Positions 1 to 64,000 of a stretch of DNA of 64,000 nucleotides are shown here, piece by piece. Source of the DNA: Verrucomicrobiota bacterium. Its GTDB lineage: Bacteria; Verrucomicrobiota; Verrucomicrobiia; Opitutales; UBA953. A model generated the notes under the pieces. The model worked only from the letters and a program-made list of their open reading frames with translations, made no database searches and was not told the DNA's origin. The stretch covers positions 1 through 64,000 of the forward strand of contig BGOK01000013.1 in the NCBI GenBank assembly GCA_003569205.1. Reading direction: 5' to 3'. Position 1 is the stretch's first letter. Every line of letters begins with the position of its first letter. The position numbers were made by a program, and so were the translations under genes.

Positions 1-470
1 TGGTGGAGTGGGGTCGCCGAACCCCCAAATAGATCCGCGCTGTCCGAGAATCACGGAGGTAAGGTCAGGGCCATCTTCGGCCCAGCGGGTCACATCGGTC
101 TTGGCCCACTGGAAGGAACTGGCACCAGGGGTGCGGGCGTAGCTGGACCCTTGGCCCTCGACCCATTCTTGGGCAACGGAAGAGACTGTAATGCGTCCGA
201 GTGTCTCGTTGCCTTCGAGGTGAACGGCGAGGACCGCTTGGGTGACGCGCTTGCCCTTAAATTTCGTCGGGTCGAATCGATGAGGAAGAACTCCTGATGG
301 CCCTTTAACTTGAGTTTGCCGGAGGCGCCATTGTTGCCCTCGACTTCCTTGACGTAGGACGACAGCCAAGTGTCGCGGCTGACCTCCACCCGAATCGGCT
401 CGGCGGCTTGGGTGGACAGCGCCAGCAGCCATGCGGCCAGAGACGCCAGAGAGAGCGGGAGCTTTGGCAT
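1..470 (-). CDS. Secreted DNRLRE-type protein, N-terminal part, frameshifted, continues off the left edge
   Basis: The chosen ATG (468-470) gives a clean signal peptide, MPKLPLSLASLAAWLLALST, ending AQAA-like before EPIRVEVSRD. The mature part reads like the DNRLRE family: an early W-L-S-S-Y, an N-N-G-A-S motif, then K-L-K-G-H and an F-F-L-I-D strand. The reading frame breaks at 275-276. One additional A there (on the + strand) would restore F-D-P-T-K-F-K-G-K-R-V-T-Q-A-V-L-A-V-H, a normal continuation, and the restored frame stays open to position 1. DNRLRE domains are extracellular beta-sandwich domains, often attached to wall or polysaccharide-acting enzymes; the catalytic part, if any, lies outside the window. 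A TTG at 504-506 is a possible earlier start but would spoil the signal peptide. Confidence 0.6.
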
Positions 471-547
471 AGGGGTGTGTCGGCATCTTGCGGCGGCCTT
501 GAGCAATTTCCAGAAGGTTCTTCCTTTCCTCGGTTGATCGGGTCATT

Positions 548-670
548 TCGCCGGCTAACGCCCGCAGCAATCTGATTGTCCGCAACCTCGACGCCTTCTA
601 CGAAGCCTTCCCGGCTAAGCCCAGTGACGCCCTGTATCCTGCGCCGAAGGAGCGCGTAAGGATTTGGTAA
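548..670 (+). pseudogene. C-terminal remnant of an M13 (neprilysin-like) metallopeptidase
   Basis: Reading + strand from 548 to the TAA at 668-670 gives about 40 residues beginning S-P-A-N-A-R-S-N and ending K-E-R-V-R-I-W-stop. The pattern S/A-R-x-N-x-x-V-x-N-L-D-A-F-Y-E-A-F followed by P-x-D-A-L-Y-P-A-P-K-E-R-V-R-I-W matches the extreme C-terminus of M13 family peptidases, which end in a tryptophan a few residues after a P-E-x-R motif. No start codon, zinc motif (HExxH) or other M13 sequence lies upstream, because the bases before it belong to the 5' region of the divergent DNRLRE gene. I infer a deletion that left only the tail. The match is by eye, so a coincidental frame is possible. Confidence 0.5.
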
Positions 671-868
671 GCCACGGCGGCGACCCGTTAGGCTAGTTAG
701 GTTACGCGCGTGCGGGGAGCACGGATAGACCCTATCAGTTTTATCGATGCACGCCCGTCGCCAAGAGCATGGTATCCTACCACTCGATAGGTGCGACCCC
801 GCCGCTTACTTCTCCAATCCCCATAATCAATTAATCTCCAGTTACCCCAATTCGTTCTCTACACCCTG
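671..868. other. Non-coding stretch before the SEL1 array
   Basis: No convincing gene in these 198 bases. The only recognisable element is the first copy of the repeated upstream motif at 734-751. Together with 507-547, it completes a region of over 300 bases with no intact gene. Confidence 0.6.
734..778 (+). promoter_or_regulatory. SEL1-array upstream element, copy 1 (degenerate)
   Basis: The 18-base core ATCAGTTTTATCGATGCA (734-751) is identical to copy 2. A TATCCT hexamer follows at 773-778, one base further away than in the other copies. Where the others have ATG 6-8 bases downstream, this copy has ATA (787-789), so the next gene at 869 would be read from a roughly 80-base leader. It is probably the same promoter type, partly decayed. 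Confidence 0.55.
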
Positions 869-1459
869 ATGCTATCTGTCGGGTTAACTGGCTGCGTCTC
901 TGAAAGCGGTCGCCCAGATTACAAAGAAGCCAGAAGGTACGGCATAGAAGGCAGCCTGATTACCTTACCTTTTACTGGAATGTATCATCTCCTCAACTGG
1001 GCAGGGGGGAAGTACGTCGACAGGCCGCCTCCGCTGCCCGAGGAGCTGACCATGACCGTATTTGAATATCAGCAGATGGATACCGCGGCAAGGAAGGGCG
1101 ATCCGGTTGCGCAACACGCCGTTGGATTGTGTTATGCCAAGGGGAAGGCGGTCGTCAAAGACGAGGCCCTCGCGGTTGATTGGTACCATCGGTCTGCTGG
1201 TCAGGGCTATGGCCCGGCTTTTGTTAACCTCAGTGACTGCTACGCACAGGGGGCGGGCGTCACAAAAGATCAGGTCGAGGCCTACGCCTATGCACGGTTG
1301 GCCTCCCAGGTGGGCGCAGCTGGCCCGCAGAGCCTCGTTGAGATGGAAGGTCGGCTTACCCCGGGCGAGGTCGTGGCGGGCAGTCAACGGGCACTGGGCC
1401 TCTGGTCGGAGCTTATGCTTAAGGCCAAGTCACCACCTATCGACGAGGCGAAGCGCTAG
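869..1459 (+). CDS. SEL1-repeat lipoprotein, short signal peptide
   Basis: A 196-residue protein starting M-L-S-V-G-L-T-G-C. L-T-G-C is a good lipobox, but only eight residues precede the cysteine and there is no basic N-region. No ATG, GTG or TTG exists upstream in frame before a stop, so the true N-terminus may have been lost. Two SEL1-like repeats follow (about residues 68-140, V-A-Q-H-A-V-G-L-C-Y-A-K-G-K-A-V-V-K-D-E type). After them comes the C-terminal cap shared by this array (V-E-A-Y-A-Y-A-R-L-A, then L-T-P-G-E-V-V-A-G-S-Q-R). SEL1 repeats are helical protein-binding solenoids. It sits 23 bases upstream of a second SEL1 lipoprotein and is probably co-transcribed with it. Partners are unknown. 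Confidence 0.75.
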   Translation: MLSVGLTGCVSESGRPDYKEARRYGIEGSLITLPFTGMYHLLNWAGGKYVDRPPPLPEELTMTVFEYQQMDTAARKGDPVAQHAVGLCYAKGKAVVKDEALAVDWYHRSAGQGYGPAFVNLSDCYAQGAGVTKDQVEAYAYARLASQVGAAGPQSLVEMEGRLTPGEVVAGSQRALGLWSELMLKAKSPPIDEAKR

Positions 1460-1482
1460 ATACCCAGGCACTCCTGACACCT

Positions 1483-2142
1483 ATGGCACTTCATCATCTT
1501 CTACGGCAGGGTTTCTCCTGGTTAGCCGTAGGCCTGAAGGGGCTCGTGATGATGAGCGTGGTCACAGGGTGCGCGGACCGACGATTCAATGAGATGAAAT
1601 CCTTTAATTCATACGAGGATGCGATTAAACTCACCTTTATTACCCTCAATGAACTGGCACTCTTTATCCCTGAAACCGAGAAGCGCAAAGCCGTCGCCGC
1701 CCAGAAGGCCGAGGAACTATCTAAGGACCGTCGCTTTGAGGAATTGAAGGAGCTGGTGTCTAAAGGAGGCGCCGGGGAGCAGTACGAACTAGCGAATTGT
1801 TACTTTGATGGCCAGGGGGCGGTGCGCGATCTTCCGGAGGCGTTTAACTTGTATCGTCTGGCCGCTGGCCAAGGCCATGTTGAGTCCCAGAATAAATTAG
1901 GTATCTGCTACCATAACGGACATGGGGTTAAGAGGGATCAGCTTGAGGCGTGTGCCTGGTGGAGCTTGGTCGGTACGACGAACTTGCAAGCCCAGGCGAG
2001 CCTCGCCTTCGTCCAAGCCGATGAACTCAAGCGCATGACTCCCGCCGAGGGCCACCTCTTTACTCTAGCAGTCGCCCAACGGATGGACGAGCTACGCCAG
2101 GAGATAAGGCTGCGGGCCTTGTCAAACGGGCCCAGCCGTTGA
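1483..2142 (+). CDS. SEL1-repeat lipoprotein
   Basis: 219 residues. A signal peptide with a basic N-region (R8, K19) leads to the lipobox S-V-V-T-G-C (Cys30), so the protein is probably lipid-anchored. A charged helical linker (residues 60-95, rich in K/E/R) precedes two SEL1 repeats (Y-E-L-A-N-C-Y-F-D-G-Q-G-A-V and N-K-L-G-I-C-Y-H-N-G-H-G-V). The C-terminal cap is the family type: L-E-A-C-A-W-W-S-L-V-G-T, then R-M-T-P-A-E, then an amphipathic helix. It has no upstream-motif copy of its own and follows the previous gene at 23 bases, so the two look like one operon. The role is unknown. The shared caps suggest it arose by duplication within the array. Confidence 0.78.
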   Translation: MALHHLLRQGFSWLAVGLKGLVMMSVVTGCADRRFNEMKSFNSYEDAIKLTFITLNELALFIPETEKRKAVAAQKAEELSKDRRFEELKELVSKGGAGEQYELANCYFDGQGAVRDLPEAFNLYRLAAGQGHVESQNKLGICYHNGHGVKRDQLEACAWWSLVGTTNLQAQASLAFVQADELKRMTPAEGHLFTLAVAQRMDELRQEIRLRALSNGPSR

Positions 2143-2186
2143 GGCGCTTAAATGGGGGTAGTGTCACGGCTGACCAGATACCCAGC

Positions 2187-2230
2187 ATCAGTTTTATCGA
2201 TGCACCGAGGTTAACCAGATGTGTTATGGT
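2187..2230 (+). promoter_or_regulatory. SEL1-array upstream element, copy 2, leaderless promoter
   Basis: Core ATCAGTTTTATCGATGCA at 2187-2204, exactly 20 bases, then TATGGT (2225-2230), 8 bases, then ATG at 2239. With a -10 in this position transcription would begin at or next to the start codon. No Shine-Dalgarno sequence is present. Confidence 0.65.
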
Positions 2231-2238
2231 CATTCACC

Positions 2239-3087
2239 ATGACTCATAATTCTGATATCTGGTTCACAACGGACGGCCGTATAGGCCGTGAGAAATACTG
2301 GGGTATACAGGGGATTAATGCCATTCTCTGGATTCTTTTAGTGGTAGTGCGTTTCGCTGGTTCTTTTATCGCGGCTATGGCCTTGGGCCGTCACGGGGAG
2401 GCGGTCGGGATATTAATAGGTTTTGTAATCTCTGGTTTTCAACTCGCGCTCCTTTGGTGGTTACTAGCATATGGGGCGAAGCGTTGTCATGACCTCGGCA
2501 ACTCCGGCTTCTACCAGCTAATCCCCTTTTACTTGCTGTTTATGCTCTTCCAGGAAGGTGATGTCGGTGATAACTTCTACGGCCAGAATCCAAATAACAA
2601 AAATGGCCAGAATCCAAATGCCGTGGCCGGGATAACCGAAACGTTCAAGTGGTATCGCAATGCCGCGGCCGGGATGACTGAGACGTTCAAGTGGTATCGC
2701 AAGGCTGCCGACTTGGGGGATGCTGAGAGCCAATACAGACTGGGTGTGTGCTACGCCAATGGCAGAGGCGTGGCGAGGGATGAGGTCGAGGCGGTTAAGT
2801 GGTATCGTAAGGCTGCTGAACAAGGGTCTTCCCACGCCCAATACACTCTTGGGCTTTGCTACGCCAGCGGCATAGGCCTCGTTGCGCAGGATGAAGTCGA
2901 TGCGTATGCCTATTGGGACCTTGCCGGGATAACGAATGAATTCGCTCGCAATCACCTCGCCGTCCTCGAAAAGCAGATGACAGCCGACCAGATTGCCGCC
3001 GGGCAGAAGCGCTCGAAGGAATTACAGAAAGCGATCGAGGAGAAGATAGCTGCGAAGCAGGCGGTAAGTAAGCCCCCCCTCCCTTAG
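2239..3087 (+). CDS. DUF805 membrane domain fused to SEL1 repeats
   Basis: 282 residues from ATG 2239; a GTG at 2221 is possible but lies upstream of the -10-like hexamer. Residues 1-115 are a DUF805 domain: D-G-R-I-G-R-E-K-Y-W near the start, about three membrane segments, then A-K-R-C-H-D-L-G-N-S-G-F-Y and G-D-V-G-D-N-F-Y-G-Q-N-P. Residues 125-235 hold a duplicated 14-residue segment and two full SEL1 repeats. The array-type C-terminal cap follows (V-D-A-Y-A-Y-W-D-L-A-G, then Q-M-T-A-D-Q-I-A-A-G-Q-K-R). DUF805 is a small membrane domain of unknown function and a fusion to SEL1 is uncommon in my knowledge. By topology, SEL1 would sit on the same side as the DUF805 C-terminus. Neighbours are SEL1 genes with the same promoter element. 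Confidence 0.82.
   Translation: MTHNSDIWFTTDGRIGREKYWGIQGINAILWILLVVVRFAGSFIAAMALGRHGEAVGILIGFVISGFQLALLWWLLAYGAKRCHDLGNSGFYQLIPFYLLFMLFQEGDVGDNFYGQNPNNKNGQNPNAVAGITETFKWYRNAAAGMTETFKWYRKAADLGDAESQYRLGVCYANGRGVARDEVEAVKWYRKAAEQGSSHAQYTLGLCYASGIGLVAQDEVDAYAYWDLAGITNEFARNHLAVLEKQMTADQIAAGQKRSKELQKAIEEKIAAKQAVSKPPLP
2626..2709 (+). repeat. In-frame 42-base tandem duplication inside the DUF805-SEL1 gene
   Basis: Units 2626-2667 and 2668-2709 encode A-G-I-T-E-T-F-K-W-Y-R-N-A-A and A-G-M-T-E-T-F-K-W-Y-R-K-A-A. The copies differ at a few, mostly silent, positions, so the duplication is not brand new. It adds an extra half-repeat at the junction between DUF805 and the SEL1 solenoid. Confidence 0.8.
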
Positions 3088-3126
3088 CTCCCTCTGGCTT
3101 CCCCGCGGAGTTGGGTCCGGCGCCAG

Positions 3127-3319
3127 GATTGATAGCCCGTATTAGTTTTATCGATGCACCCTGGCGCCGGAACTATGTTATAGTTTTATTATGAAACCGC
3201 GCACCCCGGGTCTTTGGTTAATCGCCGCCATCATTGGTTTGCTCACGCAAATACCGACGTCGGCCTTTGCCGGGATGACGCCCGAGGAAGTGAAGGCCTT
3301 TGAGGGCTACAAGGCAAAG
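3127..3319 (+). repeat. Duplicated promoter-plus-signal-peptide segment, copy A
   Basis: This segment and 4165-4359 are close to identical across the upstream element, the first 30 codons and the E-E-V-K-A-F-E-G region. The start of both genes reads M-K-P-R-T-P-G-(L/F)-W-L-I-A-A-I-I-G-L-L. They differ by a 2-base spacing change just before the ATG (6 versus 8 bases after the -10). This is a fairly recent duplication of a whole expression-and-export cassette. Confidence 0.75.
3141..3184 (+). promoter_or_regulatory. SEL1-array upstream element, copy 3, leaderless promoter
   Basis: Core ATTAGTTTTATCGATGCA (3141-3158), 20 bases, TATAGT (3179-3184), 6 bases, ATG at 3191. It has the best -10 match of the set together with copy 4. 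No Shine-Dalgarno sequence. Confidence 0.65.
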
Positions 3320-4102
3320 GCGGAGAAGGGAAATGCCGAGGCCCAATACAATCTAGGGGAGAGCTACGACAACGGCGACGGCGTTCCGAAGGATGAGGTT
3401 GAGGGCGTGAAGTGGTATCGCGAAGCCGCGGACCAAGGGTATGACCGGGCCCAATTCATCCTGGGGGTGTGCTACGCCAGTGGCACAGGTGTGACGAAGG
3501 ATGAAGTCGAGGGCGTGAAGTGGTATCGGAAGGCCGCGGACCAAGGGCATGTGCGGGCCCAGCACAATCTGGGGGTGCACTACTACGAGGCGGAGGATGC
3601 GGTCGAGGCGGTGAAGTGGTTTCGCAAGGCCGCGGGTCTAGGGCTTGCCAGTTCCCAATACAATCTGGGCTTGTGCTGCGCCACCGGCCAAGGCGTGAAA
3701 AAGGACGCCGTCGAGGGCGTGAAGTGGTATCGGAAAGCCGCGGACCAAGGGCATACCGAGGCCCAATTCAATCTGGGGGTGTGCTACGCCAGCGGCAGAG
3801 GCGTAACTAAGAATGAGGCCGAGGCGGTGAAGTGGTATCGCAAATCTGCCGACCAGGGGTTTGCCAATGCCCAATACAACCTGGGGGTATGTCACGAATA
3901 CGGCACAGGCGTTCCGAAGGATTTGGTCGAATCGTATGCTTATTGGAGCCTCGCTGGCCGCACGGACGAGGATGCCCGCAAGATGCTCGCGGCCCTTGAA
4001 AAGATTTTATCTCCCAGAGACAGACTCCGCGGTCAGCAACGTTTTAAGGAGCTGCAGAAAGAGATCGAAGCTAATATGGCTACGAAGCCAGCTGGCAAGT
4101 AA
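3191..4102 (+). CDS. Secreted SEL1-repeat protein
   Basis: 303 residues. The signal peptide ends T-S-A-F-A before G-M-T-P-E-E, so export to the periplasm is likely. Six SEL1 repeats follow from about residue 45 to 260, each with the A-Q-Y-N-L-G-x-C-Y-x-x-G-x-G-V-x-K-D-x-x-E-x-V-K-W-Y-R-K-A-A pattern. The third repeat is about four residues short (V-H-Y-Y-E-A-E-D-A-V). The C-terminal cap is the array type (V-E-S-Y-A-Y-W-S-L-A-G, then L-S-P-R-D-R-L-R-G-Q-Q-R). Its promoter and first 40 codons are duplicated upstream of the next gene. Probably a periplasmic scaffold or binding protein; no enzymatic domain is visible. Confidence 0.85.
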   Translation: MKPRTPGLWLIAAIIGLLTQIPTSAFAGMTPEEVKAFEGYKAKAEKGNAEAQYNLGESYDNGDGVPKDEVEGVKWYREAADQGYDRAQFILGVCYASGTGVTKDEVEGVKWYRKAADQGHVRAQHNLGVHYYEAEDAVEAVKWFRKAAGLGLASSQYNLGLCCATGQGVKKDAVEGVKWYRKAADQGHTEAQFNLGVCYASGRGVTKNEAEAVKWYRKSADQGFANAQYNLGVCHEYGTGVPKDLVESYAYWSLAGRTDEDARKMLAALEKILSPRDRLRGQQRFKELQKEIEANMATKPAGK

Positions 4103-4164
4103 GGCGATTCTGGAGGCCCATTAGACCCCTCTGGCTGGCCGTCATAGGTGGGCTGACGCGCTCA

Positions 4165-4359
4165 GATTGATAGCCTGCATCAGGATTATCGATGCTCGCT
4201 AGCGCCGAATCTGTGTTATAGTTGTGTATTATGAAACCACGCACCCCGGGTTTTTGGTTAATCGCCGCCATCATTGGTTTGCTCTCGCAAATGCCGACGT
4301 CGGCCATTGCCGGGATGTCACCCGAAGAAGTGAAGGCGTTTGAGGGTCACAAGGAGAAG
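4165..4359 (+). repeat. Duplicated promoter-plus-signal-peptide segment, copy B
   Basis: Second copy of the segment described at 3127-3319. It precedes and begins the large SEL1 gene. Divergence becomes marked soon after the E-E-V-K-A-F-E-G codons. Confidence 0.75.
4179..4222 (+). promoter_or_regulatory. SEL1-array upstream element, copy 4, leaderless promoter
   Basis: Core ATCAGGATTATCGATGCT (4179-4196), 20 bases, TATAGT (4217-4222), 8 bases, ATG at 4231. The GA in place of TT within the core is shared with copy 5. Confidence 0.65.
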
Positions 4360-7023
4360 GCGCTGAAAGGCGACTTGAAGGCCCATTTCGACGTGGCCGC
4401 TTGCTATGCCCAGGGCTGGGGGGTGGCGAGGGATCAAGCCGAGGCAGTGAAGTGGGTGCGTAAAGCCGCAGACCAAGGATATCCCATGGCCCAGTTCAGC
4501 TTAGCTAATTGCTACGACAACGGTAACGGCGTCACGAAGGATCCGGTCGAGGCGGCGAAGTGGATGCGCAAGGCTGCTGACCAAGGTTTTGTCAGCGCCC
4601 AAAACAGCCTAGCGGCTTACTACGCCAACGGCAAAGGCGTGGCGATTAGTCAGGTCGAGGCGGCAAAGTGGTTTCGCAAGGCCGCTGACCAAGGAGATGC
4701 CGCTGCCCAGTATAACCTAGGGAGCTCCTACCACCTTGGCCGCGGCGTCGCGAAGGATGCGGTCGAGGCGGTGAAGTGGTATCGCAAGGCCGCTGAGCAA
4801 GGCGACCCGCCATCCCAATTCAACCTTGGGAATTACTACCTCAACGGAGAGGGCGTGGCGAAGGATGAGGCCGAGGCAGCGAAGTGGTATCGCAAGGCCG
4901 CTGACCAAGGACACCCCCAAGCCGCGCAGAGTCTCGATGCCTTGAGCCGTAAGACCCCGAGTAAGGGAACTCCCCCCGCCGAGAAGACCGTCACGACCCT
5001 GGACGGGGCACGCGTGGTCATTACCAAGAAGGGTAACGTCACCAACGTCGAAACAGTCGGAAACCTGAGCCCGAATAAGGCCTTCACTGGAAGTACTTTG
5101 GCAGCAATCAAACCGGAGAATAACCCGGTCGACCTACTTGTTCGCGCCGTCGAGCTTTTCCCTCAGAATCAACGTGCGGCTTATCAGCTTGGGCTAGCGG
5201 CCCGCCTGCAGTCGCAGTTTGACCAGAAACGGGTCGCTGACCGTTCGGCTCACCAAGCTTTTGGTGTCTTAACCATGCAGCCCGCCAATGAGCGTGTGTT
5301 GTCTTGGGGTGGGGGTAGTCAGACTATTGGGGCGGAAGACCATCGCGCGGTCTTGGAATGGGCACGGAAGTCGGGCCCGCCTACTTACCATCCGGCTTGG
5401 ATGATGCAGCATGGCATGGGCGCCTTCGGTGCCACTGGCCGCGCAGGCGGTGGCATAAGCGCCGGCTTCGTGGCCGCCACCGCTTGGTCAGAGGTACTCA
5501 ATGATTATGCCAAGTTTATCGACACGCCTTCTTTTTGGGTGACCCGTCAGGAACGGAATAACCCTGCAAATTTTCCAACTTTGCTTAAAGCGATGGAGTC
5601 GCGTTGCCTCAGTGAATTGGATTCCGGCCGCGCAGGAGATGTTGGACGGCAAAAGCTTCGTGCGGTCGTGGTGGGCTTTGATTTTAAAGCGGCCGATCCG
5701 ACACTGGCGTTACTGGATGCCCGTGATGCCATGCGCGCGATTGTCGCTACAGCCAACTCGACACCACCAGCCAGCGAGGAGGTTAAGGCCTTTGAGGCCT
5801 ATAAAGCAAAGGCCGAGCAGGGCCAGGCTGAGGCCCAATACCGTTTGGGTTTCATTTACGAAAGGGGACTAGGGGTGCCGGTTGATTATGTTGAGAAGGC
5901 GCGCTGGTGGCGGGCGGCGGCCGACCAAGGGCATGCCGGTGCTCAATTCAGTATCGGGTATTGCTATGGAAGAGGCGAAGGAGTGCCGCGTGATCTCAGC
6001 GAAGCAGCCAAATGGTTTCGCAAATCTGCCGATCAGGGGAACGCCTCCGCTTGTCGTTTTCTTGGCATCGCCTACGACCGCGGCCAAGGCGTTGGAATCG
6101 ATAAAATAGAGGCTTACGCCTTCTTGACGCTCGCTCTATCCGGCGACTCCTACGCTCGCGGGTATCTTGATAACATGGCCCTCGGGATGACCCCGGATGC
6201 CATCCAGATAGGAAAGCAACGCGCGCTGGAGCTTCAAAAGCAGATCGGCGCGAAGAAGACTGTTTCGACTGAACGTCCCACGGTCCCTTTGGGCTCTACG
6301 CCGCGAGTCACTGAGAACCCCGACAAGACCAAGGGTGAAACCGAGGGGGGTTATTTGAAGTACCTGCAAGACTCGGCTCAATCCGGCAAGGCAGGGGCGC
6401 AATACGCCCTCGGGCTGATCTACCGCACGGGTAGTCATGGGGTAAGCCAGGATATGCCGTTATCCGTCACTTGGTTTATCAAATCAGCTGAGCAAGGCCA
6501 TCCGAGGGCGCAATATTACTCAGGCCGATCCTACTTTGAGGTTAACGGTAGTCCCATCGGGGTGCCGAAGGACACGCGCAAGGCGGTCAGTTGGTGGCAG
6601 CAAGCGGCCGCACAGGGTGATGCCGATGCACAGGAGGCCTTAGGCTTTTGTTACGCCAAAGGCATTGGCGGTTTGGTTAAGGATGAGATCGAAGGGTATG
6701 CCTTTTATATTCTCGCAAGTCGTAGCAATGCCGCCGCCGTGGTTCGCCGGGAGGAGTTTGAGAATAGTTTGTCGCCTGACTCGCTACGGGCCGGTATGGC
6801 GCGATCAAAGGTTCTGCAGGCCGCGGTAGCACCGACAAGTGGACAGCCAGTCGCGCCTCAGTCGGCGACGCCCTTGACGGTTGGCCCCTCCGCTGTCTCC
6901 AGCCCTAAACCGTCTGCTCCTCGTACCTCCGGTGAAGACCTTGATGCAAAGATGGGGTCGCTCTTCGGCCGCAGGATGTCCGACGAGGAGAAGGCGGCGC
7001 CGAAGTCGGCAGGGCAGAAGTAA
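4231..7023 (+). CDS. Large multi-block SEL1 protein with an unknown central domain
   Basis: 930 residues from ATG 4231; a TTG at 4222 overlaps the -10-like hexamer and is rejected. A signal peptide ends T-S-A-I-A. Block A (residues 35-245) has five SEL1 repeats and a partial sixth. A central region (about 250-510) has no family I recognise: it starts T-V-T-T-L-D-G-A-R-V-V-I-T-K-K-G and later has W-M-M-Q-H-G-M-G-A-F-G-A-T-G-R-A-G-G-G-I-S. Block B (about 515-690) restarts with E-E-V-K-A-F-E-A-Y-K-A-K-A-E, has three repeats and ends in the array cap. Block C (about 700-880) has three more repeats and another cap. The tail is low-complexity P/S/A/K. The layout suggests fusion of several array genes. 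Likely secreted; function unknown. Confidence 0.8.
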   Translation: MKPRTPGFWLIAAIIGLLSQMPTSAIAGMSPEEVKAFEGHKEKALKGDLKAHFDVAACYAQGWGVARDQAEAVKWVRKAADQGYPMAQFSLANCYDNGNGVTKDPVEAAKWMRKAADQGFVSAQNSLAAYYANGKGVAISQVEAAKWFRKAADQGDAAAQYNLGSSYHLGRGVAKDAVEAVKWYRKAAEQGDPPSQFNLGNYYLNGEGVAKDEAEAAKWYRKAADQGHPQAAQSLDALSRKTPSKGTPPAEKTVTTLDGARVVITKKGNVTNVETVGNLSPNKAFTGSTLAAIKPENNPVDLLVRAVELFPQNQRAAYQLGLAARLQSQFDQKRVADRSAHQAFGVLTMQPANERVLSWGGGSQTIGAEDHRAVLEWARKSGPPTYHPAWMMQHGMGAFGATGRAGGGISAGFVAATAWSEVLNDYAKFIDTPSFWVTRQERNNPANFPTLLKAMESRCLSELDSGRAGDVGRQKLRAVVVGFDFKAADPTLALLDARDAMRAIVATANSTPPASEEVKAFEAYKAKAEQGQAEAQYRLGFIYERGLGVPVDYVEKARWWRAAADQGHAGAQFSIGYCYGRGEGVPRDLSEAAKWFRKSADQGNASACRFLGIAYDRGQGVGIDKIEAYAFLTLALSGDSYARGYLDNMALGMTPDAIQIGKQRALELQKQIGAKKTVSTERPTVPLGSTPRVTENPDKTKGETEGGYLKYLQDSAQSGKAGAQYALGLIYRTGSHGVSQDMPLSVTWFIKSAEQGHPRAQYYSGRSYFEVNGSPIGVPKDTRKAVSWWQQAAAQGDADAQEALGFCYAKGIGGLVKDEIEGYAFYILASRSNAAAVVRREEFENSLSPDSLRAGMARSKVLQAAVAPTSGQPVAPQSATPLTVGPSAVSSPKPSAPRTSGEDLDAKMGSLFGRRMSDEEKAAPKSAGQK

Positions 7024-7153
7024 GTCTCCACTGCCGTCATGACTACGCGCCGTTCGATTCCAGTTACCATCACCCTGTGGCTAGGTTGGGTGCGCCAACC
7101 GCTCAGCCGTAGTGAAGGATGAGTTCGATGACTACGCCAGGATGATGCCCACT

Positions 7154-7197
7154 ATCAGGATTAACGATGTACGCTGGCTACTCAGGTGTGTTACGGT
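7154..7197 (+). promoter_or_regulatory. SEL1-array upstream element, copy 5, leaderless promoter
   Basis: Core ATCAGGATTAACGATGTA (7154-7171), 20 bases, TACGGT (7192-7197), 8 bases (AATTCACC), ATG at 7206. The TTCACC before the ATG matches copy 2, and both copies drive DUF805-containing genes. Confidence 0.6.
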
Positions 7198-7205
7198 AAT
7201 TCACC

Positions 7206-7604
7206 ATGAGTAATCTATCTGGGATTTTCTCATTTAAAGGCCGAATCGGCCGTGGCGAATTCTTGGCCCATATTGCGGTAACTATTATTGTAATCGTATC
7301 GGGAATTACGGTTCTCTTTTCACCCCGCTTTTCGAGCCTCTTACCTGGTGGGGCCGGCGCAGCTATTTTTTACGCGTTCCTACTATTGGCCTTTTTTTGG
7401 TATATCCTAGCCTGCATGTCGAAGCGATGCCATGATCTTGGGAATCCAGGTATCTATATGCTAATCCCTTTTTATGGGCTGGATATGTTCGTCGGAGAGA
7501 GTGAATTAGGTGACAACGATTACGGCCCAAACCCGACAGGGGCTAATCGAGTTGACCCACGAGAGGGTGTAGTAAACAGCCAGGAGCCCCCAATCCCTGA
7601 CTGA
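7206..7604 (+). CDS. DUF805 family membrane protein
   Basis: 132 residues, close to the usual length for a stand-alone DUF805 protein. K-G-R-I-G-R-G-E-F near the start, hydrophobic segments at about 20-45 and 55-75, then S-K-R-C-H-D-L-G-N-P-G-I-Y-M-L-I-P-F-Y and E-L-G-D-N-D-Y-G-P-N-P. These are the family signatures also present in the DUF805-SEL1 fusion at 2239. It has the same upstream element and the same six bases before ATG as that gene. Integral inner-membrane protein of unknown role. The array context suggests it works with the SEL1 proteins, perhaps as the membrane half of a split version of the fusion. Confidence 0.85.
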   Translation: MSNLSGIFSFKGRIGRGEFLAHIAVTIIVIVSGITVLFSPRFSSLLPGGAGAAIFYAFLLLAFFWYILACMSKRCHDLGNPGIYMLIPFYGLDMFVGESELGDNDYGPNPTGANRVDPREGVVNSQEPPIPD

Positions 7605-7679
7605 GTTCGTCAGGGGAGGGGAATATAGGGATATCGCGAGCTATCGATTCCCCTTTGAGCGGGACCCGATCATGCAGTG

Positions 7680-7709
7680 TTGACTCGAACACTTTGACGA
7701 AATTACAAA
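7680..7709 (+). promoter_or_regulatory. Predicted leaderless promoter of phhB
   Basis: TTGACT (7680-7685), an 18-base spacer, TACAAA (7704-7709), then 8 bases to the ATG at 7718. A sigma70-like pair with the start codon at the expected transcription start and no Shine-Dalgarno sequence. Confidence 0.45.
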
Positions 7710-7717
7710 CCGCCATT

Positions 7718-8011
7718 ATGGCTTCACCGCTTCTTCCTCAGCAAATCCGCGACGCGCTGGTTGGACTCGACGGGTGGGAGTATGATGGGGTTAAAGTGTC
7801 GAAAGTCTTTAAGCTAAAGGATTTTCCGGCCGCCTTGGTCTTCACGAATCGCGTCGGGGCGGTGGCAGAGCAAATGAACCATCACCCCGATATCCATCTT
7901 TGTTGGAATGTGGTGACTTTGGTCCTCACCACGCACGATGCGGGGGTAAAGGTGACGGCGCGGGATATCGCCCTGGCCCACGCGCTCCATGCGATTCCCT
8001 TATCTGACTGA
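7718..8011 (+). CDS. phhB: Pterin-4a-carbinolamine dehydratase
   Basis: 97 residues, the normal size for this single-domain cytoplasmic enzyme, which dehydrates 4a-hydroxytetrahydropterin after aromatic amino-acid hydroxylation. The family signature is visible: E-Q-M-N-H-H-P-D-I-H, then W-N-V-V-T-L-V-L-T-T-H-D-A-G-V-K-V-T-A-R-D. The two adjacent histidines and the later histidine are the expected catalytic set. The ATG at 7718 is chosen because M-A-S-P-L-L-P leads directly into the fold. An earlier in-frame start at 7655 would add about 21 residues with no family match. No pterin-dependent hydroxylase is nearby, so the gene stands alone between accessory genes. Confidence 0.9.
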   Translation: MASPLLPQQIRDALVGLDGWEYDGVKVSKVFKLKDFPAALVFTNRVGAVAEQMNHHPDIHLCWNVVTLVLTTHDAGVKVTARDIALAHALHAIPLSD

Positions 8012-8128
8012 GTGTCGGCTTCTTTCGTTGGGCACTTACCCTTGAGCGATAAGCCCTCCGGCTTGGGTTGAACGACATAGCTTGAAGGAAAGGGCCGCTG
8101 GCTTGCCCGTAGCAGCCCGCTTGCCGAA

Positions 8129-8156
8129 TTGACGCAGCCCCTTGGGCTTGTATTAG
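8129..8156 (+). promoter_or_regulatory. Predicted leaderless promoter of the papain-like protease gene
   Basis: TTGACG (8129-8134), 16 bases, TATTAG (8151-8156), then AAAGGG and the ATG at 8163. The purine run touches the ATG, too close to act as a Shine-Dalgarno sequence. The array's ATCGATGCA element is absent here. Confidence 0.5.
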
Positions 8157-8162
8157 AAAGGG

Positions 8163-9719
8163 ATGCCCCTGACCACCCGCCCCTGGATTGTCGCCGTCCT
8201 TCTTGGTTTGCTGGCCCTGTTACCGGCATCGGGGCACGCAGAGATTACGACCGAAGACGTGAAGGCCTCTGAGGGCTATGAGGCAAAGGCGGACCAGGTC
8301 GAGAAGCCCGCCCACGCCGCTTACCCCCGGCCGTTTTCTCGGCCCAGTTCCATGGGGGCGGACTACGATACCTGGCGTGATGCCAAAGGCCCGGACATCG
8401 GCGAGACGGCCGTGGATATCAAGCGCTTGCCATCGCGCGTCGATAACTCCACCCGCCCGCAGTTCCCTCCTATTTACAAACAGAAAGGTGGAGCCTGTGG
8501 TCAGTTCACGTCGATCGCCTCAATCTTCACCTACGAAATGAACCTCCTGAACGGCACCGAGGCCAGCACCGAGGCCACGCAATTCCCTGCGGATTTCTCC
8601 TGGAACATGTGTAACGCGGCCAATAGCGCGCAAGGCTCGGAAGCGTATCATGGTTGGGAAACGGCCAAGCATATCGGCATCCCCACCGTCAAATCCTACG
8701 GCCGCGTGGAGGCAGACAAAGACAAGATTGGCACGTGGGCGAACGGTTACCCCATCTGGCGCGAGGCGATGGAGTATCGCGTCGCTGGCTATCGCTACAC
8801 CCCGACCGCCACCGTCTCTCAGATCAACGAAGCCCGCGGTTGGCTCTTCGATCGTAACCAACCCAAAGCCGGCAAAGCATCCATCGGTGGATTGCTGGCG
8901 CTGGACGGACGCATGGGTGAGCTCAAAAAGGTCACGCGGACGATTCCCGAAGGAGATTACCTAGCGGGCGAAGATGTCTGGATCCATTGGGGGCCGACCG
9001 GTTACGGGCACGGCATCACTTGTGTGGGCTACGATGACCAGGTCGGGTTTGATGTGAATGGTGACGGTAAAGTGACCAATGACAGCGACATCAACGGCGA
9101 TGGCAAAGTCACCCTCGCGGATCGGGAGCGCGGGGCTTTCATCGTGGTCAACTCATGGGGAAAGACCTGGTCGAAAGACGGTAAAATTTACCTGCTCTAC
9201 AGCGCGATGGTCGATCCCACTTGGCAACGCGGCAACTACCTCGGACGGATTGAGGTTACCCGGCATATTCCCCGCAGCACCTTGAAACTAAAGCTCGCTT
9301 GCAATAAGCGCTCGGACCTGCGGGTGACCATCGGCATCGCCGGCGACAAAGACGCCACGAAACCCGAACATGAACTCGCTCCGCAAGCCCTCAATGGCTG
9401 GCCGCTCTTTGGTAAGCCCAAGAATAACGTTGGCGAAGTCCCGCTCGCTGGACCAGGGGATGAAAGCCCGCTCGAAGTCGGCATAGACCTCACGCCCTTG
9501 CTCAGCAAGTTAGGCTCGAAGTCCGCGGGGGAAGGTCGTCTCTTCCTCAGCTTCAGTTCCGCGGAAAAAAGCGACGCTACTGGTGTGCTCCACGCGTGTG
9601 CCATCCGCCATTACGATGACAAAGGCGCCTTCATCCGAGAGTCCCTCATAAACGTTCAAGACGGCACCTTCGGCAAAAACACCCTCACGCTCACCACGGT
9701 CCTTCCCCGGCAGCGCTGA
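8163..9719 (+). CDS. Secreted papain-like (C1A) cysteine protease with calcium-loop insertion
   Basis: 518 residues. The signal peptide ends A-S-G-H-A. Catalytic motifs of the papain fold are in order: K-Q-K-G-G-A-C-G-Q-F (nucleophile Cys in a G-x-C-G context, with a Gln before it), Y-G-H-G-I-T-C-V-G-Y-D-D (His), V-V-N-S-W-G-K-T-W (Asn). Between His and Asn lie two dockerin/EF-hand-like loops (D-V-N-G-D-G-K-V-T and D-I-N-G-D-G-K-V-T), a plausible calcium site. About 160 C-terminal residues look like a beta-rich domain without a clear family. The signal peptide and first 20 mature residues (E-I-T-T-E-D-V-K-A-S-E-G-Y-E-A-K-A) align without gaps with the SEL1 protein at 3191. Probably an exported peptidase; substrate unknown. 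Confidence 0.82.
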   Translation: MPLTTRPWIVAVLLGLLALLPASGHAEITTEDVKASEGYEAKADQVEKPAHAAYPRPFSRPSSMGADYDTWRDAKGPDIGETAVDIKRLPSRVDNSTRPQFPPIYKQKGGACGQFTSIASIFTYEMNLLNGTEASTEATQFPADFSWNMCNAANSAQGSEAYHGWETAKHIGIPTVKSYGRVEADKDKIGTWANGYPIWREAMEYRVAGYRYTPTATVSQINEARGWLFDRNQPKAGKASIGGLLALDGRMGELKKVTRTIPEGDYLAGEDVWIHWGPTGYGHGITCVGYDDQVGFDVNGDGKVTNDSDINGDGKVTLADRERGAFIVVNSWGKTWSKDGKIYLLYSAMVDPTWQRGNYLGRIEVTRHIPRSTLKLKLACNKRSDLRVTIGIAGDKDATKPEHELAPQALNGWPLFGKPKNNVGEVPLAGPGDESPLEVGIDLTPLLSKLGSKSAGEGRLFLSFSSAEKSDATGVLHACAIRHYDDKGAFIRESLINVQDGTFGKNTLTLTTVLPRQR

Positions 9720-9808
9720 TCAATGCCTTGATAAGCCAGCTGAGCAGGGGATTGCTCGGGCCCAACAAAGGGTTGAATCCAGCTTTAAATCAGGGGACGA
9801 AAGTAAAA

Positions 9809-9881
9809 TGGGCCCACCCGGATTTGAACCGGGAACCAAGGAATTATGAGTTCCCTGCTCTAACCATTGAGCTATAGGCCC
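9809..9881 (-). tRNA. tRNA-Ile2 (CAU anticodon, lysidine-type)
   Basis: 73 nucleotides. Acceptor arm GGGCCTA pairs with TGGGCCC and the discriminator is A; CCA is not encoded. D-arm GCTC..GAGC, anticodon loop CTCATAA with anticodon CAT, T-arm with GGTTCAAATCC. CAT could be elongator or initiator Met, but the body closely follows bacterial Ile2 tRNAs (for example the GAGCAGG..ACTCATAA.. CTTGGT region). I read it as the tRNA whose C34 is converted to lysidine by TilS to decode AUA. Confidence 0.85.
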
Positions 9882-9969
9882 GTAAGAGAGGTTTTTAGTC
9901 CAAAAGGGGGGCGGAGGGGAAGCGGATTCGCCGGGTTGAAATATCCGGGGGAGTGACCATGGTGGGGAC

Positions 9970-11118
9970 ATGTCACCCCCAGCCGACTTCTCGCGGCGTA
10001 CTTTGCTCAAGGGCCTGCTGGCCGCCCCATTCCTCGCGGGGTGCTCATCGTGGCGCTCGCCGAAGACGCCTGACTTGGTTGATTCGGCCAAGGGGCCCGG
10101 TGCCGGTTGGTCCATCGTGGTTTTTCCCGATACGCAGAACTACGCCAAGTACGCCAAGAACCAGGCGAACTTCGACCTGATGACGAAGTGGGTGCTGGAG
10201 CATCGCAAGGCTTGGAATGTCCAGCTGGTGATGCACGAGGGTGACTTCGTGGAACAGAACAACATCGCGGTCGGCGGCGGTCGTGGGTTCGGCGACCAGA
10301 ATTCGGATTCGCAATGGAAGTCCGCCAAGCGCGCCCTCCAGGTCTTCGATGGCGTGCTCCCGACAGTCTTCACGACGGGTAACCACGACTACGGCGAACG
10401 GAATGCCGAAACGCGTGAGACACAGTTCAATGACTACTTTCCACTGACCCATAATCCGCTGACGTGCGACGGGAAGGGTGGGGGCATTTTCCTCGAGGGT
10501 CCCCCGACCCGCGATGGGAAGGTGACGTTGGAGAACGCCGCTTACTCGTACCGCGCCCCAGATGGACGCGACCTCTTGATGGTCGCCCTCGAATGGAGTC
10601 CGCGTCGACAAGCGGTCGAGTGGGCCCGTGAGCTCTTCGCCCGTCCGCGCTTCCGTAACCATTTCGGCATCTTACTGGTCCATGATTACTTACTGCCCAG
10701 TAGCCTGCGCGATGGTCAGGACGGCGATCGCAAGCGCCCCGGTAACCCGCATTGGTATAAGACAGGGGCTGACGGGGATGCCCATGACGGCGAAGAACTC
10801 TGGCAGGCGTTGGTCCGCAAGACCCCCAACCTACGGCTCGTTCTCAACGGCCATGAGATGAAGACCCACGTGGGCTATCGTAACGACGAGAATGACGTCG
10901 GACACGACGTCCACCAGATGCTCTTCAACGCTCAAGGCCTCGGCGGCGGCTCTGATCATCGCGGCAACGGCGGCGACGGCTGGCTGCGTCTGCTCACTTT
11001 TGAGCCGGATGGCCGGACTCTGTCCGTGCGTACCTTCTCGCCGCTTCGACAGAAGGAAGGCCGCCCCCACTATTGGGACGACCCTAGCTGGCGCTTCGCG
11101 GTGGACCTCGGCGGCTGA
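9970..11118 (+). CDS. Tat-exported metallophosphoesterase lipoprotein
   Basis: 382 residues. The N-terminus has a twin-arginine motif (S-R-R-T-L-L-K-G) followed by a lipobox (F-L-A-G-C), so it should cross by the Tat route and be lipid-anchored. Calcineurin-like phosphoesterase motifs follow: F-P-D-T-Q-N-Y (first metal ligands), H-E-G-D-F-V-E-Q-N, T-G-N-H-D-Y-G-E, L-V-H-D-Y and L-N-G-H-E-M-K-T-H. This set matches a binuclear-metal phosphatase with Asp in place of the usual first D-x-H histidine, a known variation in extracellular members. The substrate cannot be told. It has no operon partners on the same strand and runs towards a sulfatase gene; the two stop codons are 10 bases apart. Confidence 0.85.
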   Translation: MSPPADFSRRTLLKGLLAAPFLAGCSSWRSPKTPDLVDSAKGPGAGWSIVVFPDTQNYAKYAKNQANFDLMTKWVLEHRKAWNVQLVMHEGDFVEQNNIAVGGGRGFGDQNSDSQWKSAKRALQVFDGVLPTVFTTGNHDYGERNAETRETQFNDYFPLTHNPLTCDGKGGGIFLEGPPTRDGKVTLENAAYSYRAPDGRDLLMVALEWSPRRQAVEWARELFARPRFRNHFGILLVHDYLLPSSLRDGQDGDRKRPGNPHWYKTGADGDAHDGEELWQALVRKTPNLRLVLNGHEMKTHVGYRNDENDVGHDVHQMLFNAQGLGGGSDHRGNGGDGWLRLLTFEPDGRTLSVRTFSPLRQKEGRPHYWDDPSWRFAVDLGG

Positions 11119-11128
11119 GGGGCTCGGG

Positions 11129-12523
11129 TTACTTCGTCACCACGTCAATCAGCTGACTGCGGACCGGTACGACCCCTTGGCGGTGTTCGGCCACCGCTTC
11201 GGTGAGCCGACGTACCACATCGGGGTATTGCGCGGAGACCTCAAGGGCCTCAGCCGGATCGCGGGCTAGGTTAAAGAGGAGTGGCTGCTCATGCGTCACG
11301 GCCTTGGGGTCGCCATAGGAACCTTGGGTGATGAAATGGATTTTCCAATCGCCCAGACGGGCCGCGAAGAGCCGCTCGCCGCGGTAGTAGCAGAACAACC
11401 CTCGGTCGACCGACTGGCCTTGCAGCAGGAGAGGGGATAGGTCGGTACCGTCCAAGGGGCGAGAGGCGGGCAGCTCCGCCCCAGCGAGCTTCGCCAAGGT
11501 CGGGTAAAGGTCCAGCATGGTGGCGACATTATCGGTGGTTCCTGGTTTGATTTTGCCGGGCCACCACGCGATGCCGGGGACGCGCATCCCGCCTTCCCAG
11601 GTGCTACCCTTGCCGTCTTTCAGCGGGCCGGCGCTGCCACCGGTCTCGGTGCCCATCAACGTCCACGGGCCATTGTCGCTCGTGAAGAATACCAGCGTGT
11701 TCTCGGCGAGGCCATGCGCCTTGAGCGCCTTGAGCACCTCACCGACGTTCCAATCCAATTCGGCCAGCACATCTCCGTAGATGCCCCGCGGGCTCTTGCC
11801 CTTGAAGCGTTCCGAAGCGAACAACGGTGTGTGCGGGAAGGTATGGGGCAGGTAGAGGAAGAAGGGGCGGTCTTTGTTTGCACCGATGAACTTCACGGCC
11901 TCCGCGGCGTAGCGCTGGGTCAGCTGCGTCTGATCGGTCCGCGGCTCCAGCAGGTCTCGGCCACGATAGAGCGCCGCGTCCCACCACTCCGGTTGCTGTT
12001 GGACCAGCGCATTGGCGCGGGCGGGCTTGGACACGCTCGACGGGTTCATGTCGTTGGAGTGCATCAAACCGAAGTGGTAATCGAAGCCGTGCGCCAGCGG
12101 GTGGTGTTCCGGACGGTCATTGGCCCAAACCCCGAGGTGCCATTTACCGATCAGGCCCGTGGCGTAGCCGGCGGACTTGAGAGTTTCGGCGAGGGTGACT
12201 TCTTCCTTCGGCAAACCACCTGTGGAGATTGCACGCAAGACGCGGTACTGGTTGTGCGCCATGCCGGATCGGATTGGGTAGCGGCCGGTCAGTAATGCGG
12301 CACGGCTCGGGGTGCAGACTTCGGCAGCAGAATAGAACTGCGTGAAGCGGAGACCCTCGGCGGCCATTTGATCCAAGTGCGGCGTCTTGATGGTCGGGTG
12401 ACCATAGCAACCGAGGTCGCCGTAGCCTAAGTCATCGGCTAGAAAGACCACGATGTTTGGTTTCGGGGCCGCTTGGCCGGCGATACCAAGCAAGGTCAGC
12501 AATAGGAGCAAGCAGGGGCGCAT
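11129..12523 (-). CDS. Secreted sulfatase (arylsulfatase type)
   Basis: 464 residues from the ATG that opens M-R-P-C-L-L-L-L-L, a signal peptide ending G-Q-A-A. Sulfatase motifs: [14 protein letters not shown] (metal ligands), then [13 protein letters not shown], a textbook C-x-P-S-R site in which the Cys becomes formylglycine. G-K-W-H-L-G, P-H-T-P and S-D-N-G-P-W complete the active site. Such enzymes cleave sulfate from polysaccharides or small esters; the substrate is not predictable. No formylglycine-generating enzyme gene lies in the window, so maturation depends on one elsewhere. It faces the phosphoesterase gene tail to tail. Confidence 0.93.
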
Positions 12524-12590
12524 GGACGAAGCAAAGCATCGCCGGCCTTCGCCTCCAAGCAAAGTTTTGTGGTAGCCCAAACTTCCTTGA

Positions 12591-13382
12591 TCACGCCCCG
12601 TAGCGGGCTTCGAAGTCGGACAGAGTCTGGGCTAGCCAAGGGTAGTGGGGTTCGGTGCGGGCGATGGTCTCGCGGCGGATATCGTCTGGCACTCCGTAGA
12701 GGCCATGCGCGATGGCACCCGCGATGGCGGCGAGGGTGTCGGCGTCACCGCGGATGGAGCACGCAGCGCGGATAGTTTCCTCGTAGGTCTCGCACTCGGT
12801 GGCTAAGGTCACGCAATCGGGCACGCAGCCTTGGCAGGTCTCGTTGAAGCGGTGATTCTTCTGAACGAAGTCCCACGTCGGCAGCTCAGGGTAGAATCGC
12901 ATAGCTGCGGCTCGGACCGCCGCAGGGTCGCGGGTTTGCCGGGCTACCCAGATACTGAGTGCGGTGCATTGGGCGCCTTTGATGCCCTCGGGGTGGCAAT
13001 GGGAAGGCTGGGCCGTGAGCGCTGCGAGCTCCAGGACCTCGACCTCGCTTTGCGCGACCCAGGCGACCGGCGAGACCCGCATGGCGGCGCCATTACCGTA
13101 GGAGTCCTTATCATAAGTCCCGCCCGCGGTGGCCCAGGCATAGAAACCTGATCCCCAGCAGGGGGGCATGGGGGCCGTGGAATGCTCCGTTCGCCGGATG
13201 GCCTCCAAGAGATAAGGACGGAAGTCCCGTTGCCCATCCAGCAGGGCCTGGGCGATCGCGCCGGTGAGGATACCGTCGTCCGTCGGGCAGGAACGCTCGG
13301 TAAACAAGGGAAAAGCGGGGTCGGCGTTCTGGGTGAACTCCAGAACTGACCCAATCGTATCTCCAGCGAGGGCTCCAAGCAT
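12591..13382 (-). CDS. ADP-ribosylglycohydrolase family protein
   Basis: 263 residues. The family motifs are visible from the first residues: [10 protein letters not shown], then P-T-D-D-G-I-L-T (the T-D-D metal-binding segment; the common next residue Thr/Ser is Gly here), [10 protein letters not shown], and [15 protein letters not shown] near the end. The all-helical DraG fold binds two magnesium ions and removes ADP-ribose from proteins or small molecules in the cytoplasm. No ADP-ribosyltransferase or toxin partner is adjacent, so a housekeeping or macrodomain-like clean-up role is as likely as any. The start at M-L-G-A-L is the usual family start. Confidence 0.88.
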
Positions 13383-13500
13383 GGCCGAAGCCTGTCTTAT
13401 CGGCTGATAAAAGAAAGCATCGGTTCGGGGGATGACAGACGAAACTCCATTGCAGGTTCTGGGGTTTTATCCGTGAATGACTCGCCCTAGGGCTACCCCC

Positions 13501-15669
13501 ATGCTTCCCCGTATCCTCTTGTTGGCTCTCTCCCTGACTAGCCTAGCCGTGACCTCTCTGGGTGCTGCTCCAGGCAAGGCCGCCAGGAAGGACGCCAAGG
13601 AGGCTGCCGCTGAGGCCGCCAAGCCCAAGGTCCCAGCTAAGCCGATCGCGCCGGCCGCGGCTGTCCCCGTCGTCCCACCAGCCAATGCCGTTTGGCGCGT
13701 TTGGAAGGACAATCAGGGACGGACCGTCGAAGCCATGTTCTGCGGACTCTCCGGGGAATTCATCACGCTGCAAACTAAGGACGGTAAGACCTATCACTTT
13801 AACGGCAATGTCCTCTGTCCGGAAGACATCGCTTTCGCCAAAGAGTGTGCCACGAAGTCACGTGCGTCGGGCTTCAGTGGCTTGAGTGTGGCCCAGGCCG
13901 CTGCCGATATTGATCGTCTGGTCGGCGCCGCCCTCGCCGCCAAAGGCCAGCAACTAAACGCTCCAGCGTCCGACGAACAGTTCCTGCGGCGGATTTACGT
14001 CGATGCCGTCGGCCGCGTGCCAACCGCCGCGGAAGCCACCGCTTTCTTGGACGACCGTTCCGCCGATAAGCGCGCCAAACTCATCGATAAAGTCGTCTAT
14101 ACTTCAGGCTACTCGCTGCAGATGTTTAACTGGATGGCTGACCTCCTGCGCGTGAAAGACACTTTCTACAAGGGAGTCCCCGCGTTCAGCTTCGAGGATT
14201 GGCTCAAGACTCGCATCGCTGCTAATGCCCCGTGGGATAGTATGGTGCGCGAGATGCTCACCGCCGATGGTCGGTTGAGCGATAACGGTGCGGCGGGTTT
14301 CTTGCTGTATGATGCGGAGATGCCCCTGGATGGCGTGTCCAACCTGATGACGACTTTCTTGGGAAGTAATATGGCCTGTGCGCAATGCCACGACCATCCG
14401 CTCGCCGATTGGACGCAGCGTGACTTCTACCAGATGGCGGCGTTTTTTGGTGCGACGGACGGTAAGGACGAGATGGTCATTAGCCAGGTCAAGAAGGCCA
14501 TCGGTAAGGACGACTCCGTTCCACAGAATATTTCGCGTCGCATTGCGGATTTCAACGCGTTCCGGCTAGAGGATAGCACCAAGCAGAAGCTGACCTTCCC
14601 GAAGGACTATAAATACAAGGACGCTAAGCCCAATAGCCCCGTCTCGCCTGCGCTGATTCATTGGGAGAAGTCCGATCGCTCCCTCCCGGCCTACGCGATC
14701 GATGTCTCTAAGCCGGCCCAACTGCGCAACCATTTCTCCCAGTGGATGACCAGTCCGCAGAATCCCCGCTTCGCGGCCAATATCGCCAATCGCTTGTGGA
14801 AGAAGGCCTTTGGACTCGCTGTGCAGGAGCCCGTCGACGACATCGATGTCTATAGCGAGGCGAGCAACCCCGCCTTACTCCAGCACCTCACGCAGGTGAT
14901 GAAGTCCGCCCGCTTTGACCTACGCGAGTTTCAGCGCGTCCTCTACAACTCCAAGACGTACCAGGCATCGGCCAGTGCTTCCCCCGACCTCAGCCAGGGA
15001 CCTTATCTATTCAATGGCCCGATCATCCGCCGGCTAACCGCCGAACAAACCTGGGATAGCCTGATTGTGAACGCCGTCGGCGCCAACGCCGACAACATCC
15101 TCCTCCGACGCGGTGATGACCTAAAGAAGATGGCTTTACCTGAAGGGGCCGTCACGGCGGCCGCTGTCCGGCAGGTCTATGAAGGCATGAAGGCCGCTGG
15201 CCTTAGTAGTAAGGGTGGGGCGGCCAAGAAATCGTCGGGCGGTTCGACCGCTGGCCTAGCCACTGGGTATGACGGCGAAAAGCCGACGACGAAGTATAAG
15301 TTGCTCTTGGCCCGGGCGAGTGAATTGCCGCAACCCGCGTCAGAGACGCACTTCCTCCGCGTCTTCGGTCAAGGCGACCGCCAGCTGGCTGACTCCGCCA
15401 CCAACGATGGTAGCGTGCCGCAGGTTCTGCAGTTGATGAATGGCAACGTCGGTCGCCTCGTTTCGGATCTCAAGTCTCACTCGGTTGTCGCCGCCTATGC
15501 GGAGAAGACCCGCGAGGCGCAGATTTCTTCGCTCTACCTTTCGTACCTCTCGCGTCGTCCGAACGCCCGCGAGATGAGCGCTGCCGGCAAGGGCCTGTCC
15601 GATGGGCTCAGCTTGGCTGACCTCGCCTGGGCCCTCGCGAACACCCGTGAATTCCTCTTTATCCAATGA
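13501..15669 (+). CDS. DUF1549/DUF1553 planctomycete-type secreted protein
   Basis: 722 residues from ATG 13501, which opens the signal peptide M-L-P-R-I-L-L-L-A-L-S; an ATG at 13477 only adds eight residues. After an Ala/Lys-rich linker and a small beta segment (A-V-W-R-V-W-K-D), DUF1549 (PSCyt2) covers about 140-330 with M-A-C-A-Q-C-H-D-H-P-L-A-D-W. DUF1553 (PSD1) covers about 420-690 with R-F-A-A-N-I-A-N-R-L-W-K and Y-L-S-Y-L-S-R-R-P-N. The C-A-Q-C-H motif is heme c-like. These proteins are a hallmark of Planctomycetes and Verrucomicrobia and are almost always followed by a DUF1501 gene, as here with a 4-base ATGA overlap. Role unproven, often linked to polymer use. Confidence 0.9.
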   Translation: MLPRILLLALSLTSLAVTSLGAAPGKAARKDAKEAAAEAAKPKVPAKPIAPAAAVPVVPPANAVWRVWKDNQGRTVEAMFCGLSGEFITLQTKDGKTYHFNGNVLCPEDIAFAKECATKSRASGFSGLSVAQAAADIDRLVGAALAAKGQQLNAPASDEQFLRRIYVDAVGRVPTAAEATAFLDDRSADKRAKLIDKVVYTSGYSLQMFNWMADLLRVKDTFYKGVPAFSFEDWLKTRIAANAPWDSMVREMLTADGRLSDNGAAGFLLYDAEMPLDGVSNLMTTFLGSNMACAQCHDHPLADWTQRDFYQMAAFFGATDGKDEMVISQVKKAIGKDDSVPQNISRRIADFNAFRLEDSTKQKLTFPKDYKYKDAKPNSPVSPALIHWEKSDRSLPAYAIDVSKPAQLRNHFSQWMTSPQNPRFAANIANRLWKKAFGLAVQEPVDDIDVYSEASNPALLQHLTQVMKSARFDLREFQRVLYNSKTYQASASASPDLSQGPYLFNGPIIRRLTAEQTWDSLIVNAVGANADNILLRRGDDLKKMALPEGAVTAAAVRQVYEGMKAAGLSSKGGAAKKSSGGSTAGLATGYDGEKPTTKYKLLLARASELPQPASETHFLRVFGQGDRQLADSATNDGSVPQVLQLMNGNVGRLVSDLKSHSVVAAYAEKTREAQISSLYLSYLSRRPNAREMSAAGKGLSDGLSLADLAWALANTREFLFIQ

Positions 15670-16967
15670 ACCTCCCCATTCCTGCCGACCAGCTCCGCGA
15701 TCCGCTCGCCCGTCGCTCTTTCATCGAGCGCTGCGCCAAAGTCTCCTTTGGCCTGAGCGTCCTCCCGTTCTTCAGTAAACTAGCCACGGCCGCGGAAGCC
15801 CCAGGCGCAGCCGCGAACGCCGGCCTCCCTGGCTTCGGCAAAGCTAAGCGCGTCATCTTCATTCAGTTGGCTGGCGGCATGTCGCACATCGACACGTTTG
15901 ATCCGAAGGCTGGGGCGAATAAGGGGCCAGCGTCGGCCGTTTCGACCAAGGCGGGCTACCAGGTGACCTCCTTCTTACCAGAGACCGCTAAGGTCGCTGA
16001 CAAAATTGCCGTTATCCGCAATATGACCGCTAAGGTCGGCGTCCATGCCTCCGCTGCCTACCTGATGCGCACGGGCTTTGAACAGCGTGGCAGCGTCCAG
16101 CACCCGACCTTGGGTGCGTGGGCTCAACACTTTCTGGGTGCGTCGAGCAAGACCCTGCCCTCTTCGGTCTGCGTGGGTCGTCCGGCAAACAAAGGGAACG
16201 GTTGGTTCCCGGCAGCCTTCTCCCCGTTGCCCATCCAATCGCCTACCGATGGGCTTCAGGATGTGCAGTCGCTGGCTGATGAGGCCACGCACGCTAAGCG
16301 CACGCAGCTCCTCGCCGACCTCGATACGGGCTTTGGCGGCAAGGCGGCTGACGAAAACGTGAAAGCCTATAATGATTTCTATGATGCGACGTTCCAGTTA
16401 ATGAAGAGTTCGGACCTCAAAGCTTTCGACCTCACGGCGGAGTCAGCTGCGACTAAAGCTCGCTACGGCACCTCGCGTTTTGGACAGGGTTGCCTCCTCG
16501 CTCGTCGCCTCGTCGAGAACGGCGTCCGTTTCGTGGAAGTAGCGCATGGCGGTTGGGATATGCACGCCACGCTGGAAGACCGCATGGAAGACGTCGGGGG
16601 CGACTTTGACCGCGTTTTCGCAGCGCTCATTCAGGACTTAGATTCCAGGGGCATGCTCGATACGACCTTGGTGGCGGTGACGACGGAGTTCGGTCGCAAG
16701 CCTGAGTTCTCTGGGGGCGGCCGCGGCCACCACCCACTCGCTTTCTCGACCGTTCTGGCAGGCGGCGGCGTCAAGCGCGGCTACGTGCACGGCGCTACGG
16801 ATGCCAAGGGCTATGCGCCCGATGGCGAAGGTATTTCCCCAGGCTCGCTCCATGCCACCATTGCCCATGCGGCCGGCTTGCCGGTGCAGACCGACATCAT
16901 CACGCCTGCGGGCCGTCCGATGCAGGTCGGTAACAAGGCAAAGATGGTCAAGGGTCTGTTCGCTTAA
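15666..16967 (+). CDS. DUF1501 family Tat-exported protein
   Basis: 433 residues. Twin-arginine start (A-R-R-S-F-I-E-R-C-A-K-V-S-F-G-L-S-V-L), so export in folded form is expected. R-V-I-F-I-Q-L-A-G-G-M-S-H-I-D-T-F-D-P-K is the DUF1501 N-terminal signature. V-E-V-A-H-G-G-W-D-M-H and T-T-E-F-G-R-K-P-E, then G-R-G-H-H-P-L-A-F-S, are the later conserved blocks. The fold is related to alkaline phosphatase/sulfatase, but the formylglycine motif is absent, so it is not a sulfatase by sequence. It is translationally coupled to the DUF1549/1553 gene and the two presumably form one export unit. Confidence 0.92.
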   Translation: MNLPIPADQLRDPLARRSFIERCAKVSFGLSVLPFFSKLATAAEAPGAAANAGLPGFGKAKRVIFIQLAGGMSHIDTFDPKAGANKGPASAVSTKAGYQVTSFLPETAKVADKIAVIRNMTAKVGVHASAAYLMRTGFEQRGSVQHPTLGAWAQHFLGASSKTLPSSVCVGRPANKGNGWFPAAFSPLPIQSPTDGLQDVQSLADEATHAKRTQLLADLDTGFGGKAADENVKAYNDFYDATFQLMKSSDLKAFDLTAESAATKARYGTSRFGQGCLLARRLVENGVRFVEVAHGGWDMHATLEDRMEDVGGDFDRVFAALIQDLDSRGMLDTTLVAVTTEFGRKPEFSGGGRGHHPLAFSTVLAGGGVKRGYVHGATDAKGYAPDGEGISPGSLHATIAHAAGLPVQTDIITPAGRPMQVGNKAKMVKGLFA

Positions 16968-17089
16968 GAGGTTGGATCGGGACGGCGTCGCGTCGTTGAC
17001 CAAAGGGGTGAGATGCAGTCCCAACCTTACCATCGGCTGCACGTGCGTATCTGGTTTGCTTTGGCGGGAAAGGCTTCGATGCTCACCCG

Positions 17090-17506
17090 ATGAATGCCCG
17101 CCTATCGCTTCGACTCTTACTCGTCCTGGATATCCTGATGCTGGTCGCGGGGGTGTCGTTATCCTTTTTCGATGGCTACCTCTTGCCGGATACTTTGGCC
17201 GAGTGGAAGGAGGCTCAACTAGACGAGGACGCCTTGTCCTTAACCGATTTAATACTCTTAGCCCTGTGGCTTGGTTGGCTCGGCGGCTATCTCGTCTCCG
17301 TGGTCGGGCTTTTCCTGCAGCAGCGTTGGGCAGCTTGGCTTTTCTTGGCGATCACAGTCCTCGGGGTGGGCTTTACGTTATCTGAGCCTTCGGTCTACTC
17401 TGGGCTCTTAGCGGCCATCGATGCGGTGGCGCTGTTGGTCCAAGGCGCTATCTTGGCCGTCTGTTTTGGGACGGACGCGTTACGTCCTGAAAATCCGGTC
17501 GCCTAA
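17090..17506 (+). CDS. Small four-helix membrane protein, unknown
   Basis: 138 residues with four clear hydrophobic segments at about 6-26, 52-72, 78-98 and 105-128. An acidic stretch (E-W-K-E-A-Q-L-D-E-D-A) lies in the first loop. I recognise no family. It ends three bases before the DUF3293 gene, so the two are probably co-transcribed. Nothing in the sequence indicates a substrate or enzymatic role. Confidence 0.7.
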   Translation: MNARLSLRLLLVLDILMLVAGVSLSFFDGYLLPDTLAEWKEAQLDEDALSLTDLILLALWLGWLGGYLVSVVGLFLQQRWAAWLFLAITVLGVGFTLSEPSVYSGLLAAIDAVALLVQGAILAVCFGTDALRPENPVA

Positions 17507-17508
17507 GT

Positions 17509-17904
17509 ATGGACGACGCTGAACTAAAGCTCTTTGCCTCAACGGTCTTCTTGGGTGAACCCTTGCCTGCCAACTGGCCGGCTTCGTTCGTTATCATCAA
17601 TGCCTGGGAGACGACCGGCGAGACTTGGCCCCTTGAGCGCAATCAGGCGGCGGATGAGGCCTTGCGGCAGGCCCTCGAGCGCGTCGGCCTGCGTCATCAT
17701 CGGGTGACTGGGGCTTCGCCCGACCTAGTCCATCAGGAGCCCTCTTGGGCGGTGGATATGTCTAAGGAGTCCGCGGATGAACTCGCCGACCATTTCCTGC
17801 AGGTGGCGTTCTTTGCGGTGGAGCAGGGGACGCTCTTCGTGGTGCCCACGGGGCTGCCAGAGGCGGCGGTCCCCCTCGGGCCATGGTCTGACCGCCTCCG
17901 CTAG
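17509..17904 (+). CDS. DUF3293 family protein
   Basis: 131 residues, the usual size. The family pattern is F-V-I-I-N-A-W-E-T-T-G-E-T near residue 30, then N-Q-A-A-D-E-A-L-R-Q-A-L, H-Q-E-P-S-W-A-V-D-M, and A-D-H-F-L-Q-V-A-F-F-A-V-E-Q-G-T-L-F-V-V. DUF3293 proteins are small cytoplasmic proteins of unknown function. It follows the membrane protein gene at a 2-base gap, and the next gene (17956) may have its own promoter. No odd base composition. Confidence 0.8.
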   Translation: MDDAELKLFASTVFLGEPLPANWPASFVIINAWETTGETWPLERNQAADEALRQALERVGLRHHRVTGASPDLVHQEPSWAVDMSKESADELADHFLQVAFFAVEQGTLFVVPTGLPEAAVPLGPWSDRLR

Positions 17905-17955
17905 GTATTTTCGGCTGGAAGGCTAGGGGAGATAGGTGAGACTGCGCCTATCCCC

Positions 17956-19179
17956 ATGAAACGCCTGCTTACCCTCCTGGCTGCCTTTGTCGCGGTCCTG
18001 TCTCTGTCCGCGGCCGATGGCCCTGGTCTCGTCAACGGCCACCCTCCGGACATCAAGACGCTGAAGGTCGGCGACGCCGCCCCGGACTTCGAGCTGCTCG
18101 GCACCGATGGCAAGAAGCACAAGCTGTCCGAATACGCCGGCGGCGAGGCCCTCGTCGTGCTCTTCACGTCGAATCACTGCCCGACCTCGCACAGCATCGA
18201 GCGACGCCTCCAGAAGTTCTATGAAGAATACAAGGGCAAGGGCGTGAAGCTTGTCGCAATCAACCCGAACCATCCGGACGGCCTCAGCAAGGACGAGCTC
18301 GGTTACGGTGAGTTTGGCGACTCGTACGCCGAGATGAAGCCCTACGCCGAAAAGAATAAGTGGACCTTCGACTACCTGTACGACGGTGACACCCAGACCG
18401 TGGCCCGCGCCTACGGCTGCCTCGCGACTCCTCACGTTTTCGTCTTCGATAAGAACCTCAAGCTCCGCTACCAGGGCCGCTTCGATGACTCCCGTTTCTA
18501 CGACGACTCTACGGTGAAGTCCAAGGACGCCCAGAACGCGGTCGACTCAATCCTCGCGGGTACGCCCGTCGCCCTCGAACTGACGAAGCCCATGGGTTGC
18601 TCGACCAAGTGGCGCGAGAAGAAGGCTGGCCATGACGCCAAGCACGCTGGCTGGGCCAAGACCCCGGTCACCATTGATTCCATCGACGCCGCCGGCCTCG
18701 CTAAGCTCCGCGCTAACACCTCCAATAAATACCGCCTTATCAACGTCTGGGCCACCTGGTGTGCCCCCTGCGTGCAGGAGTTCCCTGACCTCGTCGAGAT
18801 CTCCCGTCAGTTTGATATGCGTGATTTTGAGTTAGTCTCCGTTAGCCTCGATAAGCCCGCCGATAAGGCCAAGGCGGAGGCCTTCCTCTTCAAGCAGGCC
18901 GCGGGCATGAGCAAGAAGGTCGAGAATACCGTGAAGAAAGAAGGGCGCACCACGAACAGCTACCTCTTTACCGGCAGCAACGACGAGCTCATCGCCTCGC
19001 TCGACAAGGACATGCCTGGCCCCATACCGCACACCATCTTAGTCGCCCCGGGCGGCGAAATCGTCTGGCGCCATAATGGTGTCATCAACCGGATGGACGC
19101 CGTGAATGCGATCCTTGATCGGATGAATCGCTTCTACGCGCCGACCTCGGCCAAGGCGCCAGCGCCGGCTAAGAAGTAA
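17956..19179 (+). CDS. Secreted double-thioredoxin protein (peroxiredoxin-like + TlpA-like)
   Basis: 407 residues with a signal peptide ending L-S-A-A-D. Domain 1 (about 35-195) is an AhpC/TSA-type redoxin: G-D-A-A-P-D-F-E-L-L, then L-F-T-S-N-H-C-P-T-S-H-S with one Cys in the thioredoxin position, and A-T-P-H-V-F-V-F-D. Domain 2 (about 235-395) is TlpA/ResA-like with a full W-C-A-P-C motif and a cis-Pro segment I-P-H-T-I-L-V-A-P. So the first domain may be a peroxidase-like or degenerate redoxin while the second is a standard periplasmic disulfide reductase. A DsbD-like electron donor is encoded at 35024, a plausible partner. The tail is A/P/K-rich. Confidence 0.85.
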   Translation: MKRLLTLLAAFVAVLSLSAADGPGLVNGHPPDIKTLKVGDAAPDFELLGTDGKKHKLSEYAGGEALVVLFTSNHCPTSHSIERRLQKFYEEYKGKGVKLVAINPNHPDGLSKDELGYGEFGDSYAEMKPYAEKNKWTFDYLYDGDTQTVARAYGCLATPHVFVFDKNLKLRYQGRFDDSRFYDDSTVKSKDAQNAVDSILAGTPVALELTKPMGCSTKWREKKAGHDAKHAGWAKTPVTIDSIDAAGLAKLRANTSNKYRLINVWATWCAPCVQEFPDLVEISRQFDMRDFELVSVSLDKPADKAKAEAFLFKQAAGMSKKVENTVKKEGRTTNSYLFTGSNDELIASLDKDMPGPIPHTILVAPGGEIVWRHNGVINRMDAVNAILDRMNRFYAPTSAKAPAPAKK

Positions 19180-19242
19180 GCCTAAAGCGGAACGAGGGTA
19201 GGGGGTGGGCGGAATCGGCGATGCCGATGACCCTTTTGTTTT

Positions 19243-19312
19243 GGTAGGGTTGGCACTGCGTGCCAACCTAGCCTTTGTCAGGATGGCGCGGCGAAGCCAC
19301 GCCCCTACCCGA
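19243..19312. repeat. REP-like palindromic element
   Basis: Contains the near-perfect palindrome GGTTGGCACTGCGTGCCAACC (19248-19268, 8-base arms, 5-base loop). A second small hairpin-prone segment follows, ending in GCCACGCCCCTACCC. Short GC-rich palindromes of this kind in intergenic DNA are usually dispersed REP elements. Only one copy is seen here, so dispersal is unproven. Confidence 0.5.
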
Positions 19313-19369
19313 GACATGGCTGGTACGCATTATCTTTTCATTAGAGGAGTGAGTCGCTAGAAGATACTC

Positions 19370-20623
19370 GTGAGTGAACCGCCGATCTTTTTGTCCCTCT
19401 GCTTGCAGGCCATCATGGTCCTGTTCGCGTGCCGCGTCGCTGGCTGGATCGCCGAGCGCTTTGGGCAGCCCTCGGTGGTGGGGATGATGATTGCGGGCGT
19501 ACTACTGGGGCCGTCGTTGTTGGGGGCCATCTGGCCGGTCGAACAAGCGTGGCTGTTTCCGAAGTCGTCGCGCGACGTACTGAAGTTCTTGGCGGAACTC
19601 GGTGTCGGTGGTTACTTATTCTGCGTTGGCCTAGACTTCGATCTGGCGCAAGTTCGCCAGCGGAGCCGCTTGACCCTCGCGGTCGCTGCCGCCGGCGTTT
19701 TAGTACCGTTTTGCTTGGCGATTCCGTTGGCCCTTGCCACGCAGAATAGCCCGGACTGGTTTAAGGTCGGAGCGACGTTGAGTCAGCAGGTTCTCTTCTT
19801 GGGGGCAGCGCTTTCGGTTACGGCCTTCCCGATGCTCGTCTGGATCGTCCGGTCCAAGGGCTTAGCGAATTCCCCGATGGGTACGGTCGCCATTTCTGCG
19901 GGTGCCATCGGTGATGCCTTCGCGTGGGTCATTTTGGCGGTCGTCGTCGCTTCCTTCTCGGGTGAACCCAATGTAATTATCCGCTGCCTCGTCGGAGGTG
20001 CGCTGATTATTGCGCTCGCCCGGTATCTCGTACCACGCCTATTGGCGGGGCTCTCCGCCGAGTGTGATCGCCGGCAAGCATTGACGCCGGCAGCCATGGG
20101 GGCGGTCGCCGCAATCTTCGCCGCGTTCGTAGCTCTCAGCACTTGGTGCGGCATGCATGCGGTCTTCGGCGGCTTTCTCTGTGGCTTGGCGTTACCGCGG
20201 GGTGAACTCACCCTTGGCCTTCGGCGTATCGAGCCCGGGATTGCCATGTGGCTCTTGCCGTTCTTCTTTGCTTTTTCTGGCCTACAGACACGCATCGATT
20301 TACTCATCTCGCCGTCCGCGCTCGGGCTCTTGGCCTTGGTACTCTTGGTCTCACTCCTCGGGAAAGGTGGAGCGTGCTGGATTGCCGCTCGTTGGGCGGG
20401 TTTGCCTGCAGCGGAGGCAGGTGGGGTCGCCTCACTCATGAATGCGCGCGGACTCATGGAACTGATTCTCCTGAACGTTGGACTTCAGGCCGGACTCGTG
20501 GGTAACGTCTTGTTCTCCGTGCTGGTGGTCATGGCCGTGGTCACGACCCTACTCGCGGGACCGCTCTTCGAATGGACCTATGGACGTCAGGCACGGAAAG
20601 CCGGCGAGCTAGGGAAGCTTTAG
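19370..20623 (+). CDS. CPA2-family cation:proton antiporter
   Basis: 417 residues with about 12 hydrophobic segments and no cytoplasmic TrkA-N domain, so it is a membrane-domain-only member of the Kef/NapA-type family. Typical features: F-G-Q-P-S-V-V-G-M-M-I-A-G-V-L-L-G-P-S near the start, F-C-V-G-L-D-F-D, the acidic transport segment A-G-A-I-G-D-A-F-A-W, and L-M-N-A-R-G-L-M-E-L-I late. It exchanges Na+ or K+ for H+ at the inner membrane; the ion cannot be called. The start is GTG 19370 with a TAGAAG hexamer six bases upstream, again fitting a leaderless message. It is the last plus-strand gene before a minus-strand operon. Confidence 0.88.
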   Translation: MSEPPIFLSLCLQAIMVLFACRVAGWIAERFGQPSVVGMMIAGVLLGPSLLGAIWPVEQAWLFPKSSRDVLKFLAELGVGGYLFCVGLDFDLAQVRQRSRLTLAVAAAGVLVPFCLAIPLALATQNSPDWFKVGATLSQQVLFLGAALSVTAFPMLVWIVRSKGLANSPMGTVAISAGAIGDAFAWVILAVVVASFSGEPNVIIRCLVGGALIIALARYLVPRLLAGLSAECDRRQALTPAAMGAVAAIFAAFVALSTWCGMHAVFGGFLCGLALPRGELTLGLRRIEPGIAMWLLPFFFAFSGLQTRIDLLISPSALGLLALVLLVSLLGKGGACWIAARWAGLPAAEAGGVASLMNARGLMELILLNVGLQAGLVGNVLFSVLVVMAVVTTLLAGPLFEWTYGRQARKAGELGKL

Positions 20624-20630
20624 GAGACAA

Positions 20631-20692
20631 GGGGATGGGGGTTAGGGGGTAGCGGTTGGGGGTAGGGGGTAGGGGGTAGGGGTCTGAGGAGA
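20631..20692. repeat. G-rich tandem tract (TAGGGGG units)
   Basis: Runs of 4-5 G separated by TA or TT (GGGGTAGGGGGTAGG style) over about 60 bases between the antiporter gene and the tail of the dehydrogenase operon. It could fold as a G-quadruplex on the + strand. A similar tract lies at 21941-22003, so the dehydrogenase gene is bracketed by them. Confidence 0.75.
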
Positions 20693-20720
20693 GCCCGTGG
20701 TGCGGTCCGTGCCTTGCCAA

Positions 20721-20748
20721 ACAAAAGACCCCGGCGATGGCCGGGGTC
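20721..20748 (-). terminator. Rho-independent terminator of the sugar operon
   Basis: On the minus strand, stem GACCCCGGC/GCCGGGGTC (20727-20735 with 20740-20748, 4-base loop) is followed by TTTTGTTTG. It sits 23 bases after the stop of the Gfo/Idh/MocA gene. On the + strand there is no T-run after it, so it serves the minus strand. Confidence 0.8.
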
Positions 20749-20770
20749 TGGTTCGTGGCTGGTGTGAGCC

Positions 20771-21934
20771 TTAGGACTGCTTGACCTTGACCCACTGCTT
20801 CGTGCGGGCGGACTCAAGGACCGCGTCGCAGACATACTGGGTGCCGAGGGCGTGACGGAAGTCCGGGTAGGCCTTGGGGGCCTTAGGGTCGTCGAGGCTC
20901 TTAAGGAACTCAGCGAGGGCGTGGGTGAAGGAGTGCTCGTAGCCGAGGCAGAGACCTGGTACCCACCAGTTGCCCGAGTACGGATGGTCGCCGTCGGACG
21001 TGTGGATGCTGGCCCAACCGCGACGGTCGCCCGGCACGGCGTGGTCGAAGTAGTTCAGGCGGTTGAGGTCATGCAGGTCCCACTGGAGGGACTTATGTTC
21101 GCCGTTGATTTCGAACGTGTAGAGCGCCTTGTGACCACGAGCGTAGCGCGTGGACTCGAACTGAGCAATCGAGCCGTTGGCGAAGCGACAGAGGAAGATG
21201 GCCGCGTCGTCAATGGTGACCGCCTGCTTCTTGCCCGTGGCGGTGTGGACGCGCTCTTTGATGAACGTCTCGGTGATCGCGGAAACTTCGGTGATCTCAC
21301 CGTTGATCCAGCGGGCCGTGTCGATGCAGTGTGCGAGCAAGTCGCCCGTCACGCCCGAGCCGGCGGAAGCCGCGTCGAGGCGCCAGAGACCAGCGCCGCC
21401 CTGTGGGAGGTCAGTTGAAATCGTCCAATCCTGGAGGAAGTTGGCACGGTAGTGGAACACGCGACCGAGCTCGCCGGCAGCGACGATGTTCTTGGCCAAC
21501 GTCACGGCGGGGAGGAAGCGGTAGTTATACCAGACGAGGTTCGGGAGGCCCGACTTCTCGACCGCAGCAACCATCTTCTCGCCTTGCTCACCGTTGAGGG
21601 CGAGGGGCTTTTCGCAAAGGATCATCTTGCCGTGCTTAATGCACTCCAAGGCGATCTCGGCGTGCGAGTCGTTGGGCGTGCAGATATCGACGGCGTCGAT
21701 ATCGTCGCGAGCGACGAGTTTGCGCCAATCGGTTTCATAGGAGGCGTAGCCCCACTTTTCAGCGAAGTCCTTGACCTTGGCTTCGTCGCGACCGCAGACG
21801 GCCTGGCGGACGACATGGTGACCAGCAGTCACCTTATCCTTGGGGAAGAAGTGACCAACCTGGGAATAGGCGTTGGAGTGGGTGCGGCCCATGAAGCCGT
21901 AACCGATGAGACCGATGCGAACGGGTTTAGACAT
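20771..21934 (-). CDS. Gfo/Idh/MocA family dehydrogenase
   Basis: 387 residues. The Rossmann start [13 protein letters not shown] binds NAD(P). [12 protein letters not shown] and C-E-K-P-L-A-L-N give the conserved E-K-P motif with the usual catalytic Lys, and H-C-I-D-T-A-R-W-I holds the later D-x-x-x-x motif. Members oxidise sugars, inositols or glycosides, often at C3. It is the last gene of a four-gene minus-strand operon with a TIM-barrel isomerase, a cupin and a mutarotase-like protein, which supports a role in breaking down one particular sugar. The 79-base gap before it is a C-rich tract on its own mRNA. Confidence 0.92.
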
Positions 21935-21940
21935 AGTATG

Positions 21941-22003
21941 AGGGGTTAGGGGATAGGGGGTAGGGGATAGGGGATAGGGGAGGGGGGTAGGGGAGGGGGA
22001 CTG
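21941..22003. repeat. G-rich tandem tract (GGGGATA/GGGGGTA units)
   Basis: About 60 bases of G4-6 runs separated by ATA, TTA or TA, filling nearly the whole gap between the TIM-barrel gene and the dehydrogenase gene. On the transcript it becomes CCCCTA repeats ending just before the dehydrogenase start, with no Shine-Dalgarno sequence. It resembles the tract at 20631-20692. Confidence 0.75.
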
Positions 22004-22013
22004 GGAGAAAGGC

Positions 22014-23018
22014 TTAGAGGGCCTTCTTTACCTTCACCATCGCGGAGAGGATGGTGTTCCAGGTCTTGGGGTTCTCGAGGATGGCGTTCGGGAACATGCA
22101 ACCATCCCAGCAGATGTGGTGCATGCCGCGGTCGGCGGCGCCTTCGAGCCAGACCTTAGAGCAAGCAGCGATGTCGAGCTTACCGTTCGCGTCGTCGGCT
22201 TGGCAGTGACGACCGGTCTTCTCGTGGGAGCCCGTGCCGTGCACGGTGCCGTCGTTCTGGGCGACGTGGAAGTCATAGGTCCAAGGACGGAGCTTACTGA
22301 CCATCTCGCGGTAGGCAGGCCAGAACTGTTCCTGGGTGTAGCCTTCCTGGAGGAGGGCGGCCTCAGGTTCGTTGTAGCCCATCAAGTAGAGGTAAGTGTG
22401 AGCGAGGTCGGCCTGGAAACCGAAGTGCTTGGGCATGCCGACGCCTTCGAGGGTATCGAGCATCGCCTTCCACGAGTGCATACCAGCCCAGCAGATTTCG
22501 CCTTCTGCGGCGATACGCTCACCGTGGTCGGCCGCAATCTTCGCAGCCTTCTTGAAGGTATCGACGATGCGGGCCGTGTTGGCCGTCGGGTTTTCGCGCC
22601 ACTTGGCCACGCCGAATTCAGCGGAGTCCACGCGTATCAGGCCGTACTTGCGAACGCCATGCTGGTTCAACTGCTGCGCAATGCGGCAGGCCTTCTCGAT
22701 CGCGAGGAGGAACTTCTGCTGCTGCTCATCGGTGCCCATGGCGGAATCGCCCACGGTGCCACCCCAGACCGGCGCCACGAGGGAGCCGACATTGAGGCCC
22801 TTGCCGGCAATCTTGTCCGCCATCGCCTTGAGCGCATCGGAGGAGATGTCCGGGTCGGTGTGCGGGTGGAATAGGAAGAGGTCGACACCGTCGAACTTGT
22901 GACCGTCGACGTTCGCAGCGACCGTCATGTCGAGCATCTGGTCGAGGGCGATCGGGGGATGATCGGTGTTGGGCTCCTTGCCGACGAGGCCGGGCCACAT
23001 GGCGTTGTGCAGTTTCAT
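22014..23018 (-). CDS. Sugar phosphate isomerase/epimerase (TIM barrel)
   Basis: 334 residues of the AP-endonuclease-2-like xylose-isomerase fold. Metal-site features: [12 protein letters not shown] early, [14 protein letters not shown] (Glu ligand), [11 protein letters not shown] (Asp/His ligands), Y-D-F-H-V-A-Q-N-D and H-I-C-W-D-G-C-M-F. Such proteins isomerise or epimerise sugars or keto-sugars with a divalent metal and are common partners of Gfo/Idh/MocA dehydrogenases. It follows the cupin gene by 30 bases. The substrate is unknown; the pairing suggests it acts on the keto product of the dehydrogenase. Confidence 0.87.
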
Positions 23019-23048
23019 AGTCTTGGGGGTTGGGGTAGAGGGTGAGGC

Positions 23049-24322
23049 TTACTTCTGCTTGGCCTTCTTGTAAGCGCCCATGGCGGGGGCGGCCGGGTTC
23101 ACTTCCGGGCCGAAGTAACGCAGGCAGACCAGCGGTTCGGTGGTAGAAGTGTTACGGAAGGTGACGCCCTTCTTGGCGCCAGCTTCGGTGCAGAAGTATT
23201 CGTCTTCGGTGAGCTCGTGGAAGCGGATGAGCTTCGGGCTGTTGAGGACCTCGCCGTTGATCGTGCCCGAACCCTGGACGCAGATCAGGCCGTAGGCGCC
23301 GTTGTCGGTGATGGTGCACTCGGCACCCGGCTCGACGGTCAGTTCCTTAGCGGTGAAATACTGGAACTTGTCGACCTTGCCGTAGACAATCCACTTGTCC
23401 ACGTAGCCCTTGCCCTGGACCGAAACGACGGGCTCGAGGTAGTGGTTATCCTTGAAGTTCGGGTCGACATTCTTGTCCCAGTCGAGCTGGTCCACGATGA
23501 AGTCGACGTCTTGATGCTTGGACTTGGGCATGTCCTTGACGAGTAAGGCCACGGTACTTCGCGGCCTTCGACGAGGTTCTGATACATACCGAACACGTCC
23601 GAGCCCCACTGGGGTTCGTAGGTGCAAAGGGAACCGGGAGCGTGCAGGATGCACGGGTCGATGAGCCAGCCAGTGCCGGGCTCGAGCTTGTAGGCCTTAG
23701 AGAGGGCGAGGATCTTGTTGTCGCCCTTGTGCCAGTTGGCAATGCACTCGCGGACCTGCGCCTTGGTCGTACCGGGCTCGAAGCCCATGAACGTGTAAGG
23801 GAAGTTGTTACCGACGTTGTTATGCTGCGGCGGGAAGTAATAGGACTCTGGCTTGCCTTCGAGGCCGAGCAGTTTGGCCTGCTTGGCATTCTGGTGCATG
23901 TGGTGCGGGATCGGACCCATGTTGTCGAAGAACTTGGAGTAGACGGGCCACTTCTGATACTTCTTCCAAATGGCGGAACCGATGAGCGCGGAGCCGCACT
24001 CGGCGACGGCCTGCTTGAGCGTGAAACGCGTGTCGCCGATAACGACGTAAGACAGACCTTCGTCGGGCGTGCGGTTGTCGTTGGCGGCTTCGGTGGTGGA
24101 AGCGAACCAGCGTTCGTCAATACCGCCGCGGCTCAGGCCGAAGGCGTAAAGGTCATCCGGGTGCAGCTTGAGGCGCTTGCCGGGCTGCAGGAAGGAGCGC
24201 GGCACCCAGCAAGGAGCCAGGCGGAGCAGCCCGCCCGTGCGGGCGAGTTCCTTTTCGACGAGGGAGGCAACTTTGGCCTTCTTCGTGGTCAGGTCATGAG
24301 TGGTCTGAGGAGCTTTAGACAT
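23049..24322 (-). CDS. Phosphomannose-isomerase-like cupin protein, frameshifted
   Basis: The gene starts at ATG 24322 (M-S-K-A-P-Q-T-T-H-D) and stays in one frame to about 23553, ending N-L-V-E-G-R-E-V-P. It continues in another frame (V-A-L-L-V-K-D-M-P-K-S-K) to the stop at 23049. One extra base at the CC of 23553-23554 would join both parts into about 424 residues. The two frames together contain I-P-H-H-M-H-Q-N, then L-G-L-E-G-K-P-E-S-Y-Y, which resembles the H-x-H...G-K-x-E metal site of type I mannose-6-phosphate isomerases, and a second cupin half (S-V-Q-G-K-G-Y-V-D-K-W). The operon context argues for a working sugar isomerase, so the missing base may be a sequence error. Confidence 0.75.
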
Positions 24323-24397
24323 GAGGGTGGGGGAAAGGTTGGGGAGTGAGATTTAGGGGAGTCCGTGGGGGTGGACAAGTATTAGTCGCTGGAGGTT

Positions 24398-25504
24398 TCA
24401 GCGCTTCAAATAGTGCCAATTAAGCGGGACAGTCACGGCTTGACCATTTTCGCCCAAAATCCGCACGGACTCAGGCCCGGCCGGGGTGATGGACTGGACC
24501 TGGCCGAAGCCGGGGCCGACCGCAGCCGCGGCCTGGATAAGCGGGAGGCGGACGGGCTGATCCTTGCGGAACTCGCGGGAAGTGGGGACGCCGTCGGTGG
24601 CCAAACGGTCTTCGCGGGCGATGTCGACGCCATCGCAGAAGTGAGAACAGACTTCCTCGAGTCCTAGCCGGCCGAGGTGGCGCTTTTCCCAGGGGTGACC
24701 AGGGCGACCCCCGTTGGAGAGCCAGAAGAGCGTGCTGGGGAAGTCAGCGACGTTCTTGAGCTGATACCAGACGTAGCCTTCTGGGAAGGTCACCGCCGTC
24801 CACGCGAAGGGTTGGGCTTCAGTCGCGGGGGCATTGACCAGCATGATGAGGTCATCATTACCAGCCCGAGCCGGATAGCGGGTGAGGTCCGTGGTGCTGC
24901 CGTCCTTGCAGGTCACGCTGCGGAGGTCAGTGAAGCGGGAGTTGGGTTTAAGGATACCCAATTCGCCGGCGGCCGGATTAGAGAATTCAGCGTGGTAGAC
25001 TGAGCCGTAGCGGAACGGACTAGTCGCAATGCGAGCGGTGCCGGCGGGAACGGACGAGAGATTAAGAATCGGATGGTTACCGTAATTCCAACGACCTTCG
25101 AGCTGGGCAATGACGTGCTCGGCGTAGATGGCATGGTGGCCGTCGACCAGCGACATCGTTTTGGTCACGGTCGCGCCGGTGTCGGTCCCTTTTTGGCGCA
25201 GCACTAGCGAATGGTTTGTTTGATTCTGAAAATCCCATTTGGCATTGGCGGTATCACCGTGTGGCGGGCCTTTCTCTTGCCCACCAAACGGCAGGCACAT
25301 GAAATCTCCCCGCAGGTAAGTCAGCAGGTTGGGCAGAGACTGGTCGATCTCGTGTGGTTGCCAAGGCGAGAGCGAGTACGGAGACGCCTGGAGGCCGGGC
25401 AGGTGGAAAGTCACCGGACCGAGGTGTCCAGCGGTCTGCGTGATGGCCAACTCGACCTGGGCAGTCCGAAGGGTGAAGCTGGGGGCGCCGTGGATAGTTT
25501 CCAT
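24398..25504 (-). CDS. Galactose-mutarotase-like protein
   Basis: 368 residues from the ATG of M-E-T-I-H-G-A-P-S-F. The protein is beta-rich with aldose-epimerase-like segments: W-N-Y-G-N-H-P-I-L-N-L-S around the middle and F-P-E-G-Y-V-W-Y-Q-L-K-N-V-A-D-F later. This is typical of the mutarotase superfamily, although the classic catalytic His/Glu pair is not obvious to me. No signal peptide, so cytoplasmic. It is the first gene of the sugar operon and is followed by the cupin gene after 75 bases. A role in anomer conversion or binding of the incoming sugar fits the context but is inferred. Confidence 0.7.
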   Translation of the reverse strand: METIHGAPSFTLRTAQVELAITQTAGHLGPVTFHLPGLQASPYSLSPWQPHEIDQSLPNLLTYLRGDFMCLPFGGQEKGPPHGDTANAKWDFQNQTNHSLVLRQKGTDTGATVTKTMSLVDGHHAIYAEHVIAQLEGRWNYGNHPILNLSSVPAGTARIATSPFRYGSVYHAEFSNPAAGELGILKPNSRFTDLRSVTCKDGSTTDLTRYPARAGNDDLIMLVNAPATEAQPFAWTAVTFPEGYVWYQLKNVADFPSTLFWLSNGGRPGHPWEKRHLGRLGLEEVCSHFCDGVDIAREDRLATDGVPTSREFRKDQPVRLPLIQAAAAVGPGFGQVQSITPAGPESVRILGENGQAVTVPLNWHYLKR

Positions 25505-25608
25505 GGGAAGGGGGTGTTTTTTGTCGTTCGGTCGGCGGGGTGTCAACGCCTTGGCTGGAAATGGAAGGGGGGCTTGCCATCGAGTGCTGGCTCGGGTTGC
25601 TTGGGGCT

Positions 25609-25884
25609 ATGCCACAGCCATTGCCGATTCTTTACGTCAAGCCCGGGTGCCCATGGTGCACGGAAGCCTTGGAATTCTTTGCCGCTCAAGGGGTGCAACT
25701 CGACGTCCGTGACGTGGTCGCTGACATGCACCAGATGCGCCAGCTCGTGGCGCTGACCAGCCAGTCGAAGTGCCCCTCTTTGCGGTACGGCGACTTCATC
25801 GTGGCCGACTTTTCGGTCGACGAGTTTAAGGCCAAGGCCCGCAAGTACCCACAGGTCTGCAAAGAGCTCGGTCTGAAGATCTAG
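25609..25884 (+). CDS. Glutaredoxin family protein
   Basis: 91 residues from ATG 25609 (M-P-Q-P-L-P-I-L-Y-V-K). The dithiol motif is C-P-W-C at residues 13-16, followed by T-E-A-L-E-F-F-A-A-Q-G-V-Q-L. The usual T-V-P cis-Pro segment appears as K-C-P-S-L-R-Y-G, so the Pro is kept but Val is replaced by Cys; G-D-F-I-V-A-D-F completes the fold. Cytoplasmic thiol-disulfide exchange with glutathione or another small thiol. It is a single gene transcribed away from the sugar operon, with 104 bases between the two starts. Confidence 0.85.
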   Translation: MPQPLPILYVKPGCPWCTEALEFFAAQGVQLDVRDVVADMHQMRQLVALTSQSKCPSLRYGDFIVADFSVDEFKAKARKYPQVCKELGLKI

Positions 25885-25904
25885 GCGCCGAGTCGAAAGA
25901 GGGC

Positions 25905-25932
25905 TTGGCAAAGGCCTGGTAGCCTTTAGAAA
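25905..25932 (+). promoter_or_regulatory. Predicted leaderless promoter of the 25939 sulfatase
   Basis: TTGGCA (25905-25910), 16 bases, TAGAAA (25927-25932), six bases, then ATG. The same geometry is seen at 8129 and in the SEL1 array. No Shine-Dalgarno sequence. Confidence 0.42.
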
Positions 25933-25938
25933 ACGTGC

Positions 25939-27327
25939 ATGAGGTTAACCCCAACCTTGTGCCTGTTCCTGTGCGCATCTCTCTTCGGCGCCCAACCCAA
26001 CGTCGTGCTCATTATGGCCGACGACATGGGCTGGGCCGACCCGGCCTGCTATGGCTCAAAGTTGAACGTTACCCCCAACCTTGATCGACTCGCAAAGGAA
26101 GGCACGCGCTTCACGAGCTTCTACGCCACGCAGGCCGTCTGCACCTCCTCCCGGGTGGCGTTACTCTCGGGCTGCTATCCGAATCGTCTGGGCTTGGGCG
26201 GCACGGCCCTGCCCCCGAATTCTAAACTGGGACTCAGTACGTCGGAGGAATCGCTGGGTGCTCTTTTGCGCAAAGCTGGCTACCATACGGGCGTCGTGGG
26301 TAAATGGCACTTAGGAGACAATCCAAAGTTTCTCCCGCCCGCTCATGGCTTCGACGAGTCGCTCGTGATCCCCTACTCCAATGACATGTGGCCGTTAGGC
26401 TACGTGCCTGGGGACGTGACCAAGAATTACCCGCCGCTGCCGCGGTTGACGGATGGGGTCCCTTTCGGGACTGTGAAGGACTGGGCCGACATGGACGCCT
26501 TGACCTCGGTGCAAGGGTTTCGCGCGGTACGTTTTATTCGGCAGAATGCCGGCAAGGGTAAGCCGTTCTTTCTCTACCTCGCCACTTCCATGCCGCACAC
26601 GCCCCTCGGCGCGTCGAAGGAGTTCAAAGGCAAGGGAGCGTCCCCTTACGCTGACACGATGGCCGAGATTGATGCGCATGTCGGTAATATCATGGATACG
26701 CTCCGCGAGACCGGTGTGGAAAATGAAACCATCGTTATCTTCACCAGCGATAATGGTCCGTGGTTGAATTTCGGACGGCATGCCGGGTCCGCTGGTCCGT
26801 TTCGTGAAGGCAAGGGCACCACGTGGGAAGGCGGCGTACGCGTCCCTTTCATCATTCGCTGGCCAGGGGTAGTACCGGCGGGCAAGGTGACCTCGGCCTT
26901 GGCCGGCAATCTTGATGTCCTCCCCACGTTGGTCGAAGCCTGCGGAGCCACCAAACCAGTCCTTCCCATCGACGGCCAATCTTTCCTCGCGGCCGCTAAG
27001 GGCACATCGGCCAAAGCTCGCGAGAACTTTGCCTATTACTACGGTGATAAGCTCGAGGCCGTGCGCGTCGGCAAATGGAAGCTACATCTCCCCCACACCT
27101 ATCGCAGCTACGAGAACATCGTCCCTGCCGCCGTCGACGGTAAGCCATCGAAGTATAATCAAGGCAAGGTGGAGTGGGCGCTCTATAACCTCGAGGCCGA
27201 TGAAGGTGAGCGTAACGACGTCAGTGCGACGCAGCCCCAAGTCGTGGCCGAACTGAAGGCCTTTGCGGAAGCAGAGCGTAAGCGCATGGATGAAGCCAAG
27301 CGCCCGGTTGGCCGAGTCGGTAACTAA
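25939..27327 (+). CDS. Secreted sulfatase with C-T-S-S-R active site
   Basis: 462 residues; signal peptide M-R-L-T-P-T-L-C-L-F-L-C-A-S-L-F-G-A. V-V-L-I-M-A-D-D-M-G-W-A-D gives the metal ligands. The formylglycine site reads A-V-C-T-S-S-R-V-A-L-L-S-G: Cys and Arg are kept, but the usual Pro of C-x-P-S-R is Ser. Other active-site blocks are normal (V-G-K-W-H-L-G, M-P-H-T-P, T-S-D-N-G-P-W). Maturation by the standard FGE usually favours Pro, so this one may be poorly converted or need another maturase; still, Ser at this position is known in some family members. It overlaps the HupE-like gene tail to tail by 4 bases. Confidence 0.92.
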   Translation: MRLTPTLCLFLCASLFGAQPNVVLIMADDMGWADPACYGSKLNVTPNLDRLAKEGTRFTSFYATQAVCTSSRVALLSGCYPNRLGLGGTALPPNSKLGLSTSEESLGALLRKAGYHTGVVGKWHLGDNPKFLPPAHGFDESLVIPYSNDMWPLGYVPGDVTKNYPPLPRLTDGVPFGTVKDWADMDALTSVQGFRAVRFIRQNAGKGKPFFLYLATSMPHTPLGASKEFKGKGASPYADTMAEIDAHVGNIMDTLRETGVENETIVIFTSDNGPWLNFGRHAGSAGPFREGKGTTWEGGVRVPFIIRWPGVVPAGKVTSALAGNLDVLPTLVEACGATKPVLPIDGQSFLAAAKGTSAKARENFAYYYGDKLEAVRVGKWKLHLPHTYRSYENIVPAAVDGKPSKYNQGKVEWALYNLEADEGERNDVSATQPQVVAELKAFAEAERKRMDEAKRPVGRVGN

Positions 27328-28451
27328 GCGCCCTTAGTCAGCGACCAGGTGCGGGCGGCCATGATAGCCGTCCCAGCGATGGCAATGAGTAGCCCGAGTA
27401 TCCGGCGCAGGGCGGAGGTCTCGAGCCGCGCCTTGGAGAGTGCGTAAAGGATTCCAGCAGTGGTGAGAATAATGACGGCCTGTGCTGCTTCGACGCCGAC
27501 GTTGAAGCCCAGTAACAGCTTGGCGAGATCCGCTGGGCCGATGCCTTGTAGTTTGTCGGCCGCGGCGGCAGCGAAGCCTAGTCCATGAATGAGCCCGAAG
27601 ACTAAGGGCACGACGACGAACGCGGTCTGCGCGGGCTTCTGTCGGTAAGCCAGGTAGCCACCAAGGGCAATGGTGGCCGCGATGATGGGTTCGATCCAAT
27701 TACCCACGGGGGGGATTGTGCCCGTAATGACGAGCGTGAGCGTGATGGCGTGGCCTAGGGTAAAGACGAGTGAACGTCGAAGCGCTTCGCCGACGGAGGC
27801 TGCGGCCAACATCATCGCCAGCATGAAGAGACAGTGATCCCAACCATCGGGGATGACATGCTCGAAGCCCTCGCGGAGGAAGCCACTCAAGGTGAAGTGG
27901 ACTTCGCCAATTTTGAAAAGTCCCTTTTCGCCTGGGGCGACGGTCATCAGGACCTGTGAGTCCATCCCGCGTCGAAGGTTGGTGATGACCGACCCAAGAG
28001 CATCGGGGTAGACGACTTCGACAATGCCCGTCTCACGTGGAATCTTAGCACGTAGCCGCGCCGTCATGATCACGGGGTAGCGATCGGCCTCGCCTTGTTG
28101 CTTGGAGAGAGTCTGGACCTCGGCGGCCGTGGGGAAGCCCACCAGCTCGAGTGGTACCGCGACGCCATCGGCATAGACGCGCGTTCCGCGGAGGAAATCC
28201 TTAGGCGCTTGGGCAGCGGCCGCCGCGAGGCGGCCGGGTTCATACATTAGAGCGTCGAGTTCCTTAATCGTCGCCTCTTTGGGGTGCTTGCCGACGTAGA
28301 ACGATGGCGCGTCAAACTTGACCTTAAAATCAAAGACATACTCATCGTCGATGACGCCGATGCAGTAAGCCTCTTTCCACTCGGGGTGCGCCTGCAACGA
28401 TGCCGTGAGCAGGAGGAAGACCGCTAGAAAGAGTGAACGGACAAGGGACAC
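27324..28451 (-). CDS. HupE/UreJ_2 family membrane protein
   Basis: 375 residues. Signal peptide ending S-L-Q-A-H-P, then about 170 soluble residues, then about six membrane segments. The family signature is clear: G-F-E-H-V-I-P-D-G-W-D-H-C-L-F-M-L-A, then F-T-L-G-H-A-I-T-L-T-L, P-I-I-A-A-T-I-A and I-H-G-L-G-F-A. Members of HupE/UreJ are thought to move nickel or cobalt, but the UreJ_2 subgroup with a soluble N-terminal half is common in PVC bacteria without urease or hydrogenase genes nearby, as here. A metal-transport role is therefore only suggested by the conserved His residues. Confidence 0.85.
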   Translation of the reverse strand: MSLVRSLFLAVFLLLTASLQAHPEWKEAYCIGVIDDEYVFDFKVKFDAPSFYVGKHPKEATIKELDALMYEPGRLAAAAAQAPKDFLRGTRVYADGVAVPLELVGFPTAAEVQTLSKQQGEADRYPVIMTARLRAKIPRETGIVEVVYPDALGSVITNLRRGMDSQVLMTVAPGEKGLFKIGEVHFTLSGFLREGFEHVIPDGWDHCLFMLAMMLAAASVGEALRRSLVFTLGHAITLTLVITGTIPPVGNWIEPIIAATIALGGYLAYRQKPAQTAFVVVPLVFGLIHGLGFAAAAADKLQGIGPADLAKLLLGFNVGVEAAQAVIILTTAGILYALSKARLETSALRRILGLLIAIAGTAIMAARTWSLTKGA

Positions 28452-28500
28452 GGGACGGGTCTAGGTGCGGGCCTACTCGCAAGCAATTCGCAACCGAGGC

Positions 28501-29214
28501 TTATTCGCCCTTAGCGGCTGGTGCCGGGCCCTTGCGAGCTGGGCGTTTCTCTTCTTCACTGGAAGCGCCCGCAGGTCGGGTATACGTGACGTTTAAGTCT
28601 GCCGCGCCGAGGACCTTGCCTTTCATCGCAGGCAATAAGGCCTCGACGGTAACTGGTTGGGTGGCGTCCGCTAGGTTGAGTTTGGCGGATAAGGCGAAGA
28701 GCGTGAGCACGTATTTCTTGAGGCCGGGGCCCTTGGAGTGGGGCGAGGCATATTCGACGCGATTATGGACGGTGCTCAGGCCCATCTTACCGAAGTCGGT
28801 CGCATTCTTGCCCGCGTTCGTTGTCTTCGAGTCGATGTCGGTCATCAGCCAGTAAATCTTGGTCTTACCCTCGGGGTCGAGGTGGTGCATGACGAGCGCG
28901 AGTGAGACCGTGCCTTTGGGCACGTTAGACCAAGCCAAGGGCGGACTAGCACCCGCGCCGTCGCCCGTGAATTCGGACGGCAGGGCCGCCCCATCTTTGA
29001 CGACCGGGCTAGTCAGGGTGAAAGTCGGGGTTGGATTATTCGTCGGCTTCGCAGCCGCTACGAGATCGACTGCGCTCTTAGACCCGTCGGCCCCTTTACC
29101 GCCTTTGCTGTTCTTACCCTTGGGCTCTGGGCCTTTACTGTCCTCGGGTCCGGCGGCAAAGAGGACGCTGGTGCAGAGGCAGGCGAGGGTGAGTCGGAGT
29201 AAGCGAGTGGTCAT
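28501..29214 (-). CDS. Secreted PEBP (YbhB/YbcL) family protein
   Basis: 237 residues. A signal peptide (M-T-T-R-L-L-R-L-T-L-A) is followed by a low-complexity Lys/Gly/Pro/Ser segment (residues 22-48). The PEBP domain follows: F-T-G-D-G-A-G-A-S-P-P-L-A-W, L-A-L-V-M-H-H-L-D-P, Y-W-L-M-T-D-I-D and a G-P-G-L-K-K-Y-V-L-T-L-F-A-L block, the hallmark ligand-pocket motifs of YbhB/YbcL proteins. The C-terminal tail again is K/P/A-rich. Function in bacteria is poorly known (phosphate-type ligand binding). It lies downstream of a sulfatase and a YHYH protein that carry similar tails. Confidence 0.85.
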   Translation of the reverse strand: MTTRLLRLTLACLCTSVLFAAGPEDSKGPEPKGKNSKGGKGADGSKSAVDLVAAAKPTNNPTPTFTLTSPVVKDGAALPSEFTGDGAGASPPLAWSNVPKGTVSLALVMHHLDPEGKTKIYWLMTDIDSKTTNAGKNATDFGKMGLSTVHNRVEYASPHSKGPGLKKYVLTLFALSAKLNLADATQPVTVEALLPAMKGKVLGAADLNVTYTRPAGASSEEEKRPARKGPAPAAKGE

Positions 29215-29257
29215 GGATTCAGTTTATCAGAAATACCCTTAGGGAAAGATTAAGGCC

Positions 29258-30595
29258 TTATTTTTGCACACCTTTACCTTTACCCGCCGGGCCTTTGCCA
29301 GCGCCAGCGGCGCCAGGTCCTTTGCCGGCTGGGCCGACCCCGCGTCCCGCCGATGCTGCGGGTAGGCCTTTCTTTAGTTCGTCAAGCTTAGTGCCGAGGG
29401 CCTTCAGGACTTCGCCTTGTTCGGACGCTAGGTCTTTCTCTTCGCCGATATCTTTCGCGAGGTTAAAAAGGGAGCGCTGTCCATCGCTGGTCTCGATGAT
29501 CTTCCAGTCACCATCGATGTAAGCGATATCTTGCATGGCGATGAGGAAGGCTGGTCGAGGGACTGTCTTCCCAGTCGACAAGGCAGGCCACTGATTAGAG
29601 CCATCCAGTTTGAGTTCGCCCGGGAGGGGCAGGGTGAGCGCTGCAAAGATGGTCGGGAAAAGGTCGTGCACGGCGATGGGCTGTTGACTCACTGCGCCGC
29701 CGGCAGTTTTGCCAGGCCAGCGGACGATGGCGGGCGTGCGGATACCGCCTTCGAACACCGTGTCTTTACCATTTTTCAAGGGAGTATTGGCGCTCATTCG
29801 GCGAGAGGCCCCATTGTCCGAGAAAAAGATGACTAACGTATTTTCCCGCAGGCCTTGTTCGTCGAGCGCCGCCAAGATTCGGCCAATGCCTTGATCGAGG
29901 CCCTCGACCACGGCGTTATACAGGCCGTCCGATTTGTGCTTGTCGGTGAGCTCCTTCGGCGCCGCCAGGGTGGCGTGCGGAGCGTTAAAGGCGACCTGTA
30001 GGTAGAAGGGCTTCTTCGGGTCACGCTTCTTCAGTTGTTTGATGGCTTCATCCGTAAAGAGCGTCGTCGTGTAGCCTTCTTCCTCGACCTGTTTGTTATC
30101 CCGCCACCAATCCGTCTGGCCGCGTTGGTTAGTGTGCTTGAAGTAATCGACCTCGGCACCGGTGAAGCCATAGAAGTGGTCGAAACCATAGCCGAGCGGA
30201 CCTGGGTTAGTTCCCAGGTGCCACTTGCCGATGAGCGAGGTAGTATAACCTGCTTTTTGAAGGGTGGAAGCCAGCGTGGCCGTTCCCTTGGGGATGCCCT
30301 GTTGGCCAGGGCCGACGACGCCCGTCACGCCAAACCGCCGGGGCATCATGCCCGAGAGTAGGGCCGAGCGTGCGGGGCTGCAGACCGGATAGCCGTAGAA
30401 ACGTTCGAGCTGCACGCCTTCCTTGGCCAACTTGGCCAAAGCCGGTGTCGTCATCTTGGGGTTATGATAACTGACGCCGTTCCAGCCTAGGTCGTCGGCC
30501 ATGAGCACCAGGACGTTGGTCGGGCCGTTGGTTTTTTGGGCAAAGATCCCCGGGGTGCTGATCAGGCCGAGACAAACTAGGAGGAGTAGGCGCAT
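29258..30595 (-). CDS. Secreted sulfatase with Gly/Lys/Pro tail
   Basis: 445 residues with a signal peptide. N-V-L-V-L-M-A-D-D-L-G-W-N-G gives the metal site and V-C-S-P-A-R-S-A-L-L-S-G a standard C-x-P-x-R formylglycine site. I-G-K-W-H-L-G and F-F-S-D-N-G-A-S-R follow. The last 35 residues are low-complexity (G-P-A-G-K-G-P-G-A-A-G-A-G-K). It follows the YHYH gene by 6 bases and precedes the PEBP gene by 43, so the three are probably one operon. Substrate unknown. The tail may be an adhesive or matrix-binding segment, judging from the similar tails of its neighbours. Confidence 0.92.
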   Translation of the reverse strand: MRLLLLVCLGLISTPGIFAQKTNGPTNVLVLMADDLGWNGVSYHNPKMTTPALAKLAKEGVQLERFYGYPVCSPARSALLSGMMPRRFGVTGVVGPGQQGIPKGTATLASTLQKAGYTTSLIGKWHLGTNPGPLGYGFDHFYGFTGAEVDYFKHTNQRGQTDWWRDNKQVEEEGYTTTLFTDEAIKQLKKRDPKKPFYLQVAFNAPHATLAAPKELTDKHKSDGLYNAVVEGLDQGIGRILAALDEQGLRENTLVIFFSDNGASRRMSANTPLKNGKDTVFEGGIRTPAIVRWPGKTAGGAVSQQPIAVHDLFPTIFAALTLPLPGELKLDGSNQWPALSTGKTVPRPAFLIAMQDIAYIDGDWKIIETSDGQRSLFNLAKDIGEEKDLASEQGEVLKALGTKLDELKKGLPAASAGRGVGPAGKGPGAAGAGKGPAGKGKGVQK

Positions 30596-30601
30596 CGCGA
30601 A

Positions 30602-31699
30602 TTATTTGCCGACCGGAGGGCCACCTTTGCCGCCGCCCGGAGGGCCTTTCTTGGCGCCGCCGCTCTTGCCACCTTTACCTTCGCCACCGCCACCAGGGCC
30701 GTTGGAGGTCTTCGTCGCGTCGCAGATGTCGAGATCGCCGAGGCCGGCCGTGCCGAGCGGGCCCTTGAAGCCGCCCACCACGAAGGGCCACTTATCGCTG
30801 ACGTGGTAGTGATAAGGCAGGCCGTCGTGCTCATGGCCATTAATCGTATCAAGATTCTTGGGCTTGCTGCCATCGGTTTCGGTCGGCCCGCGAATAGCGA
30901 AGCCATCGAGGGCGAAGCCGACAATCTTGCCGGACTTATCTTCATTCATCACCGAAGGCGCACGGTGATAGTGGTATTCGTGGCCAAAGCCAGTGTGGCC
31001 ACCTTGGGGGTCCATCGGGGCGATGTTATGAAAGGCCGTGATGCGATCGACTGGTTCGGGCGGAAAGAAGCGGATGCCGTTTGTGCTGAGCCCGAGGCCC
31101 GAGCGGGGGGAGAACTTGGCTTGGCGCAGCGGAGTGACCTTGGCAGTCGCCTTCGGATTCTTCGGGATGAAAATTGTAACAATCTGTTCAAGTGGCTTGA
31201 GTTCGATAATCGAGTTCACCACGCCCTTTTCTTTAGCTTGTTCATAGGTCCAGCCGCCCAACTCTTGGCGGGCCACCTTATCGAACTCCGTCCGATCCTT
31301 CGTCCGGTGTACCGTACCGTCAGCATCGAACATATCCCAACCACGCTTGTTTAAGATTTTCAGGTACTCGGCATCGATACGGTACATCTTCTTATCAACG
31401 GTATCTTCCCAGTAGCCGCCTTTATCCTTGAGCGTCGCCGGAGCCCACGGACCCATTTCGTGGTCAGGCGGGAGGGAGCGAACGACAATTTTATAAACGA
31501 TGGACTTAGAGCCGTCGGTAAGGGTGCCCTCCATTTCCGTGATCGGTTTCACCAGCGCCCGCTTATCGAAAAGGGCCATGACATCCGGGATGCCCGGTGT
31601 GTTCGGCGCAGCCGGCTTGGAAGCGGTTGGCGGCGTGGTTTCAGCGGCAGCCAAGCTGAGGCTAGTGCAGAGCAGGCTAAGGATGAGTTGTGTCTTCAT
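30602..31699 (-). CDS. Secreted YHYH-domain protein
   Basis: 365 residues with a signal peptide ending L-A-A-A-E. The YHYH domain lies at about 185-330: L-S-T-N-G-I-R-F-F, F-G-H-E-Y-H-Y-H-R-A, V-G-F-A-L-D-G-F-A-I, then G-L-P-Y-H-Y-H-V. The two Y-H-Y-H repeats are the family signature and could bind a metal. The N-terminal half (40-180) is a separate domain I do not recognise. The C-terminal 35 residues are a Gly/Lys/Pro tail (G-G-G-K-G-G-P-P-V-G-K). First gene of the YHYH-sulfatase-PEBP set. A -10-like TATAGA lies 14 bases before the ATG. Confidence 0.88.
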   Translation of the reverse strand: MKTQLILSLLCTSLSLAAAETTPPTASKPAAPNTPGIPDVMALFDKRALVKPITEMEGTLTDGSKSIVYKIVVRSLPPDHEMGPWAPATLKDKGGYWEDTVDKKMYRIDAEYLKILNKRGWDMFDADGTVHRTKDRTEFDKVARQELGGWTYEQAKEKGVVNSIIELKPLEQIVTIFIPKNPKATAKVTPLRQAKFSPRSGLGLSTNGIRFFPPEPVDRITAFHNIAPMDPQGGHTGFGHEYHYHRAPSVMNEDKSGKIVGFALDGFAIRGPTETDGSKPKNLDTINGHEHDGLPYHYHVSDKWPFVVGGFKGPLGTAGLGDLDICDATKTSNGPGGGGEGKGGKSGGAKKGPPGGGKGGPPVGK

Positions 31700-31791
31700 G
31701 AGAGCTTTTGTTTTCTATAGAAACCCGCCTAAGCCAGTGAGTTGCAGGTAAAAACGGACTATATTTTCGAGGCCTTAATCTCGGCTTAAGG

Positions 31792-32607
31792 TTATTTCTT
31801 CGGGCGGAGATCAGCCGGGTCGTAGAAGACCTTATCCATGAAGAGGCCACGGGCAGGGGCGGTGGGGATTTCCGCCGTGATGACCTTCTCTTCGCGATAG
31901 GCCAACAGTCGCTCGGGAGGCATCTTGCCCTCGCCCACGCGCAGGAGTCCACCGACTAACCGACGCACCATTTTGTATAAGTAACCGCTGGCTTCCGTGG
32001 TGATGGTGATGCGTCGGCCTTTTTGCCGAACGTCGAGCCGCCAGAGGTCTTTGACGGGGTATTCGTTCTCCATGCCTTGGCGATGGGTAGCACCGTAGGC
32101 CCGGAAGTCGTGGCGACCCAAGAGTAGCTTGGCGCCCTTGCGCATCGCTTTTACGTCAAGGGCATCCCAATTCAATCCAAGGCAATAACGGGCTTCCCAC
32201 GGCGGCGGGAAGCCGAGATGGATTTCATAGCGGTAGCGCTTGCCGATAGCCGAACTACGGCAGTGGAAATCAGCGGCCACGCGGTGAATGTGCGTGATCA
32301 ACAGGCCGTACTGTTCGCCGGTATTGATCGCATGCATGAGGCGCTTAGTCGCGTGCGGCCAAAAGGCATCGAAATGAAAACATTGTCCCACACTGTGGAC
32401 GCCACCATCGGTGCGCCCGCTGCCATGGATGGTGATGGGCTTCTTAAAGATGCGGGAAAGGCGGCCCTCCAATTCACCTTGGACGGTGCGACCGGTATCC
32501 TGGATCTGCCAGCCTTTGTAATCGGTGCCATCGAAGGCGACCCGGACTAAGAACCGCTCGGGGGTGAGGTCGGTCTTGGGGGACTTGACGAGTTTACTTT
32601 TAGCCAT
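31792..32607 (-). CDS. truA: tRNA pseudouridine(38-40) synthase TruA
   Basis: 271 residues, normal length. Family motifs: V-A-F-D-G-T-D-Y-K-G-W-Q-I-Q, the catalytic segment G-S-G-R-T-D-G-G-V-H-S with the active Asp, F-H-C-R-S-S-A-I-G-K-R-Y-R-Y, and L-Y-K-M-V-R-R-L-V-G. It converts uridines 38-40 of tRNA anticodon arms to pseudouridine in the cytoplasm. The ruvX gene ends six bases upstream, so the two form a small minus-strand operon with ruvX first. An A/K-rich N-terminus (M-A-K-S-K-L-V-K-S-P-K) extends the usual start by about 15 residues. Confidence 0.95.
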   Translation of the reverse strand: MAKSKLVKSPKTDLTPERFLVRVAFDGTDYKGWQIQDTGRTVQGELEGRLSRIFKKPITIHGSGRTDGGVHSVGQCFHFDAFWPHATKRLMHAINTGEQYGLLITHIHRVAADFHCRSSAIGKRYRYEIHLGFPPPWEARYCLGLNWDALDVKAMRKGAKLLLGRHDFRAYGATHRQGMENEYPVKDLWRLDVRQKGRRITITTEASGYLYKMVRRLVGGLLRVGEGKMPPERLLAYREEKVITAEIPTAPARGLFMDKVFYDPADLRPKK

Positions 32608-32613
32608 GGGTGC

Positions 32614-33054
32614 TCAGGCGCTAAAGCCGCGGCTATTGAGGAAGTCTTGGAGTAAGACCGCGGCGGCGCGGGAATCCCGTTCGCCTGACTTCGCTTGATC
32701 TTGGCGCTCTTGGGACGAGCGAGGCTTGCGCTGCCCGGAGAGGGCGTCGGCGGCCTGACTGGTTAGGCCTTCGTCGACCAGCTCGATTGGTAGGCCGAAG
32801 CGTTTGGTCAGTTCCACGGCGAAGGCATCGACCTCGAGGCAGCGTTTGGTCTTTTCGCCTTCCAAGGATAACGGGTAGCCTAAAACGAACTGGGTGACTT
32901 TGAGCCGGGCGATTTCCCGGCCGATTTGGTTAAAGCGCTCCTCCGCTTCAGGAGCGGTGGCAGCAGGTAAGGGAAAGGCAAAGCCGAGCTCATCGCCGTG
33001 GCTGAGCCCGACGCGCTTGGAACCATAGTCGATGCCGAGGAAAACGGAGGACAC
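32614..33054 (-). CDS. ruvX: Putative Holliday junction resolvase / pre-16S rRNA nuclease (YqgF)
   Basis: 146 residues from a GTG start at 33054 giving V-S-S-V-F-L-G-I-D-Y-G-S-K-R-V-G-L-S. An upstream ATG in the same frame would overlap the divergent gene and add 32 residues without family match. The RNase-H-like fold shows F-L-G-I-D-Y-G-S-K-R-V-G, V-L-G-Y-P-L-S-L-E-G-E, I-E-L-V-D-E-G-L-T-S and D-S-R-A-A-A-V-L-L-Q-D-F. YqgF proteins process pre-16S rRNA. It is followed by truA with a 6-base gap and is divergent from the MoeB-rhodanese gene. Confidence 0.88.
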   Translation of the reverse strand: MSSVFLGIDYGSKRVGLSHGDELGFAFPLPAATAPEAEERFNQIGREIARLKVTQFVLGYPLSLEGEKTKRCLEVDAFAVELTKRFGLPIELVDEGLTSQAADALSGQRKPRSSQERQDQAKSGERDSRAAAVLLQDFLNSRGFSA

Positions 33055-33148
33055 GGCTAGAACGCTGTGGAGGGCGGGGGTTATTTTCAATCCCTGCTTT
33101 GCGGTGGCTGGGGTTTGACAGGGGGCAGGGCTTGCACTGCATAGGGGC

Positions 33149-34297
33149 ATGTCGTCGGATGAACGTCTAGGGTCGCATGAACGGGAGCTTTACTCCCGGC
33201 AGATCCGTCTACCCGGGGTCGGTGAGGCCGGGCAGCTCCGGCTGAAATCCGCCAAAGTCTTGGTCCTCGGGGCCGGTGGGTTAGGCTCGCCCGCCGCGCT
33301 CTATTTAGCGGCTGCGGGGGTTGGTCTGCTTGGCATCGCCGATCCAGACCAAGTCGAACTCAGCAATCTCCATCGCCAAGTCCTGCATGGTTTCGACACC
33401 TTGGGCCTGCCGAAGACGATTTCCGCGGCGGAAGCTTTATCGGAAATAAACCCAGGGCTGAAGATCGCCCTACACCCCGAGGGCTTGACCGTCGAGAACG
33501 CCGCCGAGCTCGTGGCGCGCTACGACTTGGTCGTCGATGGTACCGATAATTTCGCCACCCGATTCTTGGCGGCGGATGCCTGCGTCTTAGCTGGCAAGCC
33601 ACTCATCCATGGTAGCGTGATCCGGAGCGAGGGTCAGGTCGGTGTCTTTCTGCCGAAGCAGGGTTGCTATCGTTGTGTCTATCCTGTCATGCCCGCCGCT
33701 GCTTCGGTGCCAACCTGCGCCGAAGCTGGCGTCTGGGGTGCGACCTGCGGGGTGGTAGGCTCCTGGATGGCATCGGAAGTCATCGCAGTTTTACTGGGCC
33801 GTCGGACGCAGTCCCGGTTGCATTTGATCGACGTGGACGCTGGCACCGCGCGCGTGGTGCATTTGGCCGCGGACTCCACCTGTCCAGCGTGCGGTCACCA
33901 ACCGACGATTCTTTCGCTCGAAAAATCTTTCTATCAACCCACCGCCTGCCAGCCACCGCCCACCGCCATGTCCGAACATCCCTTAGAAGTGTCCATCGAG
34001 GAGGCTGCACGCCTGCTCGCCTCCGCCCAGCCACCTTTGCTCATCGATGTGCGCGAGCCCTCCGAGCACGCCACCTGTTCCATTGCCTGTGCCAAGCTCA
34101 TTCCGATGGCCTTGGTGCCAGAACGTTTAGCCGAAATTCCCCAGGGAGTACCTATCCTCATTCACTGCCATCACGGTGGCCGCAGCCTCCGGGTCACCCA
34201 GTTTTTGAGGGCTAAAGGTTATGCCCAGGTCTCCAATGTCCAGGGGGGTATCGATGCCTGGTCCTTGAAGGTCGACCCCAAGGTTCGCCGTTACTGA
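33149..34297 (+). CDS. MoeB/ThiF-type adenylyltransferase fused to rhodanese (MoeBR/MOCS3-like)
   Basis: 382 residues. Residues 1-250 are the E1-like domain: Y-S-R-Q-I-R-L-P-G-V-G, nucleotide loop L-G-A-G-G-L-G-S-P, N-L-H-R-Q-V-L-H, D-G-T-D-N-F-A-T-R and two Cys pairs (C-Y-R-C, C-P-A-C) for zinc. Residues 285-380 are a rhodanese domain with active-site loop I-H-C-H-H-G-G-R-S-L. Such fusions adenylate a ubiquitin-like sulfur carrier (MoaD, ThiS or CysO type) and then load sulfur from a persulfide. No sulfur-carrier gene is in the window, so the pathway served (molybdopterin, thiamine or thio-tRNA) is open. Cytoplasmic. Confidence 0.9.
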   Translation: MSSDERLGSHERELYSRQIRLPGVGEAGQLRLKSAKVLVLGAGGLGSPAALYLAAAGVGLLGIADPDQVELSNLHRQVLHGFDTLGLPKTISAAEALSEINPGLKIALHPEGLTVENAAELVARYDLVVDGTDNFATRFLAADACVLAGKPLIHGSVIRSEGQVGVFLPKQGCYRCVYPVMPAAASVPTCAEAGVWGATCGVVGSWMASEVIAVLLGRRTQSRLHLIDVDAGTARVVHLAADSTCPACGHQPTILSLEKSFYQPTACQPPPTAMSEHPLEVSIEEAARLLASAQPPLLIDVREPSEHATCSIACAKLIPMALVPERLAEIPQGVPILIHCHHGGRSLRVTQFLRAKGYAQVSNVQGGIDAWSLKVDPKVRRY

Positions 34298-34349
34298 CCT
34301 AGTCAAGGCTTGCCGACCCCAGAAAACGCACCTTTTATCCCTCTTAACC

Positions 34350-34949
34350 ATGAAGCGTCTCTCCCTTCTCTTTGTCGCCGCCGGCCTCCTCGTGGGTTGC
34401 GGTCCTTCCCGCATGCCTTCCGACTTCAATGCGAATGCAGGTGGGGGTAATTCCACTGGCCTCGATACCCGCCCGCCAGGTTTCAACGCCATGGCTGACG
34501 CCATCCGTAATGGCAACGTCCCCCCTGAAGCCATCCTGACGACTATCTACTTCGACTTCGATCGTTACACGGTAGACGCCAAGGAGCGTACCAAGCTCGA
34601 CGGTATCGCTGGTCGCGTGAATGCGACTAAGGTCATCATCGCCGGCTACACCGACCATTTCGGCACCGAAGAATACAACCTCGGTCTCTCCGACAAGCGT
34701 GCTCAGAGCGTCCGCGATTACCTCGTGAAGTCGGGCGCTAATCAAAGCTCCACCGAAGTCCTTGCGCTCGGTTCCCAACAGGCCGACAAGAGCGCCGCGG
34801 GCCGCCAGTCCGCTGCGAAGGATCGTAAGGCTATCGTTGTCGACGCGAATTACTCTGGTCCGATTTCTTCGGGTGCCGTTAAGCCTGCGACCGTGACCGC
34901 TCCTGCTTCCGGCAATGCGCCTTCCCCTGCGCCCGTGACCGCTCTCTGA
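34350..34949 (+). CDS. OmpA/Pal-like lipoprotein
   Basis: 199 residues. The signal peptide M-K-R-L-S-L-L-F-V-A-A-G-L-L ends in lipobox L-V-G-C. A Gly/Asn-rich linker leads to an OmpA C-terminal domain (about 60-165): I-Y-F-D-F-D-R-Y-T-V-D, A-G-Y-T-D-H-F-G-T-E-E-Y-N and L-S-D-K-R-A-Q-S-V-R-D-Y-L. The normal peptidoglycan-binding Asp/Arg pair appears as Y-N-x-x-L-S-D-K-R-A. It probably links the outer membrane to the cell wall. A P/A/S tail follows. The gene ends in a strong terminator at 34966-34996. No tol genes are adjacent, so I do not call it pal. Confidence 0.88.
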   Translation: MKRLSLLFVAAGLLVGCGPSRMPSDFNANAGGGNSTGLDTRPPGFNAMADAIRNGNVPPEAILTTIYFDFDRYTVDAKERTKLDGIAGRVNATKVIIAGYTDHFGTEEYNLGLSDKRAQSVRDYLVKSGANQSSTEVLALGSQQADKSAAGRQSAAKDRKAIVVDANYSGPISSGAVKPATVTAPASGNAPSPAPVTAL

Positions 34950-34965
34950 GTTACTTCCCATGAAC

Positions 34966-34996
34966 AAAAAGGCCCGCCAATCGGCGGGCCTTTTTT
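34966..34996. terminator. Bidirectional rho-independent terminator
   Basis: A-run (34966-34970), stem GGCCCGCC/GGCGGGCC (34971-34978 with 34983-34990), 4-base loop AATC, then six T (34991-34996). It ends the OmpA-like gene on the + strand and, with the A-run read as T on the other strand, also the DsbD-like gene on the - strand. Confidence 0.92.
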
Positions 34997-35023
34997 ATAC
35001 CATAACCTTGGTGCCACTAAAGT

Positions 35024-37072
35024 TTATGGCAGGTACCAGTAAAGGTGGGCGAGGGTGAGAACATAAAGCAGAACCGCCGATGTCTTCCCGATTAGACGTT
35101 CACGGTCGGTGCGATGCGGGGCACCCCAGCGACCCCAAATCCAGCAGGCGGTGGCTAACACGGCGAGGCCGAGCGAGGCGTCGCGCACCCAGCCGCGATC
35201 TTCGACTTGAGAGTTAAGGACCCAGAGCAAATAGAGCGCGTAGGCAAAGAGCGGGAAAGCCATCGCTTGTTTGAGCGTCTCCATCCATTCGCCCGGGCGG
35301 GGCAGGAGGTTAGTAAGCTTGGGGAAGATGGAGAGCAGGAGATAGGGGATGGCCATCCCCAGGCCGATCACGACGAAGAAGAGTAACGTCTCACCGGATG
35401 CACGGTCCTTATCGAGGGCGAAGCCCAGCGCCGCCCCGAGACCAGGCGCCGTGCAGGGTGTGGCGACGGCGGTGGCGAGTACGCCCGAGAAGAAAGCCCC
35501 CGAAGCACCGCCTTGCGGTTCAGCGCCCGCGGCGGTCCCTGCCAACCCCGTACCGATTTCGAAGACCCCTGCCAGGCTCAAGCCGAGCGTCACCATCAGT
35601 ACGCAAGTACCAAGCACGAAGCCCGGGGATTGCATCTGGAAGCCCCAGCCGACGGAGTTACCACCCGCTTTGAGGGCGAGGATAACGCCCCCTAACGCGA
35701 GGAAGCTGAGCACGACTCCGAGCGAGTAAAGCAGGCCATTGCGGATAACGACCCCACGGTCAGCGCCGGCTTCGCGTGCAAACCCCAAGACCTTGAGGCC
35801 GATGACTGGGAAGACGCAGGGCATGAGGTTAAGCAGGGCGCCGCCACCGAAGGCCAGCAGAAGCCACACCACGTAACCATGGGACTCATTGGCGGCCCGA
35901 TATTCTTTGCCGGCGCTAATCGCACTGAGGGCTGCGAGCACTTCGTCATCGGAGATCACTTCAGACAGTAAGGCCGTCGGGGCACCTTGCTTAAGAAAGA
36001 CATTACATGGCACGCCGCTGCGGCCGTACTTGGTGAGTTCGGCCGCGATGACCGCATCCTTTTTAGTCCAGTCGGCCTTCATGAGAACCACGCCCTTATC
36101 GGCGAAAGCGGCGGCGACGACATCATGCTTGTAGACACGTTTGTTAATCTGACAGGTCGCGCACCATTCGGCCGTGAAATCGATATAGACCGTCTGGCCG
36201 GCAGCTAGAGCCTTGGCTTCGGCCTCTGGCGACCATGGGAGCCAAGCAGAGTTACCCTTGGGCGTTTCCTTAGTGGTATTGGCGGGAGCAGGGGTCGTGC
36301 TGCCAGCGGCGGGGAGAGCTTCCACGCGGTGCCAAGTGCCACTGGTGTCTTGGGCGGCGAAGACGACGGGGCCCGTTTCCAGCTTCTCAGTAGCGTCCTT
36401 AAGGCTAAAGGATTTCGTGGTCGCGTCCTGCTTCTGCTTAAACACGCCTTCGGGGGAAAGGACGCCGCGTTCCGGGAACCATACCTTGGAGAGAACCAAC
36501 TTGGCCTCCGCCGGCGGGGTCACTGTCAGCGTGTCGGCCTTGACGGTATAACTGGCGCGGACGATGGGACGTAGATCACCGTACAGCTTGGGGTCGTGCT
36601 TAACGGCGGCATTACCAGGACCGACCTTGAGTTTCAGGGAGACCTCCTTGTCGAACGGGTAGCAGCCCTTGTCGTCGCACTCGAGCCATTCGACCTTCGC
36701 CTTTAAGTTGAGTTCGCCCGTGGCGGTGGCGGGGATGGTTAATTCAAGGAGCAACAACGTTTCGTATTCATGGACGAAATTATAGATGCCCTTTTGGTCG
36801 AGCATCTTGGGGCCGGGGTAGAGCAGGGGGCCTGAGGTCGTCCCGGCGGCGTCTTGCCATTCGATCGTCGGGTTTTGGCCAGCATCGCCGGGATTCTTCC
36901 AGTAGATATGGAAGTGATCGTCGCAAACAAAGCGCACCGCGACCATAGCCTTTTGGCCGGGACGGATATCAGGCGTCAGGTTGACGAGGTCGACCTTGGT
37001 GTGGGACGCGGCGTCGGCGAGCGGAGTTAGCCAAAGGTAGCCGAGCAAAAGGAGGGTAAGCAGTCGCTTCAT
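35024..37072 (-). CDS. DsbD-like thiol:disulfide interchange protein, permuted domain order
   Basis: 682 residues with a signal peptide. Domain order is N-domain, thioredoxin, membrane. Residues 20-150 are a DsbD alpha-like domain with W-L-E-C-D-D-K-G-C-Y-P-F. A thioredoxin domain at about 290-385 has T-A-E-W-C-A-T-C-Q-I-N. Eight or so membrane segments from about 395 hold the two partner cysteines L-M-P-C-V-F-P-V-I-G and A-T-P-C-T-A-P-G. In classical DsbD the thioredoxin domain is C-terminal, so here it lies before the membrane part. The protein should carry electrons from cytoplasmic thioredoxin to periplasmic reductases such as the TlpA-like protein at 17956 or the SCO-like protein at 51368. 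Confidence 0.88.
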   Translation of the reverse strand: MKRLLTLLLLGYLWLTPLADAASHTKVDLVNLTPDIRPGQKAMVAVRFVCDDHFHIYWKNPGDAGQNPTIEWQDAAGTTSGPLLYPGPKMLDQKGIYNFVHEYETLLLLELTIPATATGELNLKAKVEWLECDDKGCYPFDKEVSLKLKVGPGNAAVKHDPKLYGDLRPIVRASYTVKADTLTVTPPAEAKLVLSKVWFPERGVLSPEGVFKQKQDATTKSFSLKDATEKLETGPVVFAAQDTSGTWHRVEALPAAGSTTPAPANTTKETPKGNSAWLPWSPEAEAKALAAGQTVYIDFTAEWCATCQINKRVYKHDVVAAAFADKGVVLMKADWTKKDAVIAAELTKYGRSGVPCNVFLKQGAPTALLSEVISDDEVLAALSAISAGKEYRAANESHGYVVWLLLAFGGGALLNLMPCVFPVIGLKVLGFAREAGADRGVVIRNGLLYSLGVVLSFLALGGVILALKAGGNSVGWGFQMQSPGFVLGTCVLMVTLGLSLAGVFEIGTGLAGTAAGAEPQGGASGAFFSGVLATAVATPCTAPGLGAALGFALDKDRASGETLLFFVVIGLGMAIPYLLLSIFPKLTNLLPRPGEWMETLKQAMAFPLFAYALYLLWVLNSQVEDRGWVRDASLGLAVLATACWIWGRWGAPHRTDRERLIGKTSAVLLYVLTLAHLYWYLP

Positions 37073-37112
37073 GGCCTCGAAGTTGGCGGATTCCCTGCCG
37101 GAGGCAAGGCAA

Positions 37113-37128
37113 CCTCGGCCACCCGAGG
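37113..37128 (-). terminator. Weak hairpin after the ATP-grasp-like gene
   Basis: Stem CCTCGG/CCGAGG (37113-37118 with 37123-37128, 4-base loop), five bases past the stop of the 37133 gene, on the minus strand. The T-run is poor (TTGCCTTGCC), so it is a doubtful terminator and may only be a small stem. Confidence 0.3.
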
Positions 37129-37132
37129 GATA

Positions 37133-38530
37133 TTAGGCCGTGGCGCTGACCAGTTTGCAGGGCAGTAAGGCGGCGTCTTTCATCCCGTGGATGATCTTCT
37201 TGTCGGCTGGGCAGAACGTCGAAAGTACCCCTGAAAGCTCCACGGTATCCCCATCGACGAAGTAGTAAGGGCAAAGACGCACGCGGCCATCGGCTGGGAC
37301 GACCGAGCCATCCTCCGCGTAGACCGGGTGGCTCAGACGGGAGGGCTTATGGTATTCCTGCATCACGTGGAAGGTGTCGTTCTCTGGGTCGAGGGCGCGC
37401 TCGATAGCCTCGAGCCACTCCTCGCGGGAGACGTCGCTACCGAGGGTCACGCTGCGGGCCCCCCAAGCGGTTTCATGGAAGCCGCTCGCCTTGATGATGA
37501 GGTTACGTTCCCGCTGGGAGGCCTCAGCTAATTCGGTCCAATCTCGAATCGGGCGGCCGTTGACGAGCGGGGCGTGGAGCACGGCAGTTGGCGGTAAGTC
37601 GGTCTTCTCCATGATCCACGTCTTTGGCACAATGCGGAACAAGGCCTCATGATGGTCTTCGGGGAGGTTCTCCTTCCAGAACTCTGAAAGCATCGGGTGA
37701 TGGAGTAAGGCGAGGCCAAGCTTCTCTTCCTGGTAAGCTTTCATCGGTGGGGTCAGCGCCACTTGGCCAGCCTCAACCCCATTGAAAATCCCGTCGGCCC
37801 CCTTGACGTTGGCGAGGTCGAAGAGCTCAAAGAAACGATAGATTAGGTCAACCTTCCGCGGTGCACCGTCGACGGGGATATAGGTCTCGGAGCCCATCTG
37901 CATGAGTTGTCCCGGGTCGACCACGTGAACGTCATGGCCGAGCGAGCGGAGCTTTTCACCCAGCCAAAGGAATTCAGGACGGTAGGTCGCGGCTTCTTCG
38001 CTGACCACGATGGCCACGAGTGGGAAGCGGTTCGATGGAGTCAGTCGACCCAGGGCGGCGAAGAAACGCTCCGGCATGGTCGTCGAGCCGATCAGGGTAG
38101 AGCAGTCCTCGGAGTAGACCTCATTCAAGTAGGCGGTGAGACCGACGCCGCCGGGGACACTATCTAACTCCGTCATCGTGAAGCCCTCGTCGGTGATGAG
38201 CAGATCGGGCCGCAGCACCACGGGGCACTGTCCTTTGACCGAGCGGTGGCGGCCGTGTTCAATCAGCCCTTGGGGCTTATAGCGATCGAGGTATTCCGAG
38301 ACCCACTTGGCGTGAACCTCCCGATTTCGGAGGATTTTCTTATCCGTAAAAGAACGGACGTAGAGCCGTTCCAGCGCCCGATGGTAGCTCAGGCAGGCAG
38401 CCCCAATGCGCTTGAGGTCTTTGACTTGGGCTTCGGAGAGCGGCCACGGCTCCGGCGAAAGCTTCCAGATCTTATCCGCGAAGAGCGGCTGATCGAGGAG
38501 CTTGGAGCGCAGGGTGGCTTGGCTGGGCAT
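37133..38530 (-). CDS. ATP-grasp-like protein of unknown function
   Basis: 465 residues from the ATG of M-P-S-Q-A-T-L-R-S-K; earlier in-frame sequence would only add a Pro/Ser/Arg-rich stretch. Segments T-E-L-D-S-V-P-G-G-V-G-L-T, L-I-I-K-A-S-G-F-H-E-T-A-W-G-A-R-S-V and G-V-L-S-T-F-C-P-A-D-K-K look like the pre-ATP-grasp/ATP-grasp pattern of amide ligases such as glutathionylspermidine-synthase relatives. I cannot name a family with confidence. It is cytoplasmic, with no signal peptide or membrane segment. It follows prfB by 19 bases and probably shares its transcript. Confidence 0.65.
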   Translation of the reverse strand: MPSQATLRSKLLDQPLFADKIWKLSPEPWPLSEAQVKDLKRIGAACLSYHRALERLYVRSFTDKKILRNREVHAKWVSEYLDRYKPQGLIEHGRHRSVKGQCPVVLRPDLLITDEGFTMTELDSVPGGVGLTAYLNEVYSEDCSTLIGSTTMPERFFAALGRLTPSNRFPLVAIVVSEEAATYRPEFLWLGEKLRSLGHDVHVVDPGQLMQMGSETYIPVDGAPRKVDLIYRFFELFDLANVKGADGIFNGVEAGQVALTPPMKAYQEEKLGLALLHHPMLSEFWKENLPEDHHEALFRIVPKTWIMEKTDLPPTAVLHAPLVNGRPIRDWTELAEASQRERNLIIKASGFHETAWGARSVTLGSDVSREEWLEAIERALDPENDTFHVMQEYHKPSRLSHPVYAEDGSVVPADGRVRLCPYYFVDGDTVELSGVLSTFCPADKKIIHGMKDAALLPCKLVSATA

Positions 38531-38549
38531 GGGGACGGGGTGAAGACGC

Positions 38550-39695
38550 TTAGTCTTCGATCTTGATGTCCTTATTGCGCGTGCGGGGGCCGCCTGCGCG
38601 GAGCCAGCCGTTGATGAAGGCGTCGATATCGCCATCCATCACTGCCTGAATATTACCGGTCTCAACGCCCGTGCGGAGGTCTTTCACCATCTGGTAAGGC
38701 TGGAAAACGTAAGAGCGGATTTGGTTACCCCAGCCGATGTCACCCTTTTCGCCGTAGTACTTCTCCATCTCGGCACGCTTATCGTCGAGGGTCTTTTCGT
38801 AGATACGGGCGCGGAGGATCTTCATCGCCAAGGCGCGATTCTTGACCTGCGAGCGTTCGCGTTGGCAAGCCACCACGATGCCCGTGGGGATGTGCGTGAG
38901 GCGCACGGCTGATTCGGTTTTATTAACGTGCTGGCCGCCCTTGCCGCTGGAGCGGTAGACGTCGACCCGGAGGTCGGCTTCTTCAATCTCGATTTCAATG
39001 TCGTCGTCGATTTCAGCGACAACGTCGACGGAGGCGAACGACGTGTGGCGGCGCGCATTGGCGTCGAAAGGGGAGATGCGAACGAGACGGTGGACGCCAC
39101 GTTCGGCCTTGATGTAGCCGTAGGCGTTGGGACCTTCGAGGCGGAAGGTGGCTTGACTGATGCCCGCGCCTTCACCTTCGGCGACGTCTTCGATTTCAAC
39201 CTTAAATCCGCGGCGTTCGGCCCAGCGGGTATACATGCGGAAGAGGAGATCAGCCCAGTCGTTGGATTCCGTACCGCCCGCGCCGGCCTTCACGGTGACG
39301 ATGGCGTTGGACTTGTCATGTAAGCCGGAAAGGAAAGAGGCGATCTCGAGTTCGGCGACTTCAGCTAGCATGTCGCTGGCGAGGGTGCGCAGCTCTTCGA
39401 CCTCGGCGTCGGCGGAGCCGTCGGGAGACTCGACGATTAATTCGGCTAAGGTCTTGGCATCCTCGAGTTTCCGACGAAAGACAATTTGCGGGCTGATGAT
39501 CGTCTTATAGCCGTTGCACTCGGAAATGACCTTCTGGGCGGACTTCTGGCTATCCCAGAAGTTAGGGGCGGTCATCTGTTCTTCGAGCTTGCCGATCAAT
39601 ACCTGTTTACCGGCGACATCCAGGAACTTCCAGAGGTAGCCCGAGCGACGTTCAACCTCCTCAAGATGGGCGCGGATTTCAGGGGGGATATACAT
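38550..39695 (-). CDS. prfB: Peptide chain release factor 2
   Basis: 381 residues from ATG 39695 ([11 protein letters not shown]). The stop-codon recognition motif is [12 protein letters not shown] (the S-P-F tripeptide of RF2) and the peptidyl-transferase motif [12 protein letters not shown]. It ends translation at UGA and UAA. Many bacteria regulate prfB through a programmed +1 frameshift at an early in-frame UGA; here the region after S-G-Y-L-W-K-F-L-D is continuous with no stop, so that control is absent. A start at 39734 would add 13 residues. It is transcribed together with the ATP-grasp-like gene. Confidence 0.95.
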
Positions 39696-39909
39696 GGACG
39701 AAGAGCGGGAAGGACGAAGAGACCCTTGGAACAAGGGGAAAGAAGGGGATAGGGGGGCTCCCCTTATTTTTCAATGGCATTGTTGATTTACTCCACCCGC
39801 TTAAAAGCTTCCAGCGGGTCCGAGCAGACGATGCTCGCAGGGGAAAGACACGGTAAATAACCCACGCCAGACGCTTGCGCCCGCCTGCCTGAGGGGCATA
39901 CCTGACAGC

Positions 39910-42464
39910 ATGTCATTTCTTGAAGGCCTTAGCTTCAGTCAGATTGCCGGCCCCGACCCCGAAAGACGCTTACTAGCGAACGGCTTGGAGGTCATCTACG
40001 TGCACCGTCCGCACATTGGCTTATGTACGGTCCAGGCGTGGGTGCGGACCGGGAGCGCACAGGAAGGGCGCTGGGAAGGCTCCGGCATTTCGCATTACCT
40101 CGAACACATGGTCTTCAAGGGCACGGGGCGTTTCACGAATCGTGAACTAACCGAAACCGTCCATCGTTCGGGCGGTAATTCCAACGCCTACACGACCTTT
40201 GACCGCACCGTCTACCACATCGATGCCCCGCAGGAAGGTTTTGAAACCGCCATGGAAGCCTTGTCCGAGATGGTCTTCGACCCCTTGATTTCTGACGCGG
40301 ACTGCAAGATGGAGCGCGAGGTGATTCTCCGCGAAATCGCGATGCGCGATGATGAGCACGACAGTATTTTAGCGGAGCAGGTGCTGGCGGAGACCTTACG
40401 AAATCACCCGATGCGTCATCCGATTATCGGACACCGCGAACTCTTTATCCGGATCACCCCGAGAATCTTCGGGCCTATCATGCGGGTCGATACGCTCCCA
40501 GTAATGTCGTGCTCGCTTTGGGTGGCTCGATGGAACCAGAGGAAGCCTTTGCTTCAGCGGAACGTTGGTTTGCGCGCTTCTCCCGTCGCCCCGGCCTCGA
40601 GGTGATTCCCGCCTTTGAACCGCCCCAAGCGGGTCCCCGCCGTTGCGACTTAGTTCGGGATGTCTCGACCACTAAGGGCGTGGCGACGTGGCGGGTCCCG
40701 GGCTTCTTCGAGCAAGGCCGCGCGCCGCTGGACTTATGCCTCGGTGTTCTAGGTTCTGGGAACAGCTCCTTGCTTTGGGACGAGCTCCGGGAGAAGCGCA
40801 AACTTGTGCATGCCATCGACGCCCATGTCATGGGTATCCGCGATGTCGGCTTAGCCTGGTTGAGTTGGATTGGGGATGCCGGCACGGATGCCGCTGCGGT
40901 GGAGCGGGCTTATTTTGAAGTCATTGATGGACTCCTCCAGAAAGGGGTATCGCAAACCCAATTGGACAAGGTGCGCCGCCAGTCCGTTGTCTCGATGGTC
41001 AACGGCCTGAAGAGCATCCATGCGGCCGTGGCGCGTTATGGTTACGCCGCGTGTGTGGGCCATGACATCTCTTGGCCCCGCCGTGGCGTCGAGGAACTCG
41101 CCAAGGTCACGCCGGAGGAACTCACCAAGTCTGCCCGGCAGTGGTTGAAGCCTGAGACCGTGACGCAAGCGACCATGCGTGGACAGAAGGTCGCGGAAGT
41201 CGTGCTAGCACGCCGACCGACGCTTGCGTCCGAAACCTTTGAACTCATTACCCTGGCAAACGGCGTCCGCGTCCTCCTGCAGCCCGACAAAGCCATCCCC
41301 AAGGCAGGCTTCGGGGTGTTTGTGGCTGCTGGTACGGCCTACGAAGAGGCCAGCAAGCGTGGGACTACTGGTTTGTTATCGACCTTGCTCACCCGTGATA
41401 CGGCCAAGCGCACTAAAGAAGAAGTTGCGAGTCAGGTCGATGCCATGGGCGCAACTTTCGCGGATTACGGTTCGCAAATCACCTGCGGCGTCTGGGGCGA
41501 AGCGCTGAGCTCTGACTTCGCCAAGATCGCCGAGTTAGTCACCGACGGGGTACTCTGCCCAAAGTTATTACCCGAAACCTTTGAAACAGAACGCTCCGCC
41601 GCCATCGCGGCCTGTCGTGAGGCCGAAGACGATATTGTCGAAAAGGCACGCCTGCGTCTCCTGCAGCAGTTCTTTGGCGACCACCCCCTCGGCGTCGATG
41701 CCTCCGGCACACCGGAGACTTTAGCGGCGATTACGACTACCGATTTGGCGAGCTTACATCAGCAACTCGTCGTGGCGGGTAATCTGGTGGTGGGCATCAG
41801 CGGTTCCTACGATCGCCAGATGGCCTTGGACTTCGTTGAGACCCGTTTCGGGCATCTCCCTAAGGTCGGCTTTGATACCAAAGGGTTACCCACCCACGCC
41901 CCACGGAAAGCCCAAAGTGAGCGCCATGAAGCCGTCGGAGAGCAGGCCGTTGTTTGCGTGGCTTACCCGCATTGCGGCTTCGGCCCCGACCTCGTGACAT
42001 CCGCTAACATCGCTGAAGAATTACTCAGTGGCATGGCGAGTGGCCTCTTCCATCGCGTCCGCGAGGAGAAAGGGTTGGCCTATTTCGTTGGGGCGACCCG
42101 CGTCGAGACCGTCGATCAAGGCATGTTCTACTTGTATGCCGGCACCACGGCCGAAGCTGCGCAAGAGGTCCTCCAGGAAATGGAGTCCGAACTCGTACGC
42201 CTGCGTAAAGGCCAGTTTAAGCCCGAGGAAATTGAGGACGCCAAGCGTCGCCTGCGAGTTAGCCGTCGCCAGGGCCGTCAATCCGCCGGCGCTCGAATGC
42301 AGGGCGCCATGGTCCGCGAACTGGTCGGGCTGGGCGCCAACTTCGATGCCGAGTGGGATCGACGCATGGCCGCAACGGATGGTCGTTCCGTCCAGTCTTT
42401 TGCCCAGCGTTATCTTGATCCCCAACTCGCGCAGACTTTAGTCGTCCTGCCGAAAAAGGTTTAG
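39910..42464 (+). CDS. M16 zinc peptidase, two-domain, frameshifted
   Basis: The first part (from ATG 39910) carries the inverted zinc motif H-Y-L-E-H-M-V-F-K-G-T and E-R-E-V-I-L-R-E-I-A-M-R-D. It leaves frame near 40457, after H-R-E-L-F-I-R-I-T, and the second part opens in another frame reading E-N-L-R-A-Y-H-A-G-R-Y-A-P-S-N and runs to 42464. One more C in CCCC (40457-40460) would give about 851 residues with two M16 halves (the second from about A-N-G-V-R-V-L-L-Q-P-D-K, without a zinc motif), the normal single-chain M16 layout. Since both parts keep family conservation, this is probably a sequence error or a very recent mutation. It overlaps the MFS gene tail to tail by 4 bases. No signal peptide. 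Confidence 0.82.
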
Positions 42465-43738
42465 CCTTCGTTAAAAGCCCGTCGCCCCCAATAAGCAGCG
42501 AGCAGGCCCGGGATAGCGAGGGCCAGTGCGAAGAGGAAGTAGTGGGCGTAGCCGAGTTGTTGGGCCAGGCTGCCAGCCCATAGTCCCGGCAGGTAGCTGG
42601 CGACCAAAGCGATGGTCGAGAGTAGGGCATACCGGGTGGCCGCTTCTTCGCCCGCAGCCATTTTCATCATCGCCAACAGCAACGCGCAGAGCCCGGCGCC
42701 GTAAGCGAAATATTCGATGAAGAAGAGTGCACTGATGGTCGGCAGGTTGACTTGCGGGTTGGCGGCTAGCCAGGCGATACCCAGCAAGGGCAAGTGCATG
42801 AGCAAGCCTAGCGGGAACAGGGACTTCGCTAAGCCACGCTGGGTGACGATGAACGACCCGAAGAGCCCGCCGAGGGCTAGGCCCAAGATGGCTGTGGGGA
42901 TACGCAGCACCGCATAGGTTTCGTTACCGAGGGCCAAGCCCCCTTCGGCAGCGGTTGAGATCGCAAATAAAGGCAACACTCGCGCCATGTGAATTTCACT
43001 CGCTCGATAGAAGAAGATGAGTCCGAGCAAAGCCGGAAAGCGCGGGTCGCGCACCATGTCTCGTAAGGCTCCGAGCATCGCGGCTAACCGGTCGCCGAAC
43101 GTCGCCGTGGGGACAGTCATCGCGGGCTCACGCCGAAACGCGTATTGATTAGCCGCCCAAGCGAGGGCGCCGACGCCGATGGCGAGTAGCAGGGCGCCTT
43201 GCCACGCGTCATTGGCGGCCACGTTCTGGCTCATTTGGTGGCCCGCCCACCAAATCAGACCAGGGCCCGCAATGACTTGGCCGGTTTTAGATGCGAAGTT
43301 GAGTAAGCCGGAATGCTTGGCCCGTCCTTGGTCGTCTAAAGAAGAGACAAAGTAACCATCCAGGGCGTAGTCGTGGCCCGCCGACAGCACCGAAATCAGG
43401 GTTAAGGTGCCGAGGATTAGGAGCGTTGATTGGGACGCTTGTCCGACGAGTACGGCTAAGCCGAGGAGGGCGAGCAGCAGGCAGGCTTGGGCGATGAGGA
43501 TGAAGCGCCGAGTCGGGCCAGTCAGCGGCATCAAGGGTGCCCAGAGGATCTTGACCGCGACGGCAAGGCCGAGGATTGCCACCACTTGGGTGATGCGAGC
43601 ATTCGAGATGCCAATGTTCTTAAGCGCAACGGGCAGGGCTTCCTCCCTGATTGCCGCCGGCAGTGCTTGGAATACGAAGCCACCGACGACCCACAGCCAA
43701 GCTAGGCGTGGTCGGGTGATCTGGGCCGGCGCATCCAT
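42461..43738 (-). CDS. MFS transporter, AmpG-like
   Basis: 425 residues, about 12 membrane segments. Segments such as L-W-A-P-L-M-P-L-T-G-P-T-R-R-F-I and S-A-G-H-D-Y-A-L-D-G-Y-F-V recall the AmpG/acetyl-CoA transporter-like subfamily, which imports muropeptides or related compounds, but I cannot tell the substrate. It is the last gene of an eight-gene minus-strand operon starting with mlaE. Its tail overlaps the M16 gene tail by 4 bases. The 43748 gene ends nine bases upstream of its start. Confidence 0.72.
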   Translation of the reverse strand: MDAPAQITRPRLAWLWVVGGFVFQALPAAIREEALPVALKNIGISNARITQVVAILGLAVAVKILWAPLMPLTGPTRRFILIAQACLLLALLGLAVLVGQASQSTLLILGTLTLISVLSAGHDYALDGYFVSSLDDQGRAKHSGLLNFASKTGQVIAGPGLIWWAGHQMSQNVAANDAWQGALLLAIGVGALAWAANQYAFRREPAMTVPTATFGDRLAAMLGALRDMVRDPRFPALLGLIFFYRASEIHMARVLPLFAISTAAEGGLALGNETYAVLRIPTAILGLALGGLFGSFIVTQRGLAKSLFPLGLLMHLPLLGIAWLAANPQVNLPTISALFFIEYFAYGAGLCALLLAMMKMAAGEEAATRYALLSTIALVASYLPGLWAGSLAQQLGYAHYFLFALALAIPGLLAAYWGRRAFNEG

Positions 43739-43747
43739 GGCGCGGAC

Positions 43748-44605
43748 TTAAGAAGGGTCGCCCAGCGAGGACCGGCCGTAGTGTTCGACCGAACGGAAGA
43801 GGCCATCGAAGAACTTGGCGACCGTGATATTCAGCCCGAGCACTTCTTCATCGGTCAAATCGAGCATCTCGCCTGGACGGAAGGTACGCTGGGTATCAGA
43901 AAGCTTGGAGATCGTCTTGGTCGCCTTATTGAGTCCACCGGTCAGGTTCACTTGCGGAGTGCCCGTGAGGCCGAGGGGGCGCTCGACGGGCGTGTTCTCG
44001 GGTAAGTCCTCGGGCGAGTCGTTGGGTACTTCAACGTCCTTCATCGCTTTGAACTCTAAGGTCAGCGAGCCGTCGGGCGTGATGTCATCGTTGGTGACCA
44101 TGCCACCACGGACTAGGACGCGCAGGGCGGCAGCGAGGCTGAAAATCCCATCTTCAAGGTCGCAGATGATGTCAAAAGTCGCTTCTAATTCGTTAAACTT
44201 TTCTTGGAGGTTCAAGCGGCAGAAGGCCTCATGTTTCTGCGCAATCTGTTTATCGAGGTCCGGCGAGACCTGCTGCTGCTTACCGCGGACCCGAATGAGG
44301 GTGCAGAGCAAGTGACAGTGATTCATGCACTCCGCCGAAAGGCCGATCAAATCGTTGATGCTGGTGCGCAGCATGAGATTGCGAGCGTACGCCAACATCT
44401 GGTCGTGTGGCAGGTGCACCTGCGGGGCGGGCATCACGCGCGAAACCGTTGAATAATAGTCGTAAGCCTTGGGGTCGGCGGTGCGGAGACCAGCGAGGCT
44501 ATAGGCCAGCATGTCGTGCTGGCGTTGTAGCATCGACAGGAAGTTGCGGCTGATGTTTTGAAGCGAGATGACGTTCTCGCCTTCAGGAGGCTGGACGGAC
44601 GACAT
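43748..44605 (-). CDS. Unknown 285-residue helical protein
   Basis: No family recognised. It is rich in helix-forming residues, with L-Q-N-I-S-R-N-F-L-S-M-L-Q-R-Q-H-D-M-L-A near the start and a Cys/His cluster C-M-N-H-C-H-L-L-C-T-L-I around residue 92. A P/E/D/T linker (about 195-212, including D-L-P-E-N-T-P-V-E-R-P) lies between the main body and a C-terminal segment. No signal peptide or membrane segment. It starts two bases after the SpoU-like gene ends, so it is translated in the same operon. The C-x-x-x-C-H...C cluster might bind a metal. Confidence 0.7.
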   Translation of the reverse strand: MSSVQPPEGENVISLQNISRNFLSMLQRQHDMLAYSLAGLRTADPKAYDYYSTVSRVMPAPQVHLPHDQMLAYARNLMLRTSINDLIGLSAECMNHCHLLCTLIRVRGKQQQVSPDLDKQIAQKHEAFCRLNLQEKFNELEATFDIICDLEDGIFSLAAALRVLVRGGMVTNDDITPDGSLTLEFKAMKDVEVPNDSPEDLPENTPVERPLGLTGTPQVNLTGGLNKATKTISKLSDTQRTFRPGEMLDLTDEEVLGLNITVAKFFDGLFRSVEHYGRSSLGDPS

Positions 44606-44607
44606 GA

Positions 44608-45435
44608 TTAGGCAGAAGGAGGGGGTGGATCAGATTTAAGGTGGCGGGCGCGCTTACGGGCCAGGAAGCCATCGGCGCGGGGCTGCGGCGTGGAGGCAAT
44701 CCAAGCGATGGCAATCGGGGCGGCTTCGGCTAGGGCCAAGGAGGGACGACTGACGAGACCGGGGTAGCGGAAAACGTGGTCCAGACGAGGCTGGAGATCT
44801 CCATGGATTTCCGTGCCGCTCAGCAGCAGCGCCAAGTGGCGGCCAGGGACGCGAACGGGCGTGCCGAGGTCGACCTTGCGGCCAACGCCGGGCGTGAAGC
44901 CGACGATACAGCACTTATCCTCGACGAGTTTGAGTAGACCACCGAGGGCGGCGGCGCGCATGAGGCGGACATGTTCCATAGCCCCACGGGCGAGGGACCA
45001 GACATCCGGGTTAAACGCGAGTTTCTCCGTACCGGAAGAAAGCAGCAGCCGATGAATCCCGAAGGCACTCATGGTCCGGGCGATGGCCGCTAAATCCGCT
45101 GGGCGACTAATGTGGTCGGCGATGACGATCGTCTCGTGTTTCTCTCGCCATTCGGAGAAGTCAGACACGCGTACATGGCCAGGCTCGGGACGCATGGTCA
45201 CCGCACAGGCGTCATGACATGATTCCTCGCAGAGGTACGACATGTCGTCGGGCGACGAGGTCCGCAGCTTCACACCGATCGCCTCGAGGGCGATGACGTG
45301 AGGGGATAAGGCCGCGACAAAAGCAGAGGAGGCATGGACCTCGCGGAGGGCTTTCGGGTGCTCCAGGATGCAGGCGATGACCGCGTCGATGCCGCGGAGC
45401 ACTAACCGGTTGGGGTTGGCTTCGTCGGTACTCAT
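44608..45435 (-). CDS. SpoU/TrmH-like RNA methyltransferase, divergent
   Basis: 275 residues. The C-terminal SPOUT half (about 95-255) shows S-R-P-A-D-L-A-A-I-A-R-T-M-S-A-F-G in place of the usual D-P-x-N-x-G-A-I-x-R-T-A, then L-L-L-S-S-G, R-G-A-M-E-H-V-R and L-L-L-S-G-T-E-I-H-G-D-L. The invariant Asn of motif 1 is replaced (A-D-L), so SAM or RNA binding may be altered or the enzyme inactive. The N-terminal domain resembles the substrate-binding domain of TrmH-type 2'-O-methyltransferases. Target unknown. The start overlaps the DUF5069 gene by 4 bases. Confidence 0.75.
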   Translation of the reverse strand: MSTDEANPNRLVLRGIDAVIACILEHPKALREVHASSAFVAALSPHVIALEAIGVKLRTSSPDDMSYLCEESCHDACAVTMRPEPGHVRVSDFSEWREKHETIVIADHISRPADLAAIARTMSAFGIHRLLLSSGTEKLAFNPDVWSLARGAMEHVRLMRAAALGGLLKLVEDKCCIVGFTPGVGRKVDLGTPVRVPGRHLALLLSGTEIHGDLQPRLDHVFRYPGLVSRPSLALAEAAPIAIAWIASTPQPRADGFLARKRARHLKSDPPPPSA

Positions 45436-45905
45436 AGGATGCGTCCCTCGTCAAAATCAATCATGTCGGCAAAAGAAATGACGTCGGTGCGCTCGGTTGC
45501 ACCCATTAAGCGCTTGGCGTTACCGAGGGCTTCGCGACCCATTTCGCTCATGCCTTTTTGGACGAGCTCGCGGTTCCATTTATGGACGAGTAGGTCTTTG
45601 GGGAATAGTGCGAGGAGACGAGCGTCGAGGTCAGCTTCGTCCTGGGCTTCACGTACGCATTGGATGACGGCTTCCGGAGTAACGTCGAGGTGGGCGCAGA
45701 GGAAACGGTCAAAACCCTTACAGAAGTTCCGTTGGTAGGACTTAGGTAACTCCCCCTTGAGATGCTTCCGAATCTTCCCAAGGAAGCGGGCCAGATGCAG
45801 CAACCCTGTAGCGCGATGCGGAATATAGGCCGAGGGGAGGTCGTAGCAGATCTCACCGGTCACTTCGCTGAAGCCGTTGGGGCGGTGGATAGGTTGGTCG
45901 GTCAT
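45432..45905 (-). CDS. DUF5069 family protein
   Basis: 157 residues. Family features: D-L-P-S-A-Y-I-P-H-R-A-T-G-L-L-H-L-A-R-F-L-G-K-I-R, then L-P-K-S-Y-Q-R-N-F-C-K-G-F-D-R-F-L-C and a later D-E-A-D-L-D-A-R. DUF5069 proteins are small, probably cytoplasmic, of unknown function, and frequent in Verrucomicrobia. It overlaps both neighbours by 4 bases (the PqiC-like gene upstream and the SpoU gene downstream), so translational coupling is likely. Nothing in it ties it to lipid transport apart from position. Confidence 0.82.
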   Translation of the reverse strand: MTDQPIHRPNGFSEVTGEICYDLPSAYIPHRATGLLHLARFLGKIRKHLKGELPKSYQRNFCKGFDRFLCAHLDVTPEAVIQCVREAQDEADLDARLLALFPKDLLVHKWNRELVQKGMSEMGREALGNAKRLMGATERTDVISFADMIDFDEGRIL

Positions 45906-46486
45906 CTGGGTGGCCCGGACTTAGTCGTCAAGGGAGCCAACACTTTACCAATGATGAGGGCCGCCTTGGCGAGGTTTTCCGACTGGGCGCGCACAAAGTC
46001 CTCGGGTTTTTCGGCTTTAGGGCTATTCCAGGTCCCTTGGCCTTCAGCGAGGAGGTGCCCAGCGTCGTTTTCAACCCGGAAGCGCAACTGGAGAACGGCC
46101 GTTCCATGGTTAAGGGCAAATTGGTCCACGTCGATAAGCAGGACTAGGTGGCTCTCCCCTGGGGCTTGGTTGGTGACGGGCCGGCCAGTGTTTTTGACGA
46201 GGTGCTGGCCGAGGGCCTCAGCGAGCCCGCGGTCTAAGGGGGTGGCCCAGCGTTGCGAGTCCTCCACCTGGACATTGTTCGCTTCGTCAATCAGGACCAG
46301 AGTCGGTCGACGGACCGAGGACGGCAGGGTGACCCTAGGGATGAAGAGTAAGGGACCTTGAACGGTCGGGGTTGCCTGCGGGGCGGCCAGCTGATGGAAC
46401 GTGACCGATTCGCTCTTTTTATCGAAGACGATGCAACCCGTCAGAAGTAGGCTGGCCGTCAGGATGGTGAGGAGGCGATTGGTCAT
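45902..46486 (-). CDS. ABC-transport auxiliary lipoprotein (PqiC/MlaB-type partner)
   Basis: 194 residues; signal peptide M-T-N-R-L-L-T-I-L-T-A-S-L ends in lipobox L-L-T-G-C. The rest matches the ABC_trans_aux/PqiC family: F-H-Q-L-A-A-P near the start, L-L-F-I-P-R-V-T-L-P, W-A-T-P-L-D-R-G-L-A-E-A-L and an acidic stretch. Such lipoproteins sit in the outer membrane and act with MCE proteins in lipid movement. It follows the MCE gene with a 4-base overlap and completes an mlaE-mlaF-mlaD-lipoprotein set. Confidence 0.82.
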   Translation of the reverse strand: MTNRLLTILTASLLLTGCIVFDKKSESVTFHQLAAPQATPTVQGPLLFIPRVTLPSSVRRPTLVLIDEANNVQVEDSQRWATPLDRGLAEALGQHLVKNTGRPVTNQAPGESHLVLLIDVDQFALNHGTAVLQLRFRVENDAGHLLAEGQGTWNSPKAEKPEDFVRAQSENLAKAALIIGKVLAPLTTKSGPPR

Positions 46487-47526
46487 TTGGTGACAGGGGT
46501 CTCGGGTGCAGGTTCGACCTTCTTGTCGGGAGCGCCGCGTTTGCTCCGGCCTTGGATGATAGTTTCAGGATTGCGCTCGAGGAAGTCGGCCAAGGAGCGG
46601 ATGGCCGTGGCGGCTTCGGAGACGTCGGCCAAGGCCGTGTCGAGCTCACGCCGCGTCGGGGAGCCAGCCTTAGTCAGGGTTCGCAGGTTTTCGGCCGTCT
46701 CATTGAGACGTTCCAAGGCTTTGCGACCAGCGGCGGCCATCGACTTGATATCATCAGCGACCGGGTCGACCTGTTGATTCAGGCGTTTGACTAAGGAATC
46801 CACGGACTTCATCGCCGCCGAAAAGTCTTCGACCGCCTTAGTGATAGCAGGGTCGCCGGTGATACGGGCGATGTTATCGGAAGCGCGGACGAGGTTGCCG
46901 TTGATTTTCTCGAACTCGATTTGGGAAGCCCCCTTGTCGATACGCCCGAGAATGGAGTCCACCTTCTTCGTGATGGCCACGAAGTCCACGCGGCTCAGTT
47001 GATCGAGCGTTTGCGAGACAGCCTTGGTTAAGGCCCCGAGGTTAGACGGCAGCGTTGGGATTTCGGCTTGGATGCCCTTGGTGTCGTGTAGCTTGTAGGC
47101 CGTATCGGGGAAGTAGTCTAACTCGACGTAAAGAACGCCCGTGATGACGGACTGTTGTTGGAGCTTGGCGCGGAGGCCCTTCTCGACGGAGACGCGTAGG
47201 CCGCTCTTGTCGACGAGCGCTTGGTCAAGGCCGCGCCGGGTGAGGAGGTCGGGCGTGAACTCCATCACCACTGGGATGGAATAGTCGGACGGGGCTTGGC
47301 TCTCCGTGCGGAGTAGTACTTGCGAGACCTTACCAATCGTCACGCCGCGGAACTTGACAGGGGCGCCGATGTCGAGCCCACTGACAGAGTCGTCGAAATA
47401 GGCGAGGGCAGTCGGCTTGGCGCCGGAGAAGGAGCCAGCACCGAGGAGAATAAAGGCGGCGAGAAAGAGCACGACGCCGCCAGCGACGAAGGCGCCGATT
47501 AAGGTCTTATTAGCATGGCGTCTCAT
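46483..47526 (-). CDS. MCE (MlaD/PqiB-type) protein
   Basis: 347 residues. One N-terminal membrane anchor (about 9-30) is followed by the MCE domain: Y-F-D-D-S-V-S-G-L-D-I-G-A-P-V-K-F-R-G-V-T-I-G-K-V. After it come helical and coiled-coil regions (A-S-D-N-I-A-R-I-T..., then R-L-N-E-T-A-E-N-L) and a K/P/E-rich tail. MCE proteins form rings or tubes that carry lipids between inner and outer membranes. It lies three bases from the ATPase gene, consistent with an Mla-type ABC transporter complex. A single MCE domain makes it closer to MlaD than PqiB. Confidence 0.9.
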   Translation of the reverse strand: MRRHANKTLIGAFVAGGVVLFLAAFILLGAGSFSGAKPTALAYFDDSVSGLDIGAPVKFRGVTIGKVSQVLLRTESQAPSDYSIPVVMEFTPDLLTRRGLDQALVDKSGLRVSVEKGLRAKLQQQSVITGVLYVELDYFPDTAYKLHDTKGIQAEIPTLPSNLGALTKAVSQTLDQLSRVDFVAITKKVDSILGRIDKGASQIEFEKINGNLVRASDNIARITGDPAITKAVEDFSAAMKSVDSLVKRLNQQVDPVADDIKSMAAAGRKALERLNETAENLRTLTKAGSPTRRELDTALADVSEAATAIRSLADFLERNPETIIQGRSKRGAPDKKVEPAPETPVTK

Positions 47527-47529
47527 GGT

Positions 47530-48288
47530 TTAGGATATCCGGGCGAGGGTGAAGAAGGCGTGGGCTTTGGGGTGGGCTTCCGGTGACAGGAAGGCCTTGG
47601 GCGGCGCGTAGGCGCCCATCCTGCCCGTATCGGAGTCGAGGTAAACGCAGAAGTCGGCGACTCGCAAGATGCTGGGCACTTCATGGCTCACCAGGATGAT
47701 GGTCGTACCGAAGGATTCTTTGATTTTAAGGATGAGCTCATCGAGCTTGCCGGAGGTTACTGGGTCGAGGCCCGCACTGGGCTCATCGAGGAACATCACC
47801 GCCGGGTCCAGCGCCAAGGCGCGGGCGATCCCTGCGCGTTTGGCCATACCGCCGCTGATCTCGGAGGGCAGCTTGTCCATGGCGTCGGCTAGGCCAACCA
47901 AGGCTAACTTATATTCGGCGAGCTGGGCGATCTCCTGCGGTGGGATCGGCAGGAATTCCCGCAACGGTAATTCGACATTTTCACGGAGCGTCAAGGAGGA
48001 GAAGAGGGCGGCCCCCTGGAAAAGGAAGCCGGAGCGGCGCAGGACGGATTCCCGCTCGGTCGCAGTCGCGTGGACAAGGTCCGTGCCGAGTAATTCCGAA
48101 CGCCCAGCCATCGGTTCATCGAGGCCGCCCAAGACGCGCATCAACGTGCTTTTCCCGCAGCCGCTGGGACCGACGATGGCAATGATCTTACCAGCGGGTA
48201 GGCGGATATTAACGTCGCTCATCACCGGCTGGCCGGCGTGGCCGACCACGAGGTCTTCGCACAGGAGGATTGGGGCGACGTCGTTCAT
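47530..48288 (-). CDS. Lipid-transport ABC ATPase (MlaF-like)
   Basis: 252 residues from ATG 48288 (M-N-D-V-A-P-I-L-L-C-E-D-L-V); earlier in-frame codons lie within mlaE. Walker A is G-P-S-G-C-G-K-S-T, the signature S-E-I-S-G-G-M-A-K-R-A, Walker B V-M-F-L-D-E-P-S-A-G-L-D-P and the switch His H-E-V-P-S. It powers the permease encoded just upstream. The start overlaps the mlaE stop (TGATG), so the two are translationally coupled. Confidence 0.93.
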   Translation of the reverse strand: MNDVAPILLCEDLVVGHAGQPVMSDVNIRLPAGKIIAIVGPSGCGKSTLMRVLGGLDEPMAGRSELLGTDLVHATATERESVLRRSGFLFQGAALFSSLTLRENVELPLREFLPIPPQEIAQLAEYKLALVGLADAMDKLPSEISGGMAKRAGIARALALDPAVMFLDEPSAGLDPVTSGKLDELILKIKESFGTTIILVSHEVPSILRVADFCVYLDSDTGRMGAYAPPKAFLSPEAHPKAHAFFTLARIS

Positions 48289-49382
48289 CAGAAATCGTAG
48301 AGGTTGAAGATCACCGCGAACAAGGCATCGGCGATGACGATGAGCGTGATCCCGAGGACGGCGGCCGAAGTGGCAGCATCGCCGACGCCGAGGGCGGAGC
48401 GTTGGGCGACCGAACCACGGTAGCAACCTGCCCAGGCGGCGATAAAGCCGAAGGCGATGGATTTGATGAAGCCGACTAAGAAGCTCTTAAACTGAATCGC
48501 TAGAATAGCCTGCGTGAGGTACTGTTCGATACTGAGGTCACCGGCACAGGCAACAATCATCCCGCCAAAGATGCCGAAGAAGGTGGCGAAAATGGCGAGG
48601 AGGGGGACCATCAAGGTGACGGCGAGGATGCGCGGAACCGCGAGGTATTCGACGGGGTTGATGCCGAGCGAGCGCAGGGCATCCGTTTCTTGGCTAAGAT
48701 TCATGCTGCCCAGCTGAGAGGCGAAAGAAGTGGACGTCCGGCCGCAGGCGATGATGCCCGTCATCAAGGCCCCCATCTCGCGGGTCATAGCCAGCGAAAC
48801 GAGGTTGGCGACATAGACGCTGGCACCGAGCTGACGAAGTTGGATAAGGCCCACATACGCCATGATCAGGCCAGTCAAGAAGCCCAGCAAGGCGACGATG
48901 GGCAGGGCATCCACACCAGCGGTCTGGAGTTGGAGGGTGAAGTCGCTCCAGTTGACCCGAGCACGTCCGATGCAAGCCCGGGCAAAGCCGACGGCGGTTT
49001 GGCCAATATGGTCAAAAGCCCGCCCCCACGAGTATGTGCTATCGATACCCCAGGAACCAAAGTTCTCAAAGAAACCAGCGGTGGGGGAGCGATCAGAACT
49101 GAGGGTAGCTTTCTCGGCCATCTCGACTAAGGATTGCAGCCGAGGGGGCAGGGCGCTGAGGTCGCACTGGCGGACATTCTTGAAATGCACATAGAGCCAG
49201 GCGGGAAGAGACGAATCAAATGCCCCTAGTGCGTCCGCTTGGACTTTAACCTTATCCCCTTTAAAAGAGATTCGGGGGAGGTCGTCTTGAATGGTCCAAT
49301 CGCCCGATACGACCACGAGGGTCAACCCATCGCTCAGGACCTCTGTCCTGGCGGTCGGCGCTCGTGCGGAATTATGCGACAT
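48288..49382 (-). CDS. Lipid-transport ABC permease (MlaE-like) with N-terminal STAS-like domain
   Basis: 364 residues from the ATG of M-S-H-N-S-A-R-A-P. Residues 15-105 form a STAS-like domain (T-L-V-V-V-S-G-D-W-T-I-Q-D-D, then C-D-L-S-A-L-P-P-R). The MlaE permease follows, with about five membrane segments: G-F-L-T-G-L-I-M-A-Y-V-G, T-R-E-M-G-A-L-M-T-G-I-I-A-C-G-R and I-N-P-V-E-Y-L-A-V-P-R. The STAS-permease fusion is common outside the Proteobacteria, where STAS is the separate MlaB. Earlier in-frame starts exist up to 49625 but would run across the divergent lpxR-like gene's 5' end. It leads the operon. Confidence 0.9.
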   Translation of the reverse strand: MSHNSARAPTARTEVLSDGLTLVVVSGDWTIQDDLPRISFKGDKVKVQADALGAFDSSLPAWLYVHFKNVRQCDLSALPPRLQSLVEMAEKATLSSDRSPTAGFFENFGSWGIDSTYSWGRAFDHIGQTAVGFARACIGRARVNWSDFTLQLQTAGVDALPIVALLGFLTGLIMAYVGLIQLRQLGASVYVANLVSLAMTREMGALMTGIIACGRTSTSFASQLGSMNLSQETDALRSLGINPVEYLAVPRILAVTLMVPLLAIFATFFGIFGGMIVACAGDLSIEQYLTQAILAIQFKSFLVGFIKSIAFGFIAAWAGCYRGSVAQRSALGVGDAATSAAVLGITLIVIADALFAVIFNLYDF

Positions 49383-49391
49383 CCTGACAGT

Positions 49392-49420
49392 CAGATACTT
49401 GGGCGGTGAATAGTTCACAA
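49392..49420 (-). promoter_or_regulatory. Predicted leaderless promoter of the Mla operon
   Basis: On the minus strand TTGTGA (49420-49415), a 17-base spacer, TATCTG (49397-49392), 9 bases, then ATG at 49382. No Shine-Dalgarno sequence. The geometry also supports the chosen mlaE start. Confidence 0.42.
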
Positions 49421-49473
49421 GCAGAAAGGCGTTGTGACGCTTGGCCGAAACGGCTTTGCTCCTCTTCTGATTC

Positions 49474-50445
49474 ATGCGGTCCTTCCCCCTGATTGCCTTC
49501 ATGGCTGTGGTTAAACTAGGCGCACAGACGTTGCCGCTGGTCTGGAACTCGGCCATCCCCTTGCCGCGCCCCGGGACGGTCCTTTCTTTGGTCGAGGAAA
49601 ACGACAAGTTCGCCCCGACCAACAAGGACCGCTACTATACGCAGGGGTTGCGTTTTTCCTTCAATACGGACGAAAACCACTACTGGGCCCTGACCCAGGA
49701 AATCAATACGCCGTCCGATACGAACAACTCAATTCCACCCGATACGGATTTACCGTATTCGGGCGCGCTCTACTTGGCCTATGGTTATGGAACCGTGCTG
49801 GAACGCGGTGGCCGGCGGGATTGCCTGTTTAGCGCTGAATTCCAGTTGGGCGTCATCGGTCCTGCTTCCGGGGCACAAAACGTCCAAGATAAGTTCCACG
49901 ACTTGGTGGGTATTACGCGCCCCGCCGGCTGGGATTACCAGTTACCGAACGAGCCAGCCATGAACCTAAACCTCGAGTTTAAGCGTCGCTTCGACCTCGA
50001 TGGTGCTAATCGAAACCTTCGTGATTTGATCGCGCGTGGGCAGTTGCAGCTCGGTACGTTGCGGACCGAGGTGGTGCTCGGGGTGCAGTACCGGTGGGGC
50101 TGGGATTTGGATCGCTCATGGGGTCATGGTACGATTCGGCATTCGAACGCCTACCAACCCGTCGAGGGCTTCAATTTGCCGACGGACGGGCCGATGATCT
50201 CGTCTTGGTTTTTTCTGGATGCGCAGACCGAGGTCATTGTGCGGAACTACGCTACCGATGGAACGAACTTCGTGAATTCACGCTCCGTGACGCGGCGGCC
50301 AGTGGTCCTCCAAGTTTCGGCTGGAACGACTTTTCACTTCTATCACTTGAGCGGAACTTACTTCCTCAGCCTGCGGACTAAGGATTTCGAGACCCAGGAA
50401 GACTGGCACTGCTTCGGGGGCCTGAAGGCCGACATCAAATTCTAA
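49474..50445 (+). CDS. LpxR-like lipid A deacylase (DUF2219)
   Basis: 323 residues with a signal peptide (M-R-S-F-P-L-I-A-F-M-A-V-V). The LpxR pattern is present: S-L-V-E-E-N-D-K-F then D-R-Y-Y-T-Q-G-L-R-F, L-P-Y-S-G-A-L-Y-L-A, F-Q-L-G-V-I-G-P-A-S-G, and G-W-D-Y-Q-L-P-N-E-P. It ends in Phe (D-I-K-F), typical of outer-membrane barrels. LpxR removes the 3'-acyloxyacyl group from lipid A at the outer membrane; the family assignment is strong but substrate specificity is inferred. It overlaps the ppx/gppA-like gene (TAATG). Confidence 0.85.
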   Translation: MRSFPLIAFMAVVKLGAQTLPLVWNSAIPLPRPGTVLSLVEENDKFAPTNKDRYYTQGLRFSFNTDENHYWALTQEINTPSDTNNSIPPDTDLPYSGALYLAYGYGTVLERGGRRDCLFSAEFQLGVIGPASGAQNVQDKFHDLVGITRPAGWDYQLPNEPAMNLNLEFKRRFDLDGANRNLRDLIARGQLQLGTLRTEVVLGVQYRWGWDLDRSWGHGTIRHSNAYQPVEGFNLPTDGPMISSWFFLDAQTEVIVRNYATDGTNFVNSRSVTRRPVVLQVSAGTTFHFYHLSGTYFLSLRTKDFETQEDWHCFGGLKADIKF

Positions 50446-51371
50446 TGAGTACTCTCGCTGTCGTCGACATCGGTTCGAATTCAATCAAGGTTTCCGTCCT
50501 CGATCGCCAGAACGGCCACGAAGTGCTGCGGGCATCTGAGTCCGTTCGCTTATTTTCGTCCGCGGGGGGCCAATCCAGCCTGACGGCTGAGGTACTTGAA
50601 GCCGGTGCCCAAGCCGTGGCTCGGTTGGTGGCAATCGCCCGTGAACAGAAGGCGGATCCGATTGTCTTATTAGGCACCAGCGCCCTGCGCGAGTGTGGCA
50701 ACCGGGCAGACTTTGATGTCAGGTTACATGTGCTGACGGGCCTAAGTTTGACGCTCGTCTCTGGAGAAGTGGAAGCCCGTTTAGCCGCAGATGGCGTCCG
50801 TTCAGACCCCGCCTTGGCTGGCTATCAACACATCTTCGCGTTCGACCTCGGTGGCGGGAGTTTGGAGGTGATGGAAATCCGTGGCCAGCGTTGCACGTTA
50901 GCCCGGAGTTTTCCCTTAGGGTCGGTCCGCCTCACGCAGACACTACTCGGGGGTGCCCCCGGTCCGATCAGCGAGTCTGCACAGGCGGCTTTTCGTGCAG
51001 AGGTTCTCCAGAGTTTGGGCGAAGTCATTCCACCGCAGATAGCCGAACGCGCGCTCATTGTAGGCGCAGGGGGGGCATTCGCGGTGATTGCCTTATACCT
51101 AGAGGCGCTGGGTGAATCCTCGGTCGGCGGCCGTCTGCCGTTATTGCGTATCCGTGAACTCAAAGACAAACTTTGCCGAATGACTGCCGATGAACGACGC
51201 ACCTTGCCAGGGATTCCTGCCGATCGCTTAGATATTATGCCAGCGGCTTTGCTGACTTTGTGTATCTTGGCCGACCTCACGGGTGCCGAAGCTTTCCAGC
51301 TGACCCATCGGGGCGTTCGACATGGCATGGTCCAACTCCTCATGGGCGAATCCGGTAAACTGTTTTCATGA
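50445..51371 (+). CDS. Ppx/GppA-type phosphatase
   Basis: 308 residues, as for the short (single-module) exopolyphosphatase/guanosine pentaphosphatase type. Actin-like ATPase motifs: V-V-D-I-G-S-N-S-I-K-V-S, G-T-S-A-L-R-E-C, I-F-A-F-D-L-G-G-G-S-L-E-V-M, and I-V-G-A-G-G-A-F-A. It hydrolyses polyphosphate and/or pppGpp in the cytoplasm; which one is not clear. It is the second of four overlapping plus-strand genes (lpxR-like, this, SCO-like, His-rich). Confidence 0.88.
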   Translation: MSTLAVVDIGSNSIKVSVLDRQNGHEVLRASESVRLFSSAGGQSSLTAEVLEAGAQAVARLVAIAREQKADPIVLLGTSALRECGNRADFDVRLHVLTGLSLTLVSGEVEARLAADGVRSDPALAGYQHIFAFDLGGGSLEVMEIRGQRCTLARSFPLGSVRLTQTLLGGAPGPISESAQAAFRAEVLQSLGEVIPPQIAERALIVGAGGAFAVIALYLEALGESSVGGRLPLLRIRELKDKLCRMTADERRTLPGIPADRLDIMPAALLTLCILADLTGAEAFQLTHRGVRHGMVQLLMGESGKLFS

Positions 51372-52213
51372 AAGTTTTCCTCTACATCCTCTCGGTGTCG
51401 CTCCTCGCTGCGGCCGACTCGGTCTCGCAGGTTGGGCAGTTAAACCGTTTTGAACCGGCGAGCCGCTCCGCGGTCTTTACGCCTAGCGAAGCTAAGCCTA
51501 GTGCCCCCGTGACGGTTGCGCTCCAAGCCGGTGACCTCGAAATTGCTTGGGCTAAGCAAGTCCGCTGTAGCTTGGTGCAACGTGACGGTAAACTATCGGC
51601 GGAAGGTGTGGTTTCGGCTGACCCCGAGGAACTTCGACAGGAGCAACAGGTCGTGGAGGGCCTGCGCCGGGATACCTTTGAACGTGGGCGGATCGTGATG
51701 CGTGGCGCCAACGACCTCATGCCCATGATGGCCCTCTGGGATCAAGACGGACAGTTCCGGTTGAAGAAAGACTTCCTCGGTGCTCCCTTGGCGATCAACT
51801 TCGTCTTTACGAGTTGCCAGAACGCCCGCATGTGCCCGGCTTCGACGTCGGCCATGCGCAAACTGGCTGACGAATTGGCCAAGCGGCCAGCCCTTGCGAA
51901 TGTCCGTCTGGTCACCATTACCTTCGACCCCGAAGTGGATACCCCCGGCATGCTTCGCACCTATGCGCAGGGTTATGGAATCGACTTTAAACGACACAGT
52001 TTCCTGACCGGTCGAGAAGCCCACATCAAGGATCTCATGCGCCATTATGGCATCCTGACGACGCGGAGTGACGGCACGATCCTGCACAATGCCGCCTTGG
52101 TGATTGTCAGTCCAGAAGGTCGTATCGTCCAACGCCGCGAGGGTGCCGTATTTGACTCGGCCGAGGTTGCCGAGTACTTTGCACGTCTCGCCGAGCCTTC
52201 TCAACCCCGATGA
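51368..52213 (+). CDS. SCO1/SenC-like thioredoxin-fold protein
   Basis: 281 residues with a signal peptide. The first ~120 residues are a linker domain I do not recognise. Residues 130-275 form the SCO fold: I-N-F-V-F-T-S-C-Q-N-A-R-M-C-P-A-S-T, then V-T-I-T-F-D-P-E-V-D-T-P-G-M-L-R and a late I-L-H-N-A-A-L-V (the His ligand segment). The Cys motif is C-x5-C where typical SCO has C-x3-C, an insertion in the copper-binding loop. SCO proteins deliver copper or electrons to the CuA site of cytochrome oxidase. It overlaps the next gene by 4 bases. Confidence 0.82.
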   Translation: MKVFLYILSVSLLAAADSVSQVGQLNRFEPASRSAVFTPSEAKPSAPVTVALQAGDLEIAWAKQVRCSLVQRDGKLSAEGVVSADPEELRQEQQVVEGLRRDTFERGRIVMRGANDLMPMMALWDQDGQFRLKKDFLGAPLAINFVFTSCQNARMCPASTSAMRKLADELAKRPALANVRLVTITFDPEVDTPGMLRTYAQGYGIDFKRHSFLTGREAHIKDLMRHYGILTTRSDGTILHNAALVIVSPEGRIVQRREGAVFDSAEVAEYFARLAEPSQPR

Positions 52214-53082
52214 CCACTTCACGCCAAATCTGGATTCTAACCGCCCTAGCGGTCGTCGCATTCTTCGGGTTACGCGCCTTGCCGGATACGCAGTGCGCCT
52301 TCCTGCACGCTGCCCATGAGCCCGTGATTTCGCAAGGTGTCCAATTCTGCGGGGTCAATGAGGAGGCTAACTTTTATTCCCCCAAGGCCTTGCGGTTCCC
52401 GGTGAAACTCGAGCTCGCCTTTAACGAGAATGGTCAGGGTGGGTCCCTCCGCCTCATCGGTGATGAGGGTCGACCAATCCTGCCCTTTGAAGTCGGAGTC
52501 TCGCACACGCAGAAGGTCCACCTGCACCTCCGACAGGTCACGGGACGAAAGGGCTATATTCACGTTCATCCGACCCCGACCGATGATGGCACCTGGAACT
52601 TTGTATTGCCCACGTGGTTCACGGAGGGAAATCCTGGCGGCGACTTTCAGGTCTACGTTGATTTCGTGACACTACGCGCTGGCCGCGTCTTACTAGCCGA
52701 AGCGACCGCCAGCCTAGAGGTGAAGTCCTTGCCCAAGCCTCCGCTCATGTCCCGCAATCAGGTGAAGGCGGTGACCATCTCGACGACTCAGTCAGATAAG
52801 TCCGCTTTGGTGCGGGTTACGCTATCGGCTCCGGCCGGCTCGCCCCCGCTCAAGCTCCAGCCCTTGATGGCCTCCCTGGGGCATGCGGTCCTCTTTGGCG
52901 ATGCGACCACCCAAACGGGCTACGCCCATATGCACCCGTCGTTAGAAGGCGGCGAATACGACGCTAACCCGACACTTTCCTTCCGCTTACGACTGCCCCC
53001 GCCTGGCCGCTATGACCTCTGGCTAAATATCAGCGATGGCGCCGAGGATTACCTCCTCGTGCCGTTCGAAGTCACGCCTTGA
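52210..53082 (+). CDS. Secreted His-rich protein, partner of SCO-like gene
   Basis: 290 residues with an N-terminal membrane/signal segment (I-L-T-A-L-A-V-V-A-F-F-G-L). The rest is beta-rich in two similar halves. The first contains K-V-H-L-H-L-R-Q-V-T-G-R-K-G-Y-I-H-V-H-P. The second contains L-G-H-A-V-L-F-G-D...G-Y-A-H-M-H-P and R-Y-D-L-W-L-N-I-S-D-G. The paired H-(V/M)-H-P sites could bind copper, as in YtkA/FixH-like partners of oxidase assembly. This is inference from sequence pattern and from the ATGA overlap with the SCO-like gene. Its tail overlaps the epimerase gene by 11 bases (convergent). Confidence 0.65.
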   Translation: MTTSRQIWILTALAVVAFFGLRALPDTQCAFLHAAHEPVISQGVQFCGVNEEANFYSPKALRFPVKLELAFNENGQGGSLRLIGDEGRPILPFEVGVSHTQKVHLHLRQVTGRKGYIHVHPTPTDDGTWNFVLPTWFTEGNPGGDFQVYVDFVTLRAGRVLLAEATASLEVKSLPKPPLMSRNQVKAVTISTTQSDKSALVRVTLSAPAGSPPLKLQPLMASLGHAVLFGDATTQTGYAHMHPSLEGGEYDANPTLSFRLRLPPPGRYDLWLNISDGAEDYLLVPFEVTP

Positions 53083-53992
53083 GCGACTTGAAGTAAGCGA
53101 CCGTCGCCCCAAGCCCTTCGGCCACGCTGTGGCGCGGCTGCCAGCCCGCCTGCTGGAGCTTATCCGAGGATGCCATCGAGTGCTTGATGTCACCAGGACG
53201 CTCGGGCATGTGTTCAATGAGGGACGTTGAGCCGGTGAGGCGGATAACCTCTTCGGCGAGCGACTTAACCGTCATCTTGCGACCATAGCCGACATTATAG
53301 ACCCCGCCCATGTCTGGGTTGTTAGCCGCAAAGGTGAGGGCCCCGACAATGTCCTTCACATAGATAAAGTCGCGGGTCTGTTCACCGTCGCCATAAATGC
53401 CGATGGGGTCGCCCTGGACGGCCTTTTCGATGAAGATCGGGACCGCGGCAGCGTAGGGAGACTTCGGGTCTTGGCGCGGGCCAAAGACATTAAAGAAGCG
53501 AAGGCTCGTGGTGGCCAAACCGCGTTCCCGGCGGAAGAGGTCGAGGTAATATTCACCGTCGAGCTTGGTCACGGCGTAAGGCGACTTGGGCTCAGGCAGC
53601 ATGGTCTCCACCTTGGGGACGGTCGGGTTATCGCCGTAGACGGCGGCGGAGGAAGCGAGGACAACCTTACGCACCCGGGCGGCTTCGGCGGCCTCGAGGA
53701 CATGCAAAGTGCCCGTGGCGTTGAGGTCCACGCATTCGCGCGGCTTCAGCATGGACTCCGGCACGGAAATCATGGCGGCCAAATGGTAGACTTGGTCAAC
53801 GCCGCGCATGGCTTCGTCGAGCTTGGCGCGATCCAGAATCGACCCCTCGATCAGGGTGTGCTGGAGTCCCGCCAGGTTGCGGCGGTGGCCCGAGCGGAAA
53901 TTATCCAGGACAATCACCTCAGCCTTACCTTGGAAGTGTTCGACGACGTGCGAACCGATGAAGCCAGCACCGCCAGTGACGAGAACTTTCAT
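53072..53992 (-). CDS. NAD-dependent nucleotide-sugar epimerase (GalE/WbpP-like)
   Basis: 306 residues. SDR motifs: V-T-G-G-A-G-F-I-G-S-H, Y-H-L-A-A-M-I-S-V-P-E-S, S-S-A-A-V-Y-G-D, the catalytic Y-A-V-T-K, and R-F-F-N-V-F-G-P-R-Q-D-P-K. It most resembles UDP-glucose/UDP-GlcNAc C4-epimerases. As the last gene of an operon with a HexNAc-1-kinase-like and a nucleotidyltransferase gene it probably interconverts UDP-GlcNAc and UDP-GalNAc, which is inference. Cytoplasmic. It follows the kinase by 3 bases. Confidence 0.88.
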   Translation of the reverse strand: MKVLVTGGAGFIGSHVVEHFQGKAEVIVLDNFRSGHRRNLAGLQHTLIEGSILDRAKLDEAMRGVDQVYHLAAMISVPESMLKPRECVDLNATGTLHVLEAAEAARVRKVVLASSAAVYGDNPTVPKVETMLPEPKSPYAVTKLDGEYYLDLFRRERGLATTSLRFFNVFGPRQDPKSPYAAAVPIFIEKAVQGDPIGIYGDGEQTRDFIYVKDIVGALTFAANNPDMGGVYNVGYGRKMTVKSLAEEVIRLTGSTSLIEHMPERPGDIKHSMASSDKLQQAGWQPRHSVAEGLGATVAYFKSLKA

Positions 53993-53995
53993 GAG

Positions 53996-55099
53996 TTATT
54001 TGACGAGTACCTGCATAGCAGGCAACTGGGCTTCAATGGATTCGACGAGCTTGAATTGGGTCCGCAGGCGGTCGAGATTCTGCTGCGGGTGCTTGATTTT
54101 GAAGTACACGTCTCCCTCTAGCCAGTCAGTCAGGAAGCGTAGGCCAATCTCAAAGGTGATTAACTTACCAGCGAAGGGGAGGAGTTCCCGTTCACGGGCG
54201 GTCAAGAAGCCTCCGGCGGTGGTCAGGTAACCCTTCAAGAGAGCCTCGAACATCGGTAACTGCATCGTGACCTTGGAGAGGTCGGTCTCGTCTTCGGCGG
54301 CTGGAGAGGTCGAGGTGCGGACCAAGTCACCGAAATCGTAAAGGGCCGAACCGGGCATGACCGTGTCGAGGTCGATTACGCAGATGCCCTCTTGGGTTTC
54401 GTTGTCGAGGAGGACGTTGTTAAGCTTGGTGTCATTATGCGTGACGCGCTCGGGGATGTCACCACGGGCCATGGCGTCGGCAATAACGCCGACCTCGTGG
54501 GCACGGGCGAGGGCGAAGGCGATTTCGGGTCGCGCCTGCGCGGCGCGTCCATGGGCATCCTTGGCCAAAGCAGTTTGGAAGTTGGCGAAACGGGTAGGAG
54601 TATGGTGGAAATAGGGGATGGTCTCGACTAGACGACCGCCTGGGAGGTCCGCGACGAGGGCTTGGAAGGCTCCAAAGGCCTTAGCCGCTTGGTATGCCTG
54701 ATCGGCGTTGCGGATGATGTCGTGGCCAGTCGCCCCTTCGACGAAGACGTAGCAGCGCCAGCGGTTGCCGGCGGGGTCAGTGTGCCAGCCCCGCCCGGCC
54801 TTCGTCGGGACTAACGTCAAGGCGCGCCGCGAGGCATCGACGGCACCCGCAGCCTGGAGCTTCGCTTGGGTGTGGCGACAGACGCGTTCGACATTCTCCA
54901 TCAGTCCGTCGGGATTCTTAAAGATGTTATGGTTGATGCGTTGCAGCACGTAGCGCAGACGGCGACCGCCTTGGCTCATCTCAAGCGCAAAGGTGTCATT
55001 AATATGCCCACTGCCGTAGGGTTCCGCAGAGGCGAAGTCACCCAGCAGGGTGAAAGCGGCGGCGATGGCGCGGGTGTCGTAAGAAACGGAAGTGGCCAT
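53996..55099 (-). CDS. N-acetylhexosamine 1-kinase-like APH-fold kinase
   Basis: 367 residues from the ATG of M-A-T-S-V-S-Y-D-T-R; 17 codons further upstream overlap the preceding gene. APH-fold signatures: Y-G-S-G-H-I-N-D-T-F-A-L (the N-terminal loop typical of NahK), catalytic T-H-N-D-T-K-L-N-N-V-L-L and D-L-D-T-V-M-P-G (Mg2+ site). Close resemblance to NahK of bifidobacteria, which phosphorylates GlcNAc or GalNAc at C1. Here it precedes an epimerase and follows a nucleotidyltransferase, which would convert the sugar-1-phosphate to UDP-HexNAc. Substrate is inferred. Confidence 0.85.
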   Translation of the reverse strand: MATSVSYDTRAIAAAFTLLGDFASAEPYGSGHINDTFALEMSQGGRRLRYVLQRINHNIFKNPDGLMENVERVCRHTQAKLQAAGAVDASRRALTLVPTKAGRGWHTDPAGNRWRCYVFVEGATGHDIIRNADQAYQAAKAFGAFQALVADLPGGRLVETIPYFHHTPTRFANFQTALAKDAHGRAAQARPEIAFALARAHEVGVIADAMARGDIPERVTHNDTKLNNVLLDNETQEGICVIDLDTVMPGSALYDFGDLVRTSTSPAAEDETDLSKVTMQLPMFEALLKGYLTTAGGFLTARERELLPFAGKLITFEIGLRFLTDWLEGDVYFKIKHPQQNLDRLRTQFKLVESIEAQLPAMQVLVK

Positions 55100-55103
55100 G
55101 AGA

Positions 55104-56009
55104 CTAGGTCCAGAGGGAAGTAGGGTAGTTGCCTTGGCGGACCTGCTCAAGGATGCTGGCTTGGACCATCGCCTTATCTTCCCGATAGGTCACGCCAAAC
55201 CACGCCGCAGTCGTTCGGAGGATGCGGCAGGTAGCCTGCTGACTCTTTACGAGGTTACCCACGGACAGGGGAATGTAGGACTCGCTTTTAGGTTCTTGCC
55301 CCTTGGCCGACAGGAAAGTGCTGAAGTCCTTTGCTAGCAGCGGAAAGATACTCGGCGTGAAGCCCCACATGTTCATTGAGACCGGCTCTTCACCATTCAG
55401 TAGCGTGACGACGCCGTCTTCGGTGCGATTCTCGGCGCCCGTGGCAGTCTTCGCGATTTTGGTAAGTTCCTGGATGTCGGTCAGCAGCCCTTGGCTGTCG
55501 GCTTGGCAGATGCCCCGAGCAACTGTCCCGTGATCTGAGAGGGTGTTCTTCAAGGTAAACCCAACCATGGCGTAGGTGAGGTCGCTGTTCTGGAGGCCCG
55601 CCAAGTACTGACCGAGAGTCGCATAGGAATCGCGACCGTAGAAGTCGTCCGCATTGATGACGGCGAAGGGGGTGTGAACGGCATCCCGGGCGCAGAGAAT
55701 CGCGTGGGTGGTGCCCCAAGGCTTTTCTCGGCCAGCGGGGACGGTAAACCCTGGAGGTAACCGATCTAAGGTCTGGAACGCGAAGCCGACCTCAATTTGA
55801 GCTGTGAATTTGGCGGCGATACGTTCGCGGAAATCTTGCTCAAAGTCTGGACGAATGATGAAGACTACTTTGCCGAAGCCCGCGCGAATCGCATCGAAGA
55901 CCGAGTAGTCAAGAATGGTTTCACCAGACGGACCCATCGGGTCGATCTGCTTAAGGCCACCGTAGCGGCTGCCCATACCAGCGGCGAGGACGAGAAGGGT
56001 GGGCTTCAT
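55104..56009 (-). CDS. Sugar-1-phosphate nucleotidyltransferase-like protein
   Basis: 301 residues. The nucleotide-binding start is L-V-L-A-A-G-M-G-S-R-Y-G-G-L-K-Q and the metal segment is F-A-V-I-N-A-D-D-F-Y-G, the usual NTP_transferase layout. The following W-G-F-T-P-S-I-F-P-L block is typical of this subgroup, which commonly sits next to NahK-like kinases in PVC and Bacteroidetes genomes. It should transfer a nucleotide (probably UTP) to the sugar-1-phosphate made by the kinase. It abuts the PIG-L gene (stop and start adjacent) and ends 4 bases before the kinase start. Confidence 0.87.
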   Translation of the reverse strand: MKPTLLVLAAGMGSRYGGLKQIDPMGPSGETILDYSVFDAIRAGFGKVVFIIRPDFEQDFRERIAAKFTAQIEVGFAFQTLDRLPPGFTVPAGREKPWGTTHAILCARDAVHTPFAVINADDFYGRDSYATLGQYLAGLQNSDLTYAMVGFTLKNTLSDHGTVARGICQADSQGLLTDIQELTKIAKTATGAENRTEDGVVTLLNGEEPVSMNMWGFTPSIFPLLAKDFSTFLSAKGQEPKSESYIPLSVGNLVKSQQATCRILRTTAAWFGVTYREDKAMVQASILEQVRQGNYPTSLWT

Positions 56010-56855
56010 TTAGAGCGCGCGTTTAAGGCGGTCAGCGATGTCTTGCTTCAGTCGTTCGACGAAACCCAGGGTGTATTCGATGACGTCGAGTTTGGGGTCA
56101 TTGATCAGCGGAGTCAGGTCGAGAGCCCACTGGAGTGAAGTCTCTTGGTCCGACGCATGGGCGTCGTGGAAAGTGGCGTTCGCAATCCGGCGGCCGAGGA
56201 CTGCGAGGTCGTAGCGCTTGCCGCCGACAATCTGTGTGGCGAAGACCTCGTTGAGGGCATTGGCCAGTTCGGGACGGGCGGAGACGGCCATCGGCACTTT
56301 TTCAGCGTCGAGCATCCAATCGAGTCCCCGCCAGACCTCACAACCAAGCACCTTCTTCGGACGAAGTTCGGCCGGCATTGCCCGCAGGGCTTCAATACAA
56401 CGCAACAGGCAGGCCACATGGGTGTCATGCTTATCCGCAGGGTTGTGGAGGTAAACGACTTCAGGTTGGGCGGCCATTAAGATGGCCAGCAAGTCGCCGA
56501 CGACGGAAGGCTCATTGGCGGGGCGAACTTCCTTCGATAGGTAGCCGAGTTGGGCGATAAACGAATACTGACCGATAACAGCTGCTTGGTGCTGCTCCTT
56601 GATGCGCTCGGCGGCCATTTGGTCATCCGTCCAACCGGCATAAGGTCCCTTCCGCGAACTACTGCGCCCGTCCGTCATGATGATGCCCCCGAACCAATGG
56701 TCCGTGCGGTCGTAGCAAGCAAGCACCCCTTCATAGGCCATGAACTCGAGGTCATCCTGGTGCGCACCAATTCCGAGGTGGGTCGTACGGCTAAAGGCGT
56801 CCGGCCCAGTCATTTGGTCAGGGAAGAGCAAGTTAGCCTTAGGGTTGAGCTTCAT
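56010..56855 (-). CDS. PIG-L family deacetylase
   Basis: 281 residues from the ATG of M-K-L-N-P-K-A-N; the in-frame upstream stretch lies within the ROK gene. Zinc motif G-A-H-Q-D-D-L-E-F (A-H-x-D-D-x-E) and a second ligand segment D-K-H-D-T-H. PIG-L enzymes remove acetyl groups from GlcNAc-containing substrates, as in GlcNAc-malate or GlcNAc-PI. With nagB and an amino-sugar kinase nearby, deacetylation of GlcNAc or a derivative is likely, though the exact substrate is unknown. Cytoplasmic. Confidence 0.88.
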   Translation of the reverse strand: MKLNPKANLLFPDQMTGPDAFSRTTHLGIGAHQDDLEFMAYEGVLACYDRTDHWFGGIIMTDGRSSSRKGPYAGWTDDQMAAERIKEQHQAAVIGQYSFIAQLGYLSKEVRPANEPSVVGDLLAILMAAQPEVVYLHNPADKHDTHVACLLRCIEALRAMPAELRPKKVLGCEVWRGLDWMLDAEKVPMAVSARPELANALNEVFATQIVGGKRYDLAVLGRRIANATFHDAHASDQETSLQWALDLTPLINDPKLDVIEYTLGFVERLKQDIADRLKRAL

Positions 56856-56856
56856 A

Positions 56857-58239
56857 TCAAAGTGCGGGGAGGGAGGCAGCGGCGACGGCTTGGCCGTGGC
56901 GCTTATCCTTCTCAGAAGGCACCACGAGGTCGATGCGAAGTTCGGGGAATTCATCAGCCAGTACTGACCGAGCTCGCTCAATTATGACATCGCCACCTTT
57001 ACCCGATGTCACGCGACCCATGATGAGGATGCACTGAATGTCGTAGAAGCTGGCGAAGTGCGCGATGGCATAGCCGAAGGCAATCCCGATGGCGTCGTAG
57101 ACTTTCAGGGCGCGAGCATCCCCGCCCAGCATGAGTTTCTGTAGTTCTTCCAACTTCTCGGGGAGGCGCATGGACCCCGGCAGATGGATGCCAGCGAGGG
57201 GGAGCAAACGCCCCACGCCCTGCTGGCTGAAGTATTGCACGCCACACCCGAGGTCGCCGGACCATTCGTCGGCCGGTCCCTGAACGCGATAATCGACCGG
57301 CACGAAAGCGAGCTCGCTGAGCCAGTTAGTCAGGTTGCCCTTGGGGTCGACAAAGCCCGCGGCAACGCTGGTGCCCATCGCAATGCCCAGGACGGCGTTG
57401 CGGCTCAGCGACATCGAAGCAGCGAGCGCCGTGACGTCCCCATCGTTAAGAACTTCAAACGGCACCTTCCACTCGTTCGCAAGATCCAAGAACATGCCCT
57501 CAACCTTGGCCGCAAAGAGCGCCGGGTCGGTCACGCCGCGGAAGAGCGAGGCGACGCGAACTTTATTGTTAATGTAAACGCCCGCCGCGGAGCCACCGAT
57601 CGCGTCGACGCGCGGGAGGTGAGCAGCGGCAATCTGCAGGGAGTGGCGGATGCCCTCGAGATGGTAAGCGGGGTCCGGCTGGAAATACGGATCCCATTTT
57701 ACTTCCTCCGAAAAGACGACTTGGCCGTCAATGACAGCCGCGCACTTTCGGTCGGAGCCGCCGAGGTCGAAGCCAATACGGCAGCCTCCGAGGTTACGTC
57801 CCAAGGGGAGGTGAGAGGTGCTTTCGGCCGGCAGGTCCTGTTCGGCAACCGCACGGAACGTCAGCGGAAGTTCGAAGAGCTTGCGTGTAAAGTCTGCGTC
57901 AAAGGAGCGGACGCCACCGGGGGCGTACATGGCCTGTAACTCCTTGACCAAGGCGGGGGCTTGCTCGCCGGACAGCAAGACCAGGTTACCGCTGCGAGCC
58001 CAGAGCAGGAACTTCACGGTACGCTCAACGTGCAGCAGGTTGTCCGCGTCGTTAGTCAAACCGGCAGGTAGCAACGTCGTCCGGAAGACCGAGGCCGTGC
58101 CATCGGGTCGCGATAGACCAATCGCAAGAGCCGAGCTACCCCGTGTATGCTGGCAAAGTTTCAGGAATTCCTTGGTCCAAAGCGAAGCGGGGACAAAGCC
58201 CGGATCGATGGATGAGGTATAGCGGGGTGAGACTTGCAT
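56857..58239 (-). CDS. ROK family protein with N-terminal extension
   Basis: 460 residues, longer than the usual 300. The first ~150 residues are an extra domain with no family I recognise. The ROK part starts at about 150: G-F-D-L-G-G-S-D-R-K-C-A-A-V-I-D-G (ATP phosphate loop), I-G-G-S-A-A-G-V-Y and V-L-N-D-G-D-V-T-A-L-A, where the Asp matches the catalytic position. The zinc cluster of ROK kinases (C-x-C-G-x-x-G-C) is not present; instead W-S-G-D-L-G-C-G-V-Q-Y appears. It may be a sugar kinase or a regulator lacking a visible HTH. Its place between nagB and PIG-L suggests amino-sugar use. Confidence 0.82.
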   Translation of the reverse strand: MQVSPRYTSSIDPGFVPASLWTKEFLKLCQHTRGSSALAIGLSRPDGTASVFRTTLLPAGLTNDADNLLHVERTVKFLLWARSGNLVLLSGEQAPALVKELQAMYAPGGVRSFDADFTRKLFELPLTFRAVAEQDLPAESTSHLPLGRNLGGCRIGFDLGGSDRKCAAVIDGQVVFSEEVKWDPYFQPDPAYHLEGIRHSLQIAAAHLPRVDAIGGSAAGVYINNKVRVASLFRGVTDPALFAAKVEGMFLDLANEWKVPFEVLNDGDVTALAASMSLSRNAVLGIAMGTSVAAGFVDPKGNLTNWLSELAFVPVDYRVQGPADEWSGDLGCGVQYFSQQGVGRLLPLAGIHLPGSMRLPEKLEELQKLMLGGDARALKVYDAIGIAFGYAIAHFASFYDIQCILIMGRVTSGKGGDVIIERARSVLADEFPELRIDLVVPSEKDKRHGQAVAAASLPAL

Positions 58240-58253
58240 CCTGAACAGGCGTC

Positions 58254-58994
58254 TTAGAGTAAAGCGTTCGCTTCGGGGTCGAGATGGAACGTGCAGCGGG
58301 CGTGGCTTTGGAGCCAGCTAGCCGGGCAGTCCGCTGAAGGTGCGGTGCGGAGGGTCTGGCGAATAATCTCAGCCTTACCCGTCCCAAAGGCCAGTAGTTC
58401 AACCTGACGGCAGTCCATGATGGTTCCCACGCCCATGGTGAGCGCGCCCTGCGGCACGAGGCTTAGCTCACCGAAGAAGATGGAATTATCGCGACGGGTG
58501 ACCTCGTCGAGGTGCACTCGCCGCGTACGCGAATCGAGGGCCGAAGGGGGTTCGTTAAAGCCGATGTGGCCCGTGCGGCCAATCCCCAGGACCTGGAGGT
58601 CAATCCCGCCAGCAGCAAGGATGGCGGCCTCGTAGTCGGCGCAGGTGCGGCTAGCATCCGCACTGATGCCGGCCGGGACATGCGTATTCTCGCGGCGGAT
58701 ATCGATGAAGCGAAAGAGGTTCTCCTCCATGAAATAACGATAGGACTGCGGATGGTCGCCGGCGAGGCCTTCATACTCGTCGAGATTGAAGCTAACGACG
58801 TTACGGAAACTCAGGCCTTCCTCGCGATGCAGGCGGACTAATTCCGCATACAAGGGGAGGGGGGTGGAGCCAGTGGCAAGTCCCAAGACCGCAGCCTGTC
58901 CAGCCTTGGCCTTAGCAATAATGAGGTCGCGGATGGTGGCCGCGACGGCCTTAGCAGCGGTTGCCTTGTCAGCATGGACGATGACCTTAGACAT
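58254..58994 (-). CDS. nagB: Glucosamine-6-phosphate deaminase
   Basis: 246 residues from ATG 58994, sharing its first base with the valS stop codon (TGATG). Family motifs: L-A-T-G-S-T-P-L-P-L-Y, V-S-F-N-L-D-E-Y-E-G-L (catalytic Asp region), H-P-Q-S-Y-R-Y-F-M, and G-I-G-R-T-G-H-I-G-F-N-E-P (catalytic His and Glu). It converts GlcN-6-P to fructose-6-P and ammonia in the cytoplasm. It leads the amino-sugar operon, followed 14 bases later by the ROK gene. Coupling to valS is unusual but probably only reflects compact gene order. Confidence 0.94.
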   Translation of the reverse strand: MSKVIVHADKATAAKAVAATIRDLIIAKAKAGQAAVLGLATGSTPLPLYAELVRLHREEGLSFRNVVSFNLDEYEGLAGDHPQSYRYFMEENLFRFIDIRRENTHVPAGISADASRTCADYEAAILAAGGIDLQVLGIGRTGHIGFNEPPSALDSRTRRVHLDEVTRRDNSIFFGELSLVPQGALTMGVGTIMDCRQVELLAFGTGKAEIIRQTLRTAPSADCPASWLQSHARCTFHLDPEANALL

Positions 58995-61717
58995 CAACCG
59001 AGAGAAGCTAGCATGCGCACGAGTTCATCGCGCTTTGTCTGGGCTTCGGTGAGTTGCTTCCGGGCGCCTTCCAGAATCTGCGGGGGCGCCTTCGAGACGA
59101 ACGTTTCGTTGGAGAGTTTGGCTTCGCCAGCGGTCACCGCCTTTTCGATCTTCTCGATTTCCTTAGCGAGCCGTACCTTCTCGGCACCGACGTCTAAGTT
59201 ATCGCCGACTTCAAGTAGGACAACGCCCACCGAGGTAACCGTGCCGGGGCGACCGTCAGCGTCAGTGATATAGTTTAATTCAGCGAGACCCGCCAAGCGG
59301 CTGACCTTATCGCGATTATGCTCAAGCAAAGCCTTAGCCGAGGCATCTTTGGCGATGACCGTGATGACGCTATCGCGTTTGTTCGCTTGGTTGGCTTGAG
59401 ATTTCATCGCGCGAACAGCAGCGACAAACTCACGGAGTAGGCCGACATCGGCAACCTTGGAGGTCATCATCTTCACCCCATGATCGCGGAGGACGCGCAG
59501 TAAATCACCGCCCGTACCGGTGCCATGGTTCTGAATGAAATCTTTCTCGGTACCGTAACCCAGCAGGTGCCAGAGTTCTTCGGTGATGAACGGGGCAATC
59601 GGGTGCAGCATCAAGAGGAACTGACGGAGTACGAGGTCCTGAACGGCTAAACAGTTGTCGCGCAAGGCCGGGTCGGCCAAGCGGGCCTTAGAGGCTTCGA
59701 CATACCAGTCGCAGAAGTCCCCCCAGAAGAACGTATAAAGGCCCTGCGAATAAGCGGTGAACTCATGCTCCTCGAGGCGTTGGCTCGTGGCGTCGGTGAG
59801 TTCCGCCAAGCCATGGAGGATGGCGAAGTCGTCATCGTCCAGTTGCGCAGGTTTCAGCCGCGCAGCGATGGCGGGCAGGGTACTGTTCTCGAACATCGGG
59901 CCCGACATCTGTCGGAAGCGTGCGGCGTTCCAGAGTTTGTTACAGAAGTTCCGTCCCTGGGAGACGCGATCTTCGTCAAAGAGGATGTCTTGTCCCTTGG
60001 GGGCGATAGACAGTAGGCCGAAGCGCAGGCCGTCGGCACCGAACTTAGCGATGAGGTCAAGCGGCTCGGGCGAGTTACCCAAGGACTTCGACATCTTCCG
60101 GCCCTGCTTATCGCGGATGATACCGTTAAAGTAGACGCGCTTGAACGGAATACGCTGGCGGATCTCGTCGTCCGTCAGGGTCTTCTTCTCGGGGCCGTGT
60201 AGTTCAAGGCCAGCGATAATCATGCGGGCGACCCATAGGAAGATGATATCGGGCCCAGTCGCGATCGCACCAGTGGGGTACCAATGCTGGAGTTCAGGGG
60301 TTGATTCACCGGGCTTTCGCCAGCCAATGGTCGCGAGGCACCAGAGCCACGAGGAGGCCCAAGTATCAAGCACATCCGGATCCTGTTCCCAGTTCTGCGG
60401 GTCGGCTGGCGGGGTGAGGGAGACGTGGCGATTGGCGGCCTCATTGCGGTCGGTCCCCTTGCGATACCAAACAGGGATGCGGTGGCCCCACCAGAGCTGA
60501 CGGCTGACGCACCAGTCCTGGATGTTTTCAAGCCAGTGGAGGTATGTCTTAGTCCAGCGTTCGGGGTGGAACTTGATGATACCCGTGGTGACGGCGCGCT
60601 TAGCTTCTTCGATCTTCGGGTAGTGGATGAACCACTGTTCGCTGAGGCGAGGTTCGATGGGCACGTCGGCCCGTTCGGAGAAGCCTACGGTGTTCTCATA
60701 AGGCTCAATCTTGACGAGGGCACCGAGCTCTTCGAGCAGTTTGGCAGCGGCGTCACGGGCCTTGAAGCGTTCCATACCGGCCAAAGGCCCAGCATCCGCG
60801 TTCATCGTACCGTCCGGATTCATCACATCGAGCACCGGCAGGCCATGGCGCTTGCCGATATCGAAGTCTGTCCGGTCATGAGCCGGGGTCACCTTGAGCA
60901 CACCGGTACCGAACTCGCGCTCAACCGCCGTGTCGCCAACAATCAGGATTTGGGCCCGCGGGAAGGGCCGCCAGACGTGTAGTCCAATGAGATGTTTGTA
61001 GCGTTCGTCTTCCGGGTGCACGGCCACCCCCGTGTCGCCCGGGATAGTCTCGGGTCGAGTGGTGGAAATCTCCAGGAATGTCCCCGGTTGTTCCACGACT
61101 TCATAACGCATCTTAAACAAGGAGCCCTTAGAGGGCTTCATGATTACTTCCTCGTCGGAGAGGCCCGTCTGCGATACTGGGCACCAGTTAACCATCCGTT
61201 TACCGCGATAGACATAGCCCCGCTCGTAGAGCGTGACGAAAGCCTGCAAGACCGCCTCCGAGTAACCAGCATCCAGCGTGTGTACCTTGCGATCCCAGTC
61301 ACACGAGGCGCCGAGCTTACGGAGCTGGTTCAGGATGATACCGCCGTGCTTGTCGCGCCATTCGGAAGCGACCTCAATGAACTTGTCGCGACCAAGGTCA
61401 TGGCGGGTCTTGCCATGGTTTTGGCGGAGATCTTTTTCGACGCGCGACTGCGTGGCGATACCGGCGTGGTCAGTGCCGGGGAGCCAGAGGGCGGATTTAC
61501 CTTCTTGGCGCGCGCGGCGCACCATGATGTCCTGTAAGGTATTATTCAGGAGGTGCCCCATGTGCAGAACGCCGGTCACATTGGGTGGCGGAATCATGAC
61601 CGCAAACGACTGACGGGTCGGGTCGACCTTACCGGCAAAGCAGCCGGCGGCGACCCAGCGGTCGTACCATTGTTGTTCGACCCCTTGGGGGTCGTAGGAC
61701 TTGGGAATTTCGGCCAT
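58994..61717 (-). CDS. valS: Valyl-tRNA synthetase
   Basis: 907 residues, typical for class I ValRS. HIGH motif: P-N-V-T-G-V-L-H-M-G-H-L-L-N-N; editing domain blocks E-T-I-P-G-D-T-G-V-A-V-H; KMSKS motif G-R-K-M-S-K-S-L-G-N; anticodon-binding region and a C-terminal coiled coil (V-R-L-A-K-E-I-E-K-I-E-K). It charges tRNA-Val in the cytoplasm. It begins close to the SRP RNA gene on the opposite strand. The coding sequence ends directly in the nagB start. Confidence 0.97.
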   Translation of the reverse strand: MAEIPKSYDPQGVEQQWYDRWVAAGCFAGKVDPTRQSFAVMIPPPNVTGVLHMGHLLNNTLQDIMVRRARQEGKSALWLPGTDHAGIATQSRVEKDLRQNHGKTRHDLGRDKFIEVASEWRDKHGGIILNQLRKLGASCDWDRKVHTLDAGYSEAVLQAFVTLYERGYVYRGKRMVNWCPVSQTGLSDEEVIMKPSKGSLFKMRYEVVEQPGTFLEISTTRPETIPGDTGVAVHPEDERYKHLIGLHVWRPFPRAQILIVGDTAVEREFGTGVLKVTPAHDRTDFDIGKRHGLPVLDVMNPDGTMNADAGPLAGMERFKARDAAAKLLEELGALVKIEPYENTVGFSERADVPIEPRLSEQWFIHYPKIEEAKRAVTTGIIKFHPERWTKTYLHWLENIQDWCVSRQLWWGHRIPVWYRKGTDRNEAANRHVSLTPPADPQNWEQDPDVLDTWASSWLWCLATIGWRKPGESTPELQHWYPTGAIATGPDIIFLWVARMIIAGLELHGPEKKTLTDDEIRQRIPFKRVYFNGIIRDKQGRKMSKSLGNSPEPLDLIAKFGADGLRFGLLSIAPKGQDILFDEDRVSQGRNFCNKLWNAARFRQMSGPMFENSTLPAIAARLKPAQLDDDDFAILHGLAELTDATSQRLEEHEFTAYSQGLYTFFWGDFCDWYVEASKARLADPALRDNCLAVQDLVLRQFLLMLHPIAPFITEELWHLLGYGTEKDFIQNHGTGTGGDLLRVLRDHGVKMMTSKVADVGLLREFVAAVRAMKSQANQANKRDSVITVIAKDASAKALLEHNRDKVSRLAGLAELNYITDADGRPGTVTSVGVVLLEVGDNLDVGAEKVRLAKEIEKIEKAVTAGEAKLSNETFVSKAPPQILEGARKQLTEAQTKRDELVRMLASLG

Positions 61718-61785
61718 CGGGAAGGGTGATGATTAGAGAGGAACTTGGGGGTTGAAAAGAGCGGATTGGTCACTCATCAAAGATG

Positions 61786-61885
61786 CAAGCTAGGCCCCAT
61801 GCAATGGGTGCCGACGAATCCCGCCAGGTCCGGAAGGAAGCAACGGCAGTCTGGTTCCCCGTGTGCCGTGGTCAGCCTAGCCCCT
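61786..61885 (+). ncRNA. ffs: Signal recognition particle RNA (small bacterial, 4.5S)
   Basis: About 100 bases with the closing helix GCTAGG (61789-61794) / CCTAGC (61876-61881). The hallmark apical segment GGTCCGGAAGGAAGCAAC (61828-61845) carries the GGAA tetraloop and the internal-loop bases that bind Ffh. It targets membrane and secreted proteins together with Ffh and FtsY. The ends are estimated from the closing helix. It is divergent from valS. Confidence 0.9.
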
Positions 61886-61949
61886 TTAACTTTTAAGCCC
61901 TTAAACAGGGCACTAGGTTTTCCTCCGCCGGCTTAATGACGGAAACAAA

Positions 61950-61985
61950 TTCTAAAACAAGAAAGGGTGCGAATTGCACCCTTTC
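61950..61985 (-). terminator. Rho-independent terminator of the lpdA transcript
   Basis: On the minus strand, stem GAAAGGGTGC/GCACCCTTTC (61961-61970 with 61976-61985, 5-base loop) is followed by TTGTTTTAG. It lies 24 bases past the lpdA stop. Confidence 0.8.
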
Positions 61986-62009
61986 GTTCGTTAAGTCTGC
62001 AGGCCGAAC

Positions 62010-63413
62010 TTAAAGCGAGTGAATACTCGACTTCGACACGGCCATGGCGGCTTCCTTAAAGGATTCGCTGATGGTCGGGTGGGCGAAGCAAGTCCGCGCG
62101 ATGTCTTCGGCGCTGGCGCCGTATTCCATGTGCGCACAAGCCGCGGCGATCATTTCGGAACCGCCACGGGCGACAATCTGCACGCCCAGAACCTTGTCGG
62201 TCTTAGCGTCGGCGATCACCTTTACGAAACCAGTCGTAGCGTCGGTGGCGATAGCACGGCCGTTACCAGCGAGTTGGAACTTGCCGACCTTGACCTCGAT
62301 ATTCTTGGCCTTGGCTTCCGACTCCAGCATGCCGACACCCGCAATTTCGGGGTCGGTGTAAATGACACCAGGGATGATGTTGTAATTTACGTGACCAGCC
62401 TTGCCGGCAATAATTTCGGCCGCCGCCACGCCTTCTTCTTCGGCCTTGTGGGCAAGCATCGGACCGGCGACAACGTCACCAATGGCGTAGACGCCTGGGA
62501 GGTTAGTGCGGAAATGACCGTCGATGATAACGCGGCCGCGCTCATCGAGCTTGAGGCCAGCTTCCGCAGCGCCGAGACCTTGGGTATTGGCCTTGCGACC
62601 AACCGCGACGAGGATCTTGTCGGCCGGGAATTCAAGGGGCTTGCCATCGCGTTCCGCCGTCAGGGCCAAGCCACCAGCACTCTTCTTAACGCCGGTTACC
62701 TTGGCACCGAGCTCGAACTTGATGCCCTGCTTTTCAAAAGCCTGCTGCGCGACCTTGGCGACGTCTTCATCGTAAGCCGGACCGCCAATGGAGGGGAGCA
62801 TTTCCACGACCGTGACTTGGGCGCCGAGGCGGGCCCAGACGGAGCCGAGCTCCAGGCCGATGGCACCGGAACCGACGACCACCATCTTTTCGGGGACGCT
62901 CTTGAGGGCGATGCCATGGTCGGATGAAATAACGCTTTCGCCATCAAACTTCATGAACGGCAGCTCGACGATGGACGAGCCAGTGGCGATGATGATGTTC
63001 TTGGTTTCGAGCGTGCGTTCGCCAGCCGTGCTGCGGACGAGGACCTTACCTGGCTGCTTGTCGAGGCGGCCGAGGCCTTGGACGATTTCGATGCCACGCT
63101 TGGAGACGAGGAACTTCACGCCCTGATTGAGCTGGGAGACAACCTTGTCTTTGTTGGCCATCATCGCGCCCACATCGATGGTCACCTTCTCGCCACCGAC
63201 GAGCCCGTGTTTCTTGCCATGAGTGACCTGATGGAAGACTTCGGTCGAGTGCAGGAGGGCTTTAGAAGGGATACAGCCGACATTCAAGCAGGTGCCGCCG
63301 AGGACGGGGTCCTTTTCGACGAGGGCTACTTTGAGGCCGAGTTGGGCGGCTTTAATGGCGGCGACATAACCGCCTGGGCCGGAACCGATGACAACGAGAT
63401 CGAGTTGAGACAT
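62010..63413 (-). CDS. lpdA: Dihydrolipoyl dehydrogenase (E3)
   Basis: 467 residues. FAD motif G-S-G-P-G-G-Y-V-A, redox disulfide G-G-T-C-L-N-V-G-C-I-P-S-K, NAD motif V-V-G-S-G-A-I-G-L-E, and the C-terminal H-P-T-I-S-E-S-F catalytic His. It reoxidises lipoamide for the 2-oxo-acid dehydrogenase complexes. It lies 19 bases after the E2 gene at 63433, so it is probably the dedicated E3 of the 2-oxoglutarate complex. A terminator follows. Confidence 0.96.
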   Translation of the reverse strand: MSQLDLVVIGSGPGGYVAAIKAAQLGLKVALVEKDPVLGGTCLNVGCIPSKALLHSTEVFHQVTHGKKHGLVGGEKVTIDVGAMMANKDKVVSQLNQGVKFLVSKRGIEIVQGLGRLDKQPGKVLVRSTAGERTLETKNIIIATGSSIVELPFMKFDGESVISSDHGIALKSVPEKMVVVGSGAIGLELGSVWARLGAQVTVVEMLPSIGGPAYDEDVAKVAQQAFEKQGIKFELGAKVTGVKKSAGGLALTAERDGKPLEFPADKILVAVGRKANTQGLGAAEAGLKLDERGRVIIDGHFRTNLPGVYAIGDVVAGPMLAHKAEEEGVAAAEIIAGKAGHVNYNIIPGVIYTDPEIAGVGMLESEAKAKNIEVKVGKFQLAGNGRAIATDATTGFVKVIADAKTDKVLGVQIVARGGSEMIAAACAHMEYGASAEDIARTCFAHPTISESFKEAAMAVSKSSIHSL

Positions 63414-63432
63414 TGAGGTGTAGAAAAAAGGA

Positions 63433-64000
63433 TTAGGCTCCGAAGAGCAGGGTGTGGGGCTCTTCGATGTACTGACGCACCTTGACGAGGAACGTCACGG
63501 CTTCTTTGCCATCGATGATCCGGTGGTCGTACGAGAGGGCGAGGTACATGATCGGACGGATGACGACCTGGCCGTTTTCAGCGACCGGGCGCTCGACGAT
63601 ATTGTGGAGGCCCATGATGGCTGCCTGCGGATGATTGAGAATCGGCGTGGACAACATCGAACCATAGATGCCGCCGTTAGAGATGGTGAAAACGCCGCCT
63701 TGTAGTTCGGGCAGCTGAATCTTGCCGTCGCGGGCCCGCTTACCGTAGTCGGTGATTGCCTTCTCGATCCCCGCGAAGCTGAGCGCGTCGCAATCGCGGA
63801 CGACCGGGACCATCAGGCCCTTCTCAGTGCCCACGGCTACGCCGATATCATAGAAATTATTTTCAACGATGTCCTCGCCGTCGAGCTGCGCATTGACTGC
63901 ACGCACATCCTTGAGCGCTTGGACCGCCGCCTTCACGAAGAAGGACATGAAACCGAGTTTGACCCCGTATTTCTTAAGGAATTCCTCGCCATGACGCTTA
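63433..64000 (-). CDS. sucB: 2-oxoglutarate dehydrogenase E2 (dihydrolipoamide succinyltransferase), C-terminal part, continues off the right edge
   Basis: The frame is open to position 64000, where it reads [21 protein letters not shown]. The catalytic domain is complete at its end: [35 protein letters not shown], and the active-site [12 protein letters not shown]. The G-T-E-K-G-L-M-V-P and S-T-P-I-L-N forms are typical of succinyl- rather than acetyltransferases. Lipoyl and E1/E3-binding domains lie outside the window. An internal ATG at 63946-63948 is not the start. lpdA follows 19 bases downstream. Confidence 0.92.

Follow-up and report, generated by a model that had tools for sequence, protein, structure and literature searches.

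Class II activators take the place of the −35 box alongside an extended −10, and the nod box is a longer site than the one considered here, with two ATC-N9-GAT units. The term ATC-N9-GAT appears in papers on the nod regulon and on LysR sites (PMC5596368; PMC10100970; PMC11957545), and the primary site of LysR-type regulators is described as usually lying near −65 (PMC4834489). In acetogens, Pcauto has been presented as a new promoter motif of several essential genes, read by the housekeeping sigma factor together with a transcription factor, CAETHG_0459 (PMC6873888).

Here we describe an element that is a real promoter switch, a 31-base site lying where a −35 box would sit and most likely read by a LysR-type regulator. 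Judged from sequence comparison, repeat-protein genes and lipid-related genes share it in a bacterial group whose members are mostly uncultured, and it would represent an unusually placed LysR-type operator-promoter whose regulon goes beyond the gene array where it was noticed. The likeness to LysR systems lies in the candidate regulator, LTTR-1, which has HTH_1 and LysR_substrate domains, in an ATC-N9-GAT dyad that fits T-N11-A, and in a shared divergent operator plus unlinked further targets; the differences are that the site covers −60 to −30, whereas the LysR primary site is given as near −65 (PMC4834489), and that most targets of one class of sites (class A, defined below) look leaderless. 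The ATC-N9-GAT scaffold is also that of the nod box and NodD, although organisms and targets are others. With Pcauto/CAETHG_0459 as described (PMC6873888), the likeness is that of a new promoter motif common to several essential genes and of a housekeeping sigma working with a transcription factor, but that system relies on a TetR-family protein and another motif, and ours on a LysR candidate and leaderless targets. Leaderless bacterial genes are reported to have the same kind of −10-like signal immediately ahead of the start codon (Zheng et al., 2011, PMC3160421), whereas here the arrangement is tied to one upstream element, and the genome-wide leaderless signal is weak in the host genome.

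The stretch of DNA analysed (the window) covers bases 1 to 64,000 of contig C13, from a genome of 2.23 Mb (G000). Rfam matches in it are limited to tRNA and SRP RNA. A run of genes coding for Sel1-repeat and DUF805 proteins is preceded by five copies of the element:

724..754, + strand: element copy 1, class A (GATA at 724; core 734-752; 37.2 bits)
773..778, + strand: −10-like TATCCT of copy 1, after TGG, spacing 20
869..1459, + strand: Sel1-repeat protein, ATG 90 bases past the copy-1 −10
1483..2142, + strand: Sel1-repeat protein, own element absent, 23 bases after the preceding gene
2177..2207, + strand: element copy 2, class A (core 2187-2205; 42.4 bits)
2225..2230, + strand: extended −10 of copy 2, TGT-TATGGT
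2239..3087, + strand: DUF805 and Sel1 protein, leaderless candidate, ATG 8 bases past the −10
3131..3161, + strand: element copy 3, class A (core 3141-3159; 47.7 bits)
3179..3184, + strand: extended −10 of copy 3, TGT-TATAGT
3191..4102, + strand: Sel1-repeat protein with signal-like N-terminus, ATG 6 bases past the −10
4169..4199, + strand: element copy 4, class A, GATGCTC (core 4179-4197; 50 bits)
4217..4222, + strand: extended −10 of copy 4, TGT-TATAGT
4231..7023, + strand: large Sel1-repeat protein, 930 aa, ATG 8 bases past the −10
7144..7174, + strand: element copy 5, class A, GATGTAC (core 7154-7172; 39 bits)
7192..7197, + strand: extended −10 of copy 5, TGT-TACGGT
7206..7604, + strand: DUF805 protein, ATG 8 bases past the −10

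All five cores lie where a preliminary description of this DNA had placed them (734, 2187, 3141, 4179 and 7154), and the pattern it gave, a core followed by 20 bases, TATRGT or TACGGT, 6-8 bases and an ATG, is present in four of the five copies, with the ATG at 8, 6, 8 and 8 bases. Copies 1 to 5 differ from ATCAGTTTTATCGATGCAC by 0, 0, 1, 3 and 4 mismatches, respectively. In copies 2 to 5 the −10-like hexamer stands exactly 19 bases past the 19-mer, counted from the C of GATGCAC or its variants (equal to 20 bases past the 18-mer of the preliminary description). Copy 1 is the exception, with TATCCT at a spacing of 20 and the next ATG of an ORF of at least 40 aa only 90 bases on; as it stands, this copy is not leaderless, and the gene at 869..1459 either is leadered or has a decayed promoter. 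The gene at 1483..2142 is probably carried on the same transcript. Leaderless expression through the element, as originally proposed, suits the four copies whose ATG lies about where transcription should begin, but not copy 1. The copies at 3131 and 4169 precede near-identical MKPRTPG-type genes, which fits a joint duplication of gene and promoter. The element as such extends beyond local duplication (76 matches against 2 for a control, see below).

The core is part of a longer element, GATR-N6-ATC-N9-GAT-KMACGC, which extends from −60 to −30 and is followed at a fixed distance of 19-20 bases by an extended −10, with no −35 box. The earlier view that the core is not itself a −35 box was right. 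In the 46 aligned sites of spacing 19, the −10 is an ordinary extended one, TGnTATnnT, with T and G at −15/−14 in 43 and 45 of the 46; conservation also extends outside the query, where the G, A and T at −60 to −58 (GATR spans −60 to −57) are found in 39, 44 and 44 sites. The search of the whole genome and of related genomes that had been suggested as a check located the element elsewhere in its own genome and throughout the genus: with at most three mismatches, the 19-mer gives 76 matches in 28 of 55 genus genomes, versus 2 for the reversed pattern. A −10 stands at spacing 19 (46 places) or 20 (10 places) in 56 of the 75 places inspected; the other 19 were dropped because no −10 scored at least 9 at either spacing, and at least one of them (L032, acpP) is probably a genuine site. 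In the host genome the exact 13-mer TTTTATCGATGCA occurs three times, always within the array, and its reversed control not at all.

A sequence-only profile (R1) was trained on 35 genus sites, class-B-like ones included, with four of the five window copies among them and copy 1 outside; in the window it scores the five copies at 37-50 bits and everything else at 4.7 bits or less. Seven strong sites are found in the host genome, five of which form the array, while the others precede acpP (C9:66351) and a gene for an exported protein with a Peptidase_C39_2 match (C8:46487). A weaker site (E 0.016), of class B, lies at C8:13571 between the LysR gene LTTR-1 and a gene for a CarF-like lipid desaturase, and a weak, partial match is present at a contig end (C16:53046). 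At E ≤0.001, the profile matches 29 of the 55 genus genomes, and 17 of 273 genomes drawn from the order (20 listed members of the genus and 253 genomes outside it), namely nine of the genus and eight of family f14.

We divided the sites into two classes by a tail rule of our own, applied to bases −38 to −32. Class A has GATGCAC and variants, mostly at spacing 19 with a TG-extended −10; class B has a GATTAAC tail, spacing 19 or 20, and in many cases GG in front of the −10. The two classes agree closely between −60 and −36. T(−49) and A(−37) of the T-N11-A dyad (ATC-N9-GAT) are invariant in 92 class-A and 57 class-B sites, which were chosen by a profile that favours these very bases. Counted from the −10, the dyad is centred at about −43 and not near the −65 of a primary site. 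A divergent arrangement with the LTTR-1 gene is seen in 36 of the 56 class-B sites with flank, against 2 of 101 for class A, both of which are f14 tail variants (AACTCAC) and not true class A. We also noticed a third tail (class C), GACATACGC, at a few sites before small membrane-protein genes (L144, L166, L167, L173). Two dyads 21 bases apart are present upstream of LTTR-1 in G002, G060, G050 and G049 (L202-L205), and a 22-base unit of the element is duplicated in tandem in G053 (L133).

In the host genome LTTR-1 is encoded outside the window (G000:C8:12593-13507), and the protein consists of an N-terminal HTH_1 domain (PF00126, 48.8 bits, cut-off 26.6) and a C-terminal LysR_substrate domain (PF03466, 82.3 bits, cut-off 28). 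No curated LysR subfamily reaches its cut-off, the best being TIGR03339 (78.9 of 341 bits). All readable LTTR-1 proteins of the genus have the same recognition helix region, GISAAVRHIPYGIQQPAVSGQ. Of the readable LTTR-1 genes, 21 of 22 in the genus (one more gene being unreadable) and 10 of 11 in family f14 have the element divergently upstream, the G248 site of f14 being weak (4.5 bits). The element is absent upstream of a second LTTR-1 copy in G046, of both LTTR-1 relatives of genus g18, and of all 11 readable genes among 17 control LysR loci (four others had no start, one was cut and one had a misplaced start). The difference between LTTR-1 and other LysR genes gives a p of 1e-7, relatedness not corrected. 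Outside the genus, eight of the 253 drawn genomes carry the element, and all eight are among the 13 with LTTR-1 (p 3e-12, relatedness again not corrected); in G242, G248 and G132 (G132:C34) the site is on a different contig from LTTR-1. A scan of 84,980 species returned 72 stretches, 62 of them with Verrucomicrobiota titles, and at the Verrucomicrobiota class-B sites LTTR-1 is divergent at 58-155 bases in 21 of 28, whereas the gene on the opposite side varies. We take the ten stretches titled otherwise (Psychrobacter, Shewanella, Nitrosopumilus and others) as chance, about seven being expected by our own estimate. One record titled Akkermansia muciniphila (L267, L289; CALQLO) gives the same hits as G060 of the genus, and its title is probably wrong. 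Element, fixed spacing, spread and association with the LTTR-1 gene can all be read directly from the genomes, and LTTR-1 very probably reads class B.

LTTR-1 is also the best candidate for the reader of class A. It is present in 13 of the 21 class-A genomes of the genus versus 9 of the 34 others (p 0.01 over all 55, relatedness not corrected). Among genomes at least 91% complete, it occurs in 8 of 8 with class A versus 4 of 12 others, a cut-off picked after the data had been seen; at 90% the figures are 8 of 10 versus 4 of 12 (p 0.04). The eight class-A genomes with no LTTR-1 match (G012, G013, G016, G022, G047, G052, G053, G056) are mostly incomplete assemblies. Eight absences among the 21 genomes are more than the 3.1 expected from incompleteness alone (P for eight or more, 0.005). 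The gene adjoining the LTTR-1/CarF pair is present in G056 and G053 (95% and 72% identical), where the contig breaks off within it on the side of the pair; it was not found in the remaining six genomes (best 33-41% identity), so that a loss of LTTR-1 in these genomes is possible, not demonstrated. HTH_1 LysR genes of the host genome are of two kinds, with three matches, two of which are near-identical and located on C2 and C27. The second kind, of MHIENLKIF type, was rejected as class-A reader, being present also in the class-A-free G004, G048 and G019 and having no element upstream. By eye, these genes have a different, ATTAGATTTAGTAATCTAA-like palindrome directly upstream (L182, L183, L226, L228, L229, L231). 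The gene neighbourhoods on G000:C2 and G000:C27 (L182, L183) are the same apart from minor differences, pointing to a mixture of strains in the assembly. Weighing the shared positions, the near-complete genomes and the standing of LTTR-1 as the sole suitable LysR of the host genome against the missing matches and the cut or absent neighbours, we consider it the probable reader of class A, at clearly lower confidence than for class B.

Leaderless transcription is likely in class A, as 71 of 94 sites have a start codon (ORF of at least 40 aa) 5-8 bases past the −10, 41 of them at exactly 8 bases when the first ATG is counted. The same test moved 100 bases downstream gives 21 of 94, since the shifted position then lies within genes. 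For class B the picture is less uniform, with 7 of 35 sites. In G017, two Sel1 genes that lack the element have TTGACG-N17 and then TAATAG or TATCTC 5-6 bases before the ATG, and in the window itself the gene at 8163 (region 8129-8163) has TTGACG-N16-TATTAG and an ATG 6 bases on, with no element. This last gene codes for a protein of 518 aa that has an N-terminus like those of the Sel1 array and no Pfam or NCBIfam match. As element-free genes also start 5-6 bases past a −10-like hexamer, the start arrangement seems independent of the element, and the idea that leaderlessness is tied to the element alone had to be given up. Genome-wide, the leaderless signal of the host is weak, 8 of 140 genes having TAnnnT at a distance of 4-8 bases ahead of their first ATG versus 5.8 expected, with crude gene starts. 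Shine-Dalgarno-like tetramers precede 12 of 140 genes of a 200-kb stretch and 1 of the 45 window genes outside the array.

The mechanism that we infer comprises binding and activation by LTTR-1, its reading of class A, leaderless starts and autoregulation. Each copy would be an activator-dependent promoter of the housekeeping (sigma-70-type) polymerase, where LTTR-1 would bind GATR-N6-ATC-N9-GAT-KMACGC at −60 to −30 in place of a −35 box and recruit RNA polymerase to the extended −10 (TGnTATnnT). At four of the five window copies transcription would start from the ATG or a few bases off, so that the mRNAs would have no leader or almost none. Given the class-B element in its own divergent promoter region, LTTR-1 probably controls its own gene as well as the divergent one. 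The class-A promoter has apparently spread in part of the genus, both along with duplicated Sel1/DUF805 genes and to a relocated acpP. The preliminary description had left a choice between an operator, an activator site and an alternative sigma site; the evidence favours an operator or activator site, since in two families the element is found again at the divergent promoter of a single LysR gene, and an alternative sigma is not needed, the −10 being an ordinary extended one.

Promoters activated by LTTR-1 and lacking a −35 box are, on balance and with moderate confidence, our best explanation for all copies. The most serious rival, which we find rather unlikely, is that a different activator, perhaps a usurper of LTTR-1-like sites, reads class A and leaves class B alone to LTTR-1. 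It would explain why the tails differ (GATGCAC-like versus GATTAAC), why class A has spacing 19 and a TG-extended −10 where class B often has spacing 20 and no TG, and why LTTR-1 is undetected in eight class-A genomes; but the agreement from −60 to −36 and the presence of LTTR-1 in every class-A genome of at least 91% completeness argue against it, and a non-systematic look at the neighbours recognised no regulator gene beside class-A sites. Repression by LTTR-1 is another alternative to simple activation: the site overlaps the −35 position, and LysR proteins are described as usually repressing their own gene (PMC4834489), so that the element could be a repression operator, or one for ligand-dependent repression and activation, instead of a simple activator site. 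We consider this very improbable, as class-A promoters offer no −35 box to an unaided polymerase, whereas their element-free Sel1 relatives in G017 carry TTGACG.

The rigid spacing of 19-20 bases might also recall an alternative sigma factor, the element then being its −35 region, with a long spacer and a −10 of TATRnT. This, too, is very improbable, as 31 conserved bases reach to −60, past the reach of a sigma −35 contact, the −10 is standard, and the ATC-N9-GAT dyad and the position upstream of a LysR gene speak against it. Least credible are copies with no control role, either hitchhiking remnants of a recent tandem duplication, as the near-identical genes behind the copies at 3131 and 4169 could suggest, or a recombination or cassette site: the same element with its fixed −10 spacing precedes unrelated genes in many genomes, its flanks and spacer have diverged, and the 76 versus 2 matches contradict such a reading.

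Targets of the element extend well past the array. When the downstream proteins are clustered, the largest group comprises Sel1/DUF805 proteins and proteins with similar N-termini; further targets are a CarF-like lipid desaturase (PF10520), a thioredoxin-like protein and an Rce1-like protease with a zinc ribbon, and several target families have no Pfam match. Among the targets in f14 and other Opitutaceae are rhombotarget lipoproteins (TIGR04179, scoring above the cut-off) and LplT-like transporters, whose matches (E 1e-59 and better) stay below the curated cut-off. A regulon dedicated to the array, as first suggested, does not agree with the same promoter class standing before acpP, the thioredoxin-like protein, the Rce1-like protease and others. 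At the 12 acpP sites the start codon lies 93-144 bases past the −10. Eight of 26 readable acpP loci (L311-L340) have the element, and in the 18 without it the preceding sequence resembles, by eye, the terminal part of a fabG-type gene; this promoter seems to have reached acpP with a change of gene place. Where acpP has a class-A promoter, the gene appears detached from its usual upstream gene. A lipid and envelope theme may unite these targets. In the open-access literature we found no description of Sel1/DUF805 control, no paper treating DUF805 with Sel1, and none that brings together Opitutaceae, LysR and regulon.

We tentatively propose, as a possibility that is as yet some way from probable, that a LysR-type regulator of Opitutae/Opitutaceae activates leaderless promoters in place of a −35 box and governs a regulon of membrane-lipid and envelope genes, which might include acyl carrier protein, a plasmanyl-lipid desaturase relative, an LplT-like lysophospholipid transporter, rhombotarget lipoproteins and DUF805/Sel1 proteins. 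Its operator-promoter unit would travel with genes, and would have captured the essential acpP when this left its ancestral place. This would be a clear case of a regulon grown from what seems to be one self-linked site to about ten sites per genome. It equips a promoter class of bacteria seen mainly in metagenomes with a candidate regulator, a precise DNA site and a list of targets, gives a first handle on the Sel1/DUF805 proteins, and makes the link between LysR control and leaderless starts directly testable.
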